This document shows positions 1 through 44,687 of a stretch of 44,687 bases of DNA, piece by piece. Made by a program: the position numbers and the translations under genes. Each line of letters opens with the position of its first letter. Within the stretch, counting starts at the first letter, position 1. Source of the DNA: a virus; IMG/VR virus record IMGVR_UViG_3300010331_000020, positions 1 to 44,687 of that record, one strand, 5' to 3'. Under the pieces are notes generated by a model. It was not told where the DNA came from. It did not search any database and saw only the letters and a program-made list of their open reading frames with translations.

Positions 1-12
1 AGACTGTAAATT

Positions 13-56
13 TTCAATAGGTTCTCCGGTGGCTTCTATGGCAAGGGTTCTTAACT
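13..56 (+). repeat. Left copy of 44-bp terminal direct repeat
   Basis: This copy matches positions 44644-44687 at 39 of 44 bases in the same orientation and shares the core GGTTCTCCGGTGGC. The window ends exactly at the last base of the other copy. If the ends join, the two copies become a tandem pair about 55 bp apart, upstream of the terminase genes. A packaging-site role is inference. Confidence 0.75.
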
Positions 57-90
57 CGCATTTGTTCGTTAGTTACAAATTTTAAAAAAG

Positions 91-174
91 TGTCGCATAG
101 GTCAAACCCCTGATAAATATACCTTATATTCCAGTATGCGACAAAGTGCGACAAAATAAATATAAGTGTCGCAC
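91..174. repeat. Cluster of four TGTCGCA/TGCGACA sites
   Basis: TGTCGCA lies at 91-97 and 167-173, and its complement TGCGACA at 137-143 and 147-153. The two complement copies are direct repeats exactly 10 bp apart. GTGCGACA (146-153) and TGTCGCAC (167-174) form a perfect 8-bp inverted repeat. The cluster lies in the gene-free stretch before the first late gene and the terminase, so it could be bound by the small terminase or by a late regulator. Confidence 0.6.
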
Positions 175-189
175 CCTCTAAATAATTCC

Positions 190-204
190 GTATAATATAG
201 AAAA
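190..204 (+). promoter_or_regulatory. GTATAAT-type motif, copy 1
   Basis: GTATAATATAGAAAA is identical over 15 bases to the motif at 3517-3531. It sits 15 bases before the start codon of the gene at 219. Five more intergenic copies precede other genes. It could be a phage promoter core or a leader element. Confidence 0.45.
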
Positions 205-218
205 TCAAAATAATCATC

Positions 219-383
219 ATGAATACAGAATCGTCTAAGAAAATATTCACCGCCTTTATTTTGTTGGTTTTGGTTTGGGTGTCGATTACATGTATGATAC
301 AAACCTTTAAAAATCCTGAGCTAACACAAACCGAATTGTTTTTAAGAATTCCAAAATCAGCATTATTAAACTTTGCAAATTAA
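219..383 (+). CDS. Small single-span membrane protein (54 aa)
   Basis: I do not recognise this family. The peptide starts MNTESSKK and has one hydrophobic segment (about residues 9-27, rich in Ile, Leu, Val and Trp), so an inner-membrane location is likely. It follows the GTATAATATAGAAAA motif and precedes a second membrane protein and the terminase genes. An ATG start with an A-rich upstream region and the motif support it as a real gene. No function is assigned. Confidence 0.5.
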   Translation: MNTESSKKIFTAFILLVLVWVSITCMIQTFKNPELTQTELFLRIPKSALLNFAN

Positions 384-387
384 AACC

Positions 388-690
388 ATGAAAGAATTTA
401 TTATGCACCTTTTTAGTTTTGAATATTTCCTTTGGCTTTCTGCCGTTTGCTTTTGGATGCAATTGTCCTTTTTAGTATTTGGTCTACTGTGGACTCCTGT
501 CAAAAACTTCTTTTCGTGGATTGATCACTTTTACTGGGCATTAGCATGGGCGTGGTATCCGATTGAAAAAATTAAAGAGAGACACCCTGTCATGCTTAAA
601 AATGTTCAGGAGTGCAGTAGTTCAGAAGATATAATGAGATCATTCAAGTATAAATTTGTTGTTTGGGTTTGCGAAAGGAGATTAAAATGA
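388..690 (+). CDS. Hypothetical membrane protein upstream of terminase (100 aa)
   Basis: The family is not recognised. The ATG at 388 (MKEFIMHLF) is preferred over an in-frame TTG at 373 that overlaps the upstream gene. The N-terminal 60 residues are very rich in Trp, Phe and Leu and look like one or two membrane segments; the C-terminal third is charged. Its stop overlaps the start of the terminase small subunit (ATGA), so the two are probably translationally coupled. Confidence 0.6.
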   Translation: MKEFIMHLFSFEYFLWLSAVCFWMQLSFLVFGLLWTPVKNFFSWIDHFYWALAWAWYPIEKIKERHPVMLKNVQECSSSEDIMRSFKYKFVVWVCERRLK

Positions 691-1250
691 CAACCGACCT
701 AATATCTCAACGTGAATTTGCAAAGCGTATCGGAGTCGATGAAAGAAAAGTAAGATACTTCATAGGCAAAGGAAAGCTTTCCAAGTGCGTCAAGTACGAT
801 GAAAAAGGAAAGCCTCAAATTTCTTATGCCATAGGAATAGAAGAAGCCGAAAGTGTTGGATTGATAAAAGTAAAATCAACAAAGCCGGTAAAAGCGGTTA
901 AGCCTGCAAAAGTTGAAAGCAAAGATGAACCTGTTTTGGAATTTGCGGACGGCTCAAATTTACCTTACAACGAAGCAATCCGAAAGAAAGAAAACTACAT
1001 TGCTAAACTGAAAGAACTTGAATTTAAAAAACTCGAAGGTGAATTAGTGGTTCGCGAAATTGTATTCTCTCAATTATTTGATTTCCACAAACTGATTAAA
1101 AATAATCTTCTGGCAATTCCCGATCGGATAACGGATGATCTTATGGCGCTGACAGACCGAAACGAATTCTATAAACTTCTGTATGATTCGATAGCCAACG
1201 AACTCGAGTTTTTGAGCGATGTTAATAATGTAAATCTGAAAGATGATTGA
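687..1250 (+). CDS. Terminase small subunit (Nu1-like)
   Basis: This is the probable DNA-recognition subunit of the packaging enzyme. Residues 7-35 (QREFAKRIGVDERKVRYF) look like a winged helix-turn-helix of the Nu1 type, followed by a Lys-rich linker with KPVKAVKPAK-type repeats and a helical C-terminal half suited to binding the large subunit. The ATG at 687 has one of the few Shine-Dalgarno-like sequences here (AAGGAG), which decides the start over an upstream TTG. It overlaps the large-subunit gene by 8 bp. The identification leans on position next to a GpA-type large subunit. Confidence 0.75.
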   Translation: MTTDLISQREFAKRIGVDERKVRYFIGKGKLSKCVKYDEKGKPQISYAIGIEEAESVGLIKVKSTKPVKAVKPAKVESKDEPVLEFADGSNLPYNEAIRKKENYIAKLKELEFKKLEGELVVREIVFSQLFDFHKLIKNNLLAIPDRITDDLMALTDRNEFYKLLYDSIANELEFLSDVNNVNLKDD

Positions 1251-3093
1251 AATCTTAGGTGCGATAAGTTCATTAAAACCTGAACCTCGATTGCTTGTTT
1301 CTGAGTGGGCCGATCAAAATAGAATCCTTTCTTCCAGTTCGGCAAGCGAACCAGGCAAATGGCGAACATCACGCACTCCGTATTTGAAAAAAGTAATGGA
1401 TTGCCTTTCTGTTTATTCCAGTTACAAAAAAGTAGTTGTAATGAAAGGCGCTCAGTTGGGATTCACAGAGGCGGGTAATAATTGGATCGGTTATATTATC
1501 GACAATTCACCGGCGCCAACGTTGATGGTTCAACCTACCGACTCAACAATGAAACGTAATTCAAAGATGCGAATTGCGCCAATGATTGAAGCCTCTCCAT
1601 CCCTCAGAACGAAAGTTTCATTAGCCAAAAGTCGAAGCGGTGAAAATACCATCGAACAGAAAAACTTCCCGGGTGGGATCTTGCTCATGGCCGGCGCAAA
1701 TAGTCCAGTTGGTTTGCGATCTGTTCCAATCAAAAATTTATTCCTGGATGAAACCGATGGTTATCCTGGCAACCTTGACGGCGAAGGAAGCCCAATTGAT
1801 TTGGCCACGGCCAGAACCAGAACCTTTGCAAAAAAGAAAATCTTTATCATTTCGACTCCGACAATTGCCGGAAGTTCAGTTATTGAATCTGAATTTCTAC
1901 AAACAGATCAAAACTATTTTGAAGTTCCTTGTCCTTTTTGCGGTGGTACGCAAAGATTAATTTTTGAACAATTAACCTGGGAGCCTCAGAAATACGAAAC
2001 TGTAAAATATAAATGTATTCACTGCAACGAACTGATTTCAGAAAGTTCAAAGCCGACTATCCTACCTTTAGGCGAATGGATTCCTTCCGTCGCGGGCAAT
2101 GTAAACAGTGAAGTTATCGGCTTTCACTTAAACTCGCTCTATTCGCCTTATGGGTGGTATAGTTGGGCAGAAGTGGCAAAGGATTATGACGCCGCTTTAA
2201 AGAATCCCATCAAGATGGTGACGTTTACCAATACTGTATTGGGCGAAACGTGGGCGGAAGAAAGCGAAGCCCCTGCATGGGAAAACATTTACAATCGAAG
2301 GGAGGAATACAAAATCAATACCATCCCGAATAAGGTATGTTTTCTCACGTGTGGCGTAGATATTCAAAAGGATCGTATAGAATTGGAGGTTGTTGGATGG
2401 TGTTCAGATAAGCAAAGTTACTCTATCGACTATCGGGTGTTGCTTGGCGCCACTGCACTACCTGATGTGTGGCAATTACTCGCTGATGTGATCAACGAAA
2501 CTTGGACGCGCGATGATGGTTTAGAAATGAATATCAGGTTAACCGCCGTCGACTCAGGATTCAATACCACTGAAGTCTATGATTTCGTTCGTAAATTTCC
2601 GGTGACAAAAGTAATTGCAATCAAAGGAAGCGACAGTTTAGGAATGGCAGTTGCACCGCCGAAAACAATTGACCTGTCACGATCAGGAAAGAAAATAGGA
2701 AAGGTTAAGATTTGGCAAGTAGGATCATCGTACTTGAAAAGGGAGCTGTATAGTTGGCTTGGAATTGAGAAAGGTGACAAAGAAGGCCATCCGTGTTACT
2801 GCCATTTCCCTCAGCACAATGAGAATTTCTTCAAGGGTTTAACCGCTGAGGATTGGATACCTGCCAAAAAGCAATGGAAGAAACGATTTGAACGGAACGA
2901 GCCTTTAGATTGTCGGAATTATGCCCGTGCCGCCTCTGTTATTGTGGGGTTAGATAGGCTTAAACCGTTTCAAATCGAGGCGTTAAGCGGTTCAGTTTAC
3001 CGCAAAAAAGCAGAAAACACCGCCACAACAAAGCCAAAAAGAGAAAGTATTTGGGGCGAAAGAGGCAAAAGCAAAAGAGAAAGTATTTGGTAA
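1243..3093 (+). CDS. Terminase large subunit, lambda GpA family
   Basis: This is the ATPase-nuclease that cuts and translocates phage DNA into the prohead. The 616-residue product has the GpA-type P-loop variant (VVVMKGAQLGFTE, residues 64-76), a Walker B acidic pair (LFLDETDGYP, Asp169-Glu170), a Cys4 zinc-ribbon-like insert (CPFC at 230-233, CIHC at 258-261) and nuclease-domain acidic motifs (CGVDIQKD near 371-378; AVDSGFNT near 430). Length is normal for the family. GpA terminases normally work at cos sites, which suits a packaging site in the gene-free DNA upstream. The C-terminus carries a short duplicated RESIWG sequence. Confidence 0.95.
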   Translation: MIEILGAISSLKPEPRLLVSEWADQNRILSSSSASEPGKWRTSRTPYLKKVMDCLSVYSSYKKVVVMKGAQLGFTEAGNNWIGYIIDNSPAPTLMVQPTDSTMKRNSKMRIAPMIEASPSLRTKVSLAKSRSGENTIEQKNFPGGILLMAGANSPVGLRSVPIKNLFLDETDGYPGNLDGEGSPIDLATARTRTFAKKKIFIISTPTIAGSSVIESEFLQTDQNYFEVPCPFCGGTQRLIFEQLTWEPQKYETVKYKCIHCNELISESSKPTILPLGEWIPSVAGNVNSEVIGFHLNSLYSPYGWYSWAEVAKDYDAALKNPIKMVTFTNTVLGETWAEESEAPAWENIYNRREEYKINTIPNKVCFLTCGVDIQKDRIELEVVGWCSDKQSYSIDYRVLLGATALPDVWQLLADVINETWTRDDGLEMNIRLTAVDSGFNTTEVYDFVRKFPVTKVIAIKGSDSLGMAVAPPKTIDLSRSGKKIGKVKIWQVGSSYLKRELYSWLGIEKGDKEGHPCYCHFPQHNENFFKGLTAEDWIPAKKQWKKRFERNEPLDCRNYARAASVIVGLDRLKPFQIEALSGSVYRKKAENTATTKPKRESIWGERGKSKRESIW

Positions 3094-3114
3094 AAATAAT
3101 TTAAAATTAAAGCT

Positions 3115-3405
3115 ATGAAAAAGTTAATCGAATTTTACAAAGGTAGAATTGCCGTGTATCGTTATATGATAGATGGAGTTATACCAAAGGATAATTTGGA
3201 AAGCGTCATAAAACACGAGAGGACGCGCGAGAAAATTAATTGTTATGAGCAGTTTGTTTCCGAACTTGAAAAGATCGAAAAGGCAAACGAACCATGTAAA
3301 CGATTAGGCGCAACGACCTGCATACACTTCGCAAATAACGACACTGGTTGTTTTAATTGCCATGAACACTACACTCAAATTGGGGTTAAAGATGTCATCA
3401 TATAA
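3115..3405 (+). CDS. Hypothetical Cys/His-containing protein (96 aa)
   Basis: The family is not recognised. The N-terminal two thirds is a charged helical region; the C-terminus has Cys and His residues (TTCIHFANNDTGCFNCHEHY) that could bind a metal. It lies 21 bp after the terminase gene and is followed at once by a strong terminator hairpin, so it is probably the last gene of the terminase transcript. Confidence 0.65.
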   Translation: MKKLIEFYKGRIAVYRYMIDGVIPKDNLESVIKHERTREKINCYEQFVSELEKIEKANEPCKRLGATTCIHFANNDTGCFNCHEHYTQIGVKDVII

Positions 3406-3415
3406 ATTTATTTTA

Positions 3416-3449
3416 AAAACCCGGTCACTAAAAATGATCGGGTTTTTTT
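3416..3449 (+). terminator. Rho-independent terminator after the terminase operon
   Basis: AAACCCGGTC and GATCGGGTTT form a roughly 10-bp stem with one mismatch around a 9-base loop, followed by a T run. It lies just after the stop codon at 3405 and before the GTATAAT motif that precedes gpW. Confidence 0.85.
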
Positions 3450-3516
3450 GTGCCTTAAAGTTTTATTTTCATAAGCGGAATAGTTTACAGATGTATTGCA
3501 ATTGCCAAATGTATTT

Positions 3517-3531
3517 GTATAATATAGAAAA
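3517..3531 (+). promoter_or_regulatory. GTATAAT-type motif, copy 2
   Basis: This copy is identical over 15 bases to copy 1 at 190-204. It lies between the terminator at 3416-3449 and the gpW start at 3541, which is where a new head-gene transcript would have to begin. Confidence 0.5.
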
Positions 3532-3540
3532 ATATTGATA

Positions 3541-3756
3541 ATGGCTTTCACAATCGAACAATACAACGCTATTTCAGACGCCTACGCATTAGGAGCTACA
3601 ACCGTAACATACGGGGACAAGACTGTAGCTTATAGGAGCTTAGACGACATGAACCGTATTATTGCAAAAATTGAAGCTGAATTATCAATAAAGGTTGCAC
3701 CTGCCCGTCGTAGATACGCGCAGCATTCTAAAGGTCTTTATCCTACCGACTTATGA
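3541..3756 (+). CDS. gpW-like head-tail joining protein
   Basis: This 71-residue protein resembles lambda gpW, which plugs the portal after packaging and helps tail attachment. The pattern MAFTIEQYNAI..ALGATTVTYGDKTVAYRSLDDM is typical: a helix, a beta hairpin, a helix, then a basic tail. The ATG at 3541 is preferred over an upstream TTG at 3535. The gene lies directly between terminase and portal, as in lambda, and overlaps the portal start (ATGA). Confidence 0.85.
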   Translation: MAFTIEQYNAISDAYALGATTVTYGDKTVAYRSLDDMNRIIAKIEAELSIKVAPARRRYAQHSKGLYPTDL

Positions 3757-5210
3757 ACTTTATAGACAAAACAATAGCATACATAAACCCAAAGGCCGGA
3801 TTAAACCGCCAGATCACACGGGAAAAGCTACGCTCTTATGAGTCTGCCTCACACGGACGCCGGACAAAGATGTTTGATCAGGCTCAAAGTTCAGGCGCCA
3901 ATCTTGAAATTTCACAGGCGTTAACAACCCTAAGAGATCGAAGCCGTTCATTTGTTAGGAATAATGGTTGGGCGAAACGTGCAGTTCAGGCCATAACTCG
4001 TAATGTAGTAGGCGAAGGAATTAGACCGGCGCCAATTGGAAGCAAACCACAAATCAAAAAAGTAAAAGCGCTTTGGAAAACATGGGCAGAATCAACTGAA
4101 TGTGATTACTTTGGAAAGAATACATTTTACGGTTTACAGGCTCAAATAATGCATGGTATCGCTGAAGGTGGTGACATTATTGTCATTAAAAGGCGTGTTA
4201 AACCAACTGCAAACAATCCCATCCCGATCAAATTACAACTATTGGAAGGTGATCAGCTCGATCATTTCAAAGATTATTCTGAATATGACAACGGTTCATA
4301 TTGCAGAATGGGTGTGCAGTTCAGTAAATCAGGGCTTTTAGAGGGTTATTGGATATTTGAAACCCATCCGACTGATGGAACGGGCTTTTATAATCAAACA
4401 AATTCTGAATTCATAAGCAAAGATGACTGTATTCATGTTTATGAACTTTTAAGAATTGGCCAGGTTCGGGGCATCCCGATGGGAGTTTCAGCGTTCATCA
4501 AACTTGGTGACTTTTCCGATTATGAAGATGCTCAATTGCTACGTCAAAAAATAGCCGCCTGTTACGTTGCCTTTGTCAAAGGTGACGATACTGAACGAAA
4601 AGATACAGATGATAGGGTTGAAGCTATTGAGCCGGGAGCCATTGAATACCTGAAAAGCAACGAAGAAGTTACATTTGGCACACCGCCCGCCGCTGAAGGT
4701 TATGCAGAATACACAAAAAAGATACTTCAGGGAATTGCAGCCGCTTATGGGATTACCTATGAGACGTTAACCATGGATTATTCAAATGTAAATTTCTCAT
4801 CCGGAAGAATGGCGAAGATTGACATTTCCGGCAATTTCAGGGCGTTACAGTATAATATGCTTGTTCCGCAATTGTGTGTACCTGTTTGGAATTGGTTTAT
4901 GGAAGGCGCAATTATAGCAGGCGCAATGACAACCAGGATTCAATGTTCCTGTACAGATTGGACGGCTCCACGTGTTCAGATGTTGGACCCTACAAAGGAA
5001 ACCGCCGCACGCGTACTTGGTATTCAGGCCGGATTAACAACATTATCTGAATGTTTGCGCGAAGATGGAAGAGATCCAGACGATGTGTTTGAAGAATTGG
5101 CCAGCGACAAATTGAAACTTGATGCTTTGGGAATTACCCTCAGCTCAATCGTATTGCCTGAAATTATTGACGAACCTCAAAATAATCAAAATGTCAACAA
5201 AGGAAATTAA
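3753..5210 (+). CDS. Portal protein, lambda gpB family
   Basis: This protein forms the ring at the capsid vertex through which DNA enters and leaves. The 485-residue product shows lambda-portal features: an N-terminal SxGRRTKMFDQAQSSGANLEI region, the RDRSRSFVRNNGWAKRAVQAI segment, AAAYGITYETLTMDYSNVNFSSGRM near the C-terminal third, and a conserved final region with SLSE-like TLSECLREDGRDPDDVFEE. It overlaps gpW by 4 bp and the protease-capsid gene by 20 bp, so the head genes are tightly coupled. Confidence 0.95.
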   Translation: MNFIDKTIAYINPKAGLNRQITREKLRSYESASHGRRTKMFDQAQSSGANLEISQALTTLRDRSRSFVRNNGWAKRAVQAITRNVVGEGIRPAPIGSKPQIKKVKALWKTWAESTECDYFGKNTFYGLQAQIMHGIAEGGDIIVIKRRVKPTANNPIPIKLQLLEGDQLDHFKDYSEYDNGSYCRMGVQFSKSGLLEGYWIFETHPTDGTGFYNQTNSEFISKDDCIHVYELLRIGQVRGIPMGVSAFIKLGDFSDYEDAQLLRQKIAACYVAFVKGDDTERKDTDDRVEAIEPGAIEYLKSNEEVTFGTPPAAEGYAEYTKKILQGIAAAYGITYETLTMDYSNVNFSSGRMAKIDISGNFRALQYNMLVPQLCVPVWNWFMEGAIIAGAMTTRIQCSCTDWTAPRVQMLDPTKETAARVLGIQAGLTTLSECLREDGRDPDDVFEELASDKLKLDALGITLSSIVLPEIIDEPQNNQNVNKGN

Positions 5211-7131
5211 AATTGAAACAAGCCACGTCCGGGCATTGGTTGACAAATCAACCTACGATAAAGCCGCCGGAACGTTTGATGTGATTTTTGCCACGGAAAC
5301 GCCGGTCAATGCCTTTCAATGGGAGTTGGGAGATTACAAAGAAATCCTTTCGTGTGATGCTAAAAATGTCAGAAAAGACCGCGAATCAGTGCCTTTGTTT
5401 GATTGCCATTACCCACGAAATGCAATGTCGCAGCTTGGAGTTTGCGAAAACATACGCTTTGAAAAAGGTCAGGGAATTGCCACGGTTCGACTTGGCGCCA
5501 GAGCGGACGAAGCATTAAAGGCAGATATTGAAAGCGGTGTTATTTCGGGAATTTCCGCAGGATATCGGGTTTACGGCTACAAGCAGGAAGGCGAAATCAA
5601 GGTAGGCTCAACCGAAAAACCCACTTATCGCGCTGTTGATTGGGAAGTAACTGAAATTTCCCTTGCACCTGTTCAGGCCGATCCTAGAAGTAAAATAAGA
5701 AGTCAGGGGACTGACGATTTGCATACAGTAATAATTAACAATAATTTAAAATCCAATCAAATGGCAGAAGAAACCGTTAGCGTGGATGCAACTCGGGAAC
5801 AGAAACCCGATACCAAACCACAGGCAGTCGTTGTAGACATCGCCCAAATCAGAGAGGAAGCAAACAAAGCGGTTAAAACCCGTATTGATGCTATCCTTTT
5901 ATCAACCAGAGCCGCCAAATTGACGGACACAGAAGCCATTGAATACATCAACGGCACAGAATCAATTGAGGCTATTCGCCAATTGGTTATTGACAAATTT
6001 GTAAAGGCCGAACCGATGAACACAAAATCTGATCATTCCGTAGTTGTTGGCAAGGAAGCGATTGACAAAAAAAGGGAATTGGCTGAAAATGCAATGCTAA
6101 ACCGTATTGACGCTGTGGCCTTCCCGTTGATTGATGGCGCTCGCGAATATCGTGGCTTGCGTGTTGACCAAATTACAAGGACATTGCTCGAAGAGCGTGG
6201 TACCAGAACTCACATGATGAGTAATGAAACCATTGCCGATTTGGTTTTCTCAGGTCAGCGCGAAATGAGTACAGGCGATTTCCCTCTTTTGCTTGAAAAT
6301 GTCATGAACAAAACCCTTCGTGGCGAGTATCAGTATGCGCCTGAGTTTTTCAAGTTGATTGCAAAACAAACCTCTGTAAATGACTTCAAGGTCAAAAGCA
6401 TGTACCAGATCGAATCTTCCAATGGCATGAAAAAGATGGCGGACGGCGAAGAGATCAATTTTGGATCAATGAGCGAAGCAAAACAGACAATTAAGGTTGA
6501 AAGTTTTGGTGAAGGCTTGAAATTCACGCGCCGCATGTTCATCAATGATGACCTTTCAGCGTTCAGTGCAATTCCTTCTAAATTCGTTTTGGACTGGGAA
6601 ACCACACAGGCGGATATGGTTTGGGGCATGATTACCGGAAATGTTGTTATGGATGATACAAAAGCGCTGTTCCATGCGGATCATAAAAACCTTTTAACAG
6701 GTGCAGGATCTGCATTAGGTGACGCTGGTTTAACCGCCGCTTTAAAAGCGTTCAAATTCCAGACCTCAATTGATGGCAAACGCAAAATCCGTGTAACTCC
6801 AAAATACTTGATCGTTTCTCCGGATCTTGAAGTTGCCGCACGCAAACTGTTGTATGTTGGTGTTTCTCCAACTCAATCGTCTGAAGTAAATGTTTGGGCC
6901 GGATCTTATACTCTTATTGTTGAGCCTCGCTTAGCTGGTAATACCTGGTATTTGGCCGCTGATCCTAATTCAATTGATGGATTGTATTACGCTTACCTTA
7001 ACGGTAATTCAGGACTTCGCTCAAGTCGTAACGACAACTTTAAAACCGATTCTATCGACTTCATGGTTCGTGGTGAATTTGGTGTTGCTGCGATTGATTA
7101 CCGTGGATGGCAGAAAAACGTAGGAGCATAA
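5191..7131 (+). CDS. Fused prohead protease and major capsid protein
   Basis: One 646-residue reading frame contains a maturation protease followed by the capsid shell protein. Residues 1-190 match HK97-type prohead serine proteases, with a likely catalytic His73 (FDCHYPRNAMSQ) and Ser122 (SGVISGISAGYRV). Residues about 215-300 are charged and helical, suiting an internal scaffold region. The rest is a capsid protein (RGLRVDQITRTLLEERG; FTRRMFINDDLSAF; HADHKNLL; FMVRGEFGVAAIDYRGW). The start MSTKEIK at 5191 is chosen because upstream in-frame codons lie inside the portal gene. A terminator-like hairpin follows. Confidence 0.93.
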   Translation: MSTKEIKIETSHVRALVDKSTYDKAAGTFDVIFATETPVNAFQWELGDYKEILSCDAKNVRKDRESVPLFDCHYPRNAMSQLGVCENIRFEKGQGIATVRLGARADEALKADIESGVISGISAGYRVYGYKQEGEIKVGSTEKPTYRAVDWEVTEISLAPVQADPRSKIRSQGTDDLHTVIINNNLKSNQMAEETVSVDATREQKPDTKPQAVVVDIAQIREEANKAVKTRIDAILLSTRAAKLTDTEAIEYINGTESIEAIRQLVIDKFVKAEPMNTKSDHSVVVGKEAIDKKRELAENAMLNRIDAVAFPLIDGAREYRGLRVDQITRTLLEERGTRTHMMSNETIADLVFSGQREMSTGDFPLLLENVMNKTLRGEYQYAPEFFKLIAKQTSVNDFKVKSMYQIESSNGMKKMADGEEINFGSMSEAKQTIKVESFGEGLKFTRRMFINDDLSAFSAIPSKFVLDWETTQADMVWGMITGNVVMDDTKALFHADHKNLLTGAGSALGDAGLTAALKAFKFQTSIDGKRKIRVTPKYLIVSPDLEVAARKLLYVGVSPTQSSEVNVWAGSYTLIVEPRLAGNTWYLAADPNSIDGLYYAYLNGNSGLRSSRNDNFKTDSIDFMVRGEFGVAAIDYRGWQKNVGA

Positions 7132-7137
7132 TTTTTA

Positions 7138-7168
7138 CGGGGGTGGTTCACTCCATCCCCTTTAATTT
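7138..7168 (+). terminator. Terminator-like hairpin after the capsid gene
   Basis: GGGGGTGG and CCATCCCC pair around TTCACT and are followed by TTTAATTTTA. The hairpin lies in the 58-bp gap between the capsid and decoration genes and could be partial, setting the ratio of capsid to downstream transcripts. Confidence 0.6.
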
Positions 7169-7189
7169 TAATCACAAAATATTTTTGAT

Positions 7190-7513
7190 ATGAAAAATTA
7201 CATTTGTTCAGGTGAAAGAATGCCGATCGTTGCCCCTGTCGGGGGTGTCGTTTCTGGCAGTGCTTATTTGGTGGGCGCAAAGGTTTGCATTGCATTCGAT
7301 ACCGCCGCCGCCGGTGTAACCGTTGTAGTGTTTACAGAGGGAGTTTTTGAAGTTCCGAAAGCCGCCGTTGCTATCGCTCAGGGCGCCCTTGTTTATTGGG
7401 ATGACGTGGCAAAGAAATTTACAACCGTAGCCGGGGGTAATACTCTTTGTGGTTATGCTTTCACTGCCGCCGCCGCCGGTGATGTTACTTTTCAAGTCTT
7501 AATACAAGATTAA
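7190..7513 (+). CDS. DUF2190-type capsid decoration protein
   Basis: This 107-residue, Ala/Gly/Val-rich, nearly all-beta protein matches the DUF2190 pattern: GERMPIVAPVGGVVSGSAYLVG at the N-terminus, a central VYWDDVAKKFTTVAGGNTLCGYA and a C-terminal beta strand. Members sit next to capsid genes and are thought to decorate or stabilise the shell, like lambda gpD. It directly follows the capsid gene. Confidence 0.85.
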   Translation: MKNYICSGERMPIVAPVGGVVSGSAYLVGAKVCIAFDTAAAGVTVVVFTEGVFEVPKAAVAIAQGALVYWDDVAKKFTTVAGGNTLCGYAFTAAAAGDVTFQVLIQD

Positions 7514-7516
7514 GTC

Positions 7517-7864
7517 ATGGCACTATTTGACAGCATCCAGAAAGCAACATTCAAGACAGCCCAGTCGTTGTTTGGAGATCTACTTTCATGGGTGCCGTCA
7601 AATAATCCAATTCAACAAACCGCGTTAGTTCTTTACAGTTCACCTGAAGCGAAACAACAACTTGGAGACGCTGATAAATACGAATATTCACCTTTTAAAT
7701 ATTCATTTGAGTATTTCGAAGATCAATTAATAGGTCTTAAATTATCGGTTGACGCCGGAGGTGTTGAGGTTGTGACGGTAAAAGGAATTACCCTTTGCGT
7801 TATTGAGGTTACTTTGAAAAATGATGGTAAAACGTGCGTAGCTTACTGTAATCAATATGAATAA
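7517..7864 (+). CDS. Head-tail attachment protein (gpFII-like)
   Basis: This 115-residue protein lies between the decoration protein and a gp37-like tail terminator, where lambda FII-type connectors are found. The N-terminal helix (MALFDSIQKATFKTAQSLFGDLLSWVP) and following beta-rich region suit a small connector ring protein. It overlaps the next gene by 8 bp. The family assignment is mostly positional. Confidence 0.55.
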   Translation: MALFDSIQKATFKTAQSLFGDLLSWVPSNNPIQQTALVLYSSPEAKQQLGDADKYEYSPFKYSFEYFEDQLIGLKLSVDAGGVEVVTVKGITLCVIEVTLKNDGKTCVAYCNQYE

Positions 7865-8321
7865 GTACGAAAAATTAGAATCTGATTTAGTGGCGCTGTT
7901 ATCCGGTCAGGTTTTTGACGTTAAACCACTACCGGAAACCGAAACAGAATATAGACCGCAAAGCCCTAAGGGAATGGTTTATGTTGCTTATGATAGTTCT
8001 GATTTCAGCGATACAGAAACCCTTTCAAAAGTTGTTCAGGATGAAAAGATAAAGTTTTCTTTTGAAATTCATTCAAAAACTCGCAGAGGCGAAAAAGGCA
8101 CCCTTTCAATTTTCGAAACAATCAGATTGAAGATTGTAGGATTGAAACTTTTAGGCTATGATCGAATGTCTTTAGTTCAGGCAACATCATTGCAGGGTTC
8201 AGGCGGCAATCATTGGGTTTATTACGCTCAATTCACGACAAATACAAAAATTTCAGATGTACAACCAGATCCAGACTCAGAGGGTAATTTATTGAAACAA
8301 GCAGATTTTATTAACCAATAA
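7857..8321 (+). CDS. Gp37/DUF1834-like tail terminator protein
   Basis: The 154-residue product resembles Mu gp37 (DUF1834) proteins: KYEKLESDLVALLSG at the start, a central VQDEKIKFSFEIHSKTRRGEKG strand pair and a helix followed by YYAQFTTNTKIS. In contractile phages this gene lies just before the sheath gene, as here, and the product is thought to cap the tail tube at the head end. Confidence 0.7.
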   Translation: MNKYEKLESDLVALLSGQVFDVKPLPETETEYRPQSPKGMVYVAYDSSDFSDTETLSKVVQDEKIKFSFEIHSKTRRGEKGTLSIFETIRLKIVGLKLLGYDRMSLVQATSLQGSGGNHWVYYAQFTTNTKISDVQPDPDSEGNLLKQADFINQ

Positions 8322-8335
8322 AAAACATTGAAAAT

Positions 8336-9502
8336 ATGCCAGTAGATTTTTTGCATGGTGTAGAAACCATAGAGATAGTTTCAAGCTCAGGGACTTTGAC
8401 CACCGTCAAAACTTCTGTGATTGGACTAATTGGAACCGCCGCAACGGGCGATAAAAACAAACTAAAGCTATGTACAGGGGAGGGCGATGATTCTCAATTC
8501 GGTTTAACCGGAACAATCCCTGCTGCATTGAAAGTAATTCGCAAACAATACAAAGCCGCAATTGTGTTTGTCGTATCAGTCGGAACAGGAACGCCTACGC
8601 CTGTGGCTGCTGATTTTGAAGGCGCAGTAATCGCATTGACAGGCGTTAAATCAGGGCTTAAATGTTTTGAAGATTGCTTTTCCGTTTACGGGTTCCTTCC
8701 AAAGATCTTTATTGCACCGGGATTTTCCGAAACAGCTGCAATTGCAACATCTTTAAGGGCCTCGGCTCTTAAATTCAGAGGTTGTGCTTATTTGGATGCA
8801 ACGCCGGGAATGACAGTTGCAACAGCATTAACAAGCCGCGGAGTATCCGGGCTTTGGAACTTTTCAGACAATCGCGCGAAGTTATTTTATCCCGGTATAG
8901 TAGAAAGTACAACCGTAACAAGTCCGCTTTCTGCATTTGCCGCTGGTTTGCGCGCGAAAGTTGACAATGTAGAAGGTTTCTGGTTTAGTTCATCTAATCA
9001 CACACTGGAAGGCGTTCAGGGTCTTGAAACTGCAATCACTGCAAGTATTAATGATCCCAACACAGACAGCAACAAACTGAACGCCGCCGGAATCGTTACC
9101 GTGTTCAATAGTTTTGGTTCAGGATTCAGGGAGTGGGGAAACAGGAATTCTGCATATCCAACCACCACGGACCCGCGAACATTCGAATCAATTCAACGCC
9201 TTGATGACATCACGTCTGAAAGTATTGAATTATCAATGTTGCCATTTCTCGACAAGCCAATGAATTCGGCGCAAATTGATTTGATCAGCCAAACGGTAAA
9301 CGATTATTTCAACACCTTAATCGGCAAGGGCGCACTTCTTCCGGGTTCAAAATGTTATTTCGATCCTACAAAAAACACGGTTTCGGAAATGGCAAATGGC
9401 CATTATATCTGGACAAAAGAATTCATGGGCGCTGTTCCAGGTGAAAGGCTTACTTTTTATTCTGTAATTGATACTAACCTTCTTTTAAATCTTATCTCAT
9501 GA
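8336..9502 (+). CDS. Tail sheath protein (P2 FI / Mu L type)
   Basis: This protein forms the contractile outer sheath. At 388 residues it is the usual length for P2-type sheaths. The start (MPVDFLHGVETIEI..SSGTLTTVKTSVIGLIGTA) is the classic sheath N-terminus that swaps strands with its neighbours, and the C-terminal region (FEYFNTLIGKGALLPGSK-type) is also conserved. It overlaps the tube gene by 4 bp (ATGA). Together they prove a contractile (myovirus-type) tail. Confidence 0.93.
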   Translation: MPVDFLHGVETIEIVSSSGTLTTVKTSVIGLIGTAATGDKNKLKLCTGEGDDSQFGLTGTIPAALKVIRKQYKAAIVFVVSVGTGTPTPVAADFEGAVIALTGVKSGLKCFEDCFSVYGFLPKIFIAPGFSETAAIATSLRASALKFRGCAYLDATPGMTVATALTSRGVSGLWNFSDNRAKLFYPGIVESTTVTSPLSAFAAGLRAKVDNVEGFWFSSSNHTLEGVQGLETAITASINDPNTDSNKLNAAGIVTVFNSFGSGFREWGNRNSAYPTTTDPRTFESIQRLDDITSESIELSMLPFLDKPMNSAQIDLISQTVNDYFNTLIGKGALLPGSKCYFDPTKNTVSEMANGHYIWTKEFMGAVPGERLTFYSVIDTNLLLNLIS

Positions 9503-10017
9503 GTATAGGAGTTGCAAAAATAAGAGATGCAAACGTGTATGTTGGAGCTAATTCAACACATGGTTATGCAAGTGAAATAACCCTTCCAGATGTATCTGCA
9601 ACAAAAACAGATTACAAGGCGCTTGGAATGGTTGGAACACTGGAGTTATTCAGTGGCTTTGATAAAATGGAGGCAACAATCAAATGGAATGCCCCATCAA
9701 TTGAGATTTTAACGCAATGTTCAAATCCAAAAAAATCAATCGATTTAATGGTGAGGACAAGCCGCGAAGTTTACGAAAACGGAATAATTGCACGTGAGGA
9801 ACCTTTGATTTATTATCTGAAAGGAACATCAAAGAATTTTAACGGCGGATCATTTAAAGCGAAAGATGACACGGAAACAGAAACAAAGTTTTCCATCTCT
9901 TATTTCAAAATGACCCAAAACGGAATTGAAATCTTTGAACTTGACGTGAATAACAACATTTTCAAGATTGCAGGGGTTGACTTATTGGCTAATTATCGTT
10001 CAAATTTAGGCTTATAA
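9499..10017 (+). CDS. Tail tube protein (P2 FII type)
   Basis: The 172-residue product is the major inner-tube subunit. It starts MSIGVAKIRDANVYVGANS, has the conserved ITLPDVS...MVGTLELFSGFDKMEATIKW segment, and ends with the FELDVNNNIFKIAGVDLLANYR element typical of P2 FII proteins. It is sandwiched between the sheath and the tail chaperone with overlaps on both sides. Confidence 0.92.
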   Translation: MSIGVAKIRDANVYVGANSTHGYASEITLPDVSATKTDYKALGMVGTLELFSGFDKMEATIKWNAPSIEILTQCSNPKKSIDLMVRTSREVYENGIIAREEPLIYYLKGTSKNFNGGSFKAKDDTETETKFSISYFKMTQNGIEIFELDVNNNIFKIAGVDLLANYRSNLGL

Positions 10018-10265
10018 TGGAAAATAAAACAAAGGTAACTCTGTCAGATGGCAGGGTTGCCACGAAAAGAAAAGTAAAAGTCCGGGATTTGGCAAACGCA
10101 GAAGTTCAGGCAAAAGGAAAAGAGCACCTTGTTAAATATGCTTTAATGGGTGCAAAAATCCTATTAAATGATAAACCGGCCGTTCTGGAAGATATTCTCG
10201 ACATGGATGAGGATGATTTAGTTCTTGTTTCTGAACTCTTTGCAGACGATATCCCAAACGCATAA
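10017..10265 (+). CDS. Tail assembly chaperone, zero-frame product (P2 E / Mu gp41 type)
   Basis: This 82-residue protein lies between the tube and tape-measure genes, as P2 E and lambda G do, and has the acidic end DILDMDEDDLVLVSELFADD seen in this family. It assists tape-measure and tube assembly and is absent from virions in known phages. Two codons before its stop lies a canonical slippery heptamer, so a fraction of ribosomes should make the longer E-E' form. Confidence 0.88.
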   Translation: MENKTKVTLSDGRVATKRKVKVRDLANAEVQAKGKEHLVKYALMGAKILLNDKPAVLEDILDMDEDDLVLVSELFADDIPNA

Positions 10266-10311
10266 TCCCGATGGATGATATAGTATGGTTCGCCTGCTAT
10301 ACTTCATCGGG
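10253..10311 (+). promoter_or_regulatory. Programmed -1 ribosomal frameshift site
   Basis: The heptamer C CCA AAC (10253-10259) is in the correct phase relative to the chaperone frame and fits X XXY YYZ. After a 7-base spacer, CCCGATG (10267-10273) pairs perfectly with CATCGGG (10305-10311), with an inner TATAG/CTATA stem (10279-10283 / 10297-10301). Slippery site, spacer and hairpin are the textbook arrangement for -1 shifting. Confidence 0.88.
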
Positions 10312-10405
10312 TTTGCCCCAGACTTTAAAAATGGATGCTGAAATATTTGAAATAGCCTTAGATTCAGCATTAAGAAAATTCAAACTGGAAAATAAAACAG
10401 ACTAA
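10259..10405 (+). CDS. E' extension of the tail chaperone, reached by -1 frameshift
   Basis: The -1 frame is open from 10235 to the stop at 10403-10405. Shifting at CCCAAAC joins the first 81 chaperone residues to RIIPMDDIVWFACYTS... and gives a protein of about 129 residues. Such G/GT and E/E' pairs are near universal in long-tailed phages; the extension binds the tape measure and the short form binds tube subunits. Independent starting at the ATG at 10271 (44 aa) is possible but less likely. Confidence 0.82.
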   Translation, partial: RIIPMDDIVWFACYTSSGLPQTLKMDAEIFEIALDSALRKFKLENKTD

Positions 10406-10407
10406 CT

Positions 10408-11937
10408 ATGGCCGATATAATGAGACTTGGACTTGTACTTTCCGCAACAGATAGAATGAGTAGGGTTTTAAGTCAGGCCACTGGCAGACTTAGCAGGCTT
10501 GGCATTACTATGGATAAAGTCAATAGCATGTCAAATAAAATGCTTATTGGTGGAGGTATTGCCGCGGCTGGAATTTACAAGGCGGTTGAGGCCGCTGAGG
10601 ATGGCGCCGCCTCAGAAAGAAAGTTAGCCAACGTTTTTAAAACAATGTGGGGCGATAATGGGGCAGCTAATGCAGCCGGTAAAATAGCATCGGATTATGC
10701 AGAAAAACTATCCTTGCAAATTGGGGTTGAGGATGACCTAATCAGAACCACACAGGCCAAACTTGCAACGTTTTCCAATGTATCAAATGCTGTGGCAATG
10801 AGTAACGGGATATTTGACAGAGCAACAAGAGCAGCCTACGATATGGGAGCCGTTGGATTTGGCGAAGCGTCTCAGAATGCAGTAATCTTAGGAAAGGCCT
10901 TGCAAGATCCAATGAAGGCAATAACCGCTCTAAAGAAGCAGGGAACGTTAACGGCCATCGATATCCTTTCAATTCAAAATATCTTTAAAACTCAGGGATT
11001 ATTAAAAGCTCAGGAAGCCATATTAAAAGCAGTCGAAAGGCAAGTTAAGGGCACTGGAATAGAGACAGCCAAAGCAACTGATATAATGAAAGTTGGATTT
11101 GGTAAGGTCGTTGAAGCCATTGGGGGGGCGTTTCTACCATCGGTTGATGAGGCAAGAAAGAAAATGACCGATGTCTTTCAGCCAACTATTGAATGGATTG
11201 ATGCAAACCATGAGTTAATAATGACCATCACTAAAATAGGTGGGGTATTATTAGCAGTAGCCGGGGTCATGCGAATAGTCACAATGGGTATTACATTGGC
11301 AAGTTGGGCCATGTTTGCACTTAATCTTGTTGCTTCGCTGAATCCTCTCGGGGTGGTCATTATGCAGATTGCCGCACTTGCCGCGATTATTGCAGTTTGT
11401 TGGTCAGACTTCGCCGAATTCAGGGCGGTAGTTAAGACCGCATGGGAGACGGTTAAAGAATTTGGTTCGATTTTAAAAGATTACGTCATGGATCGAATAA
11501 GTGGAATTATTGAAGGGCTCGGTAGTATGGGTAAGGCAATAGGACTACTATTTCACGGAAAATTTAGCGAAGCATTTGATGAGGCCGGAAGGGGAGTAAG
11601 GGCATTATCTGGATATGATGCAAAACTAAAGGCCGTTACCCGTACAAAATCACTCATAACCGGAATTACAAGCAATTACGCTGTTGCCTTATCTAAAGAA
11701 AAAGAATCCGACAGAATGTCCAAATCAGGCGCCGCAATGGAGGCAGTAACGACCAACAATAGAAACATTAATTCAGGTCAAAGCCCGTTCAGTTATTCGC
11801 CTACCATTAATATTTCAGGTGGATCAGCTCAGGATAAAGCCGGAATAATGTCAATGTTCGATACACAAAGGCAGACATTAGAGCAAATGATGACAGAACG
11901 CGAAAACAGAAAGAAACGCTTAAATTACGCTCAATAA
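10408..11937 (+). CDS. Tail tape measure protein (509 aa)
   Basis: This protein sets tail length and is carried inside the tube. The start MADIMRLGLVLSATDRMSRVLSQATGRLSRLG is typical of P2/Mu-type tape measures. A helical, Ala-rich body is followed by a hydrophobic block around residues 270-335 that contains two or three membrane-like helices, thought in this class to help pierce the host membrane. At 509 residues it predicts a short contractile tail. It directly follows the chaperone pair. Confidence 0.9.
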   Translation: MADIMRLGLVLSATDRMSRVLSQATGRLSRLGITMDKVNSMSNKMLIGGGIAAAGIYKAVEAAEDGAASERKLANVFKTMWGDNGAANAAGKIASDYAEKLSLQIGVEDDLIRTTQAKLATFSNVSNAVAMSNGIFDRATRAAYDMGAVGFGEASQNAVILGKALQDPMKAITALKKQGTLTAIDILSIQNIFKTQGLLKAQEAILKAVERQVKGTGIETAKATDIMKVGFGKVVEAIGGAFLPSVDEARKKMTDVFQPTIEWIDANHELIMTITKIGGVLLAVAGVMRIVTMGITLASWAMFALNLVASLNPLGVVIMQIAALAAIIAVCWSDFAEFRAVVKTAWETVKEFGSILKDYVMDRISGIIEGLGSMGKAIGLLFHGKFSEAFDEAGRGVRALSGYDAKLKAVTRTKSLITGITSNYAVALSKEKESDRMSKSGAAMEAVTTNNRNINSGQSPFSYSPTINISGGSAQDKAGIMSMFDTQRQTLEQMMTERENRKKRLNYAQ

Positions 11938-11938
11938 T

Positions 11939-12766
11939 ATGTTATTTCAACTTGGTAACTATAAATTCGAAGGTCTTAAATTACCCCTTAATTGGGGAAT
12001 GAACTTTGCCACAAATTACGCGCAAATTCCCATCATTGGAGGCAAGCCGGTAGTTCAAAAACTTGGTGAAAAGCTGGTAGAACATGACCTTTCTATCTTG
12101 TTTTCTGATGAATTCTGCAATCCAAAACAGGAACTTGACGCATTGCAAGCATACAGGCGAAATGGTAGCGTTTTACAGTTGACGGGCGGTGACGGTACAA
12201 ACTACGGGAAATATGTAATTACCGATCTTTCAGCAATCAACGAAAGAGCAAACGATTCAACCGGATATATTTCTGCCATTTCTTGCAGCATCAAACTACT
12301 CGAATACAATAGTGCAACCGTTGAGGATACGCAAAAAGGGGAGGCGTTAAGTAGTAACAAGCTTACACCAATGGCGCCACGTTTGCCAGGATTATCGAAA
12401 CCGGCCTTAATTCAAAAGGATTTGTCAGATGGGAAATCGAAAGCAAAAGGAATTAAGAAACTGTCAGAATCAGCCGTTAAGAATTATAATAAAATAATGG
12501 ATATGTGCACGGAGGCGCAAACTGTTTTTGATAATGCAAACAGCCGGATCAAAAAGGCCGAAAAGATCTATCAGCGAACTGCCGCACTTCAATATTCTAT
12601 TCAGGATGTAAAGGGAGCTTTAGCCTCAATCAGATCAGCCGCCAATTTAAAGAGCGTGCCGGATCTATTGAGCGCGAATAATGATTTAGAAATAGCAATG
12701 TATCAACTTAACGGAGCAAATGCACCACTCGCGGCGTTTGTTGCATCAAGGGAGGCCGGACAATGA
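11939..12766 (+). CDS. Tail protein U-like (P2 gpU)
   Basis: The N-terminal 130 residues match P2 gpU: MLFQLGNYKFEGLKLPLNWG...YAQIPIIGGKPVVQKLGEKLVEHDLSILF, then a Gly-rich VLQLTGGDGTNYGKYVITDLS segment. In P2-like tails this caps or joins the tube end. The remaining half is a helical extension longer than the phage P2 protein (275 versus about 160 residues). The stop overlaps gene X (ATGA). Confidence 0.85.
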   Translation: MLFQLGNYKFEGLKLPLNWGMNFATNYAQIPIIGGKPVVQKLGEKLVEHDLSILFSDEFCNPKQELDALQAYRRNGSVLQLTGGDGTNYGKYVITDLSAINERANDSTGYISAISCSIKLLEYNSATVEDTQKGEALSSNKLTPMAPRLPGLSKPALIQKDLSDGKSKAKGIKKLSESAVKNYNKIMDMCTEAQTVFDNANSRIKKAEKIYQRTAALQYSIQDVKGALASIRSAANLKSVPDLLSANNDLEIAMYQLNGANAPLAAFVASREAGQ

Positions 12767-12981
12767 TCAGTGTAAATTATACCACAAAACAGGGCGAACG
12801 ATGGGATTTGCTCGCGTATCGTTTTTACGGAACAGTAAAAAGCATGAACATTTTAACCGATGCAAATCCATCCGTTCCGCTTTCTCCAATGATCGAGATG
12901 GGAACGAATTTAGTAATTCCCATCATTGACAATACAAGTGATTTAGTTCTCAAAGTAAATGTGCCGCCGTGGAAGAAATAG
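12763..12981 (+). CDS. Tail protein X (LysM-like)
   Basis: This 72-residue protein matches P2 gpX: YTTKQGERWDLLAYRFYGTVKSMNILTDANP, then LVIPII. The fold is LysM-like. In P2 it lies near the tail lysozyme and baseplate hub and is needed for tail completion. It overlaps gene D by 13 bp. Confidence 0.9.
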   Translation: MISVNYTTKQGERWDLLAYRFYGTVKSMNILTDANPSVPLSPMIEMGTNLVIPIIDNTSDLVLKVNVPPWKK

Positions 12982-14069
12982 CCAACACGCCAATCGCTCA
13001 AATTATTTGGAACGGTAAAGATGTAATAGTCGATTTAAAACCCTTTCTTTCATCTGTAAATTATACAGATCAGGAAGAGGGCGCCGCCGACGATGTTTCT
13101 ATTGTTTTGGATAATGGCGCCGGGCTATGGAGCGGTGACTGGCATCCAGTGGAAGGAGATACCCTGGAGCTGTTCATGGGATATTCTGACAAACTGATGA
13201 ATTGCGGTTTATTTCAGGTTGACGAAGTTGTGACAAGTGGCCCACCCGACATAATCACAGTTAAGGCAATTGCATCATTCATCACAAAAACCCTCAGAAC
13301 AAAAAACAGTAAAGCATTTGAAAAGCAGACCCTAAGGCAAATTGCTACTTTCTTTTGTTTGAAACATGGTTTGAAACTGATTGACAATTCAGATAATATG
13401 CTGGGGCAAATCTTTTTAGAGCGCAAAACTCAGGAACAAAAAACAGACCTTCAGTTTTTGAGCGAATTGGCCACAGAATATGGGTTTGTATTTTCCGTAA
13501 AAGGCAGTAATCTGATATTTACATCTTATTACGCTTTAGATAACGCAGAAGCGGTCAGGGATATAGCAAAAAATCAGATAGGTAATTACAACATAACAGA
13601 AAAGTGTTACGACACTTACAAATATGCAGTTCTGACAAAGCGTGACAGTAAAACAAACAAGGTAACAGCCGAAACGCAAACCTTTGACGGGGTAACGGTT
13701 AAAGATGATGTTTTATTGATCGTTGGAACGGGGGGAAACAAAAAGACCATTGAAGCAAAAGTAAAATCGGGGCTTTGGAATAAGAACCGATTTAAACAGG
13801 CCGGAACATTAAACGACATCCCGGGAGATCCTCTTTTAGTTGCCTCGATGAATTTCAATCTTACAGGATTAAATAATGTCTCAGGAAAATATCATATAGT
13901 AAGATCCTCTCACACCATTTCAGGAGATGGAGCCTATACGACGTCCTTAGAAGTAAGAAAAACGGGCGATATTCCGAAACCTAAACGGGTTCCACCAACC
14001 GCGAAGGAAAAAACAACATACGACGCGAATATTTCAGACGCTTCGGAATTTGAAGATACACCGGAATAA
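12969..14069 (+). CDS. Baseplate hub protein D (late control D family)
   Basis: The 366-residue product matches P2 gpD, the gp27-like hub that joins tube and spike: a VNYTDQEEGAADDVSIVLDNGAGLWSGDW start, GDTLELFMGY, and the LIFTSYYALD..GNYNITEKCYDTYKYAVL middle. The start is GTG at 12969, because the first internal ATG would remove the conserved N-terminus. The C-terminal tail (DIPKPKRVPPTAKEK) is probably flexible. Confidence 0.9.
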   Translation: MEEIANTPIAQIIWNGKDVIVDLKPFLSSVNYTDQEEGAADDVSIVLDNGAGLWSGDWHPVEGDTLELFMGYSDKLMNCGLFQVDEVVTSGPPDIITVKAIASFITKTLRTKNSKAFEKQTLRQIATFFCLKHGLKLIDNSDNMLGQIFLERKTQEQKTDLQFLSELATEYGFVFSVKGSNLIFTSYYALDNAEAVRDIAKNQIGNYNITEKCYDTYKYAVLTKRDSKTNKVTAETQTFDGVTVKDDVLLIVGTGGNKKTIEAKVKSGLWNKNRFKQAGTLNDIPGDPLLVASMNFNLTGLNNVSGKYHIVRSSHTISGDGAYTTSLEVRKTGDIPKPKRVPPTAKEKTTYDANISDASEFEDTPE

Positions 14070-14073
14070 ATTA

Positions 14074-14083
14074 GTATAATATT
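14074..14083 (+). promoter_or_regulatory. GTATAAT-type motif, copy 3
   Basis: GTATAATATT lies between the stop of gene D and the ATG of gene V at 14087, only 7 bases ahead of that ATG. If it acts as a -10 box here the transcript would be leaderless, so a translational or regulatory role is equally possible. Confidence 0.35.
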
Positions 14084-14086
14084 GGC

Positions 14087-14575
14087 ATGTTACGATACGG
14101 TTTAATAAACGAATTAGGAAAAGGCGAAAATTTAGGATTTGCCCGCGTTGAATTTGATGAATTAGACATCAAGTCAGGGTGGTTATCTTTGCCCTGTTCC
14201 GGTTCGAAAGGCGTCAAATCATGGGTTACATTTCCCGTAAATACTCAGGTTGCAGTACTTATGCATAGAGACGGTGAACAGGGCGAAATAATCGGTTCCA
14301 CATGGTCAGATACCGACACGCCTCCAGACTTTGCAAACAATTCAACAAGGGGAATTGAATTTCCTGATGGTACTAAAATCTTTTACGATTGGAAGGCGAA
14401 GAAACTAACCATCAACACCGGATCAACCGGAAGCATTGAGATAACCGGAAATGTGAAAGTAACTGGATCAATCGAGGCAACATCGGAAGTTTCAGCGATG
14501 ACAATAGCCGGAAAAGTAAGCCTTTCAAAACATATTCATACTGCAAATTCAACACCACCAACACCCGGAATATGA
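14087..14575 (+). CDS. Baseplate spike protein V
   Basis: This is the membrane-piercing spike of the contractile tail. The N-terminal OB-fold pattern (YGLINELGKGENLGFARVEFDELDIKSGWL...GEQGEIIGSTWSD) matches P2 gpV. A repeated beta-helix region (ITGNVKVTGSIEATSEVSAMTIAGKVS) follows, and the tip contains HIHT, the His-x-His motif that binds iron at the apex in known spikes. It overlaps the next gene by 4 bp. Confidence 0.92.
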   Translation: MLRYGLINELGKGENLGFARVEFDELDIKSGWLSLPCSGSKGVKSWVTFPVNTQVAVLMHRDGEQGEIIGSTWSDTDTPPDFANNSTRGIEFPDGTKIFYDWKAKKLTINTGSTGSIEITGNVKVTGSIEATSEVSAMTIAGKVSLSKHIHTANSTPPTPGI

Positions 14576-15264
14576 CAAACGACAGATCAATAAATCAGGA
14601 TGATTTCAGCAAAGAAGTATTGAACTTCGAGGATGTAAAGCAGTGTTGGAAAAACATTTTGTACACAATTCCCGGTACATATCCGTTATTGCCAACTTTC
14701 GGTTGCGACATTTGGCAATACATTGACAGTCCAACCTCTGACAGCTTTGGCAAAGCCAGAAACGTAATTATTGCCGCCCTGGAAAAGTACGAAAAGAGGG
14801 CAAAGATTACAAATGTCAAACGATCCATGGTCGAATCAAGGGTATTTATTAGTATAATGGGAATCTATTCAGCGACAGGCGAAACAATCGATTCGACAAT
14901 CGGACAACCTGAATACATTGCACCTGATATTATGCCAGAAAAACAGATAATGTATATCGGATCAGTCGGAAGCCTTAACCCTTCAGAGGGGTTGATCAAA
15001 ACGCTCTCAAATCGCTTTGCAGAGAAAACGGATCAGTCATTTATTTACACCATCGACGCTCAACGTTTCTGTTTTGCTTACCCTGCAATGTGGGGCGATT
15101 TAACATCAATAAAAGATTCAAGCGGCTATGAGATCCTGAGTGGTTTTGTAAAGACTGTTCTGAAATTTACCACGGACGGAGCGAAACAAGATTACAATAT
15201 CATGACTCTTTTTAAGTCTACGACACAGGCCAATTTCACCGTAACTTTCAAATTCACGCTATGA
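14572..15264 (+). CDS. Baseplate wedge protein, gp25/W-like with C-terminal extension
   Basis: Residues about 15-125 fit the gp25/gpW wedge family: DVKQCWKNILYTIPGTYPLLPTFGCDIWQYIDSP, then helices and TNVKRSMVESRVFISIMG. In P2 and T4 this protein joins the hub to the J wedges. The extra C-terminal 100 residues resemble adhesin or fibre segments and are unusual for the family. It sits after V as in P2, but J and I are not next; they are at 40.8-42.8 kb. Confidence 0.8.
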   Translation: MTNDRSINQDDFSKEVLNFEDVKQCWKNILYTIPGTYPLLPTFGCDIWQYIDSPTSDSFGKARNVIIAALEKYEKRAKITNVKRSMVESRVFISIMGIYSATGETIDSTIGQPEYIAPDIMPEKQIMYIGSVGSLNPSEGLIKTLSNRFAEKTDQSFIYTIDAQRFCFAYPAMWGDLTSIKDSSGYEILSGFVKTVLKFTTDGAKQDYNIMTLFKSTTQANFTVTFKFTL

Positions 15265-15815
15265 AAATAGGAACTCCAACCGCGATACCAATTCAGATGA
15301 ATGCGCAATGGCCATCCGTTGACGCGCGAAGATTCAATAACGGCGAACCGTGGGCAAGTATTGAAGCTGTCTTGGACACCACGAACGGCATCCCGATGAT
15401 TTCACGGGCAAGATACCTTCCTGTTAATATTATGGGCGTTGAGTGGTGGTTTAAAGCTGATTTGGTGAGCTTGGAATTGGTTCACGAAAGCGTCAACGAA
15501 TCAATTCAATATCTTGACGGCCTTATCCCCGTATGGGATATAACTCTTGGTATTCATGCGGCAATAATACTACGCGGAAATACCACGATTACAATGGTGA
15601 ATGTTACTGGTGGGAAAAGTGGAAACTTAACCGTTATCAATGCGACAGCCGTTTACACATTGACCTTTGCAGGAAATACAAATAAAATCAGTCCCTCCGT
15701 TTACAAAGCAGACAATCAGGTAATCACATCAGGATTGGGACTAAAGGACATATTTAGTTATTACTACGATGATTGGACATTGAATTGGAACGGAACTAAC
15801 GGATATAAGCCATGA
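15261..15815 (+). CDS. Tail fibre or adhesin component (184 aa)
   Basis: The family is not recognised. The protein is beta-rich and Asn/Thr/Gly-rich with no membrane segment, and overlaps both neighbours by 4 bp: gp25 before and the FISUMP adhesin after. The N-terminus (IQMNAQWPSVDARRFNNGEPWASIEAVLD) is followed by strand-rich repeats. Position and composition suggest a baseplate-attached fibre or adapter. Confidence 0.5.
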   Translation: MKIGTPTAIPIQMNAQWPSVDARRFNNGEPWASIEAVLDTTNGIPMISRARYLPVNIMGVEWWFKADLVSLELVHESVNESIQYLDGLIPVWDITLGIHAAIILRGNTTITMVNVTGGKSGNLTVINATAVYTLTFAGNTNKISPSVYKADNQVITSGLGLKDIFSYYYDDWTLNWNGTNGYKP

Positions 15816-17092
15816 GAAATTCTTTTTTTTGGTCACATACGCTATTGAAAGCCGTTTCGGGAGGCTATGGAAGGTTGTATAATTTCTTCTGCACACAACC
15901 GCAAATAAAGGTTAAGTATGGGTATCTATATAATTATTTTACAATTGAAGATGAACGTGGAATTACAAACATGGGAGCCCACGTGCCTAGTCGATCTGAA
16001 TACGATACATTATTTATCAATTGTGTAAATGCAGTTGATAGTTTAAGGGATTCTAATATATCGTATTGGAATGATTCCTTTGCGACAAATGATTATAATT
16101 TTAATGGTCGAGGGTCTGGACTTAGAAATGGATGGGATGGAGGTTCGTACATGATTAAATCTACATTAGATATTTGGTGTACAACTATTTCAGGAAGCAA
16201 TATTTATATTGCAAGAATAATACATGATGGAATATCTACAAGTTTATCATTTAAAAAAACATTTGGGTTTGGTTTAAGACTTATCGTTGATTTCCCTATT
16301 GAAATTAATGGCAATTCAGCTATTTACGTAGGCAATGATCTTCGTAGATATAAATGTGTTCTTATTAATAGTGTTTGGTATCTTGCTGAAAACCTTGCAG
16401 AAACTAAATATCGTAATGGTGATCTTATTGCTAAAGTAACAGATAATACCGCATGGGCTGCTCTTACAACAGGTGCTATGTGTGCCTATAACAATGACGA
16501 AGTAAACGCATTTGAAACGGCAAGTATTTCTCCGGTGGGATGGCATGTGCCGACAAATACCGAATGGAATACATTAACGGCTTTTGTTGGTGGTGGCGCT
16601 ACTGCTGCCTTGCATCTAAAAGAGCCCGGTTTGGCACATTGGGATACTGATAATGGAAACGATAATTCAAGTGGATTTACTGCCTTTGGTGGTGGTTTTA
16701 GAAATGAAGCCAGTACGTTTGGTGGAATAAAACAGACTGGTAAATTTCATTCTGATTATATAGGCACGTATTTAAAACCGTTGGAAATGTTTGACGAATT
16801 AAATAGTGCTTATGTTACTTCTATTTCGGGCACAGATAGAGCTAAAGTTGGACTTTCTGTTCGCCTCCTAAAAAACGATTCAACCTTTACCCCCGGCGAT
16901 ACCCTAACCGACATAGACGGAAACATATATCCCTTAGTTAAAATAGGAACTCAGGTATGGACTGCCAGTAATTATAAATGTACTAAACTTAATGATGGTA
17001 CACCTATACCAAATGTGACGGATAACGCTCAGTGGGCGGCACTGACAACGGGAGGACAATGTATTTACAATAACGACATTAAGAATTTATAA
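15812..17092 (+). CDS. FISUMP-domain tail adhesin
   Basis: This is a probable receptor-binding protein. The complete FISUMP domain (about residues 180-350) has NSVWYLAENL, GAMCAYNND, ISPVGWHVPTNTEWNTL, GFTAFGGGFRN and VGLSVRLLKN. Before it lies only the second half of another domain (GYLYNYF, HVPSRSEYDTL, GSGLRNG, FGFGLRLIV). After it comes only the first half of a third (YPLVKIGTQVWTASNYKCTKLNDG, GQCIYNND), where the protein stops. The order is half, full, half. The gene is AT-richer than its neighbours, which may mean separate origin. Confidence 0.78.
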   Translation: MRNSFFWSHTLLKAVSGGYGRLYNFFCTQPQIKVKYGYLYNYFTIEDERGITNMGAHVPSRSEYDTLFINCVNAVDSLRDSNISYWNDSFATNDYNFNGRGSGLRNGWDGGSYMIKSTLDIWCTTISGSNIYIARIIHDGISTSLSFKKTFGFGLRLIVDFPIEINGNSAIYVGNDLRRYKCVLINSVWYLAENLAETKYRNGDLIAKVTDNTAWAALTTGAMCAYNNDEVNAFETASISPVGWHVPTNTEWNTLTAFVGGGATAALHLKEPGLAHWDTDNGNDNSSGFTAFGGGFRNEASTFGGIKQTGKFHSDYIGTYLKPLEMFDELNSAYVTSISGTDRAKVGLSVRLLKNDSTFTPGDTLTDIDGNIYPLVKIGTQVWTASNYKCTKLNDGTPIPNVTDNAQWAALTTGGQCIYNNDIKNL

Positions 17093-17115
17093 ATCTTAAC
17101 CTAAAGATAGAAATC

Positions 17116-17406
17116 ATGAGTGAAAACGAAAACGATAATTGGACAAAGAGAAACGGGGTGTCATTGCTTAGTATTGTGTTGACCATCCTTACAATTGCCT
17201 ACTTTGGAATCATAAAGGGCGAAGCTGATTCAAATACAATCAAGGTTCATTCTGATACGATCGTTGAGATGAAAGCAGAAATAAAGGCACTCAAAGTCGA
17301 AAAGGTGGACAAGGAAACAATGACACTGATTCAACTTTCCCTTACTGAAATAAAAATAGACATTCGGGATATCCGACTGGCTCAGAAATATCAAAAAATC
17401 GAATAA
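17116..17406 (+). CDS. Small membrane protein with coiled coil, XhlA-like
   Basis: Residues 15-34 form one membrane segment (VSLLSIVLTILTIAYFGII), followed by a long charged helix or coiled coil to residue 96. This resembles XhlA-type holin-associated proteins, but with the order TM then coil. It starts the lysis cassette directly ahead of the M15 peptidase. A role in membrane disruption or holin timing is inferred. Confidence 0.55.
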   Translation: MSENENDNWTKRNGVSLLSIVLTILTIAYFGIIKGEADSNTIKVHSDTIVEMKAEIKALKVEKVDKETMTLIQLSLTEIKIDIRDIRLAQKYQKIE

Positions 17407-17417
17407 TAAAATAAGTA

Positions 17418-17795
17418 ATGAGATATTTCACACTTGAAGAATTAACGCATACAGACACCGGAATCGTAAACATTCCGACTCAGGCGCAAAAGTCTAATCT
17501 AATCGCATTGGTTGAGAATGTTCTTGATCCTGTTCGCGTATTATTTGGCAGGGCAATTACAGTTAATTCAGGGTTTCGCAGTCCATTGGTCAACTCAGCA
17601 GTAAAAGGCTCAAAAACAAGCCAACATCTGAAAGGGGAGGCGGCTGATTTAAGATGCGAGAATAACAAATTGTTGTTTGAACTCATCCGGGATCATTTCG
17701 CTTTTGATCAGTTGATAAATGAGTATGATTTTAAATGGATTCATGTTTCTTTTTCGCAATTACACAACAGAAATCAAATACTTAAAATAGGATGA
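17418..17795 (+). CDS. Endolysin, peptidase M15 family
   Basis: This 125-residue zinc peptidase should cut peptide cross-links of peptidoglycan at lysis. The metal ligands are visible: His70 and Asp77 in SQHLKGEAADL, and His109 in WIHVSF. Also conserved are ITVNSGFRSPLVNSAV and an N-terminal FTLEELTHTDTG. It is the single-domain form with no wall-binding module. Its stop overlaps the holin start (ATGA). Confidence 0.92.
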   Translation: MRYFTLEELTHTDTGIVNIPTQAQKSNLIALVENVLDPVRVLFGRAITVNSGFRSPLVNSAVKGSKTSQHLKGEAADLRCENNKLLFELIRDHFAFDQLINEYDFKWIHVSFSQLHNRNQILKIG

Positions 17796-18070
17796 AAACC
17801 GGATTCTTTGACAGTGTAAGCGGCAATAGCTCCAGTGCAAGAATGATCGGTTACACCATCATTTTAATTGCTCTTATCATTTCATGTTGTTTGGCGTGGT
17901 GGGGTAAAGATGACGTTGTAAAATGTGCCGGTGCAATTGCTATTCAATTCCCTGCAATGACTACGCCGGTGTTGGTCTACCTGTTCAAAAACAAACAGGA
18001 TGAAATTCAGCACGAAGAGACAAAGCAAGAAGCAATATTATTAACCGATAAAATATCTACAAATGAATAA
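17792..18070 (+). CDS. Holin-like protein
   Basis: The 92-residue protein has two predicted membrane spans (residues 17-36 and about 46-65, IGYTIILIALIISCCLAWWG and AIAIQFPAMTTPVLVYLF) and a charged C-terminal tail. Location between the M15 endolysin and a spanin-like gene, with overlaps on both sides, makes a holin the best call. Confidence 0.75.
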   Translation: MKTGFFDSVSGNSSSARMIGYTIILIALIISCCLAWWGKDDVVKCAGAIAIQFPAMTTPVLVYLFKNKQDEIQHEETKQEAILLTDKISTNE

Positions 18071-18653
18071 GTACTTAATTGGAATCATAATCGCACTACT
18101 AATTTTCAGTTCGTTTGCTGTAAAAAGTTGCAAGGACGAAAAGGCCGAAAAGATTGTTTATAAATCCAATCAGGCCGGATTACTTGAAGGCGTGAAATAT
18201 TACCGCAATAAAGATAGCCTATCGGTTGCAGACGTTCAGGTTTTAACACTCAAAAAAAAGGAGCTGGAGGATAACAGGGCCGGACTATTAAAGATAATCG
18301 ACGGCCTCAATATCAAATTAAAAAGGGTGCAAAGTACATCCACAACCGAAACAGAAGCCAAATACAAGATAAAAACAGTTGTAAAGGATAGCCTGGTTTA
18401 TCGGGATGGGAAAACAATCACATTGAAATGCATTGATTATTCAAATGAATGGCTCATACTTAACGGGTGCATTCAGGAGGGTGTATTCAAAGGACTGATC
18501 GAAAGTAGAGATAAAATTACTCAAGTGGTCTATGGCGTGCCTCATCATTTTTGGTTCATCAAATGGGGCGTGAAGTCGATCAGGCAAACTGTAATAAGCC
18601 AGAACCCAAATAGCACAATCACATTTCAGGAATACATTGAATTATCGAAATAA
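18063..18653 (+). CDS. Spanin-like lysis protein (DUF6549-like)
   Basis: An N-terminal membrane anchor (residues 4-19) is followed by a Cys-containing SCKDEKAEKI region, a long coiled coil (residues 45-105), and a C-terminal GVPHHFWFIKWGVKSIRQTV segment. This pattern is common in Bacteroidota phages (DUF6549) and in Rz-type inner-membrane spanins, which disrupt the outer membrane after the endolysin. No separate overlapping Rz1 lipoprotein was seen. Confidence 0.65.
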   Translation: MNKYLIGIIIALLIFSSFAVKSCKDEKAEKIVYKSNQAGLLEGVKYYRNKDSLSVADVQVLTLKKKELEDNRAGLLKIIDGLNIKLKRVQSTSTTETEAKYKIKTVVKDSLVYRDGKTITLKCIDYSNEWLILNGCIQEGVFKGLIESRDKITQVVYGVPHHFWFIKWGVKSIRQTVISQNPNSTITFQEYIELSK

Positions 18654-18656
18654 ACC

Positions 18657-18670
18657 GTATAATACTAAAA
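18657..18670 (+). promoter_or_regulatory. GTATAAT-type motif, copy 4
   Basis: GTATAATACTAAAA follows the lysis cassette stop (18653) and precedes the start at 18681. It may give the tailspike module its own transcript. Confidence 0.45.
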
Positions 18671-18680
18671 AATAAATATC

Positions 18681-19001
18681 ATGATCGAAAATCAGATTGA
18701 TAAAATGGCCGGGCGTTATGGAGATGATATAATTGTCGGAAACGCTATGTATAATGCACCTGCAAAAATGGCGATCAGTTCAATTACTTGCCGGGAAACA
18801 GGAACCATCATTCAGGCATTGAAAAAAACAGTTGACGGGGTTGTTTCAAACGTTCCAGCAGGTGTTGAATCGACATTTAAAACTATTCCGCTTGTATTGA
18901 AAGAGGGCATTGATTGGCATCCGTTTGTAAACGATATTACAAGCATTCAATTGACGGGTGCGACTGATTCTGTGACTGTACACCATAAACCTCTTTTGTA
19001 A
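18681..19001 (+). CDS. Hypothetical protein next to the tailspike (106 aa)
   Basis: The family is not recognised. The protein is soluble, beta-rich in its second half (SIQLTGATDSVTVHHKPLL) and shares one base of overlap with the tailspike start (TAATG). Position suggests a small virion protein or tailspike adapter. It has its own upstream GTATAAT motif. Confidence 0.55.
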   Translation: MIENQIDKMAGRYGDDIIVGNAMYNAPAKMAISSITCRETGTIIQALKKTVDGVVSNVPAGVESTFKTIPLVLKEGIDWHPFVNDITSIQLTGATDSVTVHHKPLL

Positions 19002-20638
19002 TGGGAAGGCCGGGAATAAATACGGGAATAGGAATTGGAGGGGTCGGAAAAACACGCATTTGGGCAAATGTGAACCAACCATTAAAACTAACAGGTGGTA
19101 AGTTGGCGATCACTTGGGATGAATGTAACACCTCTGAATTTGTTGCAGCATTCCCGATTTTACAAGCAAAGAACGCCAAATCCACATTCTATGTCACTTC
19201 AACTTTCCCAGGTCAAGCAGGTAGGATGAGTTGGGATAATTTGCGTACAATGAAAAGTGCAGGTCAGGAAATTGGAGGACATGGCAAAACTCATTCATTA
19301 TTTGATACTTTAACAGAGGCTCAAATAATCGAAGAGCTAACATACTCAAATACCGCATTTATAGCCAATGGATTGCCCGCCCCCGTCAACATGGCATATC
19401 CAGCAGGAAATTACAACACGGCTATAAAAAACACAGTTAAAAACTTCATGCACACCGCCACAACTGTCGATGCCGTATTTTATCCGATTAAAGAAGATTC
19501 CGATAAGATGTCGTTAAATAGGATAGCCATTGATAATTTGTCGGACGCTGGGTTGGTTACAATCAAATCGTATCTTGATATTTGTAAGCAAGAAAATGGT
19601 GCAATGGTTATATATTCACACGGAATCAGCGATCTGGGAGGAACATGGGAGTGTTCGGCAGCAAGATTTTCAGCTATTATTGATTATGCACAATCAAATG
19701 GAATTGAAATAGTAACAATGGAAAGGTTTTATTCGGCACTTGACAAAAATGAATATGTGCCGAATAATTATGATTTATCAATTGCAGCAACTGGTAACGG
19801 TAGCGGTATTACTCAAGTCAATTTGATTGGAAAAGAGGACACTGTTTTTGCGATTACTGGCAATGCAAGATTCTATGATGACGCTGCTTGTACTGTTAAT
19901 GAATCTGCAAATTGGGTTTTTCAATCATGGAAAGGTGGGACCGGCAAATATCTAAAATGCACATCCGGCACTTCTGTTTTAACCATAGATAAAAACAAGC
20001 TGGTAGGTATTAGGGCATGGACATCGGGGATAAATGCAGCAACACTTGGGGGAAGTATAGAGCCACTTACTAATCTCAATTTCATTACCGCAGTTGGGAA
20101 TAACACGCTTAGTGGTAATATATCACAACATTCAAAACTCACGACCTTAGCAGTATCCGGAAGCACTACAATAACCGGAAGTTTAGCATTACTAACACGA
20201 TTAAATTATATCGAAGTAGGGGGGAGTAATACGCTTAGTGGGAACTTGTCGAATCATATTTTATTAACATACTTATCAATTGGAGGATTAAATACCTGTA
20301 GTGGAGATATTGCCTTACTCACATTACTTCAACTTTGCAATATGACCGGAAATAGCACATTCACATATTCTAACTGCTCTAATATTAGAGGTTTAAGCAG
20401 ATTGATAATTTCAAATGTTGTACTAACCTCTGCAAACGTAAATCAGATACTTGCAGATCACTGGCTTAATAGAGATTATCCTAAGCCTTTGTCGTGGAGT
20501 AGGCTAATGTCATTACTGGGTGCGACTGGATCAGGTGCACCAACAGGACAGGGGATAACAGATAAAGCCGCATTACTGGCCTACAAGTCTCCAAATATGG
20601 AAGCAGATAAACTATTATGGACTGTATCAACGAGATAG
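19001..20638 (+). CDS. Tailspike-like NodB polysaccharide deacetylase with 21-residue repeats
   Basis: The N-terminal 30 residues are Gly-rich (GRPGINTGIGIGGVGKTRIW) as in virion-attachment tips. Residues 35-245 form a carbohydrate-esterase-4 NodB domain: TWDE (Asp40), HGKTH (His94, His98), AYPAGNYN (132-138) and YSHGIS (His207). Residues about 353-480 hold roughly six 21-residue repeats of the type LxxLxVxGxNTLSGNISxHxx. The enzyme should remove acetyl groups from surface polysaccharide during adsorption. Motif 3 has Ala in place of the usual Arg. Confidence 0.85.
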   Translation: MGRPGINTGIGIGGVGKTRIWANVNQPLKLTGGKLAITWDECNTSEFVAAFPILQAKNAKSTFYVTSTFPGQAGRMSWDNLRTMKSAGQEIGGHGKTHSLFDTLTEAQIIEELTYSNTAFIANGLPAPVNMAYPAGNYNTAIKNTVKNFMHTATTVDAVFYPIKEDSDKMSLNRIAIDNLSDAGLVTIKSYLDICKQENGAMVIYSHGISDLGGTWECSAARFSAIIDYAQSNGIEIVTMERFYSALDKNEYVPNNYDLSIAATGNGSGITQVNLIGKEDTVFAITGNARFYDDAACTVNESANWVFQSWKGGTGKYLKCTSGTSVLTIDKNKLVGIRAWTSGINAATLGGSIEPLTNLNFITAVGNNTLSGNISQHSKLTTLAVSGSTTITGSLALLTRLNYIEVGGSNTLSGNLSNHILLTYLSIGGLNTCSGDIALLTLLQLCNMTGNSTFTYSNCSNIRGLSRLIISNVVLTSANVNQILADHWLNRDYPKPLSWSRLMSLLGATGSGAPTGQGITDKAALLAYKSPNMEADKLLWTVSTR

Positions 20639-20669
20639 CAAAAGGTTCACATAGAGGAATTTTTTACAG

Positions 20670-20698
20670 TTGCCGTGTGAATTAAATTTGTATATTTG
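20670..20698 (+). promoter_or_regulatory. Bacteroidota-type promoter facing the integrase 3' end
   Basis: TTG at 20670-20672 and TATATTTG at 20691-20698 are 18 bp apart. The TATATTTGTGCC core is shared with the early promoter at 24390. Only about 60 bp separate it from the terminator at 20731-20763, so it could make a short RNA antisense to the end of the integrase mRNA. Confidence 0.45.
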
Positions 20699-20730
20699 TG
20701 CCGGAGAAATTACGAAACAGTCCAATAAGG

Positions 20731-20763
20731 AAAAGCTCGCTACTTAATTGTAACGGGCTTTTT
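20731..20763. terminator. Bidirectional terminator between tailspike and integrase
   Basis: AAAAGCTCGCTAC pairs with GTAACGGGCTTTT around TTAATT with a single mismatch (C40/A53) and one T-G pair. The A and T runs on both flanks allow use from either strand. It overlaps the last codons of the integrase on the minus strand. Confidence 0.8.
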
Positions 20764-22017
20764 CTTATCCTTCTTTTCAACAGTATTCAGATGATCGATT
20801 AATTTCCTGTTCGCTTCGTCCGCACGTTTGAAATCTTCATTTATATAAATTCCCGTTACTCTCATAGACTGTTCGGGGGAGACATGTCCTAAACAAAGTG
20901 AAATATCATCTTTTGAAATCCCAATTTCCCTCATGATTGTACTAAAAGAATGCCTCACAAAATAAGTCGTTAATGGAGTTTGCAGCTTCAATTTTAAATC
21001 ATCCTGGATTAACTGAAGGTTATCATTCAGCATCCGGGTAAATGCATCTTGATTTTTGTATTGAAATACAGTTTCCCGGGCGTGTTCAACCTTCGCGTTC
21101 CCTTTGTATTCATGATCAGCAAACCACAACAGATACTTTTTACCCTTGTATTTCTCAATCAACGCCATTGCCTCAGGTTCCAATTTGATGTTGTAAAATC
21201 GCTTTGTTTTTGCCCTGTAATACTGAAGCCTTCCATCAACAATATTTGAGGGGAGTAAATAAAACAGGTCTTTAATATTTATTCCAAATAGGTAAAATTG
21301 AAGCGTGAAAACATCCCGTGTTATTTCCCGTCTTTTGATTTCTGTTTTATAGTCGCGGATCTTCCGGATTATTTCAATTGAAAGGTTCCGGTTTCTGGTT
21401 GGTTCGGTCTTAATCTCAAACTTTCTGAACGGATAAACAGTCATCAAATCGTCATCAATAGCTTCGTTTATAATTACCCTCAACCATCTCAGATATGTGG
21501 CAATTCCATTAACGGTCATGTCTGTCTGACAATAATTAACAAATCGCTCTAAAAACTTTTTATCAATGTCTGAAAAGTTGAGAACAGGACCAACGTAGAA
21601 TTTCTTTATTTTCTCATATGTACATTTCAGCAACCTTGATGAGTTGTGCCGGCCATTGGCTTTGAACTCTTCGATTCGCTTTAAGCAATAAGGGAAAAAG
21701 TCAGAGCAGATTTTTTCATTCGAAAACAAAAATCTTTTCAATGCCTGAACGTCCATCTTTTTGACTTTTTCAGCATTGTTTATGATTTTCAAATCACACT
21801 CATTTTTTATCTGAGCCAAACGTGTATTCTTAACCGAGGCGTAAACGTCTCCCTTCGCGCCGCCTTTAACTTTTCCATCAATGAAAAATTCAGGTCGCAC
21901 ATTTATTCCGGTTGGGACGCGAACGGTTTTATGATTTGCCGAAATTTGAAACATTACGACGCATTCGCCGGACTTCTTAATCTTTGTTGGAATGACTACC
22001 AGTTTTGTATTTGCCAT
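20740..22017 (-). CDS. Tyrosine site-specific integrase
   Basis: This 425-residue recombinase should integrate the phage at a tRNA-Thr gene. It has the Bacteroidota layout: N-terminal arm-binding domain (residues 1-75), SAM-like core-binding domain (about 105-205) and catalytic domain. Visible catalytic elements are VRHSFST (Arg355), LGHVS (His378) and the nucleophile in GIYINEDF (Tyr391). The first active-site motif reads GINIKDL, lacking the usual Arg, and the HxxR motif has Tyr for His. Both are differences I associate with this integrase subgroup. attP lies just upstream of its start. Confidence 0.93.
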   Translation of the reverse strand: MANTKLVVIPTKIKKSGECVVMFQISANHKTVRVPTGINVRPEFFIDGKVKGGAKGDVYASVKNTRLAQIKNECDLKIINNAEKVKKMDVQALKRFLFSNEKICSDFFPYCLKRIEEFKANGRHNSSRLLKCTYEKIKKFYVGPVLNFSDIDKKFLERFVNYCQTDMTVNGIATYLRWLRVIINEAIDDDLMTVYPFRKFEIKTEPTRNRNLSIEIIRKIRDYKTEIKRREITRDVFTLQFYLFGINIKDLFYLLPSNIVDGRLQYYRAKTKRFYNIKLEPEAMALIEKYKGKKYLLWFADHEYKGNAKVEHARETVFQYKNQDAFTRMLNDNLQLIQDDLKLKLQTPLTTYFVRHSFSTIMREIGISKDDISLCLGHVSPEQSMRVTGIYINEDFKRADEANRKLIDHLNTVEKKDKKKPVTIK

Positions 22018-22024
22018 GATTTTC

Positions 22025-22042
22025 GAACTGCATTTGAACTGC
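22025..22042 (+). repeat. Left arm-type integrase site
   Basis: GAACTGCATTTGAACTGC contains two GAACTGC elements 11 bp apart and is identical to positions 22264-22281. The two copies flank the tRNA-derived core, as P and P' arm sites do. Confidence 0.8.
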
Positions 22043-22155
22043 GTTTGAGAATAAAATCACTTAAATTGACACGATTTGACACTGCAAATGCCAAAAATAT
22101 AAAATTATTGAGTTCGTAAAACCTTTGTAACCAACTGAAATTCAACGCTAAAAAA

Positions 22156-22202
22156 TGGAGCCACTTGTCAGACTTGAACTGACGACCTGCTCATTACGAA
22201 TG
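22156..22202 (-). other. attP core: 3' half of tRNA-Thr(CGT)
   Basis: On the minus strand this reads from a TTCGTAA anticodon loop through the variable region and T-arm (GTTCAAGTC) to the acceptor end TGGCTCC. No 5' half is present, so it is not a working tRNA. Such fragments let the phage rebuild the host gene on integration, which identifies the target as a tRNA-Thr gene with anticodon CGT. Confidence 0.85.
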
Positions 22203-22263
22203 AAAACGTCTGTCTTTATAAAGCGTTATTTTACTGATAATTACAAAGGTCATTTTTAAAATT

Positions 22264-22281
22264 GAACTGCATTTGAACTGC
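22264..22281 (+). repeat. Right arm-type integrase site
   Basis: This is the second identical copy of GAACTGCATTTGAACTGC, on the far side of the core. A dyad TGTTCA(7)TGAACA at 22302-22320 follows and may bind an accessory factor. Confidence 0.8.
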
Positions 22282-22376
22282 TCTTATTTTTTAGGTCAAG
22301 CTGTTCATGTAAACTGAACACCTCAAGCGTGCTAATTTTCAGTTTTTTATATGTTCGCATATTTGATTAATTATTT

Positions 22377-22390
22377 GTATAATTAGGAAA
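22377..22390 (+). promoter_or_regulatory. GTATAAT-type motif, copy 5
   Basis: GTATAATTAGGAAA precedes the small gene at 22402 by 11 bases. It lies just outside the attP arms. Confidence 0.4.
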
Positions 22391-22401
22391 AATAATAAGC
22401 C

Positions 22402-22554
22402 ATGAAAAAACTATTCGCCTTTTTGAATGAACGCAGAGAACGAAAATTAAGAAAAGAACTGATCTTAAAATTCCGTGATTGTCATCAAGTATGGGACATA
22501 AAACAGATGATCGCATTTATTAAGGATGGATCAGTCCCTCCAATTGCCTCTTAA
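22402..22554 (+). CDS. Small basic protein beside attP (50 aa)
   Basis: This 50-residue protein (MKKLFAFLNERRERKLRKEL...) is highly basic in its first half. It is preceded by a GTATAAT motif and overlaps the 3' end of the opposing gene at 22520 by 35 bp. A recombination accessory role is possible from location, but nothing in the sequence proves it. Confidence 0.45.
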   Translation: MKKLFAFLNERRERKLRKELILKFRDCHQVWDIKQMIAFIKDGSVPPIAS

Positions 22555-22744
22555 GGTCAAAAGTAACCTGATTTACGGTAATAGTTTTTAGGGCACTTCC
22601 ATAGGCATAAGTTATCCTGCTTTGTGAAACTGTGCCAATACTATTCTTGTCATCCTTGACGAGAATATTTTCTATTGTCAAAACGTAACGTGGGTTGATT
22701 AAAATAGTTGCACCGTCTTTTGTCACTTCGATGAATTTTTTCAT
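22520..22744 (-). CDS. Hypothetical protein of lysogeny operon (74 aa)
   Basis: The family is not recognised. The protein is compact and beta-rich (FIEVTKDGATILINPRYVLTIENILV...) with no membrane segment. It is the last of four genes running from the repressor on the minus strand, so it is probably expressed in lysogens. Confidence 0.6.
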   Translation of the reverse strand: MKKFIEVTKDGATILINPRYVLTIENILVKDDKNSIGTVSQSRITYAYGSALKTITVNQVTFDLKRQLEGLIHP

Positions 22745-22767
22745 GGTTTTTTTAGTTTTTAAATCGC

Positions 22768-23244
22768 TTATCTCATTTCTTCAATTGTCACCTCCCATAA
22801 ACCGGAAGCATTAACGGACAAATAATATCTTCCGGCGCTTTTTTGAATAGAACTTTCGGTATCTTCTTTTTCGGCACTTGACATTGCCTCTGGAATACCT
22901 CCGTCCTTCATTATATCAGAGCCTTCATCTACAACGTAAACAGCAAACATGCCCATTCCTAAACCTGAAGGCGCCTCATATTTATATCTTACCCTTGCTT
23001 CGTTGCCTTTCAGTTCAAATACTGGCGATTTCTTCATCCCATTGCCTTTGAATGAATATACTTTTGTCCATTGTTTTGTATTGGATTGATCGGGGGTTGC
23101 TATATATGTTTGGGACGGCTCGGCTACATTTGCCGACTTATCGTCTCCAAGATTACCAATATAGACCAATACGATAAGTACGCCAAAGATAATCACCCAT
23201 GTTTTTTTGTACCATGGTTTTTGAATTTTGTTTTGAATTTCCAT
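22768..23244 (-). CDS. Membrane-anchored protein of lysogeny operon (158 aa)
   Basis: A membrane anchor (residues 15-32, KTWVIIFGVLIVLVYIG) precedes a soluble domain of about 110 residues with strand-rich segments (KVYSFKGNGMKKSPVFELKGNEARVRYKY; GRYYLSVNASGLWEVTIEE). The layout suggests a periplasmic domain tethered to the inner membrane. As a repressor-linked cargo gene it is a candidate superinfection-exclusion protein; that role is inference. Confidence 0.65.
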   Translation of the reverse strand: MEIQNKIQKPWYKKTWVIIFGVLIVLVYIGNLGDDKSANVAEPSQTYIATPDQSNTKQWTKVYSFKGNGMKKSPVFELKGNEARVRYKYEAPSGLGMGMFAVYVVDEGSDIMKDGGIPEAMSSAEKEDTESSIQKSAGRYYLSVNASGLWEVTIEEMR

Positions 23245-23277
23245 AAGATTTGTTTTAGTTGTTTAATTTACATCCTT

Positions 23278-23823
23278 CTATATTGAAGTTAGTATTTTAG
23301 ATTTCATAGATATGTACTCATCCTCCGATATGGCCCCTTTTTCTTTTAAGGCATAGATCTTTTCAAGTTGCTGTGTAAAATCTTGATCAGAATGATTTGT
23401 TGATTGATTACTGAGCGTATGCGAATCATGTATTAAATTTGTAAGAACATTAACAAATTTTTGCGCCATGGTGTGATCACAATATTTTACAATCGCATTA
23501 TTACTGGATGATGTAACAACTATCGAACTGGTAATTAGCCCTTTTCTAAATGATGCTGAAGATATAACCTGAAGCGACACCTCTTCTTTTGAGATAGTTC
23601 CGATAAAGCTCTTTCTGAAAAATACTATTCGCTTATTCGTTGCAATAACTAATCCGCTACCGTTAATTTTCCCACCGCCAATATTTTCCAGTAGACCCTC
23701 CAATAGTCCATGTAATTTTTCATCTGTAAATAATAGATTGATAAGTTCTTTCATTTCAGATTTAGAGTTTCTTGGTTTAAAACCGTAATCATTACAAAAC
23801 TTATCGATTTCAATTTGTGTCAT
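23278..23823 (-). CDS. PH-like plus SHOCT domain protein
   Basis: Residues about 35-130 look like a bacterial PH domain (GLVIATNKRIVFFRKSFIGTISKEEVSLQVI...SSIVVTSS). The C-terminus (QLEKIYALKEKGAISEDEYISMKSKIL) is a SHOCT motif, a short oligomerisation module. Such proteins are common in phages and near defence genes, but their biochemical role is unsettled. It lies directly after the repressor gene in the same direction. Confidence 0.75.
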   Translation of the reverse strand: MTQIEIDKFCNDYGFKPRNSKSEMKELINLLFTDEKLHGLLEGLLENIGGGKINGSGLVIATNKRIVFFRKSFIGTISKEEVSLQVISSASFRKGLITSSIVVTSSSNNAIVKYCDHTMAQKFVNVLTNLIHDSHTLSNQSTNHSDQDFTQQLEKIYALKEKGAISEDEYISMKSKILTSI

Positions 23824-23879
23824 AGGTATAATTATTTAATTTATTTCGCAATATTGCGATTTGTATGCCCACATATTTA

Positions 23880-24269
23880 TTAACTGGCCTTTCTTTTTTG
23901 TCCATTTTCACTAGACTGTTTTTCTGATTCGTATTTCTCTAATTTATCTTCGAGTAACTTTACTTGACCTTTCAGGCTTTTAATCAGATCATCCCTATAA
24001 TCAATCATCCCGCCCGGATCATGCTTTTCAATTTTATCTTCATCTTTTAACATCTCGCCCTTGCCGGTCAGAAGCCAGTTGGAATTAATTATTAAAGTAT
24101 TTACGTTTAATATCTTTTCGATAGTTCCACTTGATGGACTGTTTTTCCTTCCTGAAACAATATCCCTTATCGTTGACTGGGTAACACCAACTTCACGACT
24201 AAATGCTGTAACGTTTCCATTATAATATTGGTCTATAATTAGTTGTATTCTTTTGTTAATTGAATCCAT
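23880..24269 (-). CDS. CI-like repressor (XRE HTH)
   Basis: This 129-residue protein has an N-terminal helix-turn-helix (NVTAFSREVGVTQSTIRDIVSGRKNSPS, residues 19-46), the Bacteroidota phage-repressor sequence NSNWLLTGKGEML, and a C-terminal coiled coil (LIKSLKGQVKLLEDKLEKYE) for dimerisation. No peptidase domain is present, so induction would not be by LexA-type self-cleavage. It is transcribed away from the early operon, with palindromic candidate operators in between. Confidence 0.88.
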   Translation of the reverse strand: MDSINKRIQLIIDQYYNGNVTAFSREVGVTQSTIRDIVSGRKNSPSSGTIEKILNVNTLIINSNWLLTGKGEMLKDEDKIEKHDPGGMIDYRDDLIKSLKGQVKLLEDKLEKYESEKQSSENGQKRKAS

Positions 24270-24292
24270 TACGAACCTCCTTTAGTTTTAGT

Positions 24293-24306
24293 AAGTATTA
24301 ACACTT
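24293..24306. promoter_or_regulatory. Candidate repressor operator 1
   Basis: AAGTATTAACACTT is palindromic apart from one base pair. It lies in the 171-bp gap between the repressor and early operon and shares the GTATTAA half-site with operator 2. Confidence 0.5.
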
Positions 24307-24316
24307 AGTGCAAATG

Positions 24317-24328
24317 CGTATTAATACG
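24317..24328. promoter_or_regulatory. Candidate repressor operator 2
   Basis: CGTATTAATACG is a perfect 12-bp palindrome. It lies 50-60 bp upstream of the early promoter's -33 box and 11 bp from operator 1. Confidence 0.5.
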
Positions 24329-24366
24329 TAAATATTGTATCTACGTTAAATTAATTACAAAAACAC

Positions 24367-24397
24367 TTGTACATTAAAGCAACTGCGTTTATATTTG
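24367..24397 (+). promoter_or_regulatory. Early rightward promoter
   Basis: TTG at 24367-24369 and TATATTTG at 24390-24397 are separated by 20 bp, fitting the Bacteroidota -33/-7 consensus. It drives the early operon beginning at 24441. Confidence 0.7.
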
Positions 24398-24440
24398 TGC
24401 CAGATAATAATAGAACAAAAATACATTAAAAACAATACAA

Positions 24441-24641
24441 ATGAACAAAAAAAATGAACCGATTAAAGAGGGCAGAAAACTGAGGTCTATTCAGGAGCTT
24501 GCCGAGCTTTTAGGATGCACGACAGCATCAGCAACAACCTACATGAAGGAGGGTAAAATTCCATACTACAAAGTAGGTAGAACGGTAATATTCGACGTCA
24601 ACGAGGTTATGGAAGCAATTAAACAACCCGTAAAAGCCTAA
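24441..24641 (+). CDS. Excisionase/Cro-like HTH protein
   Basis: This 66-residue protein has the MerR/excisionase-type winged helix pattern RSIQELAELLGCTTASATTYMKEGKIPYYKVGRTVIFDVNEVMEAI. As the first early gene, divergent from the repressor, it may act as Cro or Xis. Sequence alone does not separate these roles. Confidence 0.75.
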   Translation: MNKKNEPIKEGRKLRSIQELAELLGCTTASATTYMKEGKIPYYKVGRTVIFDVNEVMEAIKQPVKA

Positions 24642-24644
24642 GCC

Positions 24645-25391
24645 ATGGATCAACTTGTACTAACAAACAAAAAAGGTGACAATATCACCACTTCGCTAAT
24701 CATTGCAGAAACTTTCGGAAAAGAACACAAAAATGTTTTAAGGGACATTCAAGAATTGGCATGCAGCGAAGAATTTAGACGGCTCAATTTTGAGCACACC
24801 CCCTACGTTCATCCACAGAACAAACAAACCTACCCAATGTACGAAATCACTAAAGACGGCTTTTCGTTTTTGGTCATGGGTTACACTGGAGAGAAGGCCG
24901 CCGAATTCAAAGAGACGTTCATTCTTGAATTCAACAAACGGGATGCAATGTTAAAGAGTGATGATTACATTCTACTAAGAAGTCAGGAAATCCTCACCAA
25001 TCGCATGAAAGCGCTCGAGGCTGTACTCGAACAAAAAGACAGACGTCTGGAGCTTCAGCAAACCGTAATCAGACAGTCCGCGCCTAAAGTTGAATACTAC
25101 GAAGAGGTTTTAACGTCAAACAGCTCTCACCTGACAAATACAATTGCCAAAGAATTGGGAATGTCGGCTACAACCTTAAATAAAAGACTTGACATAGCCG
25201 GTATTCAATATAAGCAAGCCGGATCATGGGTTTTAAGGGCCAAATATCAGGGTAGGGGATTGACCAAAACCAAAACCTACACTTTCAATGACAACCACGG
25301 GAAAACTCAAACATCTATTCAAACCGTATGGACAGAGAAAGGGCGTGAATTTATTCATAAGGTCATAACATCTCAAAAAGTATCGTTATGA
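24645..25391 (+). CDS. Antirepressor: Rha domain plus KilAC domain
   Basis: Residues 1-95 match the Rha family (TSLIIAETFGKEHKNVLRDIQ...YEITKDGFSFLVMGYTGEKAAEFKE). Residues about 125-235 match KilAC, found at the C-terminus of phage antirepressors (ELGMSATTLNKRLDIAGIQYKQAGSWVL; TVWTEKGREFIHKVI). The two are joined by a coiled coil. The product should counter the repressor or regulate early genes. Confidence 0.9.
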   Translation: MDQLVLTNKKGDNITTSLIIAETFGKEHKNVLRDIQELACSEEFRRLNFEHTPYVHPQNKQTYPMYEITKDGFSFLVMGYTGEKAAEFKETFILEFNKRDAMLKSDDYILLRSQEILTNRMKALEAVLEQKDRRLELQQTVIRQSAPKVEYYEEVLTSNSSHLTNTIAKELGMSATTLNKRLDIAGIQYKQAGSWVLRAKYQGRGLTKTKTYTFNDNHGKTQTSIQTVWTEKGREFIHKVITSQKVSL

Positions 25392-25648
25392 ACTACCCTA
25401 TCCAAATAGAAAACGAACCCGCGATGCTTCGCCTGATTCAAAAGGTTGTAAGGGTTACCCTGAAAGAACAACAGCCCGAAAAAACAGCCCGGCTAATGAG
25501 TAAAAACGATTGCTACAAAGCAGTTGGAGGCAGAACAATAATCAATAAGGCTATTGAATCAGGAACCCTAAAAGAGCATTGCATCGAGGGTCGGGTATGT
25601 TTTAAAACAATTGAATTTGAAAACTGGCTTAATAAATCCCAATTATGA
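25388..25648 (+). CDS. Small DNA-binding-like protein (86 aa)
   Basis: Residues 36-86 (LMSKNDCYKAVGGRTIINKAIESGTLKEHCIEGRVCFKTIEFENWL) look like a short winged helix of the excisionase type. It overlaps the antirepressor by 4 bp. A role in regulation or excision is inferred. Confidence 0.6.
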   Translation: MNYPIQIENEPAMLRLIQKVVRVTLKEQQPEKTARLMSKNDCYKAVGGRTIINKAIESGTLKEHCIEGRVCFKTIEFENWLNKSQL

Positions 25649-25740
25649 AAACCCTCAAATTCATTTCAGATTATTGGTTCCCCGTTTTAATATCAATTGC
25701 AGTAATCACAATAGTAACCTATTTATACTTCAAAGCATGA
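25645..25740 (+). CDS. Tiny membrane protein (31 aa)
   Basis: MKTLKFISDYWFPVLISIAV... has one membrane span and almost nothing else. It overlaps the upstream stop and the downstream start by 4 bp each (ATGA on both sides), strong evidence of translational coupling. Its function is unknown. Confidence 0.6.
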   Translation: MKTLKFISDYWFPVLISIAVITIVTYLYFKA

Positions 25741-26054
25741 AAACCTTCTTTATCCAATTGTTTATTGTTACCGGAATCATCACGCTAATTTGCGTATTGG
25801 GTGGACTAATCGACCGGATGCCTTTTGTTTCTGCTATCGTGTTTGGAATTGCCGCCGCCGGTTTTGTCTGGTACACCTCACATAAAGCAAATATCCTAAT
25901 CGTTCTATTATTCATTTCCCTTTCCTTCACTTCGTGTTCACAAAGCGGTTATAGAGGATTAACAAAGTCGCAAAAACAAGTAAAATTTCACAGTACGCAC
26001 AAACCAACCACAAACATATTCTACGACCGCCACCGTGCGCAATGGGATAGATAA
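25737..26054 (+). CDS. Membrane protein with lipobox-like Cys (105 aa)
   Basis: Three hydrophobic segments (about residues 4-20, 28-46 and 51-65) end at ISLSFTSCSQ, where a Cys follows a lipobox-like sequence, then a basic tail. The ATG at 25737 is chosen because it couples with the tiny gene upstream; sequence before it in this frame overlaps that gene. The function is not recognised. Confidence 0.55.
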   Translation: MKTFFIQLFIVTGIITLICVLGGLIDRMPFVSAIVFGIAAAGFVWYTSHKANILIVLLFISLSFTSCSQSGYRGLTKSQKQVKFHSTHKPTTNIFYDRHRAQWDR

Positions 26055-26066
26055 AACATTAATAAT

Positions 26067-26124
26067 CCGGTTTTTGGAACGAATTTAAAACATTCGAAGG
26101 CGTTCGCTTTGCCTTGACCGGCCA
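26067..26124 (+). ncRNA. tRNA-like element lacking a D-arm (candidate)
   Basis: CCGGTT (26067-26072) can pair with GACCGG (26116-26121). Between them lie CGAAT-TTAAAAC-ATTCG (5-bp stem, 7-base loop, 26080-26096) and AGGCG-TTCGCTT-TGCCT (5-bp stem, 7-base T-loop-like loop, 26098-26114). CCA follows at 26122-26124. The sequence TTTGGAA stands where a D-arm would be. Geometry is tRNA-like, but function is unproven. Confidence 0.4.
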
Positions 26125-26270
26125 AATATCACACGTTATTTGACATGATGGATAGTTTGAAGGGGTTAATGGAGAAAACTCGAAAGAGAAGATTAAAACA
26201 TTAAGTGCCTGACAAGCGACAACGTTTATAGGATCGCACTTTACGAAGGGATCGGAGGAAACGAATACAC

Positions 26271-26308
26271 GGAGGGAAAGGTTTTGAAGTTCGATTCTTC
26301 GCCCTCCA
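26271..26308 (+). ncRNA. T-arm/acceptor minihelix (tRNA remnant)
   Basis: GGAGGG (26271-26276) pairs with CCCTCC (26302-26307) and encloses GAAG-TTCGATT-CTTC, an exact T-arm with a consensus T-loop. D and anticodon arms are missing. It may be a remnant of a deleted phage tRNA or a structured RNA element. Confidence 0.45.
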
Positions 26309-26413
26309 CGCAAAATCTAAACCATGAAAGCCGGATGATTTTTAAATCTCTGCGGTTAATTGAGATTCAGACCGATGGTAAATAGTTGACGGACCGGAAA
26401 GACGGTCAAATTT

Positions 26414-26520
26414 GATCATGTGGCGGAATTGGTAGACGCTAAATGCTAATAACGGTTGCTGAAGTATGAGGATTTATGGTCCCATGTCAAGCAGTTCAGG
26501 TTCGAGTCCTGACATGATCA
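26414..26520 (+). tRNA. Unusual tRNA-Leu-like gene
   Basis: The acceptor GATCATG/CATGATC is a perfect 7-bp stem, the D-arm GCG-GAATTGGTAGA-CGC is typical of tRNA-Leu, the T-arm TCAGG-TTCGAGT-CCTGA is perfect, and discriminator A matches leucine. The anticodon arm is weak (AAATG/CGGTT with an A-G mismatch) around CTAATAA, giving anticodon AAT. The variable region is 38 bases, far longer than the usual 12-20, and folds into a long bulged hairpin with loop TTTATGG. CCA is not encoded. Total length is about 107 bases. Confidence 0.7.
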
Positions 26521-26614
26521 CAATATTAGATTTAATTAGCTCTGATATTATATTTCTATTTCTCGCTGTGAGTTTACATGGACCCAACCAAAGGCATACG
26601 CGGCACAATTTATT

Positions 26615-26650
26615 ATCCCTGATGCTTAAGTGTATCAGGGATTTATTTTA
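26615..26650 (+). terminator. Terminator closing the RNA region
   Basis: ATCCCTGAT (26615-26623) pairs perfectly with ATCAGGGAT (26634-26642) and is followed by TTATTTTA. It would end transcripts carrying the tRNA-like genes before the next coding block. Confidence 0.75.
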
Positions 26651-26663
26651 AAACCTTCATTCT

Positions 26664-26897
26664 ATGAAAACAGAAACAATTATCAAAAACGGTTATGAAC
26701 ATACTATTGTCGAAGTTCCAGACCGACCGAGAACAACCCGAATTGATGGATTTGGAAAATGCACCACATCAATCACTCCACAGCCTAATTATGATGGTCG
26801 TAGAAATATGGCACTGAAATCAGTCAGAAGATTGACCCGTTCTGAATTGATGGTTTTAAAAATCAAAGCAGAAACCCTAAAACACGAGCAGGTATGA
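26664..26897 (+). CDS. Hypothetical basic protein (77 aa)
   Basis: The family is not recognised. The protein is soluble and basic, with a Pro-rich middle and a C-terminal helix (RLTRSELMVLKIKAETLKHEQV). It follows the terminator and overlaps the next gene by 4 bp. Confidence 0.6.
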   Translation: MKTETIIKNGYEHTIVEVPDRPRTTRIDGFGKCTTSITPQPNYDGRRNMALKSVRRLTRSELMVLKIKAETLKHEQV

Positions 26898-27241
26898 CAG
26901 CAATTGAAAAATTCATTTTGGCCGGAATGGCTATTATCGTGGTCTCTTTTATTGTGCTAGTAATTATCAATGTGGTATTTCATATCTACCATAAAGCACT
27001 GACAGAAGAACCTGAAAAAGAAATTGTAAAGGTCACAGACGATCTGATCGACAATTCAATATTTGACATGTTCCCATCGTGGAAAGATGAATTTAACGAC
27101 GATGAGGAAATGAGAGAAATTGAGGCTTCATGTGACCTTTATTTAGCCGCCACCAATCTTTTGAAAGATCCTAAAAATCTGATGCTGATACTTCAACTGA
27201 GCGACGCCGCAGACAAATACGAAAAATACGTTTTAAAATAA
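26894..27241 (+). CDS. Membrane-anchored acidic protein (115 aa)
   Basis: One membrane span (residues 7-33, ILAGMAIIVVSFIVLVIINVVF) is followed by a strongly acidic cytoplasmic or periplasmic tail (DEFNDDEEMREIEAS). The function is not recognised. It is part of the run of small early genes. Confidence 0.65.
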   Translation: MTAIEKFILAGMAIIVVSFIVLVIINVVFHIYHKALTEEPEKEIVKVTDDLIDNSIFDMFPSWKDEFNDDEEMREIEASCDLYLAATNLLKDPKNLMLILQLSDAADKYEKYVLK

Positions 27242-27258
27242 ATCTAAAATTAAAAAAG

Positions 27259-27480
27259 ATGAATGAATTACGATTAATTGAAGTTAATGGAAACGTGATT
27301 GATTTAGATGCAATCACCGCAGTATGCCTTATTTACGGCATATATTTTAATATTTCTCTTCCAGGTAGCTGCGTACCCGTAACGAACAGCAACCCTGAGA
27401 CCCTTGTTAAAATGCGCGAATGGGTAATTAAAGAATGGCGCAATGGTTCTGAAGTCAAAGAATTTAATCCTACAATCTAA
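27259..27480 (+). CDS. Hypothetical small protein (73 aa)
   Basis: The family is not recognised. The pattern LIEVNGNVIDLDAITAVCLIYGIYFNISL has the alternation of a small beta sheet, with a C-terminal helix (LVKMREWVIKEW). It has no membrane span and sits in the early small-gene run. Confidence 0.6.
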   Translation: MNELRLIEVNGNVIDLDAITAVCLIYGIYFNISLPGSCVPVTNSNPETLVKMREWVIKEWRNGSEVKEFNPTI

Positions 27481-27484
27481 AATC

Positions 27485-27685
27485 ATGAGTAAAGAAAAAC
27501 GAATGTGCACCTTTTACAAGGGAGCCGGAAAGCCTTTTAAATCCGACAAACAAGATCGAAATGCTAAATGCAAATGCGGATCTGAAAAGAAGGCTAAAAA
27601 TTGCTGTGGATGCGAAACCAATTATTACACGGCAAAAACTAAAGAACCCAACTTTAAAAAACGAGAGGAGGAATGCAATGAGTAG
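27485..27685 (+). CDS. SEC-C zinc-motif protein (66 aa)
   Basis: NAKCKCGSEKKAKNCCG is a SEC-C type zinc-binding motif (CxC then CC), known from SecA and many small proteins. The rest is basic. The ATG at 27485 is chosen over an in-frame start inside the preceding gene. It overlaps the next gene by 8 bp. Confidence 0.65.
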   Translation: MSKEKRMCTFYKGAGKPFKSDKQDRNAKCKCGSEKKAKNCCGCETNYYTAKTKEPNFKKREEECNE

Positions 27686-27881
27686 TTTCTTTATGGTTTA
27701 TGTGGAGGGAAACAATGCTCCAGTAGTCAGATATTCAGTTATAATCCTTGCAGAAGCAGAGGCTAAAAGGTTGGCAAAACTGACAGGAAAGAAAGCGTTT
27801 GTACTGGCCTCAATTAAATCGATTGAAGTGAATGAATTCAAGATCGAAGATTGCAGGCCAAACGACGATCTTCCTTTCTAA
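27678..27881 (+). CDS. Hypothetical small protein (67 aa)
   Basis: The family is not recognised. MSSFFMVYVEGNNAPVVRYSV is strand-like and is followed by a helix with AEAEAKRLAKLTGKKAFVL. It lies directly upstream of RecT and may be part of the recombination operon. Confidence 0.6.
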   Translation: MSSFFMVYVEGNNAPVVRYSVIILAEAEAKRLAKLTGKKAFVLASIKSIEVNEFKIEDCRPNDDLPF

Positions 27882-27905
27882 TATTAATTAATCAAAATAG
27901 TAAAA

Positions 27906-28772
27906 ATGGCAGAAGAAACGTGGTTAGACAAACTTAACCCTCTTAAGATTACGGACAACGAAAAGGTGAAAGAATCATTTATTAGCACCTTTTCAAAGAT
28001 ACATAAAAAAAGTATCGACGAGGCTACGATGATTTATGAAAAAGAATCAATGTATTTCAAAAAGGCAGTCAGCGGAAGCGATAAGCTGCAAAAATGTACA
28101 AGAATCAGCCTTTACAGTGCATTTATCGAAATTGCAATTCAGGGTATATCAATTCAGCCCGGGCAAAAATCAGAAGCTTATTTAGGGAGCCGTGGTGTAA
28201 ATATCGGATCGAAAACAGAAAAGAAATATATCGAAACTTGCATGTTATCAATTACCGCTTATGGCGAATTGAACATGAGGATTGCAGCCGGTCAAATTAT
28301 CCGAATGAAAAACCCTATCGTGTTGTACGAGGGTGACCATTTTCAACCTCTCACAAATCAAAGGGGCGAATTGTATGTCGATTACAAACCTGCTATCCCA
28401 CGGAAATCACAAAAGATTTACGGCGCTTGGGTTTGTATTGAATTGCCAGGTAATTCACTTGATTTTAAATGGATGTTGGAAGATGACATTGCAAGGCTTA
28501 TGAATTACTCAATTCCCAAATTTGGAAATGAAAGAGGTGCGGCAAATGCACTATATACCGCAAACGAGGGCCAGATAGACCCCGGCTTTCTGGAAGCCAA
28601 AACCATCAAGCACGCAATGCGAGCCTATACAAAATTAAGGGTTAGCGACATTGCAAGTTTTGAGGGGGAAGAAACCGAAGAAAAGGAAGCCCCTGAACCA
28701 TTCGGCGAAACCGAACAGCCCGTTATTAAAAACACGGTGAAAGTTACAATTAATCCAAACGAACCTTTTTAA
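27906..28772 (+). CDS. recT: RecT-family single-strand annealing protein
   Basis: This 288-residue protein binds and anneals single-stranded DNA in phage recombination. RecT features are clear: RISLYSAFIEIAIQGISIQPGQKSEAYL, the CMLSITAYGELNMRIAAGQIIR segment, and GAWVCIELPGNSLDFKWML. The acidic C-terminal tail (EETEEKEAPEPFGETEQP) is probably a flexible partner-binding region. It pairs with the PD-(D/E)xK nuclease at 29999. Confidence 0.9.
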   Translation: MAEETWLDKLNPLKITDNEKVKESFISTFSKIHKKSIDEATMIYEKESMYFKKAVSGSDKLQKCTRISLYSAFIEIAIQGISIQPGQKSEAYLGSRGVNIGSKTEKKYIETCMLSITAYGELNMRIAAGQIIRMKNPIVLYEGDHFQPLTNQRGELYVDYKPAIPRKSQKIYGAWVCIELPGNSLDFKWMLEDDIARLMNYSIPKFGNERGAANALYTANEGQIDPGFLEAKTIKHAMRAYTKLRVSDIASFEGEETEEKEAPEPFGETEQPVIKNTVKVTINPNEPF

Positions 28773-28783
28773 ATTATATTCAA

Positions 28784-29998
28784 ATGACTGAAGAAATTGC
28801 AATTTCAGAAAGCGAATTACAAGTCGCTAATCTTGTAGAAATAGTACAAACAGCGCCGGATATTCTCAGAAGCAACCGAACGCGCCACGATAAAGCGGTT
28901 GAGTATGGCAATAACCTACTCACGAAGGCAGAAGAGAACGGTATGAGCTATGACCTTGACAAGTTAATGTCCGACTATCAAGATAAGCTAAAAACCACCT
29001 TAAAAACGATTAAGGAGGCAAGGCAACCATTCACACAGCTGGTAGATGCTGTTTCAAGTCAGTTTACTTCATTGGAAGCGGACATTAACCCGACAGGAAA
29101 GGCGAACATCTATTTCAACATTCAAAGGGTTCGCGACATTTATGTTGCTGAAAAGATTGAGGCACAAAAGAAAAAAGACGCTTTGATTCTCATGCAGCAA
29201 AATAAGGATAAAGAGACTATTGACATTGAAAAACAGGTAGAAATAAATGTTAATTCAGATTTCAATAGTTACTTATCTGGCGTAAAAAGAGCGATGAATA
29301 ACATTTTCGAAGGAATGACACTTGAATCATCCAAATCAATCGGAAAGGTTCTAAACGCTACGCCGATGGGATTATCTCAACAATCTTTTGATTTATTGGG
29401 AAATCGCGCATATTGGCCACAATACATCACAAAGGATGAAGCTCAGGAAATCTTAAAAGCAAAGAAAACCGAAGAGCTTTTTACTGATTTGAATGATGTT
29501 TGCGGAATTGATCTGAGCGAATACCGGCGCGAGCTGATCGAAAAGATACCATCCAAAATCAAAGAACTCGAGGCGATTGCCGCCGCTGGTATTGAAGAAA
29601 AGGCCAGATTAGAAAAGGAAGCAACCGACCGCAAAAACTTAGAGGCTCAAAGGTTGTTGGATGAAGCGGAAAAGAAAGCAAAAGAAGCCGCTCAATCAGC
29701 AGAAGTAGCCGCCGCCGGTAAGACCTTTGAGGCAACAATAGCAACACAGGCCCAATTGTTTCAGGCCGAAGCCCCAAAAACAAAGGATGGTTATTTTATC
29801 ACAGTGAATCACAGGGCCGGATATGCTTTGTTATTTCAATTCTGGTTTGAGAAAGAAGGCCACGGATTAACCGCCGATAAGATTGAAAAAAAGACAATCG
29901 GACAAATGAAAGCCTTTGCCGAGGCATACGCTATCAAGAACGACGAAAAGATAGTTAGTCCACTACTCTTTTACAAAGAAACTTACAAGGCAAAGTAA
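28784..29998 (+). CDS. Coiled-coil protein between RecT and nuclease (404 aa)
   Basis: The family is not identified with certainty. It is mostly helical, with long charged coiled coils (residues 45-150 and 255-310, the latter Ala-rich AEKKAKEAAQSAEVAAAGK) and a short C-terminal domain containing GYFITVNHRAGYALLFQFWFEKEGHGLT. Its place between the annealing protein and exonuclease suggests a recombination accessory protein. Confidence 0.65.
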   Translation: MTEEIAISESELQVANLVEIVQTAPDILRSNRTRHDKAVEYGNNLLTKAEENGMSYDLDKLMSDYQDKLKTTLKTIKEARQPFTQLVDAVSSQFTSLEADINPTGKANIYFNIQRVRDIYVAEKIEAQKKKDALILMQQNKDKETIDIEKQVEINVNSDFNSYLSGVKRAMNNIFEGMTLESSKSIGKVLNATPMGLSQQSFDLLGNRAYWPQYITKDEAQEILKAKKTEELFTDLNDVCGIDLSEYRRELIEKIPSKIKELEAIAAAGIEEKARLEKEATDRKNLEAQRLLDEAEKKAKEAAQSAEVAAAGKTFEATIATQAQLFQAEAPKTKDGYFITVNHRAGYALLFQFWFEKEGHGLTADKIEKKTIGQMKAFAEAYAIKNDEKIVSPLLFYKETYKAK

Positions 29999-30649
29999 GT
30001 GAATCCTGATCTTTACTACAACCGGAAAGAGGTCAGTAATTCTGATCTCTCATGGTTGAAAAAACAGTTATATCCCTCCTTTATGCCAGATCCTACCGAG
30101 GCGTACAAATTCGGCAATCTTCTTGATGCAATGCTCACTGAATCAGATCGGGTTGATTTTCTGCAAAGAACCTGCGACACGGATCATTTCACAAAAGAAG
30201 TATTCGAGCAGGCAATGAGCATGAAAAGAGCCTTTCTTCGAGACCCCACAGCAAAGCAGATGATTGAAGGCGCCGATACTCAAAAGATAATGAGCAAAAG
30301 ACTAAATCTAAACTTTCAAGGCATAGATTTCAATCTCAATGCCCGTTGTAAATGGGACATCTGGAGGGATGCAATCAATTGGGGAGGCGACATAAAAAGC
30401 ACAGCCGCAACAACTCAAAAAGGTTTTGAGGATGCAGTTAGATACTTCGATTACGACCGCCAAAGGGCTTGGTATATGGATATAGCCGGAAGTAAGCAGG
30501 ATATTCTGATAGCCATTTCAAAAGTCAACTTCAAAGTATTCAAAGTTTACATTACCCGCGATTCGGAGCTATACAAATCTGGACAATCAAAATACAATGA
30601 GTTGGCTTTCAGGTGGTGGTTAATGTTTGGAGAAAACAAAGCAGCATAA
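29999..30649 (+). CDS. RecE-like PD-(D/E)xK exonuclease
   Basis: The 216-residue protein should resect double-strand ends for RecT. The nuclease core is visible: an N-terminal SNSDLSWLKK and FGNLLDAML, the metal ligand in NARCKWDIW (Asp120), and GGDIKST (Asp131-Ile-Lys133), followed by the helix DYDRQRAWYMDIAG. This matches the RecE/exonuclease-VIII family. The start is GTG, one base after the previous stop. Confidence 0.85.
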   Translation: MNPDLYYNRKEVSNSDLSWLKKQLYPSFMPDPTEAYKFGNLLDAMLTESDRVDFLQRTCDTDHFTKEVFEQAMSMKRAFLRDPTAKQMIEGADTQKIMSKRLNLNFQGIDFNLNARCKWDIWRDAINWGGDIKSTAATTQKGFEDAVRYFDYDRQRAWYMDIAGSKQDILIAISKVNFKVFKVYITRDSELYKSGQSKYNELAFRWWLMFGENKAA

Positions 30650-30667
30650 ATTAATAAATCAATTATT

Positions 30668-30871
30668 ATGAGTTCAAGTGATCATTTTTATGAAGCATGC
30701 CATGAAGCATGGTGCCGCGGAGGTAATCCTGACCATATAGATCCAGACCGAAGCGAAAACGACTATTACGATGGTAGAAGTCCTGAGTACACCGCAAGTA
30801 GGGAGGTTGAAAAACAGCAAGGCGAGAGACAGAGAAGGCGAGATATGGAGCAAGATGAAGAACATTATTAA
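30668..30871 (+). CDS. Hypothetical charged small protein (67 aa)
   Basis: The family is not recognised. It is very rich in Asp, Glu, Arg and Tyr, has no hydrophobic core and is probably disordered. It follows the nuclease in the recombination operon. Confidence 0.5.
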   Translation: MSSSDHFYEACHEAWCRGGNPDHIDPDRSENDYYDGRSPEYTASREVEKQQGERQRRRDMEQDEEHY

Positions 30872-30873
30872 TT

Positions 30874-31236
30874 ATGAGTGAGCCTATTGTTATAGCTGCC
30901 ATTTACGAAGGTAGCCGGGATTTAAAAGATAGATCCAAGAAGCTGACATTTCAAACGGACGAGATTAGTCCGGGCATAGCCGCAAGCCTACAAATGTGCG
31001 TTCAAAACTTTGTTTATGTCGCAATTAAAGCCGAAGAGTTTACAAAAGCCGAAGTTGACAGCATTAACAATCTAAAGACCGAATTTGAAGATATGGCAAA
31101 AACTCACAGCCAGCGCTTAAGGTCTGTTCTTTTCCGGCTATGGCAACAAGATTCAGCCGGATATGTAGATTTCAATCTGTTCTATCAATTTAAAATGGAA
31201 GGGTTTATAAGCCATTTAAAATCAAAATTATTTTAG
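30874..31236 (+). CDS. Hypothetical protein (120 aa)
   Basis: The family is not recognised. A strand-rich start (IVIAAIYEGSRDLKDRSKKLTFQTDEISP) is followed by helices. There is no membrane segment. It is placed in the recombination block, two bases after the previous stop. Confidence 0.65.
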   Translation: MSEPIVIAAIYEGSRDLKDRSKKLTFQTDEISPGIAASLQMCVQNFVYVAIKAEEFTKAEVDSINNLKTEFEDMAKTHSQRLRSVLFRLWQQDSAGYVDFNLFYQFKMEGFISHLKSKLF

Positions 31237-31259
31237 TTTTTAATCAATAATTATTCATT

Positions 31260-31895
31260 ATGAAAATTACGAAAGCGAGCGTAAAGAATCGCAGTTTGAC
31301 CGTGGAATTTACAGAGAAAAAAACCTTCATAAACACAGAAGGCGAACCGATCGAATCAGTCAGGGATTGCAAGTATTCCTGTTATGATGTTTGTCATGAT
31401 TCACTAATCGAAGCGTTTGACAAACTCAAAACTCACGCGGTATTGATCGCAGATGTCCGGGAAGCTATAAAGGTTGAAAATGCTATTGCTTCAGGTGTTT
31501 ATTTAGAAGCCTTCAATTTAGAAGAGTTGAAAAACATCACAATAACTGGGTTTGTGGTAGTCGGAAACGAAGACGATGGAAGCGAAGGCGCTATGATTAT
31601 CTGTCAGAAAAAAACAGGCATGAGAATCCTGAATATCACAACGCCAACCGTCAAATTTGATGATCCTGAATACTCTTTTGGTTCAGAATTCAGGGGCGTT
31701 ATCGAAAACTGTATTTATGAAGTTGAAGAGTACATGGACGGTAAAGTGGCCGTTAAGCAACTCGAAATGAACTTTGATGAAGGATTCAACGGAGAACCGG
31801 CAGTTAAGAAGTCAAAAAAGAGCAAAAAGAAACTGCTTGAAGCGTTCGATGATATTGACGTAACATTTTCAAACATTCCCGAACACGCTGAATAA
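31260..31895 (+). CDS. Hypothetical protein before SNF2 helicase (211 aa)
   Basis: The family is not recognised. The N-terminal 180 residues look like a mixed beta fold; a Lys-rich stretch (KKSKKSKKKLLEAF) precedes an acidic tail. Its stop abuts the helicase start, so the two may act together on DNA. Confidence 0.65.
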   Translation: MKITKASVKNRSLTVEFTEKKTFINTEGEPIESVRDCKYSCYDVCHDSLIEAFDKLKTHAVLIADVREAIKVENAIASGVYLEAFNLEELKNITITGFVVVGNEDDGSEGAMIICQKKTGMRILNITTPTVKFDDPEYSFGSEFRGVIENCIYEVEEYMDGKVAVKQLEMNFDEGFNGEPAVKKSKKSKKKLLEAFDDIDVTFSNIPEHAE

Positions 31896-33593
31896 ATGGA
31901 AATAACCGTAATCAAACAAGATTACGCTATTTCTTTTGCATACCGTCCGCATCTTGTCGAAGCCGTTAAACATTTACCTGGTCGTAAATGGAACGATTCT
32001 TTGAAGGTGTGGACGGTTCCTTTGATGTACCGCGATGAGGTTAGTAAATTCCGCCTAAAGTGGGGTTTTAAGATGGTCGAAGCAAAGGAGCCAGAAAAAG
32101 AAATAGTAGTCGAAGAAGTTCAAGTCAAGGCAATGCCAACGGGCGAAGGTCTTGACCTATCATTCATGAAAATGAAACCGTATCCATTCCAGGTGGAAGG
32201 AATTGCAGCCGGAATTGAATTTGAAAGGCTAATTATTGGAGATCAACCGGGACTTGGTAAAACCCTGCAAAGTATCGGAATAGTCGGTTTCGTAAAATCA
32301 TTTCCGTGTTTAGTTATTTGCCCTTCATCTTTAAAAGAAAATTGGCGCCGCGAATTTGAAAAGGTCAGCGGACGCAAAGCGATGATTCTAACTGATGCAG
32401 TGAAAAGGAATTACAAACTATTTTACGAGGCTGGACTTGCAGATGTTTTTATAGTCAATTACGAAAGCCTGAAAAAGTATTTTGTTTCATCCATCACACA
32501 AAGAACATCACCATCAACCGGAAAGCCTATCCCGTGGACACTAAAAGACGTGTATTTCCGCAATGAAATAGAAATGTTTAAGTCTGTTATTATTGACGAA
32601 TTACACCGCTGTAAATCAACCGCAACTCAACAAAGCAAGTTCACGAAAGGAATTACAACAGGTAAAAGGTTTGTGATCGGATTAACCGGAACGCCGGTCG
32701 TAAACAAGCCAAAGGATTTAGTTTCCCAGCTGTATATTATCAACCAAATGAATCAGACGTTTGGCAATTACAAGCACTTTACTGATCGATATTGTGCCGG
32801 AAATAACGAGGCGAGCAACCTGAAAGAACTCAACGTTAAGCTAAGAAACAATTGCTTTATCAGACGTGAAAAACAGGCAGTTTTAAAGGATCTTCCAGAC
32901 AAACAAAGGCAGGTAGTTATTTGCAACATCAACAACCGCAAAGAGTACGACGACGCGGAAAAGGATCTTATCAAATACCTGAAGGACTACAAAGATGCTT
33001 CAGATAGTAAAATTGCCAGTGCGTTGAGAGGTGAAATCATGGTTAAAATCGGAATTCTCAAAAACATCTCAGCACGTGGAAAACTTGCAGAGGTTTTTGA
33101 TTTTGTTGATGACATCATGGAGGCAGGGGAAAAACTAATTCTGTTCATCCACCTCAAAGAAGTTTCGGCCGCAGTCATGGCCCGATATCACGGAGCGGTC
33201 AGTATTACCGGATCTGATGATATGATTTCACGTCAAAATTCAGTTGATAGATTTCAAAAGGACCCTAAAGTAAAATTGATCGTTTGTTCCATCAAAGCCG
33301 CCGGAGTTGGCCTGACATTAACAGCATCTTCCAGAGTTGGATTTATTGAGTTCCCTTGGACTTATGCAGACTGCGAACAATGCGAAGATAGAGCACACCG
33401 GATAGGCCAGAAAGATAGTGTGATGGTCTATTATTTTTTAGGTAAAAACACTATTGACAGCAAAATCTACAAAATAATTCAGGCAAAGAAAGCAATTGCG
33501 CAAGCGGTCACGGGATCGACTGAGCAAATACCTGAAAACATTGTAGATATGGTTGTAAATTTATTTAATCAGAAAGACGAGGACGAGCATTAG
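31896..33593 (+). CDS. SNF2-family helicase with HARP-like N-terminus
   Basis: The 565-residue protein has a Walker A GDQPGLGKT (115-123), DELH (234-237), GLTGTPVVN motif III, and helicase C motifs (AAGVGLTLTASSRVGFIEFPW; QCEDRAHRIGQ). Residues 1-60 (FAYRPHLVEAVKHLPGRKWNDSLKVWTVP) resemble the HARP module of SMARCAL1-type annealing helicases. It may remodel forks or DNA-protein complexes during recombination or replication. Confidence 0.88.
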   Translation: MEITVIKQDYAISFAYRPHLVEAVKHLPGRKWNDSLKVWTVPLMYRDEVSKFRLKWGFKMVEAKEPEKEIVVEEVQVKAMPTGEGLDLSFMKMKPYPFQVEGIAAGIEFERLIIGDQPGLGKTLQSIGIVGFVKSFPCLVICPSSLKENWRREFEKVSGRKAMILTDAVKRNYKLFYEAGLADVFIVNYESLKKYFVSSITQRTSPSTGKPIPWTLKDVYFRNEIEMFKSVIIDELHRCKSTATQQSKFTKGITTGKRFVIGLTGTPVVNKPKDLVSQLYIINQMNQTFGNYKHFTDRYCAGNNEASNLKELNVKLRNNCFIRREKQAVLKDLPDKQRQVVICNINNRKEYDDAEKDLIKYLKDYKDASDSKIASALRGEIMVKIGILKNISARGKLAEVFDFVDDIMEAGEKLILFIHLKEVSAAVMARYHGAVSITGSDDMISRQNSVDRFQKDPKVKLIVCSIKAAGVGLTLTASSRVGFIEFPWTYADCEQCEDRAHRIGQKDSVMVYYFLGKNTIDSKIYKIIQAKKAIAQAVTGSTEQIPENIVDMVVNLFNQKDEDEH

Positions 33594-33598
33594 AAATT

Positions 33599-33808
33599 AT
33601 GGAAAAGCTATCAAAAGACTTAATATTTATAAGTCAAATTAACAGGGACGGCTCAGGAGTTACGCCTGTCAACAGTGAGTATTTATACTTTTTGCAAGAA
33701 AACAAATTCTCGAAAGATAGGCCGTTTCATTTGCGTTGCCTTTCTATGACCGAAAAAACATTTATAGCAAGCAATTTTAACTCATTTGTTGTAAAACTTA
33801 AACAATAA
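33599..33808 (+). CDS. Hypothetical small protein (69 aa)
   Basis: The family is not recognised. The protein is soluble, Phe- and Lys-rich, located between the SNF2 helicase and NinG. The ATG is five bases after the helicase stop. Confidence 0.55.
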   Translation: MEKLSKDLIFISQINRDGSGVTPVNSEYLYFLQENKFSKDRPFHLRCLSMTEKTFIASNFNSFVVKLKQ

Positions 33809-33822
33809 AACATTTAGAAATT

Positions 33823-34020
33823 ATGCCAAAAGGTAATTGGACAGAAGCAGACAAGGACGGGTTTATTCACGTTCCTGATGAATTAGACGGGCTTGTAAAT
33901 AAACTTGGATTTCAGTTGAGATTTCACACGATTTCTGATAAAAATGAAATTCAAACAGTTTGTGATATGGCCTGGATTGCACAAAAGTATTTCAGGGATC
34001 ATCCTGAAGCATTAAAATAA
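33823..34020 (+). CDS. Hypothetical small protein (65 aa)
   Basis: The family is not recognised. MPKGNWTEADKDGFIHVPDELDG is followed by short strands and a helix (DMAWIAQKYFRDHP). It overlaps NinG by one base (TAATG). Confidence 0.6.
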   Translation: MPKGNWTEADKDGFIHVPDELDGLVNKLGFQLRFHTISDKNEIQTVCDMAWIAQKYFRDHPEALK

Positions 34021-34619
34021 TGGAACCCAAAACTAAAACCTGCAAATGTGGGAATGAGTTTATTCCACAGTACAGAAACTTAATCCTTATATCAAAGCAG
34101 TGCATTGCTTGCCGTTGCAAGAACGAACTCGATAAAAGACACGCTTTAAAAAGAATAGCTCTTAAAACGCCTCATTTACCTATTAAATCAGTTGTTCGGG
34201 AAAACCGAACATGTGACGTTAAAAAAAAAGTTCGGCGTATTTCAGAAAAAGGTTTAATCGCAAAACTCGATAAGGTATTCAGTTTATTCATTCGACAAAG
34301 GGATTCTAAAGACGGGGTTTTCAAGTGTATTTCATGCGGAAAGCCTAAGCCTTACAGATTAGCAGATAATGGCCATTATATCAATCGTGCAAACATGACA
34401 ACCCGATATGATGAAGTCAATTGCAATGCTCAATGTTCGTATTGTAACCGTTTTCGTGAGGGCAATGCTCAGGGATATCGCAAAGGATTGATTAAAAAAT
34501 ACGGAGAACTGGCCGTTGATATTCTTGAAATGAAAAAACACAACACCTCAAAGATTTCAAGTGTCGAGTTACAGATATTGATTGATGTTTATAAGGCTAA
34601 ATTAAAGGGTTATGAATAA
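34020..34619 (+). CDS. ninG: NinG-like recombination protein
   Basis: This protein resembles lambda NinG (Rap), which acts on recombination intermediates. Features are an N-terminal zinc motif (CKCGNEF...CIACRC), SLFIRQRDSKDGVFKCISCGKPKPY, and the HNH-like region GHYINRANMTTRYDEVNCNAQCSYCNRFREGN. At 199 residues it is the usual length. Confidence 0.92.
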   Translation: MEPKTKTCKCGNEFIPQYRNLILISKQCIACRCKNELDKRHALKRIALKTPHLPIKSVVRENRTCDVKKKVRRISEKGLIAKLDKVFSLFIRQRDSKDGVFKCISCGKPKPYRLADNGHYINRANMTTRYDEVNCNAQCSYCNRFREGNAQGYRKGLIKKYGELAVDILEMKKHNTSKISSVELQILIDVYKAKLKGYE

Positions 34620-34812
34620 ACCATGGTACACCTCACAAAAACGCTTCAACGCTAAAATAGTAATTCGATGGGAAAAGAGAGGGTTTAAATACCATGCCGG
34701 ACACCTCCAATTATTACGGTTTTCCTATCGAACGCTGATGTATTGGGCGTGTATAAATGGTGCGAAAGTAAGCACTAAAAACAAAGTAAATACTGAACTA
34801 AAATTATTTTAA
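34612..34812 (+). CDS. Hypothetical basic protein (66 aa)
   Basis: The family is not recognised. It is small, highly basic and aromatic (KPWYTSQKRFNAKIVIRWEKRGFKYH), overlapping NinG by 8 bp (ATGAATAA). Nucleic-acid binding is plausible from charge only. Confidence 0.5.
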   Translation: MNKPWYTSQKRFNAKIVIRWEKRGFKYHAGHLQLLRFSYRTLMYWACINGAKVSTKNKVNTELKLF

Positions 34813-34813
34813 A

Positions 34814-37345
34814 ATGAGCACGAAAGAACAATACATCGACTTTCTAAAGTCAAAGATTTGCATTGCGCCTGAAACTGGATTATCTATTGAAATTCCGTTA
34901 ATGGACTTCAATGATGGCACAAAACTAAAACCCCATCAAAGGGATGCAGTCAATTGGGCCATAAAAGGCGGCAGACGGGCGTTATTTGAATCTTTCGGAC
35001 TTGGTAAGACAATTCAGCAGCTTTTAATCATTCAAGCTATTTTAGAGCACGAAGGCGGTAAAGGAATTATCTGTTGTCCGTTGGGAGTTCGACAAGAATT
35101 TAAAAAAGACGGTCGCAATAAATTAGGGATCGAAGTAAACTACGTCAAGACTCAGGAAGAGGCCGACAGTTATCCAGATGGATCTATCCTAATAACCAAT
35201 TATGAACGAATCAGAGACGGTAATATTGACCCGAAAACATTTACCGTTACCAGCTTAGATGAGGCTTCAGTTTTGCGCTCTTATGGTTCAAAAACTTACC
35301 AAACATTCTTAGAAAAATTCAAAGGAGTTAAATATAAGTTTGTTTGTACCGCGACACCTTCGCCAAATAAATACAAAGAACTGATTCACTACGCCGGATA
35401 TCTTGAAGTAATGGACACCGGACAGGCTTTAACCCGATTCTTTCAAAGGGATTCAACAAAGGCCAACAACCTCACGCTTTATCCTCACAAAGAAAAAGAA
35501 TTCTGGTTCTGGCTTTCAACCTGGGCTTTATTCATCACCAAACCTTCCGATCTTGGATATTCTGACGAAGGATATGATTTGCCGGAAATGCAGGTTGTCT
35601 ACCATCCAGTAAAAGTTGACCATACCACCGCAGGCTGTGACGATGATGGCCAGGCTAAAATGTTCCGGGATTCGGCCATTGGACTGAAGGATGCCGCAAA
35701 GGAAAAGAGAGACTCAATCCCTCACAGAATTGAAATGATGGAAAGTATTATCAAAAACGATCCTGACAGCCATTACATTATTTGGCATAATCTCGAATCT
35801 GAAAGGCATGAGATTATGAAGTCTTTTCCACCAAAAGAATACAATTCGGCAGATGCTTACGGCTCGCAGGATCTCGATGAAAGAGAACAGGTTGTAATTG
35901 ATTTTAGTGAAGGGAAAATAAAGTATTTAGCAACAAAGCCGTCAATTAGCGGACAGGGTTGTAATTTTCAATATCACTGCCATAAAGCTATCTTTCTGGG
36001 TATTGGATACGAATTCAATGATTTTATTCAGGCGCTGCATAGAATTCACAGATTTCAACAAAATCAGCCGGTTGAGATTCATATTATTTACGCCGAATCG
36101 GAAGGTGAAATTCTGAAAGCGTTAGAGCACAAATGGAAACAGCATAACTATTTAGTTGAACAAATGACAAATATCATGAAAGAAAACGGTTTAAGCTCCA
36201 CAAATGGAGAGCAGAAGTTGTTGAGGTCGTTAGGACTTGAAAGAAGGGTTGAGGCTGGTAAGTTGTTCGAAGCTATCAATAACGATTGCACCATCGAAAC
36301 GATGTGTATGGATACCGATTCTGTGGACCTGATTCATACTTCAATTCCCTTTTCGAATCACTACGAATACACCCCATCATACAACGATTTCGGACACAAC
36401 GAAGGAAATGCAAGATTCTTTGAGCAAATGGATTTCTTAACACCTGAACTTTTAAGAGTATTAAGACCCGGGCGCCTTGCAGTAATTCACGTTAAAGACA
36501 GGATCTTATTCGGTAATGCTACGGGAACAGGAATGCCAACGGTTGACCCGTTCAGTGATATGACTGTATTTCATTTTATCAAAAATGGATTTCAGTACAT
36601 GGGCCGGATTACCATCGAAACCGATGTAGTAAGGGAAAACAATCAAACCTACCGACTTGGATGGACTGAAAAAACAAAAGACGGCACAAAGATGGGTGTA
36701 GGATGTCCGGAGTATCTTTTGCTGTTTAGAAAATTACCCTCGGACACTTCAAAGGCTTATGCTGATGTTCCGGTAGTAAAAACCAAAGAAGGATACAACC
36801 GTGGCCAATGGCAGATTGACGCCCGGGCAAAGTGGAACAGTTCGGGCGAAAGGTTCCTTACTCCGGATGAGCTTCGTCAGTATCCAATTGACCGAATAAA
36901 TAAATATTTTGGTGAGTGGGCAAAAGACACGGTTTATAGCTATGAAATTCATGTCGAAATTGCAATCACGCTTGACAAAATGGAAAAGCTACCTGCAACA
37001 TTTGAAACCTTGAAGATTCCGGCCCGCACACCATGGGTATGGGATGATATCAACCGAATGATTACCCTCAATTCAAAGCAGACTCAAAAGAAGTTGCAAA
37101 ATCATGTTTGCCCTCTTCAGTTCGATATCGTTGACAGGGTGGTTGAGAATTGGAGTAATCCAGGCGAATTGGTTTATGATCCTTTCGGAGGCATTATGAC
37201 AGTTCCATACAGAGCGATTAAGTTAGGACGGAAAGGAAAAGCATGTGAATTAAACCCTGACTATTTCAGGGATGGATTGTGCTATCTGAGAGCAATTGAA
37301 ACCGAAGTTCAGTCTCCGACAATGTTTGCGCTATCTGAATTTTAA
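34814..37345 (+). CDS. Helicase-methyltransferase fusion protein (843 aa)
   Basis: Residues 35-460 form an SF2/SNF2-like helicase: LKPHQRDAVNW, Walker A FGLGKT (61-66), SLDEAS, and C-terminal motif QALHRIHRFQQ. Residues 485-843 form a DNA N4/N6-methyltransferase: TSIPFSNHYEYTPSYNDFGH near 507, and the AdoMet site VYDPFGGIMTVPYRA near 787. The catalytic motif is SIPF instead of the usual (D/N/S)PP(Y/F/W). It may move along DNA and methylate phage DNA against host restriction. Confidence 0.88.
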   Translation: MSTKEQYIDFLKSKICIAPETGLSIEIPLMDFNDGTKLKPHQRDAVNWAIKGGRRALFESFGLGKTIQQLLIIQAILEHEGGKGIICCPLGVRQEFKKDGRNKLGIEVNYVKTQEEADSYPDGSILITNYERIRDGNIDPKTFTVTSLDEASVLRSYGSKTYQTFLEKFKGVKYKFVCTATPSPNKYKELIHYAGYLEVMDTGQALTRFFQRDSTKANNLTLYPHKEKEFWFWLSTWALFITKPSDLGYSDEGYDLPEMQVVYHPVKVDHTTAGCDDDGQAKMFRDSAIGLKDAAKEKRDSIPHRIEMMESIIKNDPDSHYIIWHNLESERHEIMKSFPPKEYNSADAYGSQDLDEREQVVIDFSEGKIKYLATKPSISGQGCNFQYHCHKAIFLGIGYEFNDFIQALHRIHRFQQNQPVEIHIIYAESEGEILKALEHKWKQHNYLVEQMTNIMKENGLSSTNGEQKLLRSLGLERRVEAGKLFEAINNDCTIETMCMDTDSVDLIHTSIPFSNHYEYTPSYNDFGHNEGNARFFEQMDFLTPELLRVLRPGRLAVIHVKDRILFGNATGTGMPTVDPFSDMTVFHFIKNGFQYMGRITIETDVVRENNQTYRLGWTEKTKDGTKMGVGCPEYLLLFRKLPSDTSKAYADVPVVKTKEGYNRGQWQIDARAKWNSSGERFLTPDELRQYPIDRINKYFGEWAKDTVYSYEIHVEIAITLDKMEKLPATFETLKIPARTPWVWDDINRMITLNSKQTQKKLQNHVCPLQFDIVDRVVENWSNPGELVYDPFGGIMTVPYRAIKLGRKGKACELNPDYFRDGLCYLRAIETEVQSPTMFALSEF

Positions 37346-37355
37346 AATCTAAATC

Positions 37356-38099
37356 ATGGCAGAAAATAAAAAATCATTCTTGCTGTATGCTGATTATGAA
37401 AGCCTCTTCTCTGAATTATCAGACGAAGAGGCCGGAAAGCTAATAAAAGTTGTATTTAAGTATGTCAATGATGAAAATCCAATAGTCACTGATAAGATGT
37501 TGAATATTGCATTTATACCCATTAAATTACAGCTTAAAAGAGACCTGAAAAGATGGGATAATAAGATAACAAAAAGAGCTGAATCAGGAAGATTAGGAGG
37601 GATAAAAAGCGGAGAAATACGCGCTTTAAATTCGAAGCAAAACGAAGCAAACGAAGCAAATGCTTCAAATTCGAAGCAAACGAAGCAAAGCGAAGCAAAC
37701 GAAGCTGTAACTGTAACTGATACTGTAACTGTAACTGATACTGTAACTGTAAATGATACTGTAACTGATACTTTTATAAATATAAAAGAGAGAGAAAAGG
37801 AAAACCCCTCACTTTTTCAGATCTTTTTAACAGAGAATCAAATTCAAAATAACGATGCTTTAGAATTTCTCAGCTCAGAAAGTTGGTTTGAATCAAAAGC
37901 AATGCAGTTGAAAAGCGAAACGGCTATCATAACCGAAAAAGCAAAAGACTTTCTTGTTAATCTTCGCCACCGCGATAAACTGGAAGGAAAACAGCTTGCA
38001 GACTTCAGGGAGCATTTTGTAAATTGGTTTAAACTTAACCGGAGCGACACCATCCCGGATAAAAAGTATGATTATTTAATTCCTAAATGCCTACAATGA
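37356..38099 (+). CDS. DUF6291-like replication initiator candidate with internal iterons
   Basis: Residues 1-85 (KKSFLLYADYESLFSELSDEEAGKLIKVVFKYVND...RAESGRLGGIKSGE) match DUF6291, found in Bacteroidota phage replication genes. The C-terminal 100 residues form a second helical domain. Between them lies a low-complexity linker encoded by the iterons at 37633-37770. Two domains joined over an in-gene repeat array is the lambda O layout, so this is a candidate initiator. Confidence 0.7.
   Translation: MAENKKSFLLYADYESLFSELSDEEAGKLIKVVFKYVNDENPIVTDKMLNIAFIPIKLQLKRDLKRWDNKITKRAESGRLGGIKSGEIRALNSKQNEANEANASNSKQTKQSEANEAVTVTDTVTVTDTVTVNDTVTDTFINIKEREKENPSLFQIFLTENQIQNNDALEFLSSESWFESKAMQLKSETAIITEKAKDFLVNLRHRDKLEGKQLADFREHFVNWFKLNRSDTIPDKKYDYLIPKCLQ
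37633..37788 (+). repeat. Iteron array and AT-rich segment, candidate replication origin
   Basis: CGAAGC-AAA repeats start at 37633, 37643, 37652, 37672, 37681, 37691 and 37700, with an inverted copy (GCTTC) at 37662. An 18-bp repeat, CTGTAACTGTAACTGATA, follows at 37705, 37723 and 37741 with a partial copy at 37759. The AT-rich palindrome CTTTTATA-AA-TATAAAAG follows at 37771-37788. Iterons plus an AT-rich unwinding region inside an initiator gene is origin-like. Confidence 0.65.
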
Positions 38100-38644
38100 C
38101 AGCAGACAACGTTTACTCAAAATCAGAAATATCAACAATTCCCTTTGAAAATTTAAAGGAAATTATCAACGATGAGATTGTTGCCCTTCTTTTCGATTTC
38201 GGTCAAAAGGTAGGCGCCAATGATCCAGAATTTAATTATTTGGTTGCAAAAACAACCGAAGTACTACGAAGCCAATATCCCAAATGGAAATTATTCTATT
38301 TGGATGAATGCTTCAGGAACGGCAAACAAGACGTTTACGACAAAGGGCAAAAAGTGACAATGAAACGGTTAGAATATTGGTTTAAGTCTTACAACATTCA
38401 CACTTCGGACGCTCTAAAAGATCAATGGAAAGAAAAGTCTTATTCGGAACTTGACAATACCGGGTTCTTCAACAATTCTTGCAGATTTCCCAATATTATC
38501 AAATTCAGACAGGCACGAAAGCCAGAATACGACGGTGAAGATTGGACACTCGAAAAGATTGAGCAGTTGCCAGAATATCAACACTGGCTTAGCCTACGAA
38601 GCCGCAAAGCTCCAGACCTTAAAAATTTAATCAATAAAAAGTAA
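38096..38644 (+). CDS. Replication-associated protein, possible helicase loader (182 aa)
   Basis: The family is not recognised with confidence. The protein is helical and lies directly after the initiator candidate, where lambda P is found. Start is either ATG at 38087 or 38096; the latter couples with the upstream stop (ATGA). No P-loop is visible, so if it loads the host helicase it is not an AAA+ loader. Confidence 0.6.
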   Translation: MTADNVYSKSEISTIPFENLKEIINDEIVALLFDFGQKVGANDPEFNYLVAKTTEVLRSQYPKWKLFYLDECFRNGKQDVYDKGQKVTMKRLEYWFKSYNIHTSDALKDQWKEKSYSELDNTGFFNNSCRFPNIIKFRQARKPEYDGEDWTLEKIEQLPEYQHWLSLRSRKAPDLKNLINKK

Positions 38645-38645
38645 A

Positions 38646-38786
38646 ATGGAACTAGAAAAAATCGCGCCTTACTTGGCGCACGGATTGAAAGCATTGGATG
38701 TAAAAGGCGGTGTATGTGTCATGCCTGATATGGCAGTATTCGACACTTGGAGCCAGGCAAACGATTATATACAGACAAAGAAATGA
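38646..38786 (+). CDS. Small protein upstream of methyltransferase (46 aa)
   Basis: MELEKIAPYLAHGLKALDVKGG... is 46 residues, soluble and compact. It begins one base after the previous stop and overlaps the methyltransferase start by 4 bp (ATGA). Close coupling on both sides supports it as a gene. Its function is unknown. Confidence 0.55.
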   Translation: MELEKIAPYLAHGLKALDVKGGVCVMPDMAVFDTWSQANDYIQTKK

Positions 38787-40177
38787 AACAAATTAGCCTA
38801 TTCAGTGGAATTGGAGGTTTTGAATTAGCCGGAGAATGGGCAGGGTGGGAGAATATCGCCTCATGCGAAATTAACCCGTTTGGCAACCAGGTATTAACTC
38901 ACTACTGGCCGGAAGCCTATCACCACGACAATGTAAAAACACTCACTTACGAAAAACTAAATGAAGAACTTATTCAGCGATTTGGAACAGACTGGCGAAA
39001 CGATGACCTTATCATTACCGGAGGATTCCCATGTCAGCCATACAGTGCCGCCGGGAAACGTCTTGGAAAAGAAGATGACCGCCACCTCTGGCCGGAGATG
39101 CTTAGAATTATACGCGAAGTTAAACCGGAATGGGTTGTGGGCGAAAACGTTCTCGGCCTTACTAATTGGAATGACGGGGTGGTATTCAACGAAGTGCAGA
39201 CTGACTTGGAGTCTGCGGGGTACGAAGTATTACCGTTCGTACTTCCAGCTTGTAGCGTCAACGCTCCCCACAGAAGGGATAGGGTTTGGTTTGTTGCGCA
39301 CTCCATTAGTCGGGGACGCCACGAGCGGAGCAAGTCCGAATACAACAACGTTGGTAAACGGTCGCTTTGTAAGAACGAGCAAAGCAACAGGAACAAAGTT
39401 TGGAGCGAAACTTCAGGATGCAATAGCAACCGGATTACTACCAACACCGGATTGTTCGGACAGAAGATCGGACAACAGCAGTCAATGGGGGTTGAGCAAT
39501 TATGCAAAGAACGATCTTTTACCAACGCCAAGAGCAAACAAGGTGAACGATTGCAATCTGAACAGCGAGAATTTAGCGAACAGGAACAAGGGCAATTTAG
39601 AGGAATTAGTAGCGAAATGGGTGGTAGGTTTATTACCAAGTCCATGTGCAACGGACAGCCCGGACAAGAACACAGGAAAGAGAAACCAGGACGGATTGCA
39701 GAAAAGAGCGTTCCAGATTACTGGCGAAACTTCCCAACTCAATCCCTGGTTCGTAGCAGAAATGATGGGGTTTCCCCCGGATTGGCTGGAATTACCGTTC
39801 CAAAACACAGAAACGAAAGCATAAAAGCATACGGAAATGCAATCGTTCCACAGGTTGTTTATCAAATTTTCAAAGCAATAAATCAATACTTAAAAAATCA
39901 ATTCAAAATGAATAAATCATATTTAGGCAGAACGGTAACAAATCAGATCGAATTTAACGAACCTGGAACATTTATGTCGTATCACGCCGCCTGTAAATGG
40001 TGCAGCGATAACGGCTATTCCTACGGCTCAATGGACGGCGATAACCCGATAGCAATTTGGAAGGGTGAATGCTCAATATCTAAATGGTACAACCTGAGCA
40101 AAGAAGAAAAAGGTTCATGTGATGCTGTGATGGTTGGAGATATGAGAGATGGCCCTGTAAGTATTTATATTTTTTAG
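38783..40177 (+). CDS. DNA C5-cytosine methyltransferase with C-terminal extension
   Basis: This 464-residue enzyme should methylate cytosine in phage DNA. Motifs are all present: I (LFSGIGGFELAGEW, 6-19), IV (GGFPCQPYS, catalytic Cys84), VI (ENV, 121-123), VIII (RRDRVWFV, 164-171) and X (YGNAIVPQV, near 350). The target-recognition part (about 175-320) is unusually rich in Ser, Asn, Gln, Arg and Glu, and is fully overlapped by another long ORF. After motif X, a 90-residue extension starting MNKSYLGR (nt 39908) looks like a separate small protein fused on or started internally. Confidence 0.92.
   Translation: MKQISLFSGIGGFELAGEWAGWENIASCEINPFGNQVLTHYWPEAYHHDNVKTLTYEKLNEELIQRFGTDWRNDDLIITGGFPCQPYSAAGKRLGKEDDRHLWPEMLRIIREVKPEWVVGENVLGLTNWNDGVVFNEVQTDLESAGYEVLPFVLPACSVNAPHRRDRVWFVAHSISRGRHERSKSEYNNVGKRSLCKNEQSNRNKVWSETSGCNSNRITTNTGLFGQKIGQQQSMGVEQLCKERSFTNAKSKQGERLQSEQREFSEQEQGQFRGISSEMGGRFITKSMCNGQPGQEHRKEKPGRIAEKSVPDYWRNFPTQSLVRSRNDGVSPGLAGITVPKHRNESIKAYGNAIVPQVVYQIFKAINQYLKNQFKMNKSYLGRTVTNQIEFNEPGTFMSYHAACKWCSDNGYSYGSMDGDNPIAIWKGECSISKWYNLSKEEKGSCDAVMVGDMRDGPVSIYIF
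38961..39824 (+). CDS. Overlapping +1-frame ORF inside the methyltransferase gene (287 aa)
   Basis: The frame is open for 864 bp within methyltransferase codons 60-347. Its product has ordered, protein-like features: MKNLFSDLEQ, EKKMTATSGRRCLELYAKLNRNGLWAKTFSALLIG, GWYSTKCRLTWSLRGTKYYRSYFQL, repeated LLPTP elements, and SQLNPWFVAEMMGFPPDWLELPF. I recall very similar proteins from other Bacteroidota phages. The last motif resembles text from methyltransferase C-termini in another frame. Real dual coding is the best reading, though expression is unproven. Confidence 0.68.
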   Translation: MKNLFSDLEQTGETMTLSLPEDSHVSHTVPPGNVLEKKMTATSGRRCLELYAKLNRNGLWAKTFSALLIGMTGWYSTKCRLTWSLRGTKYYRSYFQLVASTLPTEGIGFGLLRTPLVGDATSGASPNTTTLVNGRFVRTSKATGTKFGAKLQDAIATGLLPTPDCSDRRSDNSSQWGLSNYAKNDLLPTPRANKVNDCNLNSENLANRNKGNLEELVAKWVVGLLPSPCATDSPDKNTGKRNQDGLQKRAFQITGETSQLNPWFVAEMMGFPPDWLELPFQNTETKA

Positions 40178-40180
40178 GCT

Positions 40181-40465
40181 ATGGGTAAAATTTACATAAG
40201 CGGAAAGATTACAGGAGACGAAAACTACAAAGCCAAATTTGCCGATAGTGAATGGCGGTTGGTGAAATCGGGATGGAAAAGTATCGTTAATCCTGCAAGG
40301 TTAAGCCCCTGTAATACATGGGAAAATTACATGCTAAGAGATATTAAGTTGCTTTTTACGTGTACTGCAATTTACATGCTGAAGGACTGGAAAGAATCAA
40401 AGGGTGCAAGAATTGAACATGCAATAGCCCTAAACATTAACCTGTTGATAATTTATCAGGAATAA
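40181..40465 (+). CDS. DUF4406-like protein
   Basis: The pattern MGKIYISGKITGDENYKAKFADSEWRL...WENYMLRDIKLLFTCTAIYMLKDWKESKGARIEHAIAL matches DUF4406, a nucleoside 2-deoxyribosyltransferase-like fold. A role in nucleotide metabolism is plausible but the activity of phage members is not settled. It follows the methyltransferase by three bases. Confidence 0.85.
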   Translation: MGKIYISGKITGDENYKAKFADSEWRLVKSGWKSIVNPARLSPCNTWENYMLRDIKLLFTCTAIYMLKDWKESKGARIEHAIALNINLLIIYQE

Positions 40466-40468
40466 ATT

Positions 40469-40482
40469 GTATAATCTAAAAA
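40469..40482 (+). promoter_or_regulatory. GTATAAT-type motif, copy 6
   Basis: GTATAATCTAAAAA lies between the early and late blocks, 11 bases before the ATG at 40494, where transcription of the J-I module could begin. Confidence 0.5.
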
Positions 40483-40493
40483 ACCTTAAATTC

Positions 40494-40781
40494 ATGAGAA
40501 ACAAAAACGCTGATATTGTCATTCACAGCCTAATAGAGCGACACGCAAACAGATCGAAAATTTACAGGCGCAAATACGATTACGCAGAAGAAACAGCCCT
40601 AAAGGAAAAAGCAAAGGAAAAAATTCGTATTATATCGCGAAAGGAATTGGAAATTGAAGAAAAGGGTTATTGGGTGCGAGTTTTATATGATCATTTGAGC
40701 TATACGATTCTGATAAAACCACCTGCAACCGCCTTAGATTCAATTGCTAAATTCCTTGAAAAATTAAACAAACGGATATAA
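40494..40781 (+). CDS. Hypothetical basic protein before gene J (95 aa)
   Basis: The family is not recognised. The protein is basic and helical in its first half (RHANRSKIYRRKYDYAEETALKEKAKEKIR) with a compact C-terminus. The start MRNKNAD at 40494 is preferred over a TTG at 40467 that would include the GTATAAT motif. It overlaps J by one base. Confidence 0.6.
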   Translation: MRNKNADIVIHSLIERHANRSKIYRRKYDYAEETALKEKAKEKIRIISRKELEIEEKGYWVRVLYDHLSYTILIKPPATALDSIAKFLEKLNKRI

Positions 40782-41929
40782 TGGAAAGACCCATTTTAAT
40801 AACAGCAGATGCAGACAAAGAGTTGATTGACACCATCGCAATCTGGGAAACAATGGCGGGTAAAACCCTTGTAAAAGGACAGCCTGATTATCTTATTTGC
40901 GCCATTCTTGCTTATCAAAAGTATTTATTACTGCAACGGGTCAATTCTGCATGTGTCAGTATGCTTTTGGATTTTGGAACGGCGCCGGTTTTAGATTACG
41001 TTGTTGCTTTGCTTGGCGTTGTTCGTTCCCCGGCTCAACCAGCTACATGTACGCTCAATTTCGTTTTAGTCGAAGGACATGGAGTGTTAACCATTTCAGC
41101 AGGAACCCGTGTAAGTAGTTCGGATGGCTTAGCAATTTTCGAAGTGAATGAAGATACTCTGGTTCTAATCGGAGCGAATACAGCCACAGCGAATGCCACG
41201 TGTCAAAGTGATGGGATTATCGGCAACGCTTACGCTATTGGAACCATTAATGCTATTATGGACGTACAGCCGTTTATTTCCACCTGTTCAAATATCGACA
41301 TTACGGCAAATGGAGCGGATAACGAATCTGATGAAGAGTTAAGAATTAGGGCGAAGATCGCGCCGGCAATGTTTTCCACGGCTGGCCCAAAGGATGCTTA
41401 TCTTTTTTTCGTGAAGTCTGTATCATCAAGCATTATTGATGTTGCCGTAATGACATCGCAGGAAGATCCGCGCGTACCAGCCGGAGAGGTTGACATTTTT
41501 GCGCTGTTAGAAAACGGGCAAGAATCAAGCCCGGCAATGAATGAATTAATATTGCAGACCCTTTCAGATGAGAAGATCAGGCCGTTAACCGATACGGTTA
41601 TAGTCAATTCGCCAACTAAAGTTATTTATAATTTGTCGATCGGAGTGACTAAATTCAAGTACTTCACGGGGTTAAGTAGCGAGCTTGTAACTGCGATTAC
41701 CAACATATTGAAAAAGTACAGAATTGCAAAGTACAGCAAATTGGGGTTAGATGTTGTTGCCATTGAGATTGAACAGCTTTGCAGAATTGAAGGCGTCTAT
41801 GATCTTGCAATAACAATCACGCCGCCGATTGGAAAGAGCTTAACAGGTCGCAATTTGGTTATCCTACCGAATGAATTTCCCTATCTTGATTTAATAACAG
41901 TTAACGTAATAGGCTCAAACAATGGATAA
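40781..41929 (+). CDS. Baseplate wedge protein J
   Basis: The 382-residue product matches P2 gpJ, the wedge protein that links hub and fibres: LITADADKELIDTIAIWETMAGKTLVKGQPDYL, LDFGTAPVLDYVVALLGVVRSPAQPA, the GADNESDEELRIRAKIAPAMFSTAGPKDAYLFFVKSV segment, and a C-terminal beta region. It opens the late operon, far from V and gp25. Confidence 0.9.
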   Translation: MERPILITADADKELIDTIAIWETMAGKTLVKGQPDYLICAILAYQKYLLLQRVNSACVSMLLDFGTAPVLDYVVALLGVVRSPAQPATCTLNFVLVEGHGVLTISAGTRVSSSDGLAIFEVNEDTLVLIGANTATANATCQSDGIIGNAYAIGTINAIMDVQPFISTCSNIDITANGADNESDEELRIRAKIAPAMFSTAGPKDAYLFFVKSVSSSIIDVAVMTSQEDPRVPAGEVDIFALLENGQESSPAMNELILQTLSDEKIRPLTDTVIVNSPTKVIYNLSIGVTKFKYFTGLSSELVTAITNILKKYRIAKYSKLGLDVVAIEIEQLCRIEGVYDLAITITPPIGKSLTGRNLVILPNEFPYLDLITVNVIGSNNG

Positions 41930-42239
41930 TATGAGAAGTATAATTTGCAATGAGCGTGAAAAGTTTTTGTTTGAAACCGATAAAGAATCAAACGGAGCCG
42001 CCGGAGCCGAAGCCCAATCGAAAGGTTTTGTATTTAAAATGCCGTTCATGTTTACAGATAAATATTCAACGTTATTTTTTTGTAATCATACTTGTGCCAA
42101 ATCATTCTACAGCAAAAACATTCCCAAAAACGAAAAATCAACACAGATTCTTTCAGATCTTAAAAAGGAAATACCGCGAATGGTTAAAGAGACGTGTGAT
42201 GGGTTACAACAATTATCGGATATGATAAATCATAAATAA
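41922..42239 (+). CDS. Hypothetical protein between J and I (105 aa)
   Basis: The family is not recognised. The protein overlaps J by 8 bp (ATGGATAA) and I by one base. A short FFCNHTCAKSFYSK sequence resembles a treble-clef or TRASH-type zinc knuckle. A competing shorter frame at 41950-42225 was rejected because it lacks the overlaps. Confidence 0.6.
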   Translation: MDNMRSIICNEREKFLFETDKESNGAAGAEAQSKGFVFKMPFMFTDKYSTLFFCNHTCAKSFYSKNIPKNEKSTQILSDLKKEIPRMVKETCDGLQQLSDMINHK

Positions 42240-42799
42240 TGGCTAATCTATTCGACATATTTAGCAAAACAGCAGAAAAGGTAATAGGGGATATTGATTT
42301 GACCCCTGCAATGATTTACCTTTTCGATGCTGTCAATGCAAACGCTTTACCAGCTTTAGCCTCTCAATTTGATGTTGAAGGGTTCAAAGGTTGGGATCTT
42401 GCAATAACCGAAAAACAAAAGAGGGAGCTATTAAAAACCGTAATGGAAATTAAAAGCCATTTGGGAACGCCCTTCGCCATTAAGAGATCATTGGCTGCTA
42501 TCGGATTCTCAAAGGTGACTATTCAGGAAGGGATTGGAACTTCAGACGGGATGTTTTACGACGGTGTTAGCCTGTATGATGGGTCAATAAAATACGGTGG
42601 TTTTGATTGGTCTGCATTTACGGTAACAATTAAGACAAAGTATTCTGTTCTGGTAAGCAATGAAACAAAAGAGCTGGTAACAAACCTGATTCTTTATTAT
42701 AAAAATGCACGTTCAAAACTGGTCAATGTTATTTATCAAGAGGATTCGCTTTTTTATTACGACGGTACATTAATTCACAACGGAAGTATAAATTATTAA
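42239..42799 (+). CDS. Tail protein I
   Basis: The 186-residue product matches P2 gpI, which caps the wedge and anchors the fibre: PALASQFDVEGFKGWDLAITEKQKRELLKTVMEIKSHLGTPFAIKRSLAAIGF. The C-terminal half holds duplicated FYDGVSLYDGSIKYG/FYYDGTLIHNGSINY elements. It follows J as in P2, with one extra small gene between. Confidence 0.88.
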   Translation: MANLFDIFSKTAEKVIGDIDLTPAMIYLFDAVNANALPALASQFDVEGFKGWDLAITEKQKRELLKTVMEIKSHLGTPFAIKRSLAAIGFSKVTIQEGIGTSDGMFYDGVSLYDGSIKYGGFDWSAFTVTIKTKYSVLVSNETKELVTNLILYYKNARSKLVNVIYQEDSLFYYDGTLIHNGSINY

Positions 42800-42810
42800 C
42801 ATTCAATATT

Positions 42811-43380
42811 ATGGCTAATTTGGTAGAAGTAGAAAGTTTTGATGAAGGGGTTTATAGAATTGAAACAACAGATCAGGTATTGGGGGGAGAGACAGGAACG
42901 ACAAATAAGCCTCTCAAAAACCTTACGAATAGAACTAATTGGTTAAAAGCTCGATGGGTGGAAATGGTGGCAAGTATCACTCCGATTACTGCGACTATTT
43001 CCGGACTGAAAACCGCATCCACTAAAGATGCAAACGCAACTAAAGTAGCCGGTCAAGTTCCATTATGGGAAAGTGTTTATTCCGTTGCTCAGGTTGATGC
43101 GATGTTAGCCGCTGCTGGGCTGAGACTTGCAAGCGGAACGCAAACTATTGGCGATATTGACACAGGCGGTAAAAGTGTAACCGTTCCGCTTGGGAGAACG
43201 CTCGACAACAGTAACTATATGGTATTTGGATCAGTGGTATCAAAAGGTACAGCACTTATAGATACAACAGTTACATGGGCTATTGAAAGCAAAGGCAACA
43301 CAAGTTTTGTTGTCAGATTTCAGGAGTGGAATACAGGAGTGCAGATCATTGATTTCGACTGGGAAATAAAGGCTAAATAA
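42811..43380 (+). CDS. Tail fibre protein (189 aa)
   Basis: The N-terminus VYRIETTDQVLGGETGTTNKPLKNLTNRTNWLK is typical of fibre proteins attached to gpI. A short coiled or beta middle (ASTKDANATKVAGQVPLWESVYSVAQVDAML) is followed by a beta-rich tip (TQTIGDIDTGGKSVTVPLGRTLDNSNYMVFGSVVSK). It is short for a fibre, so other adhesins (15261-17092, 19001) probably complete host recognition. Confidence 0.8.
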   Translation: MANLVEVESFDEGVYRIETTDQVLGGETGTTNKPLKNLTNRTNWLKARWVEMVASITPITATISGLKTASTKDANATKVAGQVPLWESVYSVAQVDAMLAAAGLRLASGTQTIGDIDTGGKSVTVPLGRTLDNSNYMVFGSVVSKGTALIDTTVTWAIESKGNTSFVVRFQEWNTGVQIIDFDWEIKAK

Positions 43381-44022
43381 ATGGCTAATTTGGTAGCAAT
43401 TTCATATGATGGCCGGGATTCAGTTGCAAGTATTCAGAGACAATTCAGAGATCATTTATCTGAAAAGGAAATACTGAAAGCAACTGCACGGTCTATCAAT
43501 GAAGTATCAAAGAGGGTGCAAGGACACATAAGGCGAGAGGTAAGAAAAGAATTCACGGTAAATAACAAATACCTGGATAGAATGTCTTATCTCTCAAAGG
43601 CCGCATCCAGTACACGTGAAGGATTATTCAGCAATATTAATTTCAGTTATCGAAACATTCCGATGATTGGATTTAAGCACACTGGAGGTATAGCCAACAA
43701 AAAGGGCGTAAAAAGGCCGATAACCGTAACGATGAAAAAAGGACGGGCGCAAACATTCAGGCACGCCTTTCTTTCGACATTCAGAAGCGGACACACGGGA
43801 ATATTTGCAAGGGGTCGTTATTCAAGGGGTAAATTCGTTTACAGCAACACAGAGACACGCTCAGGGCGAACGAGAATAACAGAGCTAAGCAGTGCGTCAC
43901 CTTTCACGATGATGTCAATACAGCCAATGCAGGAAAAGATAAGCAACTACATTGAAAGATCATTACCTCCAAGACTTCAATTCTTTTTACAACAAAAGGT
44001 TGATCGGATGAGAAACCGATAA
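43381..44022 (+). CDS. Minor tail protein Z-like (gpZ)
   Basis: The 213-residue protein shows the tail-completion family pattern: IQRQFRDHLSEKEILKATARSINEVSKRVQGHIRREVRKEF, then GFKHTGG and HAFLSTFRSGHTGIFARG. Members act at the head end of the tail. In most phages it sits with head-tail connectors; here it ends the J-I-fibre block. Confidence 0.75.
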   Translation: MANLVAISYDGRDSVASIQRQFRDHLSEKEILKATARSINEVSKRVQGHIRREVRKEFTVNNKYLDRMSYLSKAASSTREGLFSNINFSYRNIPMIGFKHTGGIANKKGVKRPITVTMKKGRAQTFRHAFLSTFRSGHTGIFARGRYSRGKFVYSNTETRSGRTRITELSSASPFTMMSIQPMQEKISNYIERSLPPRLQFFLQQKVDRMRNR

Positions 44023-44028
44023 AAATTA

Positions 44029-44040
44029 GTATAATATAAC
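44029..44040 (+). promoter_or_regulatory. GTATAAT-type motif, copy 7
   Basis: GTATAATATAAC follows the gpZ stop by six bases and precedes the secreted-protein gene at 44072, giving that gene its own potential transcript. Confidence 0.5.
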
Positions 44041-44071
44041 ACTCAATTATTGTTTAATTTAAATTACCATT

Positions 44072-44470
44072 ATGAGAAAGTTCATTAGTTTCATGTTGTG
44101 CGTGACGTTCCTGATGTTTACATCGGTTGAGCAAGGCTACACGGCACAAAGTAAAGCAGAGACAGGATTCAGTCAAGGTGTGCCCGCAATGGACATATCT
44201 GTTAACGCAATGGCAGCACTGCAAACATTGCCCATTAAATATGGGCTTATACATAGACAGTGCGCCAATGTACCGGAAAATCTTAATGAAGCATTAGAAT
44301 ACAACGGACAGATAATCATACTAAATACACAGAATGAAGCCAGGAATGTTAATCTATCAATTAGAGCACACATTGACCCCGGTTCACAGAGTTGCACAAT
44401 AGAGTTAAGCAACCATACACAGATAGAAAACCTTTTGCCTTATGATCATGGCCTGAATAGGTTGATATAA
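44072..44470 (+). CDS. Secreted moron-like protein (132 aa)
   Basis: MRKFISFMLCVTFLMFTSVEQGYTA is a clear signal peptide with a probable cut near residue 25. The mature part has two Cys (RQCANVP, SQSCTIEL) that could form a disulfide. It has its own GTATAAT motif and terminator, so it is a separate unit inserted between tail and packaging genes. A lysogenic-conversion or exclusion role is inferred. Confidence 0.7.
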   Translation: MRKFISFMLCVTFLMFTSVEQGYTAQSKAETGFSQGVPAMDISVNAMAALQTLPIKYGLIHRQCANVPENLNEALEYNGQIIILNTQNEARNVNLSIRAHIDPGSQSCTIELSNHTQIENLLPYDHGLNRLI

Positions 44471-44500
44471 TCATACAGACAATAGATTCAAACAAGATTA

Positions 44501-44533
44501 AAGCCCTACTCGGTCACATGAGTAGGGCTTTTT
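44501..44533 (+). terminator. Strong terminator after the secreted protein
   Basis: AAGCCCTACTC (44501-44511) pairs perfectly with GAGTAGGGCTT (44520-44530), followed by TTT. It is one of the strongest hairpins in the window. Confidence 0.88.
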
Positions 44534-44547
44534 ATTGTCTTGTATTG

Positions 44548-44614
44548 TTTTGCTTACAGATTAATACAATTGATTGTCTTGACACGGTGACTAACTTAAC
44601 AACTGTAAGTAAAA
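44548..44614. repeat. 12-bp inverted repeat in the candidate packaging region
   Basis: TTTTGCTTACAG (44548-44559) and CTGTAAGTAAAA (44603-44614) are inverted copies with one mismatch, 43 bp apart. They lie in gene-free DNA before the right terminal repeat. Confidence 0.45.
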
Positions 44615-44643
44615 CATTAATTATATGTGCGGACTATCAGAAT

Positions 44644-44687
44644 TTCGATAGGTTCTCCGGTGGCTCCTATGGGTCGGGTTCTTAACT
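44644..44687 (+). repeat. Right copy of 44-bp terminal direct repeat
   Basis: This copy matches positions 13-56 at 39 of 44 bases and ends exactly at the window end. The five differences are A/G, T/C and a three-base change. An exact assembly overlap would be identical, so the two are distinct copies. Confidence 0.75.

Follow-up and report, generated by a model that had tools for sequence, protein, structure and literature searches.

The window, that is, the whole stretch of DNA analysed here, comprises 44,687 nt (positions 1 to 44,687 of the IMG/VR virus record IMGVR_UViG_3300010331_000020). Because terminase, portal, tail sheath, baseplate and integrase genes were found in this 44.7 kb virus contig, its source is, on gene content, probably a temperate phage with a contractile tail; the closest relatives of the window among cellular genomes are mainly Bacteroidota. 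The locus of interest (Table 1) contains two genes on the same strand, one inside the other: alpha, the outer frame, encodes the large domain of a C5 cytosine methyltransferase, and beta is an ORF of 287 codons in the +1 frame that starts in codon 60 of alpha and stops just 5' of alpha motif X. Elsewhere in the window, an 843-aa ORF (34814-37345) is mostly covered by a match to a helicase family (phrog_16), its C-terminal part matching a DNA methyltransferase family (phrog_67), and a 205-codon ORF on the minus strand overlaps the alpha/beta region. A scan of neighbouring genes turned up none for a restriction enzyme.

Table 1. Coordinates of alpha, beta and their elements in the window
Feature	Position	Strand	Basis
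Alpha, C5 cytosine methyltransferase large-domain subunit, outer frame; extra C-terminal stretch after ~39900	38783..40177	+	Pfam DNA_methylase E=3e-40; model vs M.HhaI Z 23.5 / 215 residues
Beta, nested +1-frame protein, 287 aa, proposed target-recognition/motif IX subunit	38961..39824	+	PHROG 1008 E=1e-21; +1 nesting 189/189 loci; two-frame selection
Proposed beta start codon, ~22 codons 5' of motif IV	38961..38963	+	Recurrent ATG; onset of synonymous suppression in same bin
Alpha motif IV, FPCQ, catalytic Cys	39026..39037	+	Translation; PCQ invariant in A4
Alpha motif VI, ENV	39143..39151	+	Translation; invariant in A4
Alpha motif VIII, APHRRDR	39263..39283	+	Translation; A, H, two R invariant in A4
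Beta LPTP-repeat region, four elements, beta residues 111-228	39291..39650	+	In-frame equivalents in single-chain mycobacteriophage methyltransferases
Alpha segment, ~residues 185-330, replacing small domain; polar, predicted disordered	39335..39772	+	pLDDT mostly <50, without secondary structure; hydrophobic fraction 0.23 in relatives
Beta motif IX-like element LNPWFVAEMMGFPPDW	39738..39785	+	Corresponds to RLTPRECARLMGF of E. coli Dcm
Alpha motif X, GNAIVP, shortly 3' of beta stop	39833..39850	+	Translation; motif X in 77/78 relatives

From the ATG at 38783, alpha presents motifs I (FSGIGG), IV (FPCQ), VI (ENV), VIII (APHRRDR) and X (GNAIVP) in this order, and it matches both the Pfam family DNA_methylase (PF00145, E=3e-40) and TIGR00675. 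An AlphaFold2 model has high confidence over motif X and the greater part of motifs I-VIII, and its predicted large-domain fold superimposes on the large domain of M.HhaI with a Z of 23.5 across 215 residues. By sequence and model, alpha has the motifs and the large-domain fold of a C5 methyltransferase. Motif IX and a folded small domain were not found in the same chain: the motif IX pattern is absent from alpha in 78/78 relatives, motif X is present in 77 of the 78, and residues ~185-330 are disordered in the model. In 72 relatives, the hydrophobic fraction of the overlap segment is 0.23 vs 0.44 in motifs I-VIII, and the segment is probably a disordered, polar linker.

Beta contains four LxTP/LxSP elements (at residues 111, 159, 186 and 224), and its C-terminus consists of LNPWFVAEMMGFPPDWLELPF followed by 8 residues. 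The number of LPTP repeats varies among the betas of the relatives, which end in LNPxFVxEMMGFPxxW. The motif IX-like element is likened, by short motif and position, to that of single-chain relatives and to E. coli Dcm, which has RLTPRECARLMGF at the corresponding place; it was seen in 106/107 betas, a count that is no independent evidence since this peptide was itself the scan pattern by which most loci were retrieved. Beta matches PHROG 1008, labelled DNA methyltransferase (E=1e-21), as do 22/22 members of A1, and it has no match in Pfam or NCBIfam, nor does its profile match PDB sequences up to E=10. Predicted alone, beta gives a weak model (pLDDT 61), and the fold comparisons with Foldseek and VIA-align 2 returned noise (top Z 2.3 across 52 residues), as is to be expected of such an input, and so speak neither for nor against a C5 small domain. 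Its assignment as a small domain consequently depends on sequence and position.

These results agree with what the earlier note had read from the letters: the order of the five motifs, the open 287-codon +1 frame inside the methyltransferase from codon 60, the repeated LPTP-type elements and the low hydrophobicity of the methyltransferase recognition region.

Constraint on the two reading frames

When the codons of alpha were shuffled synonymously, the +1 frame acquired a mean of 8.2 stops and was open in 0/20,000 cases; the reciprocal shuffling of beta codons gave a mean of 11.4 stops in the alpha frame, again with 0/20,000 open. Across 104 non-redundant loci, 690 stops would be expected in the +1 frame and 0 occur, the zero being somewhat favoured by the definition of beta as an open ORF; the +2 frame has 1960 vs 2064 expected.

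Rates were compared in 26 disjoint close pairs, which are phylogenetically not fully independent. Before the overlap, divergence at alpha codon positions 1/2/3 is 0.150/0.097/0.362, and it is 0.135/0.073/0.228 in the catalytic half of the overlap, 0.285/0.152/0.150 in its second (TRD) half and 0.235/0.184/0.416 after it. Four-fold sites of alpha diverge by 0.403 before the overlap, 0.202 in the catalytic half, 0.058 in the second half and 0.428 after the overlap. In the second half, where substitutions are highest at beta codon position 3 in 26/26 pairs, alpha is almost unconstrained at its position 1 and beta is constrained; since alpha position 1 is beta position 3, beta is the frame constrained in amino acids there.

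In bins of 12 codons, the drop in divergence starts ~24 codons 5' of FPCQ, and divergence is back to 0.44 right after the beta stop. An ATG lies 20-25 codons 5' of FPCQ in 73/103 loci vs 39 expected. This suppression, which extends from near the recurrent ATG to the beta stop, places both frames under purifying selection, and its boundaries are the pattern that fits an independent initiation and termination of beta.

A chance ORF can be ruled out on the basis of the shuffles, the zero +1 stops in the 104 loci and the codon-position and four-fold results. The related idea of an untranslated by-product of the codon bias of alpha might find comfort in the existence of long chance ORFs, such as the minus-strand one mentioned above, but it is contradicted by the same results and is extremely improbable. 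The claims of the earlier note that the inner frame is not random and that two proteins are under selection are thus borne out, synonymous change being strongly reduced in the overlap, and the +1 stops in homologues that were looked for as a refutation did not appear.

Another possibility is that ribosomes enter the beta frame by frameshifting from alpha, making a fused alternative methyltransferase and no separate subunit. Frameshifting is common in phages, and a fusion past motif VIII would unite motifs I-VIII, the TRD and motif IX in a single chain. Such a fusion, however, needs no constraint on beta over the catalytic motifs, so the onset of synonymous suppression ~24 codons 5' of motif IV, together with the recurrent ATG, counts against it and makes it very unlikely.

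Distribution of the nested layout and its relation to known systems

The nested layout was followed with alpha and beta profiles through 189 loci from viral contigs, genomes and named phages, picked by their similarity to nested betas (the best 80 of each large scan). In all 189, the beta ORF overlaps a same-strand alpha ORF in the +1 register, and a stand-alone beta gene was found in none of these loci so picked. Of 11 further phage loci, 8 have the nested +1 layout (Escherichia K1ind1, Vibrio Fayden, Salmonella SW3, Burkholderia BcepC6B, Klebsiella SJM3, Pseudomonas 5399, Microcystis Mel-JY01 and C72C1), and a plasmid search returned 7 records. The groups in whose phages or genomes nested alpha/beta pairs recur include Bacteroidota, Bacillota and Pseudomonadota; among the phages are those of Bacteroides and Porphyromonas, in keeping with the relatives in Bacteroidota phages that the earlier note had mentioned.

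The closest characterised system is M.EcoHK31I (YGGCCR), a two-polypeptide C5 enzyme to which the pair is likened by published motif layout, alpha likewise having motifs I-VIII and X without IX. Its small gene, as Lee, Kam and Shaw reportedly described in 1995, is nested in another frame of its large gene. The large subunit carries motifs I-VIII and X as well as the predicted TRD, and motif IX is on a small separate polypeptide (PMC3404938). In the pair described here, in contrast, it is beta that carries the selected repeat region, the corresponding alpha segment being predicted to be disordered. Moreover, M.EcoHK31I is a bacterial restriction-modification enzyme whereas alpha and beta are mostly found in phages and prophages; the nested layout, common in phages and bacterial genomes, extends far beyond this one characterised enzyme. 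M.AquI (CYCGRG), another two-polypeptide C5 methyltransferase, is also naturally split in the region of the small domain, but its small subunit holds motif X as well; alpha and beta lack this mark of the M.AquI type, motif X being in alpha, 3' of the beta stop.

Identical nested +1 layouts exist in Paenibacillus larvae phage Tadhana (gp54/gp55) and Escherichia phage K1ind1 (ORF29/ORF28, 'Mte8-like'), where both ORFs are annotated and no relation between the proteins is described in the records and the genome paper text; a 2018 genome paper lists DNA-cytosine methyltransferase genes for Paenibacillus larvae phages. In the literature search, outside which most subscription journals lay, the present nested family was not found described for phages, nor, within the papers searched, were the spread of the layout, the two-frame selection profile or beta as a recognition/motif IX subunit.

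Other phages arrange the same elements differently. Mycobacteriophage proteins WillSterrel gp71 and DLane gp65 share the LPTP repeats and the motif IX-like element with beta but are one chain, with both in-frame between motifs VIII and X. In mycobacteriophage Noelle, alpha stops after motif VIII and a +1-overlapping ORF has the repeats, the motif IX-like element and motif X, a split that looks AquI-like. There are thus three layouts: nested, partly overlapping and single-chain. Single-chain mycobacteriophage methyltransferases (L192, 1172-1702; L193, 1283-1678) also keep a +1 ORF matching the N-terminal portion of beta (in WillSterrel, E 1e-16), which means that beta-like sequence is divided there over two frames.

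Another phage DNA methylase gene that conceals a second protein out of frame is known from the ShiLan element, where that protein is an HNH endonuclease (PMC11855218). That element is a homing insertion with a patchy distribution; beta, in contrast, has no HNH family match and covers the conserved catalytic core, and a ShiLan-like insertion was rejected on the latter ground.

Role of beta

Motif IX and the target recognition region of C5 methyltransferases lie in the small domain, and such enzymes, when split, are able to reassemble (PMC3404938). The locus probably encodes an EcoHK31I-like, two-polypeptide C5 cytosine methyltransferase in which beta gives the target-recognition/motif IX domain in trans; at the level of sequence, the second half of beta is homologous to a segment that other methyltransferases carry in-frame. 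Alpha, with motifs I-VIII and X, would form the catalytic large domain, and its linker would only join motif VIII to motif X, where single-chain enzymes hold the small domain. Translated separately from an ATG in the +1 frame, beta would provide the LPTP-repeat target-recognition region and motif IX, may dock on alpha as the missing small domain and would then set the specificity. The assembled enzyme would methylate phage or prophage DNA at a specific cytosine, most likely as a shield against host restriction.

Among the roles offered in the earlier note, the evidence favours a recognition-domain-like partner, and no support was found for a regulator or an antirestriction factor. Beta might still be a real protein that merely shares DNA with alpha and acts as a regulator, an antirestriction factor or something else, in line with its having, when alone, no recognisable fold or Pfam family. 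This is unlikely given that alpha has neither motif IX nor a folded small domain, that beta has the matching segment, found in-frame in single-chain relatives, and that beta never occurs without alpha in the 189 loci.

A bolder proposal, and a tentative one, is that a very widespread phage enzyme family may have arisen from a single-chain methylase by interlocking frame changes that left two nested subunits. Either frame would be the native one over its own half of the overlap and overprinted over the rest, and a repeat-built specificity domain would be written, as a protein of its own, across the catalytic motifs of its partner.

Long, fully nested dual-coding genes selected in both frames have rarely been demonstrated in phages, and this overlap of ~860 bp, recurrent across phyla, makes the constraint measurable and open to experiment. 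Many phage 'DNA methyltransferase' annotations may cover half an enzyme only, and the outer gene, if expressed with altered codons, would lose the other half, beta.

Variants of the alpha frame

In the window, alpha extends beyond the ends of its relatives for 89 codons more, via an in-frame ATG at 39908 (39908-40177). This tail, which has no PHROG match, looks like a fusion with a small downstream gene following the loss of a stop. Two other loci, L007 (~2480-2890) and L012 (~1517-1903), have ~130 additional alpha residues past the beta stop and ahead of motif X, for which there is no convincing PHROG match; beta stops there shortly past the motif IX-like element.

In the marine phage KM23-C739 (L024, 1852-2795), the N-terminal part of alpha and the remainder are in different frames, which is due either to a frameshift or to a sequencing error. 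Finally, a 6-nt insertion with an in-frame stop splits FP from CQ in alpha motif IV in L018/L019 (3030-3035), L043 (2572-2577), L057 (2566-2571) and L065 (2554-2559). The variants (TAG CTG, TAA CTA and TGA CCA) come from four distinct contigs and represent three different stops at one position; in each, beta is still open and longer by two codons.
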